Positions 1-11,138 of a DNA stretch of 11,138 nt are shown piece after piece; position 1 is the first letter of the stretch, and the number at the start of each line of letters is the position of its first letter. The notes beneath the pieces were generated by a model. The model did no database searches and was not told the DNA's origin. It worked only from the letters and a program-made list of their open reading frames with translations. This stretch comes from Nitrososphaerales archaeon TH526 (lineage in GTDB: Archaea > Thermoproteota > Nitrososphaeria > Nitrososphaerales > Nitrososphaeraceae): the NCBI GenBank assembly GCA_014523665.1, contig JAATVR010000358.1, positions 1 through 11,138 on the forward strand, read 5' to 3'. A program made the translations under genes and the position numbers.

Positions 1-391
1 GTTCTGGAATCCTCTTCTTTCATGAAATAGCCATCTTTTACTACAGATTGAGCAACATATGGAATTATCGCTAGTAGAGTACTGCAATTCGAAATGACTA
101 CAACGCACTTGATATTCGTGTTTTAGTGCTTCCATTTCCTTGATTGCATCAATGTGTCTGACAGAATTTTCTGTCAATATACCCTTCCAATTGGGAGTTC
201 CACTTTATCAACCTTGTCGATCAGACCAAAAGCATGCACCAAGAAATATCCAATATCAATTGACAATGCTTGAATCTCGCTGATAAATATGGTCATGGAT
301 AATCCTTCACCGGATGTCCTTTGGCTAGCGCACATCTGTATATACCACGAGAGGCTGAATCAGGGAATTCGATTGCAATTTTAGATTTCAC
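1..391 (-). pseudogene. Frame-hopping remnant of an unidentified gene, cut by the left edge
   Basis: Read on the minus strand, this stretch has four consecutive protein-like segments with strong purine-N-pyrimidine codon structure, each in a different frame from the one before. They are: GTG at 391 to TGA at 293 (32 aa, with KIAIEFPDSASRG); ATG at 296 to TGA at 174 (40 aa, with IDIGYFLVHAFGLIDKVDKV); about 180 to 117 (with VRHIDAIKEMEALKHEY); and 119 to the edge (with CVVVISNCSTLLAIIPYV). The second and fourth share a frame, so the third looks like a compensated double indel. The first two junctions are 4-base overlaps (ATGA, TTGA), so coupled mini-genes are an alternative reading, but the frame switch near 117 has no start codon. 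I favour a decayed gene running left past the edge. Family not recognised. Indel errors in the assembly would look the same. Confidence 0.4.
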
Positions 392-485
392 CTGTTATTA
401 AATAACATTCATTGCAGATTGAAGTGGAGAACAGGAAGTTGATCCTATGAAACTTTACTTTGTTGCAAAGGGGGCATTTCTTCAT
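381..485 (-). CDS. 34-residue zinc-ribbon microprotein (CPLC...CNEC)
   Basis: ATG at 485 opens a 34-aa frame beginning MKKCPLCNKVKFHR and ending CNECYLITGEI. Cysteines at 4, 7, 24 and 27 form C-x2-C-x16-C-x2-C, the spacing of a minimal zinc ribbon; zinc binding and a role in protein or nucleic-acid contact are inference. A TATA-like ATAAAATTATT (minus sense) at 513-523 lies about 33 bases upstream, which suits a nearly leaderless archaeal mRNA. The 3' end overlaps by 11 bases the GTG that opens the frame-hopping remnant to its left and shares a frame with two segments of that remnant. It could therefore be the N-terminal zinc ribbon of one larger gene now broken by indels, not a free-standing gene. 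Confidence 0.45.
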   Translation of the reverse strand: MKKCPLCNKVKFHRINFLFSTSICNECYLITGEI

Positions 486-512
486 TTTTCAAAGATTGTC
501 TAGCGACGTAGT

Positions 513-523
513 AATAATTTTAT
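513..523 (-). promoter_or_regulatory. Putative TATA element for the 34-residue zinc-ribbon ORF
   Basis: ATAAAATTATT in minus sense, centred about 33 bases before the ATG at 485. The spacing fits an archaeal TATA box with a transcript starting within a few bases of the start codon. Confidence 0.35.
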
Positions 524-838
524 CGATATACAAGAATGATTTCATATTCGTCAAATCTCTGGTTCGTATCCGAGAACTGTTATTTCAGCCCCTTTTTCCA
601 ATCTATACGGATTGTAGTAGGTGTATAGCAAGCACTTGACCGCTTGACCACATATTTTTCTTCACAACAGCCAATTTTTCTTGAAAACAGATGCAGGTCA
701 AGTTGACCAGTCTTATATAGATCAAATAACCCATCTGTTGATTGACCACCTAATACTGGAGACGATCTTATCTTGACTGTCTCATAGAGGATTGCTTTTG
801 CTCTCCATGCAACTAGAGCACTATTCTTATTAGGAGAT
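520..838 (-). pseudogene. Frameshifted C-terminal gene remnant abutting the Hel308 start
   Basis: A minus-strand frame from 838 to TAA at 580 encodes about 85 protein-like residues (with SALVAWRAKAILYETVKI and VVKRSSACYTPTTIRI) with clear purine-N-pyrimidine codons. Near 590 the protein-like signal moves to another frame (AEITVLGYEPEI, stop at 551). It then returns to the first frame (FDEYEIILVYR, stop at 520). No ATG, GTG or TTG exists in frame between 838 and the Hel308 coding region, so there is no usable start. The frame is open further into Hel308, but there it is the antisense of helicase codons. I read this as the 3' part of a lost gene whose 5' end was replaced by, or overlapped with, the helicase gene. 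Family not recognised. Part of the region must also serve as the Hel308 5' flank, so the coding signal could be misleading. Confidence 0.3.
711..719 (+). promoter_or_regulatory. Possible TATA element for hel308
   Basis: CTTATATAG is the only good TATA-like element between 580 and 839. Transcription would start near 740, giving a leader of about 100 bases before the GTG at 839. That is long for this window, where other genes look leaderless, so the call is weak. Confidence 0.25.
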
Positions 839-3037
839 GTGACGATAAAGATTAATTCAGATCGTATGAGATTGATTGATGATTCTGGCCGACATATTAA
901 CAGTGGAGGGAGCAGAAACCTAAGTGAAATAATGAAGATAATGGGATATTCTGAATTGTATCCTCCACAAGAACTAGCTTTGTCAAAAGGGGTTGCAGAA
1001 GGCAAGAATTTGTTAATTGTAACTCCGACTGCAAGTGGGAAGACCTTGACAGCAATGTTGGCTGCAATCTCTGTACTTGAAAGAGGTTTAAAAGTGGTAT
1101 ATCTCACCCCGTTACGAGCGCTGGCATCAGAGAAATACCACGACTTTAAGTTATTTGAAAAGCATCCTCTGGTAGGCAAGCAGATCAAGGTTAGGATCGC
1201 AAGTGGGGATTACACCTCACCTGGAAGCAGATTGTCTGATGCCGATATTATCGTTGCAACTAACGAAAAGATGGATTCACTGCTTCGCCGCCGAATTGAT
1301 TGGCTGCAAAAGGTGGGTGTTTTCATAACGGATGAATTTCATTTGCTCTCAGATCCAGAGAGAGGCCCAACTCTTGAGATGTTGCTTACTAAAATTCGTA
1401 ACAGGTATTCGAAAGCTCAAATCTTAGCACTGAGTGCTACCGTTGCCAATTCTAGCGAACTAGCAGAATGGCTTGATTGTGACTTGGTTCTGAGTTCTTG
1501 GAGACCTACAAAATTGGTGGAGGGAATATTCGAAGATGGTAGATCCATTATGAATGACGGCAGTCGGTTTACAGTCAATGTTTCCACCGAAACCTCTGCC
1601 TCAGTCGACGTTGCAATTGATTGTGTTGCGAAAGGTGGCCAATCATTAATTTTTGCGGAAACGAGAAAGCGATGTGTCTCCCTTGCAGCAAGAGCAGCCG
1701 ATACAGTCTATCAGATGCTATCAAGAAAAGAGGCACTAATGGCTGCAGAGGAGTCCTCCAAGCTTTTGAAGAAGGGGGATGATACGGACTTGACTATGAC
1801 GTTAGTAAAGTTAGTTAAAAAGGGGGTTGCCTTTCATCATGCAGGTCTGTCCCATCAATGTAGAGATTTGGTGGAGATAGCTTACACGAAGGGGGTCGTC
1901 AAACTTATTGTGGCCACCCCTACTTTGGCATCAGGCGTGAACCTGCCTGCTAGAAGGGTCATTCTTTCAAGCGTAATGAGGTATGATCTCGAACAAGGCG
2001 GATATGTTCCTATTCGAATTATGGAGTATAAGCAATTATGTGGCCGTGCTGGGCGACCCCAATATGACGAAAAAGGCGAAGGAATAATCATTGCGAACGA
2101 CAATATTTCAGGAGAAGATCTATATGATCATTATATCAATGGAACTCCCGAACCAATCAGATCTAACTTAATGAACGGGAAGTCCCTGAGGTCGCACGTG
2201 CTAAGCACGGTAGCAGAGGTCCCAGGCATCAGAAGGTCAGAAATTCATTCCTTATTTGCAAATACTCTATGTGCGTATTATCATGATAAGTCAATGATAT
2301 TGGCCAAGGTTGATGAAATGTTATACTATCTTGAAGAACAAGAACTAATTAAGTCTAAGAATGATAGATACATAGCCACTTCATTTGGCAAAACCATTTC
2401 TCTATTATATATGGATCCATTTACCGGAGTTCAATTTAGAAACTTCATTGGAAAGGTAATGAGAAATGGTAACGATTCTCAAGATAACCATATACTTGCC
2501 TATCTTCAAGTAGTTACGTCTAGTGAGGATTTCTTTCCAAAGCTTCAATTAAGGAAGAAAGATCTAGAATTCGTATTAGATCTTTTGAGTAAGAACGAGA
2601 GTCGTCTGGTAATCCCACTGGACGAACATGCATGCACTAGAAGCCTTTTGGTATTGCACAACTGGATAGAAGAAGCAAGTGTAAGACAAATATCTTTAGA
2701 ATTAGGAGTAGAGCCAGGAGATTTATACAGGATCGCAGAGGCTGGTGAGCGACTAGTTTCATGCTTATACGAAATCGCTAAACTTTGTGGAAGGGACGAT
2801 CTTTTGTTAGAAATTGATATGCTTAGAAGACGCGTTAAATACGGAGCTAAGTCCGAGTTGCTGTCAATGTTAAGATTAACGGGTATTGGTAGAGTTAAAG
2901 CAAGATCTCTATTTGATGCAGGTGTCACATCCACGAAGGATCTTATAGAGATGGACGAACAGTACATAGCAAGAATCCCAAAGATAGGCACTACAATGGC
3001 AAGGAAAATAAAGAAGGAAACTATCAAATTTATGTAG
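839..3037 (+). CDS. hel308: Hel308-family ATP-dependent DNA helicase
   Basis: Superfamily 2, Ski2-like 3'-5' DNA helicase that acts at stalled or collapsed replication forks. Visible motifs in order: YPPQ (41-44), Walker A PTASGKT (63-69), motif Ia TPLRALASEK (90-99), DEFH box (165-168), SAT (199-201), motif IV IFAETR (271-276), FHHAGLS (332-338), motif V ATPTLASGVNLPARR (359-373) and GRAGRP (402-407). A winged helix and the ratchet helical bundle follow (about 440-665, with NWIEEASVRQISLELGV from 608). A C-terminal helix-hairpin-helix (TGIGRVKARSLFDAGV from 681) completes the fold. At 732 aa it is full length. The start is GTG at 839; the ATG two bases earlier runs at once into TGA. GGAG at 833-836 is too close to be a normal ribosome site. 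The first 27 or so residues precede the usual Hel308 N-terminus, so ATG at 866 or 932 is possible. Confidence 0.96.
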   Translation: MTIKINSDRMRLIDDSGRHINSGGSRNLSEIMKIMGYSELYPPQELALSKGVAEGKNLLIVTPTASGKTLTAMLAAISVLERGLKVVYLTPLRALASEKYHDFKLFEKHPLVGKQIKVRIASGDYTSPGSRLSDADIIVATNEKMDSLLRRRIDWLQKVGVFITDEFHLLSDPERGPTLEMLLTKIRNRYSKAQILALSATVANSSELAEWLDCDLVLSSWRPTKLVEGIFEDGRSIMNDGSRFTVNVSTETSASVDVAIDCVAKGGQSLIFAETRKRCVSLAARAADTVYQMLSRKEALMAAEESSKLLKKGDDTDLTMTLVKLVKKGVAFHHAGLSHQCRDLVEIAYTKGVVKLIVATPTLASGVNLPARRVILSSVMRYDLEQGGYVPIRIMEYKQLCGRAGRPQYDEKGEGIIIANDNISGEDLYDHYINGTPEPIRSNLMNGKSLRSHVLSTVAEVPGIRRSEIHSLFANTLCAYYHDKSMILAKVDEMLYYLEEQELIKSKNDRYIATSFGKTISLLYMDPFTGVQFRNFIGKVMRNGNDSQDNHILAYLQVVTSSEDFFPKLQLRKKDLEFVLDLLSKNESRLVIPLDEHACTRSLLVLHNWIEEASVRQISLELGVEPGDLYRIAEAGERLVSCLYEIAKLCGRDDLLLEIDMLRRRVKYGAKSELLSMLRLTGIGRVKARSLFDAGVTSTKDLIEMDEQYIARIPKIGTTMARKIKKETIKFM

Positions 3038-3256
3038 GTCGACCATGACATACTACTGCCATACTAAACCTGAATAGTACCGCTCCAGAAATTGGGAATT
3101 AAATTGAATATAATTATCAATCTGACTGAATTTCATGATATATGTCACCTGATTTCGCCCAATCTATTCTTATGCATGCAAATAGAAGGATTATGGAACT
3201 GAGCTCGCCCCCGTAGATAATGCTGTCCGTATTCCCACATTCAATCTCTAATTAAA

Positions 3257-3264
3257 TTTATAAT
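3257..3264 (+). promoter_or_regulatory. TATA box of the ALG7-like transferase unit
   Basis: TTTATAAT, inside an AT-rich run from 3250 to 3266, is centred about 32 bases before the TTG start at 3293. The archaeal TATA-to-start spacing (about 25 bases) puts the transcript start near 3286, so the mRNA is close to leaderless. This supports TTG as the start codon. Confidence 0.6.
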
Positions 3265-3292
3265 AGGCACAACATATCTTGCAGAACCGATC

Positions 3293-4306
3293 TTGATCAC
3301 CACTGATTCATTATCTGACCCCTTCTACCTTATTACAGCGATAATTGTATCGCTGATTTCCTTCCTAGTTATTTTCCTCCTTATGCCTATGTATATCAGA
3401 TCATTAAAATCAAAGGGAAAAGTGGTAAAAGACTTTCATAAACCTGGAAAACCAGACATTCCCAGACCTGCAGGCCCAATCATGTTATTAGGTATAGCAT
3501 CATCTGAAATAATCCTGTATATTTTGACACTCAGCGATGCAGTGCTTGCCATACTGCTGACCACTGTGATAGGTTTTATCGTAGGGATGGTAGACGATAG
3601 AAAAATAATGCCAGGTTGGTTTAAACCTTTGGCACTTGTGGCAGCTGCCATTCCAATAATCTTGTTGGGTGCACATGGTAGCTATCTTAACTTGATATTT
3701 GGTAGCGTGTTTATTCCGATTCTTTACATTCCTTTAATACTCGTTATAATTCCGGTCGTAGGGAATACAATTAATTCAATTGATGTGCTGAATGGCGTAG
3801 CGAGTAGTTCGGTGATTATTGCTTTAATCCCTATCTTAGCAAGTGTTTTGTTATTCGGCAATGTTTATGTGTTTTTGGCCGGATTGCCCTTACTAGCAGG
3901 AACCCTAGCTTTTTACAAGTACCACAGGTACCCAAGTGGGATATTTCCTGGAGACTCTGGCACGTTATTGATGGGGACTATGCTCGGAGCAATTGCCATT
4001 GCAGGTAAATCCGAGATCATTGCTGTGATAGCGCTATTGCCAGCCGTCATGAATTCGTTTCTTTTTCTTTCAAGTATGAAAAAAATAGTAGAGCACAGAG
4101 AAGTGAAAGCCCGTCCCACAACTCTAACCGATGACTTCAAATTGATGGCATCAAAGGATAAAAGAGCCCCAGTAACACTTCTAAGATTGATCCTATCAGA
4201 CGGCCCGCTGACCGAAGAAGAGAATATTAAGCAAATCACAAGACTCGCGTTATTTTGTTCAGCCCTAGCGTTCATATCCATCTACATTCAGTCCTTATTC
4301 GTATAG
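3293..4306 (+). CDS. ALG7-like UDP-GlcNAc:dolichyl-phosphate GlcNAc-1-P transferase (glycosyltransferase family 4)
   Basis: Polytopic membrane enzyme of the MraY/WecA/ALG7 superfamily. In archaea such enzymes move a sugar-1-phosphate from a UDP-sugar to dolichyl phosphate, the first step in building N-glycans. The sequence has a first membrane helix at about 12-34, the cytoplasmic DFHKPGKPDIPRPAGP (47-62), the catalytic Asp pair in GMVDDR (98-103) and the NTINSIDVLNG nucleotide-binding loop (158-168). FPGDSGT follows at 218-224, and the last cytoplasmic loop has HREVKARPTT (268-277). About ten hydrophobic helices are visible over 337 aa. TTG at 3293 is chosen because the next ATG (codon 31) would remove the first helix and a TATA box is well placed for it. 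The next gene starts 15 bases downstream, so the two probably form one transcript. The exact sugar substrate cannot be read from sequence. Confidence 0.88.
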   Translation: MITTDSLSDPFYLITAIIVSLISFLVIFLLMPMYIRSLKSKGKVVKDFHKPGKPDIPRPAGPIMLLGIASSEIILYILTLSDAVLAILLTTVIGFIVGMVDDRKIMPGWFKPLALVAAAIPIILLGAHGSYLNLIFGSVFIPILYIPLILVIIPVVGNTINSIDVLNGVASSSVIIALIPILASVLLFGNVYVFLAGLPLLAGTLAFYKYHRYPSGIFPGDSGTLLMGTMLGAIAIAGKSEIIAVIALLPAVMNSFLFLSSMKKIVEHREVKARPTTLTDDFKLMASKDKRAPVTLLRLILSDGPLTEEENIKQITRLALFCSALAFISIYIQSLFV

Positions 4307-4321
4307 AAGGAAAGCTTAAGA

Positions 4322-4552
4322 TTGACAATATTGGGTTTAATGGGATTTGTTGTAGTAATGTGGGCTATAGTCCTATCGGCATGTGGATTCTTGATAGCAT
4401 TTGTTGCGCCGCTTGATAGCTTGCTTGGTATCCATAATAGAATTATAACCTCTTTAATTCAAGCCTTGATAGCAGTTCTCTTGGTTGTCGCCCTTGTTAT
4501 GGTGTTAGATCGTATAAAAAAGTTGTATATCATGAGAAAACTCAAGATATGA
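4322..4552 (+). CDS. Small two-helix membrane protein co-transcribed with the ALG7-like enzyme
   Basis: This 76-aa protein starts at TTG (4322), 15 bases after the transferase stop. A purine-rich GAAGGAAAG at 4306-4314 is a plausible ribosome site at the right distance; the alternative ATG at 4340 lacks one. Two hydrophobic helices (about 7-29 and 42-64) are joined by a short polar loop (LDSLLGIHNR). The basic tail RIKKLYIMRKLK predicts N- and C-termini in the cytoplasm. No known domain is recognised. Tight coupling to the transferase suggests an accessory or stabilising subunit, or a partner in lipid-linked sugar assembly, but this is inference from position only. A T5 tract at 4573-4577 may end the transcript. 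Confidence 0.7.
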   Translation: MTILGLMGFVVVMWAIVLSACGFLIAFVAPLDSLLGIHNRIITSLIQALIAVLLVVALVMVLDRIKKLYIMRKLKI

Positions 4553-4717
4553 GTATACCAAAACCCATACAGTTTTTGGCCACATAGAAACTTTCAGTAC
4601 GTGTCATTAGCAGATCGAAAAATAGTGAAACATATGTCCAATTTCTCGGTATGAAATTACTGGATGAATAGTACAGCTATTAGCACGAAATGAGCAAGAA
4701 AAAATAACTAATAAAAT

Positions 4718-4843
4718 ATGCAACACAAGTATGATATCGTATCTATCAACTCCAGGGGGATAACTATGACCTTTGATTACATACCATGTGTAGAGATCTG
4801 TAAACAGATGTGTGACCCTCTTGCTGGGTACAACCGCTATTGA
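4718..4843 (+). CDS. Possible 41-residue Cys-rich protein (C-x3-C-x3-C)
   Basis: ATG at 4718 opens a 41-aa frame starting MQHKYDIVSINSRG, with CVEICKQMC at 24-32 and ending DPLAGYNRY. Three cysteines at 24, 28 and 32 in C-x3-C-x3-C would line one face of a helix and could bind a metal or cluster. Codons follow the purine-N-pyrimidine pattern of the real genes. It sits alone between the membrane protein gene and a convergent zinc-ribbon gene. A T5 tract at 4918-4922 lies about 75 bases past the stop. The A-rich stretch at 4698-4706 is a weak TATA candidate. It competes with an 85-codon minus-strand ORF (4607-4864) over the same bases. Function unknown. Confidence 0.4.
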   Translation: MQHKYDIVSINSRGITMTFDYIPCVEICKQMCDPLAGYNRY

Positions 4844-4942
4844 TAGGACGAGGTTTGGAAACACAAGATCTTAACTAGCAAATGTCCAACTGAACAATAG
4901 ACTTTGACACACTTCAATTTTTGGTTACGACCATTTCCTACT

Positions 4943-5338
4943 TCACACCTGCCTCGCACCACATGCTTTACAGAATTTGGAATTTAAGTTTAAATTAGCA
5001 CCACAATTAATGCAATGTTTTCCCTCTTCAGCCTGTCTATCCTCGAACTGAGTTTTTTCTCCTCTACTTGATATGCCTCTGCCATACATCTCGGTAACAG
5101 CTCCAGAGGGTCTAAAAGTTTCATCAATATCCGGTTCGGTAATCTGACTTGATGGACCCGACTTTTTCTCTTGGAGAAAGAGAGTCAACCTAGGAACGGT
5201 TTCATGACTCTCCGGTGAGGTAACCTGTTCCCCTAGCCAGAGTGCAAATTTCTTTAGAGTCATCTCGGGGGTGGAAAATGTTAACGAGTGAGTCGACATA
5301 TATTCCTCGGTAGCCGTTCGAGCATTGAATAGTTTCAT
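4943..5338 (-). CDS. Zinc-ribbon protein with C-terminal CxxCG-x10-CxxCG
   Basis: This 131-aa protein has an unrecognised N-terminal part: residues 15-60 are predicted helical (TLKKFALWLGEQ, RLTLFLQEKK). A polar linker of about 60-105 follows, then a C-terminal zinc ribbon, CINCGANLNL...KFCKACG, with zinc ligands at Cys109, 112, 123 and 126. The ribbon closely resembles that of the protein at 8154-8576, but the N-terminal parts do not match. Such ribbons in small archaeal proteins usually mediate protein or nucleic-acid contacts. ATG at 5338 is supported by a TATA-like TAATTAAAA about 30 bases upstream, giving a leaderless mRNA; ATG at codon 14 is a less likely start. It is transcribed divergently from 5557-6045. 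Function unknown. Confidence 0.8.
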   Translation of the reverse strand: MKLFNARTATEEYMSTHSLTFSTPEMTLKKFALWLGEQVTSPESHETVPRLTLFLQEKKSGPSSQITEPDIDETFRPSGAVTEMYGRGISSRGEKTQFEDRQAEEGKHCINCGANLNLNSKFCKACGARQV

Positions 5339-5363
5339 TACTATGAACTTTCACGAGTAGTGC

Positions 5364-5372
5364 TTTTAATTA
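5364..5372 (-). promoter_or_regulatory. TATA box of the 131-residue zinc-ribbon gene
   Basis: TAATTAAAA in minus sense, centred 30 bases before the ATG at 5338. This is the leaderless spacing seen for other genes in the window. Confidence 0.5.
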
Positions 5373-5378
5373 TTGCGT

Positions 5379-5389
5379 CCAGCAGCTGG
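5379..5389. repeat. Odd-centred palindrome CCAGC-A-GCTGG
   Basis: A perfect 5-bp inverted repeat around one A. It lies just upstream of the minus-strand TATA element (5364-5372), a position from which a bound regulator could affect the zinc-ribbon gene. Function is inference; a short palindrome can also arise by chance. Confidence 0.35.
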
Positions 5390-5454
5390 CTGGATTAGCC
5401 GATTAAGATTATTGGTATCAAGTCCCTATTGCTTACAATCCAAACGTGGGCGAG

Positions 5455-5467
5455 GATTAGACTAATC
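5455..5467. repeat. Odd-centred palindrome GATTAG-A-CTAATC
   Basis: A perfect 6-bp inverted repeat around one A, about 40 bases upstream of the TATA element of the 5557 gene. GATTAG also occurs at 5393-5398. It is a candidate operator for the divergent gene pair. Confidence 0.4.
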
Positions 5468-5506
5468 AGACTGACAATCATTTCCCGTCTAGGATCTCAA
5501 CTTAGG

Positions 5507-5516
5507 TATATTAATA
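5507..5516 (+). promoter_or_regulatory. TATA element upstream of the 162-residue ORF
   Basis: TATATTAATA is centred about 45 bases before the ATG at 5557. That predicts a short leader of roughly 20 bases. The ATG at 5535 lies in another frame and closes quickly. Confidence 0.5.
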
Positions 5517-5556
5517 AGACATCATAGACTTTCCATGTATTCAAGAGCTGATCAAA

Positions 5557-6045
5557 ATGAAATGGACCAAAAATGAAAGGTTTCCAAACGATAAAGTTGG
5601 AATAATAAAGGATGAGATTTCCGACAAGGTGAAGGGAGTAGGGGCACGTCTTGAAGGATTCGTCTCAGATGAGTCCGGAGTCGCAAAGAGCGAAGATTTA
5701 AGACAGAATGGTAAAGTCGATACCACTGAGAGTCAGCACTTACCTAAAAAGGTAGTGACGAGTACTGATAAAGCAGATCACGGTATGATGAAAGGGGAAT
5801 TAACTACTCTTGACAAGGACATTGTTTCAACCCCCAACTCTATTGGCGAAAATATCGTAAGCCAAGCCAAGGCGAACACGAGTACTTCTGAATATACTGC
5901 TTTAGAGATAGGAACCCTTAAAATAGAGAAGAATTCTTACTATAGTCACTTTTTCTCTTTCACTCCTGTATTAGTAACGAATCGTGGATGCATTCAGGTT
6001 AACGGTAAGAACTTTAACTATATCCAAATAATCCAACGGAATTGA
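5557..6045 (+). CDS. Hydrophilic protein of unknown function
   Basis: This 162-aa protein has clear coding bias. Residues 1-105 are very polar and rich in Lys, Asp, Glu, Ser and Thr (for example KDEISDKVKGVGARLEGFVS), with no membrane helix or signal peptide and probably little stable fold beyond short helices. Residues 110-160 change to strand-forming, hydrophobic and aromatic sequence (SHFFSFTPVLVTNRGC, VNGKNFNYIQII). The segment LVTNRG...VNGKNFNYI faintly recalls the strand pair in bacterial PH-like domains (a tyrosine/arginine-rich 'TNRR' strand followed by a second strand). If so, the domain is cut short at the C-terminus. This is a guess from pattern only. The gene is divergent from the zinc-ribbon gene and is the last apparently intact gene before the degraded region. 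Confidence 0.6.
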   Translation: MKWTKNERFPNDKVGIIKDEISDKVKGVGARLEGFVSDESGVAKSEDLRQNGKVDTTESQHLPKKVVTSTDKADHGMMKGELTTLDKDIVSTPNSIGENIVSQAKANTSTSEYTALEIGTLKIEKNSYYSHFFSFTPVLVTNRGCIQVNGKNFNYIQIIQRN

Positions 6046-6073
6046 TATATTCTATTTGTACTTGGTGGGACTG

Positions 6074-6316
6074 TCAATGTTTGATTGGCTCGCTTGTAAG
6101 CAGCGATGAACCACTGCCTTGAAGAGACGATGTTACGCACCAAAAAATGTTTAATTCATTTATAACAGAAACGAACACGTTCGAGTCTCTTTCAGAGAGA
6201 TATTTGCCATGTTTCATCAAGCAATTGGCGTGCACTTCACTCAATGATGTCTTCGCTCTACTCCGTGCAGTGCTACCCATTGAATCGCTTTCATAGACCA
6301 TAGCGATTCTAACCAT
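6074..6316 (-). CDS. Hypothetical 80-residue protein in the degraded region
   Basis: ATG at 6316 follows the stop of the broken gene upstream by 9 bases and lies in the same frame as its last segment, separated only by one TAG and three codons. The protein starts MVRIAMVYESDSMGSTARS and has coding-like codons. It has no recognised domain, membrane helix or signal peptide, and no ribosome site is visible before the ATG. It may be a small co-transcribed gene, or the far end of the same ancestral protein cut off by a nonsense mutation. Confidence 0.4.
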   Translation of the reverse strand: MVRIAMVYESDSMGSTARSRAKTSLSEVHANCLMKHGKYLSERDSNVFVSVINELNIFWCVTSSLQGSGSSLLTSEPIKH

Positions 6317-6516
6317 GCGTAAAAACTATTCTACCATGTCATTAGGATTCTCCGGGGTTTTCCTGTGTATGTCAAAGAGATTTGGCATTATGACCCTTTC
6401 TACATATTTATTTTCATTGTCATAAGTTTTGCCTGTTGTAGACGGTGGTGCATACTCTTCTACCCACTCTTTCTCTTGTTCAGTTAACATAGATGCATCT
6501 ACTATTTCCTGAATAT

Positions 6517-6524
6517 GCGCGCGC
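6517..6524. repeat. GCGCGCGC tract at a frameshift point
   Basis: An alternating GC tract within AT-rich sequence, at the place where the coding frame of the broken gene changes. Loss of one GC pair by slippage would produce the observed shift. Confidence 0.45.
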
Positions 6525-6820
6525 CTTTTCTTCTTGTACTCTTTTAAACCATAATTCATAATCCAAATCTTCTAATTTCATCTGTTTTGATAGGTCGTAA
6601 CAGAAGACATAGTCGCCCTCTATTCCTAAATCCGGAAACGCACTTCTCTGAAGGCCTAAATCGGTTTGAATATTCTGGATGGTAATTGCCCATCGTAACC
6701 TGTCCTGAACTGTTTCGCCGTTCTTTGGATTCCTTGATATGCGGTATCCCAACCACGCACGGAACAAACAGTTCCATCCTTGGCCTCTTGTATAACCTGA
6801 AGGACATGGTATCCAACTAT

Positions 6821-6840
6821 CTGCACCATACTGCACCGTA
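6821..6840. repeat. 10-bp tandem duplication that breaks the gene
   Basis: CTGCACCATA at 6821-6830 is followed directly by CTGCACCGTA at 6831-6840, 9 of 10 bases identical. Removing one copy restores a continuous frame across the site (QPSQYGA joined to DSWIPCPSG), so the duplication is the likely inactivating event. Confidence 0.75.
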
Positions 6841-6901
6841 CTGACTAGGCTGTACATTTTTGAATTTCTTCTCAAATTGATCCGATGTCTTTTTTCTGTG
6901 G

Positions 6902-6916
6902 TTTTGGCGCGCAAAA
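6902..6916. repeat. GCGCGC palindrome with AT arms, copy 1
   Basis: TTTTG-GCGCG-CAAAA: 5-bp inverted arms around a GC core. It lies within the 5' part of the broken gene. Compare 7063-7081 and 7231-7246. Confidence 0.5.
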
Positions 6917-7062
6917 TGACGCCGGTTAGATCTGCCCCATTTATTCTCAGATCTGACGAGTCTGACTTTGGATTGTGCCTTGGCACTTGACATTTTATTT
7001 ATATAACCTATAGTGAGTGATTCTGCGATATCTACTTGAAACACCAGGTCTGACTAGTGTCT

Positions 7063-7081
7063 AATTTGGCGCGCACAAATT
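7063..7081. repeat. GCGCGC palindrome with AT arms, copy 2
   Basis: AATTTG-GCGCGCA-CAAATT: perfect 6-bp arms around a GCGCGC core. It lies about 70 bases upstream of the ATG of the broken gene (6993, minus), in the position of a promoter or operator. Confidence 0.55.
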
Positions 7082-7150
7082 CTCCTGACTCAATCTATAC
7101 AATGAATAGAATACATCCATACATACAACATAGATATCAAAAGTATTAAC

Positions 7151-7158
7151 AAAAAAAA
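7151..7158 (-). terminator. T8 tract on the minus strand
   Basis: Eight A on the plus strand give eight T in minus-sense RNA. Oligo-T on the non-template strand is enough to end transcription in many archaea. It would stop transcripts leaving the integrase remnant before the next minus-strand gene. Confidence 0.4.
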
Positions 7159-7230
7159 TCTAGGATGAATTTACACCTCGCAAAATATACGGTACGCCTT
7201 TTGACCCAATCGAGGACCTTCATTACAAAT

Positions 7231-7246
7231 ATTTGCGCGCGAAAAT
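7231..7246. repeat. GCGCGC palindrome with AT arms, copy 3
   Basis: ATTT-GCGCGCGA-AAAT: 4-bp arms around a GCGCGC core, the third such site in about 345 bases. Confidence 0.45.
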
Positions 7247-7304
7247 AAAATGATAAGCATCCGGAGAAAATACTCAAAAACATGGACTGATCGTGCTGGA
7301 TTGA

Positions 7305-7322
7305 TGAATACAATGAATACAA
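7305..7322. repeat. Tandem 9-bp repeat TGAATACAA x2
   Basis: Two perfect adjacent copies, followed by AACTAACTAAC. Part of the unit recurs at 7099-7108. Low-complexity sequence next to the integrase remnant. Confidence 0.5.
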
Positions 7323-7325
7323 CAA

Positions 7326-7839
7326 CTAACTAACACCGTGGAAGAATTCCAATGTATTGTTCCATTTTCTAACCGTTCGTACCAATCCTCCTAATTTACT
7401 TGCATTCGTGTTACCTATGGCGCCTGCTCTATCTAGGTTTCTCTTGGCGATTGCTGCTTCTCCGCCCAGAATTCTTTCTATTGTGTTATTAGTCACTCTC
7501 TTGTCAACAGTACATTCATGTCGCTCGAAGTTCCATCTGAGAGCCCAAGAACGTCGCTTACGCTCAGTTAAGTGCACGAATATCTTCCTTGTTTGCATTT
7601 CTAAATGATTTGCGCAAGAAATTTTTCATGGAAATCAACGCTGTTATGCAATGAGTAATCCAGAGTATCGCGTTTGCATTGTCTGTCATATATTCTACAA
7701 ATTTCAAGAGATCCGTCCTGTCTGACCGATCCAGGCCTCTCTTAACGCTTTCAATCCAGTCCGATAATTTCTTTTGTCGGTTGTAGATGTCTCTCGTATG
7801 ATTCCTTGAATCTGAATTGGAAGGTACGGTGTTGGATCT
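7326..7839 (-). pseudogene. Tyrosine recombinase (integrase) N-terminal remnant beside tRNA-Val
   Basis: A minus-strand frame open from 7839 to TGA at 7564 encodes 91 residues with no good early start codon. It includes KKLSDWIESVKRGLDRSDRT, then DLLKFVEYM, then ILWITHCITALISMKNFL, and finally SFRNANKEDIRAL. This fits the SAM-like core-binding domain of archaeal tyrosine recombinases: a helix with W-I-x-S-[VL]-K-x-G-L, a 'LLKF' helix, an 'AL-I-S' helix, and the closing 'A-x-[RK]-E-D-I' motif. At about 7570 the protein-like frame changes to one that starts ERKRRSWALRWNFER and ends at TAG 7326. The catalytic Arg...His-x-x-Arg...Tyr domain is not seen, so the gene is dead. It lies just past the 3' end of tRNA-Val in the same direction, the usual place for an integrase of an element inserted there. 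The last 60 residues (ILGGEAAIAKRNLDRAG) are not recognised and may be other element sequence. Confidence 0.6.
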
Positions 7840-7908
7840 CTAATAATACCTTTGGTTTTCGACCTGTACCAGTATTTCTTATATCAGGGATTCTAACCAA
7901 GGCTACAA

Positions 7909-7983
7909 TGGAGGGGATGGGATTCGAACCCATGACCACCTGCGTGTAAGGCAGGTATCCTAACCAGTCTAGACAACCCCTCC
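7909..7983 (-). tRNA. tRNA-Val (anticodon UAC)
   Basis: The minus strand folds as a full cloverleaf. The 7-bp acceptor stem is perfect (GGAGGGG with CCCCTCC). The D arm is GTCT/GGAT with a 10-base loop containing GG. The anticodon stem is CCTGC/GCAGG with loop CTTACAC; anticodon TAC is at 7946-7948 on the plus strand as GTA. The variable loop has 5 bases, and the T arm is ATGGG-TTCGAAT-CCCAT. The discriminator is A and no CCA is encoded, as is usual in archaea. There is no intron. It decodes valine GUA and probably GUG codons. Position 9 is U, where A or G is more common. A TATA-like element lies about 39 bases upstream. The 3' end is the likely attachment site of the lost element. Confidence 0.96.
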
Positions 7984-8017
7984 CCTATTGATCCGGATGC
8001 ACTTCCAATCCGTTATT

Positions 8018-8028
8018 CTATATTAATG
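8018..8028 (-). promoter_or_regulatory. TATA element of the tRNA-Val gene
   Basis: CATTAATATAG in minus sense, centred about 39 bases before the tRNA 5' end at 7983. That allows a primary transcript with a 5' leader of about 10 bases for RNase P to remove. Confidence 0.45.
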
Positions 8029-8033
8029 TGTTT

Positions 8034-8112
8034 TATCAAGGTATGAAACCTTGGTATATCGGACTTATGAAATGACCCGGCATTTCGACCGTCATCCTGA
8101 AAGGGTGATGAC
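8034..8112. repeat. Two inverted repeats between tRNA-Val and the 8154 gene
   Basis: The first is CAAGGT-ATGAA-ACCTTG (8037-8053), with weaker pairing extending outward to 8034 and 8056. The second is GTCATC (8091-8096) with GATGAC (8107-8112), with an inner CC/GG pair. Both lie between divergent promoters. They could be operators or RNA hairpins; nothing else in this 170-base gap is recognisable. Confidence 0.35.
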
Positions 8113-8123
8113 TGCATCAATAG

Positions 8124-8133
8124 GATATATTAG
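8124..8133 (+). promoter_or_regulatory. TATA box of the 140-residue zinc-ribbon gene
   Basis: GATATATTAG is centred 25 bases before the ATG at 8154, which predicts a leaderless transcript and supports that start. Confidence 0.6.
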
Positions 8134-8153
8134 TCCTAGAAAATAGGGGTATT

Positions 8154-8576
8154 ATGATGTCGGAAGGTTCTTCTAAGGGCGATCTAGCCGAACTAGGAGA
8201 GCAGCTGAAGCAGGTATTAGAGGACGTGCAGGACAAGTATGAAACATTCATCGATGATGCTCAGCTTTACAAGAAAGGAAAGATTGATGATGTTGATTTT
8301 TTTTACAAGTTAAGCGAATATCTACTAGATCTCACCAAAGTAAACTTCCTAGAAGCACGGTTTGTCCTTGAATTAAAGGGCATCATGGAAGCTAAAGGCC
8401 GCAAGGGGCAAGCAGAGTCACATGAGTTGAGCGTTTCAAGCAAAGTCCCTATCCCGAGTTTTTCTAGCGGCGACAGACCTGGAAGCCAGCTCAAACGAAG
8501 CTGCAAAGGTTGCGGTGCAGAGATTGGCCCTAAGGCCAAATTTTGCAGGGCATGTGGAAAATCGCAAGGAGAATGA
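8154..8576 (+). CDS. Helical protein with C-terminal zinc ribbon (CxxCG-x10-CxxCG)
   Basis: This 140-aa protein has residues 8-82 forming a mostly helical, acidic segment (LAELGEQLKQVLEDVQDKYE, then FFYKLSEYLLDL and ARFVLELKGIMEAKG), probably a helical bundle or coiled coil. A flexible Ser/Pro-rich linker (about 88-113) leads to the zinc ribbon CKGCGAEIG...KFCRACG, with ligands Cys117, 120, 131 and 134. The ribbon matches that of the 4943-5338 protein, while the rest differs. No catalytic motif is visible; a scaffolding or partner-binding role is inference. The first of two adjacent ATG codons is taken because the TATA box lies 25 bases upstream. The gene converges on 8681-8974, with a strong hairpin between them. 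Confidence 0.82.
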   Translation: MMSEGSSKGDLAELGEQLKQVLEDVQDKYETFIDDAQLYKKGKIDDVDFFYKLSEYLLDLTKVNFLEARFVLELKGIMEAKGRKGQAESHELSVSSKVPIPSFSSGDRPGSQLKRSCKGCGAEIGPKAKFCRACGKSQGE

Positions 8577-8662
8577 GAGCCTATCTCCTAATTCTAACAA
8601 CGGAAAGGCCATCCCGCTTTCGTTACGATACCTTTCTATTGGTTTCTTAAGCGGTGTAGTTG

Positions 8663-8687
8663 GGATTAGATTTTTTGAATCTAATCC
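8663..8687. terminator. Perfect 10-bp hairpin between convergent genes
   Basis: GGATTAGATT (8663-8672) and AATCTAATCC (8678-8687) pair perfectly around a TTTTG loop. The right arm includes the TAG stop of the minus-strand gene (8681-8683). The plus-strand gene ends 86 bases before it. Its symmetry would let it act on both converging transcripts, as terminator or 3'-end stabiliser. Confidence 0.6.
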
Positions 8688-8974
8688 TTCTTCCTACGGG
8701 CGCCAAAGTTCATCTCTACACCCCTTCGTTCGGTAATATCAAGGGTAAATGATTCGTTATCAAGAATTGGGAAACTCGAAACGAGTGATTCCTCGCATAA
8801 AATACATCCGTTTTCAATTACATCCAACCTCGATTTGTCAATAAACGTTGCAGCCCAATGACAATTGTCACATAGGACAAATATGGCTTCTTTTGCCCTT
8901 CGATTCGTTTCATTGTTTGTTGAAGCTAGAACATTTGACGTAGAAGGTGTGGTGCTTTCAGTTGTACCATTCAT
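8681..8974 (-). CDS. Small CxxC...CxxC metal-binding protein
   Basis: This 97-aa protein has a polar, Ser/Thr/Asn-rich N-terminus (1-28). A compact domain follows with CDNCHW at 35-40 and CILC at 57-60: C-x2-C-x18-C-x2-C, the layout of a treble-clef or zinc-ribbon site, with His39 adjacent. The rest is strand-like (SFTLDITERRGVEMNF) and ends in a basic RRKKD tail. There is no membrane segment. A DNA- or protein-binding role is inference; no family is named with confidence. ATG at 8974 has TATA-like sequence about 41 bases upstream (9011-9020), which predicts a short leader. The stop codon lies inside the terminator hairpin. Confidence 0.75.
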   Translation of the reverse strand: MNGTTESTTPSTSNVLASTNNETNRRAKEAIFVLCDNCHWAATFIDKSRLDVIENGCILCEESLVSSFPILDNESFTLDITERRGVEMNFGARRKKD

Positions 8975-9010
8975 GCGAATCCAAATTCATGCATTCTAAC
9001 ACAGGTGAAC

Positions 9011-9030
9011 AATATAAATTCTATTATAAA
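9011..9030 (-). promoter_or_regulatory. Adjacent TATA-like elements upstream of the 97-residue gene
   Basis: In minus sense TTTATAATAG (9021-9030) is followed by AATTTATATT (9011-9020). The nearer one predicts a start near 8990 and a leader of about 15 bases before the ATG at 8974. Confidence 0.45.
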
Positions 9031-9165
9031 GGGATCAGCAAAAATCTGTTCGAAGTCAAGACGGAATAATCCTCCTCCCCCGTAGAGCAGATCGTGTTCG
9101 TATAATCCTAGATTAAGTCTTTTTTTTGCAGAGAAACCAAGACGTGAAACGGCAAATAACCAACT

Positions 9166-11127
9166 CTATGATAGATTCTGTTCCAATTTACTCTCAAGGA
9201 TGGAACTTACCTTTTTTCCATCTACTCTGCCTCTAAGTAGTGACATACTTCGGCCCATCAATGTTCCCAATGAATCTCTACCTTTTTCTTTAATTAGGAC
9301 CATGTTATCGGTGATAATCCTGTCTATAATTTCATACAATTCACTCTCGCTTACTTGCTCAAGGCCTAGAATTTGAATGGCCTTTTTTACATCATCAAGA
9401 TCCTTCGTTAGCATGGTTTCAAAGATTACTGGAATCGATTCCTTCGCTATGTCCCCTGCATCAAGTAGTTGAAATGCTTTTTTTATTGTCTGATCAGAGA
9501 GTCTATCTGTATTCAAGCCCTTTCTCCTAAGACTAGTGAAGTCTTCGGTTATTTTTGAAGCAACGAAAGTTGGCTGTACCTTTGTACATTTGACTATGTC
9601 ATCAAAGAGTTTCAGGCGCTCAGAGTCAAAAATTTCGAGGGCTAGTTTTCGGTTAAGTTGATATCTTTGCATTATATCCTTTATGTAACTGTCGAATGGT
9701 TTGGGCACAAAGCCTTTCAATGATTCCAAAATCAAATCATCTATTTTTATGGGAAGGACATCAGTTTCAGGATACATCCGGCTGGACCCAGGTCTTGGTC
9801 TCATGAAAATCGTTTTTCCATCCAGCGCCGCTGCTCTTGTTTCAGGAACAACACCTTGTGGTGCTTGCTTCATCCTCTGAAGAATTGCATCAACGGCGAA
9901 TTGAACCCTATCACTATCTCCGCCAATTAGAATAAACGCGTCACGGCCGTTCACTAGATTCAATCTTTCCTTGATCGAAGCAACTTCGAACTCTGTTATT
10001 CCATAGTTGGGCAGTTCATCAGAATGAAATATTCCGCCTAGTCCATAGAATCTTACTATTTCAGCTAGTTGTCTGCCAAGCCTCACCCCTACATAGGGCT
10101 CGAATCCTAAAATTCCATCGAATCCCTCTGCTTTTATCGCCTTAAATTGTGTACCTTCTCTCTCCAAAATCCGAATTACTGCCTTAGAGGAAGAGCGTCT
10201 CAAAATATCAGTTGCGTCTACTACGATAAACTCTTGAATTTCCTCTTTATTGTGTTCCATGGTGTAAGAGAGACGTCTTTGAGTTAGCTCAGCTGCGATT
10301 CGTATCAAGCCAAGCTGTCTGGTTGTTTCAAATTCTATAACTTTGATGAGCTGATCTAGCTGTTGTATACCTTTAATTTCTACAACTGCGCCTCCGTTGA
10401 CCGAGACATTGATATCTTGCCTTATGGTCCCTATGCCTCTTTCTACCCTTTTACTAGCTCTAAGCAGCCTTCCTAATGTTACTGCAACTTGTAATACTTC
10501 TTGAGCAGTCCCTCTCATCGGTTCCAGAGCTACCTCGACCAACGGAGTACCCAGTCTGTCAAGGGAGTATTCTCTAGTGATATTGTCGTCAGATAGGAGT
10601 CGAGCTGCATCCTCTTCCAGGCAGACGCTTTGGACTCCCAGCTTCTTATTTCCTTCTATCTCCAAATATCCTCCTGTGGCAATTAACATAGTCCGTTGAA
10701 ATCCTGTCGTATTAGATCCATCGATTACAATTTTTCTCATAACGTGAATCTCATCAACTATATTAGAATGGAGTGCCATCGCAAGTATAAGGGCTGTTTC
10801 GAGAGATTCTCTGTCTACGGAATGGGGTGGCTCTTCATCCGCCTCCACTAAACAACTCGTGGAGGGATGACTGTGATATCTTATAGATTTCATTTTTGTA
10901 GCCTCGAAGAGGGCTGCAGGATCGTACCCACCTAGCTCACTATGAGCTGGCCTTAGTCTACGCATAAACGCCAGAGTTGTATGTTCGGTGCCTTTGTTGC
11001 TACATTCACAAAAGAGCTTACTCTGAGAAGCCAATTGTTGGTGGATCTCCAAGCCTACCAGTACATTAGCTTCTGGTTTTTTTTGATCCACTTCCAGAGG
11101 AGAATGCTTTGAACCAGTCTTAGGCAC
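9166..11127 (-). CDS. gatE: Glutamyl-tRNA(Gln) amidotransferase subunit E
   Basis: GatE is the tRNA-binding and kinase/amidating subunit of the archaeal GatDE complex. The complex converts Glu-tRNA(Gln) to Gln-tRNA(Gln) with ATP and with ammonia from the GatD glutaminase. The protein has the GatB/E cradle with VGLEIHQQL (24-32), KLFCEC (37-42), EADEEPPHSVD (95-105), KIVIDGSNTTGFQRT (132-146) and RQDINVSV (236-243). An AspRS-like insertion at about 300-420, specific to GatE, has GFDGILGFEP (335-344) and ELPNYGITEFEV (371-382). The cradle resumes at ETRAAALDGKT (429-439) and MYPETDVLP (451-459). Next come the helical linker and the YqeY-like tail (to 653), which contacts tRNA. Length is normal for GatE. 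The GTG at 11127 is the first start inside the window, but the frame stays open to the edge. An NTG codon straddling 11139 (then ATA GCT AAA) is probably the true start. Confidence 0.96.
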   Translation of the reverse strand: MPKTGSKHSPLEVDQKKPEANVLVGLEIHQQLASQSKLFCECSNKGTEHTTLAFMRRLRPAHSELGGYDPAALFEATKMKSIRYHSHPSTSCLVEADEEPPHSVDRESLETALILAMALHSNIVDEIHVMRKIVIDGSNTTGFQRTMLIATGGYLEIEGNKKLGVQSVCLEEDAARLLSDDNITREYSLDRLGTPLVEVALEPMRGTAQEVLQVAVTLGRLLRASKRVERGIGTIRQDINVSVNGGAVVEIKGIQQLDQLIKVIEFETTRQLGLIRIAAELTQRRLSYTMEHNKEEIQEFIVVDATDILRRSSSKAVIRILEREGTQFKAIKAEGFDGILGFEPYVGVRLGRQLAEIVRFYGLGGIFHSDELPNYGITEFEVASIKERLNLVNGRDAFILIGGDSDRVQFAVDAILQRMKQAPQGVVPETRAAALDGKTIFMRPRPGSSRMYPETDVLPIKIDDLILESLKGFVPKPFDSYIKDIMQRYQLNRKLALEIFDSERLKLFDDIVKCTKVQPTFVASKITEDFTSLRRKGLNTDRLSDQTIKKAFQLLDAGDIAKESIPVIFETMLTKDLDDVKKAIQILGLEQVSESELYEIIDRIITDNMVLIKEKGRDSLGTLMGRSMSLLRGRVDGKKVSSILESKLEQNLS

Positions 11128-11138
11128 TTTAGCTATCA

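Follow-up and report, generated by a model that had tools for sequence, protein, structure and literature searches.

The stretch of DNA analysed here, called the window, is 11 138 nt long and makes up an entire contig (C211) of a 4.9 Mb archaeal genome in 833 contigs. An intact tRNA-Val(UAC) gene was found on the minus strand at 7909-7983 by both ARAGORN and Rfam (RF00005, 64.5 bits), as a preliminary description of the locus had stated. The host neighbours in the window include a Hel308-like helicase (839-3037), an MraY-like transferase (3293-4306) and GatE (9166-11127); together with the relatives of the window they suggest that the genome belongs to Nitrososphaeraceae. The features discussed below are as follows.

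5557-6045, plus strand: host gene at the far-end flank, outside the putative element; full-length match in genomes G003 and G002
6297-6316, no strand: far boundary of the putative element stretch; synteny with G003 ends here, and a T-arm-like sequence lies at 6303-6314 (minus strand)
6326-7044, minus strand: disrupted copy of a Nitrososphaeraceae multicopy gene, in three frames (7044-6817, 6986-6480 and 6559-6326)
7152-7191, minus strand: short conserved motif ahead of the multicopy gene, also at loci L076, L077, L078, L079 and L080, with a longer alignment at L081
7192-7569, minus strand: further DNA inside the putative element stretch; 7329-7574, searched as protein in 61 genomes, has no match outside its own genome
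7570-7794, minus strand: remnant of the 5′ part of an integrase gene, equivalent to G051 integrase residues 42-116, without start codon and without catalytic part
7795-7908, minus strand: leader between the tRNA and the integrase, aligning with G003, G002, G001, G004:C277 and G001:C319
7887-7898, minus strand: T-arm-like motif GGTTAGAATCCC, 32 bp downstream of the T-arm, from the sequence by pattern search
7909-7983, minus strand: tRNA-Val(UAC), putative integration target; ARAGORN and RF00005, with the identical situation in G003 and G001
7921-7930, minus strand: T-arm sequence of the tRNA, where the presumed att segment begins; part of a pattern match at 7891-7930, and the start of the att copy in G003
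8154-8576, plus strand: host zinc-ribbon gene at the tRNA-side flank, outside the putative element

Synteny and the far end of the stretch

Comparison with the corresponding locus of G003 (L031), a genome of the same genus, gave three aligned blocks: window 1-6296 with 1345-7630 (81% identity), 7575-9051 with 9657-11151 (79%) and 9073-11116 with 11548-13596 (85%). Neither G003 nor G002 has a counterpart of 6297-7574 at this position; synteny as ordinary chromosome, which would have spoken against the preliminary description, was not observed. Since the far boundary falls at about 6297-6316, inside the window, the element stretch extends over about 6297-7908, or about 1.6 kb. The genes at 5557-6045 and 4943-5338 have full-length matches in both G003 and G002 and are host genes. 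The broken genes to the left of the tRNA that had been assigned to the element reduce to 6326-7044, those left of 6296 being intact genes of the host.

Two flanking att copies were found in the G003 counterpart and not in the window. At G003:C77 a copy of the tRNA 3′ end identical at 22 of 22 bases lies at the far end, 2.35 kb from the tRNA. In the window, the final 22 bases of the tRNA were not found again in a search of 6000-7900 that allowed substitutions only; the best candidate has 8 mismatches. The earlier conclusion that no second copy is present was thereby borne out. The accompanying proposal that the far att site lay outside the window or had been lost was right in that no copy is recognisable, but the far end itself lies within the window. 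A repeat pairing 6302-6324 with 7886-7908 (78%) was considered as att and rejected, as its left member aligns with outer, host-side sequence in G003. The best 20 of 24 families of direct repeats in the window are mostly short two-copy pairs, and base composition shows no shift that marks the element stretch or a boundary of it. Beyond the far att copy in G003, in host-side sequence (L031 7640-7681), another T-arm-like motif follows at 33 bp; the window has it at 6303-6314. This outer motif is perhaps the trace of an older insertion.

The tRNA-Val regions of further genomes, taken as stretches of 5.7-20 kb, were also compared. No match to the integrase piece at E ≤ 0.01 was found around tRNA-Val in six of these (G005, G016, G021, G009, G008 and G006), which belong to other genera or species groups. 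Because they do not have the flanking gene order of the window, they do not represent clean unoccupied sites. The seventh, G014, carries a related, broken integrase piece at its tRNA-Val. Within the genus no unoccupied tRNA-Val site was seen. In the window the tRNA separates the two zinc-ribbon genes at 4943-5338 and 8154-8576, but in G009 and G006 (L040 and L042) they are neighbours on the same flank, so the region has been rearranged. We also observed that the T-loop reads TTCGAAT in all four tRNA-Val genes that have an integrase or leader behind them, and TTCAAAT in the tRNA-Val of ten other genomes; TTCGAAT occurs in two more, one of which is truncated by a contig end. The G in the T-loop may have come with the element, yet the far att copy of G003 has G too.

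Integrase remnant and other contents of the stretch

The peptides quoted in the preliminary description as the signature of a tyrosine recombinase all lie in one minus-strand frame, which is open from about 7836 to 7564. As described, this frame follows directly behind the tRNA in the direction of the tRNA, is out of register with the frame reading out of the tRNA and stops before the catalytic domain, so that R..HxxR..Y is absent. By correspondence with the G051 integrase, the remnant covers the N-terminal region and the beginning of the SAM-like domain; the start codon present in relatives is missing. The recombinase signature could be upheld through a homologue and not by profiles: 7570-7782 is 66% identical over 71 residues to the integrase of G003 (E = 2.6e-25), while the window piece searched alone matched only BEN in Pfam (0.089) and one unnamed family in PHROGs (0.053). 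The proposed profile search of the minus-strand piece thus returned no integrase, the result that had been named as refuting the reading, and only the G003 homologue overcomes it. None of the 23 PF00589 matches in the genome itself lies on the window contig. The G003 protein (L031:9064-9864, minus strand) matches PHROG 1 ‘integrase’ at 1.3e-9, archaeal XerA (NF040815) at 9.1e-14 and Phage_integrase at 7.8e-6, the last with 26.2 bits and just under the Pfam cut-off of 27.1. Relatives in G051, G014 and G025 exceed the Phage_integrase cut-off, and each also contains a SAM-like domain and a zinc ribbon. R..HxxR..Y can be read from the alignment in G051, G014, G052 and G025. We identify 7570-7794 as the remnant of a tyrosine integrase by way of the G003 homologue only, on sequence comparison.

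Pfam and PHROGs give no direct integrase match, as would be expected if the frame were open by chance and the stretch were ordinary intergenic DNA. We regard this reading as extremely improbable in view of the match to the G003 integrase and of the codon positions at which the two remnants differ. Among 71 codons, the differences number 12, 8 and 32 at first, second and third positions, and this excess at third positions indicates a coding history.

The preliminary description had placed 7326-7563 within the scar as well. This part is not recognisable as integrase: the open reading frame at 7326-7598 has no Pfam match and one weak match to an unnamed PHROG (E = 0.067), and the protein from 7329-7574 matched only itself among 61 genomes. 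No conjugation genes were recognised among the open reading frames of the remaining ~1.6 kb. In the G003 element, pieces of L031:8447-9082 (minus strand) match DUF2321 and a DpnII-MboI restriction nuclease domain in different frames.

The broken gene at 6326-7044 has copies elsewhere in the genus, namely at C337 and C223 of the same genome and at G002 C249, C77 and C267, G003 C339, G004 C99 and C253 and G001 C290. An intact copy of 203 amino acids (L079:6225-6836, minus strand) has no NCBIfam match, and all its Pfam matches are below cut-off. Weak Pfam matches of pieces of 6328-7191 (Peptidase_M24_C 0.0023, Phage_int_SAM_3 0.027 and DUF2141 0.0037) do not reach the curated cut-offs and were disregarded. 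The possibility that 6328-7191 is itself a mobile unit, dispersed in these genomes, was considered and rejected. Nine other loci gave no convincing integrase match, the single match having E = 0.32, and a tRNA was found nearby at only one of them (L079); 6326-7044 is therefore treated as one copy in a gene family that has a conserved motif upstream.

Whether this gene was cargo of the element or a copy of a host gene family that came to the site separately is evenly balanced in our judgement. Separate arrival is favoured by the wide occurrence of the gene, whose core has relatives in 47 of 61 genomes, by the nine other loci, where no integrase match is better than E = 0.3, and by its absence from this site in G003 and G002. 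It is harder to reconcile with the position of the gene, which sits within the element boundaries and ends beside the far one, and with G003:C339, in which the upstream motif starts about 340 bp after a tRNA-Ser.

Taken as a whole, 6297-7908 very probably represents the remains of a mobile element inserted at tRNA-Val(UAC) by a tyrosine integrase. The G003 homology together with the full-length relatives (R..HxxR..Y, SAM-like domain and zinc ribbon), the synteny on both sides, the 22/22 att copy of G003, the position of relatives directly behind other tRNA genes, the differing integrase defects of the window, G003 and G002 and the signs of repeated insertion (see below) argue for this reading. 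At G003:C77 the flanking genes and the tRNA are as in the window, and a longer integrase lies at the equal place and in the equal direction, a comparison that sustains the original suggestion of a decayed integrated element. Counting against it are 6326-7044 and 7192-7569, both absent here in G003 and G002, which cannot be shown to have arrived with the element. Also on that side are the lack of an integrase profile match for the window piece alone, the missing recognisable far att copy in the window and the unchanged base composition. The homology, the position of the remnant, the synteny boundaries and the absence of a far att copy are direct observations; we infer the crossover, how large the element originally was and of what kind, and the order of its losses. 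A tyrosine integrase would have inserted the element into the 3′ part of the tRNA gene. The element would have brought a replacement 3′ end, through which the tRNA stayed whole, and the insertion would have left the integrase gene immediately behind the tRNA, in the tRNA's own orientation. Subsequent decay would have deleted the att copy at the far end, the catalytic portion of the integrase gene and most of the remaining genes, leaving an unusable 5′ piece of the integrase gene, about 0.4 kb of further DNA and the broken copy of the multicopy gene.

Insertions at tRNA-Val within the genus

The integrase remnants of the window, G003 and G002 were compared with host genes by their third-position differences, using eight host genes for the window and G003 and four each for the window and G002 and for G003 and G002 (all those complete on the G002 contig). 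Between the window and G003 the remnants differ at 32 of 71 third positions, compared with 636 of 2328 in host genes (p = 0.0018). Between the window and G002 the values are 23/70 and 203/706 (p = 0.49), and between G003 and G002 they are 34/70 and 35/706 (p = 3.7e-21). The remnants of G003 and G002 are thus far older than the split of these sister hosts, so the element in G003 is not that of G002 and at least two insertions are required. The window and G002 may share one ancestral insertion, as judged from these sequences.

A single ancestral insertion, inherited by the window, G002 and G003 and decaying separately in each with no second entry, would account for several observations. The three pieces form one clade (97/98) in a tree of 14 short pieces, they have a small gap in the leader in common, and the third positions of the window and G002 differ as much as those of their host genes. 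Nevertheless, we consider it very improbable, since the comparison of G003 with G002 contradicts it for G003 and that of the window with G003 also shows an excess over the host genes. In the tree, the order within the clade is not resolved and 8 of 11 forks are open; the related piece at the tRNA-Val of G014 is placed elsewhere, outside the genus clade. The shared leader gap had been considered as proof of one inherited broken insertion and was dropped, as the codon-position test contradicts this for G003. The defects of the integrase differ among the window, G003 and G002.

These data fit either a subsequent entry in G003 or differential sorting of an old tandem pair among the hosts. If different copies of such a pair were kept in G003 and G002, no later entry in G003 would be needed. 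The T-arm-like motif 33 bp past the far att copy of G003 could then be a former leader, and junctions between an element end and a leader, as found in tandems or circles, exist at four other places (see below). We think this origin rather unlikely; the att copy of G003 is exact over 22 bases and its integrase frame mostly open, which fits a younger insertion. By either route, the sequences make it appear that the tRNA-Val site was entered by related elements more than once, and the G014 piece outside the genus clade is a further sign of such recurrence.

A leader and integrase start of identical type were also observed at G004:C277:7048-7254 (L035), behind a different tRNA, found by Rfam, which by our reading is tRNA-Leu. 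At G001:C319:1-170 (L033) the leader and start lie at a contig end.

The scar is ordinary in kind, as decayed elements at tRNA genes are to be expected in these genomes. Its value is that close relatives show one tRNA gene taking in related elements at least twice. The att layout that the relatives partly have in common, described below, makes the choice of the integrase among tRNA genes testable.

Att layout in integrase relatives and comparison with known systems

Of 300 genomes of the order, 8 contain strong relatives of the integrase (E ≤ 1e-60), at ten loci. In relatives the integrase lies directly behind genes for tRNA Val(CAC), Thr, Ala and Glu (ARAGORN), and from genes found by Rfam alone we read tRNA-Leu as a further target. 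At seven of the ten loci (G051, G042:C364, G042:C44, G052:C97, G052:C8, G025 and G092) the integrase frame is open back into the T-arm of the tRNA; at the other three it is not open into the T-arm (G003), there is no upstream T-arm (G014:C18:60k) or the case is unsettled (G096). Five of the ten loci have a T-arm-like copy that follows the T-arm at exactly 32 bp. The pattern did not find one in G025, G092, G014:60k, G096 and G042:C44, and the layout is thus confined to part of the family.

A pattern ‘T-arm, 22 bases, T-arm-like’, written from the family loci themselves, occurred 14 times, in 12 of the 70 genomes of the family, and never in the reversed control. The matches include window 7891-7930, G051:C265, G042:C364, G052:C97, G052:C8, G018:C131, G003:C77 and G004:C277. 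Ten are at tRNA genes (seven by ARAGORN, three by Rfam) and four are not. By tblastn with the integrase set, 11 of the 14 places gave a match, one consisting of 20 leader residues only and another reaching only E = 0.001; three gave none. At the four places without tRNA, a common element end (TGAMCCCNNTTANYANNAA) directly precedes the T-arm copy. A second pattern for this end, written from these four places, which count too, and allowing one mismatch, matched 23 times in 11 of 70 genomes with no match in the control (L120-L142; for example G013:C11, G222:C274 and G196:C160); it had no match in the genus of the window. Four of the 22 distinct places run into the leader and 18 into other sequence. 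The former are probably junctions of circles or tandems and the latter far att sites. By eye, many of the 18 look like tRNA 3′ ends. ARAGORN found no tRNA at any of the 23 loci.

Att pairs were recovered in G003 (22/22), G018 (21/22, 12 kb apart), G025 (19/22, 65.5 kb) and G052:C97 (18/22, 4.2 kb). None was found in the fetched parts of G042:C364, G051:C265 and G052:C8 or in the window, and G042:C44 was left out. We tentatively propose, and hold to be possible although somewhat doubtful, that the remnant belongs to an integrase lineage of ammonia-oxidising archaea with an att site built on the tRNA T-arm (near-universal GGTTCRAATC), a second T-arm-like copy brought by the element at a fixed 32 bp, a characteristic element end and an integrase frame running through att. 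If this is true, by reading the most conserved part of tRNAs one lineage could enter many tRNA genes and revisit one. A targeted search of titles and abstracts returned nothing on a T-arm/32-bp att layout; we do not claim that it is unpublished.

As summarised by Krupovic et al. (2019, PMC6563490), 39 of 68 integrated elements of Thaumarchaeota are at tRNA genes, all but one on the 3′ side. The elements described there resemble the present one in having a tyrosine integrase, short direct repeats and a target in the 3′ part of a tRNA gene; in contrast, the window holds only a remnant and its far att copy is lost. ICE-1 of Ca. Nitrosocaldus cavascurensis is given in PMC5797428 as 65.5 kb long and located at a tRNA. 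The att copies of G025, whose full-length integrase is 45% identical to that of G003, are likewise 65.5 kb apart. In contrast to ICE-1, the window has no recognised conjugation genes left; G025 has no T-arm-like copy by pattern.

Among named profiles, archaeal XerA and XerC/XerD (NF040815, TIGR02224 and TIGR02225) give the best matches to the G003 and G051 proteins. Although NF040815 matches the two proteins at 9.1e-14 and 4.5e-20, respectively, both are far under the 220-bit cut-off of that model. The family further differs from XerA and XerC/XerD in its extra N-terminal region, its C-terminal zinc ribbon and its att sites at tRNA genes. Archaeal integrases have been divided into SSV-type (suicidal) and pNOB8-type classes, according to the outline in PMC8371274. 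The relatives have HxxR, in contrast to the R..YxxR..Y of the pNOB8 type and the R..KxxR..Y of the SSV type, and their core-binding and catalytic parts lie together behind the tRNA, while the SSV-type gene is split on integration. They resemble the SSV type in their tRNA targets. A slight further similarity is that in several relatives the integrase frame extends across the T-arm portion of the tRNA, so that att reaches the 5′ end of the integrase gene.
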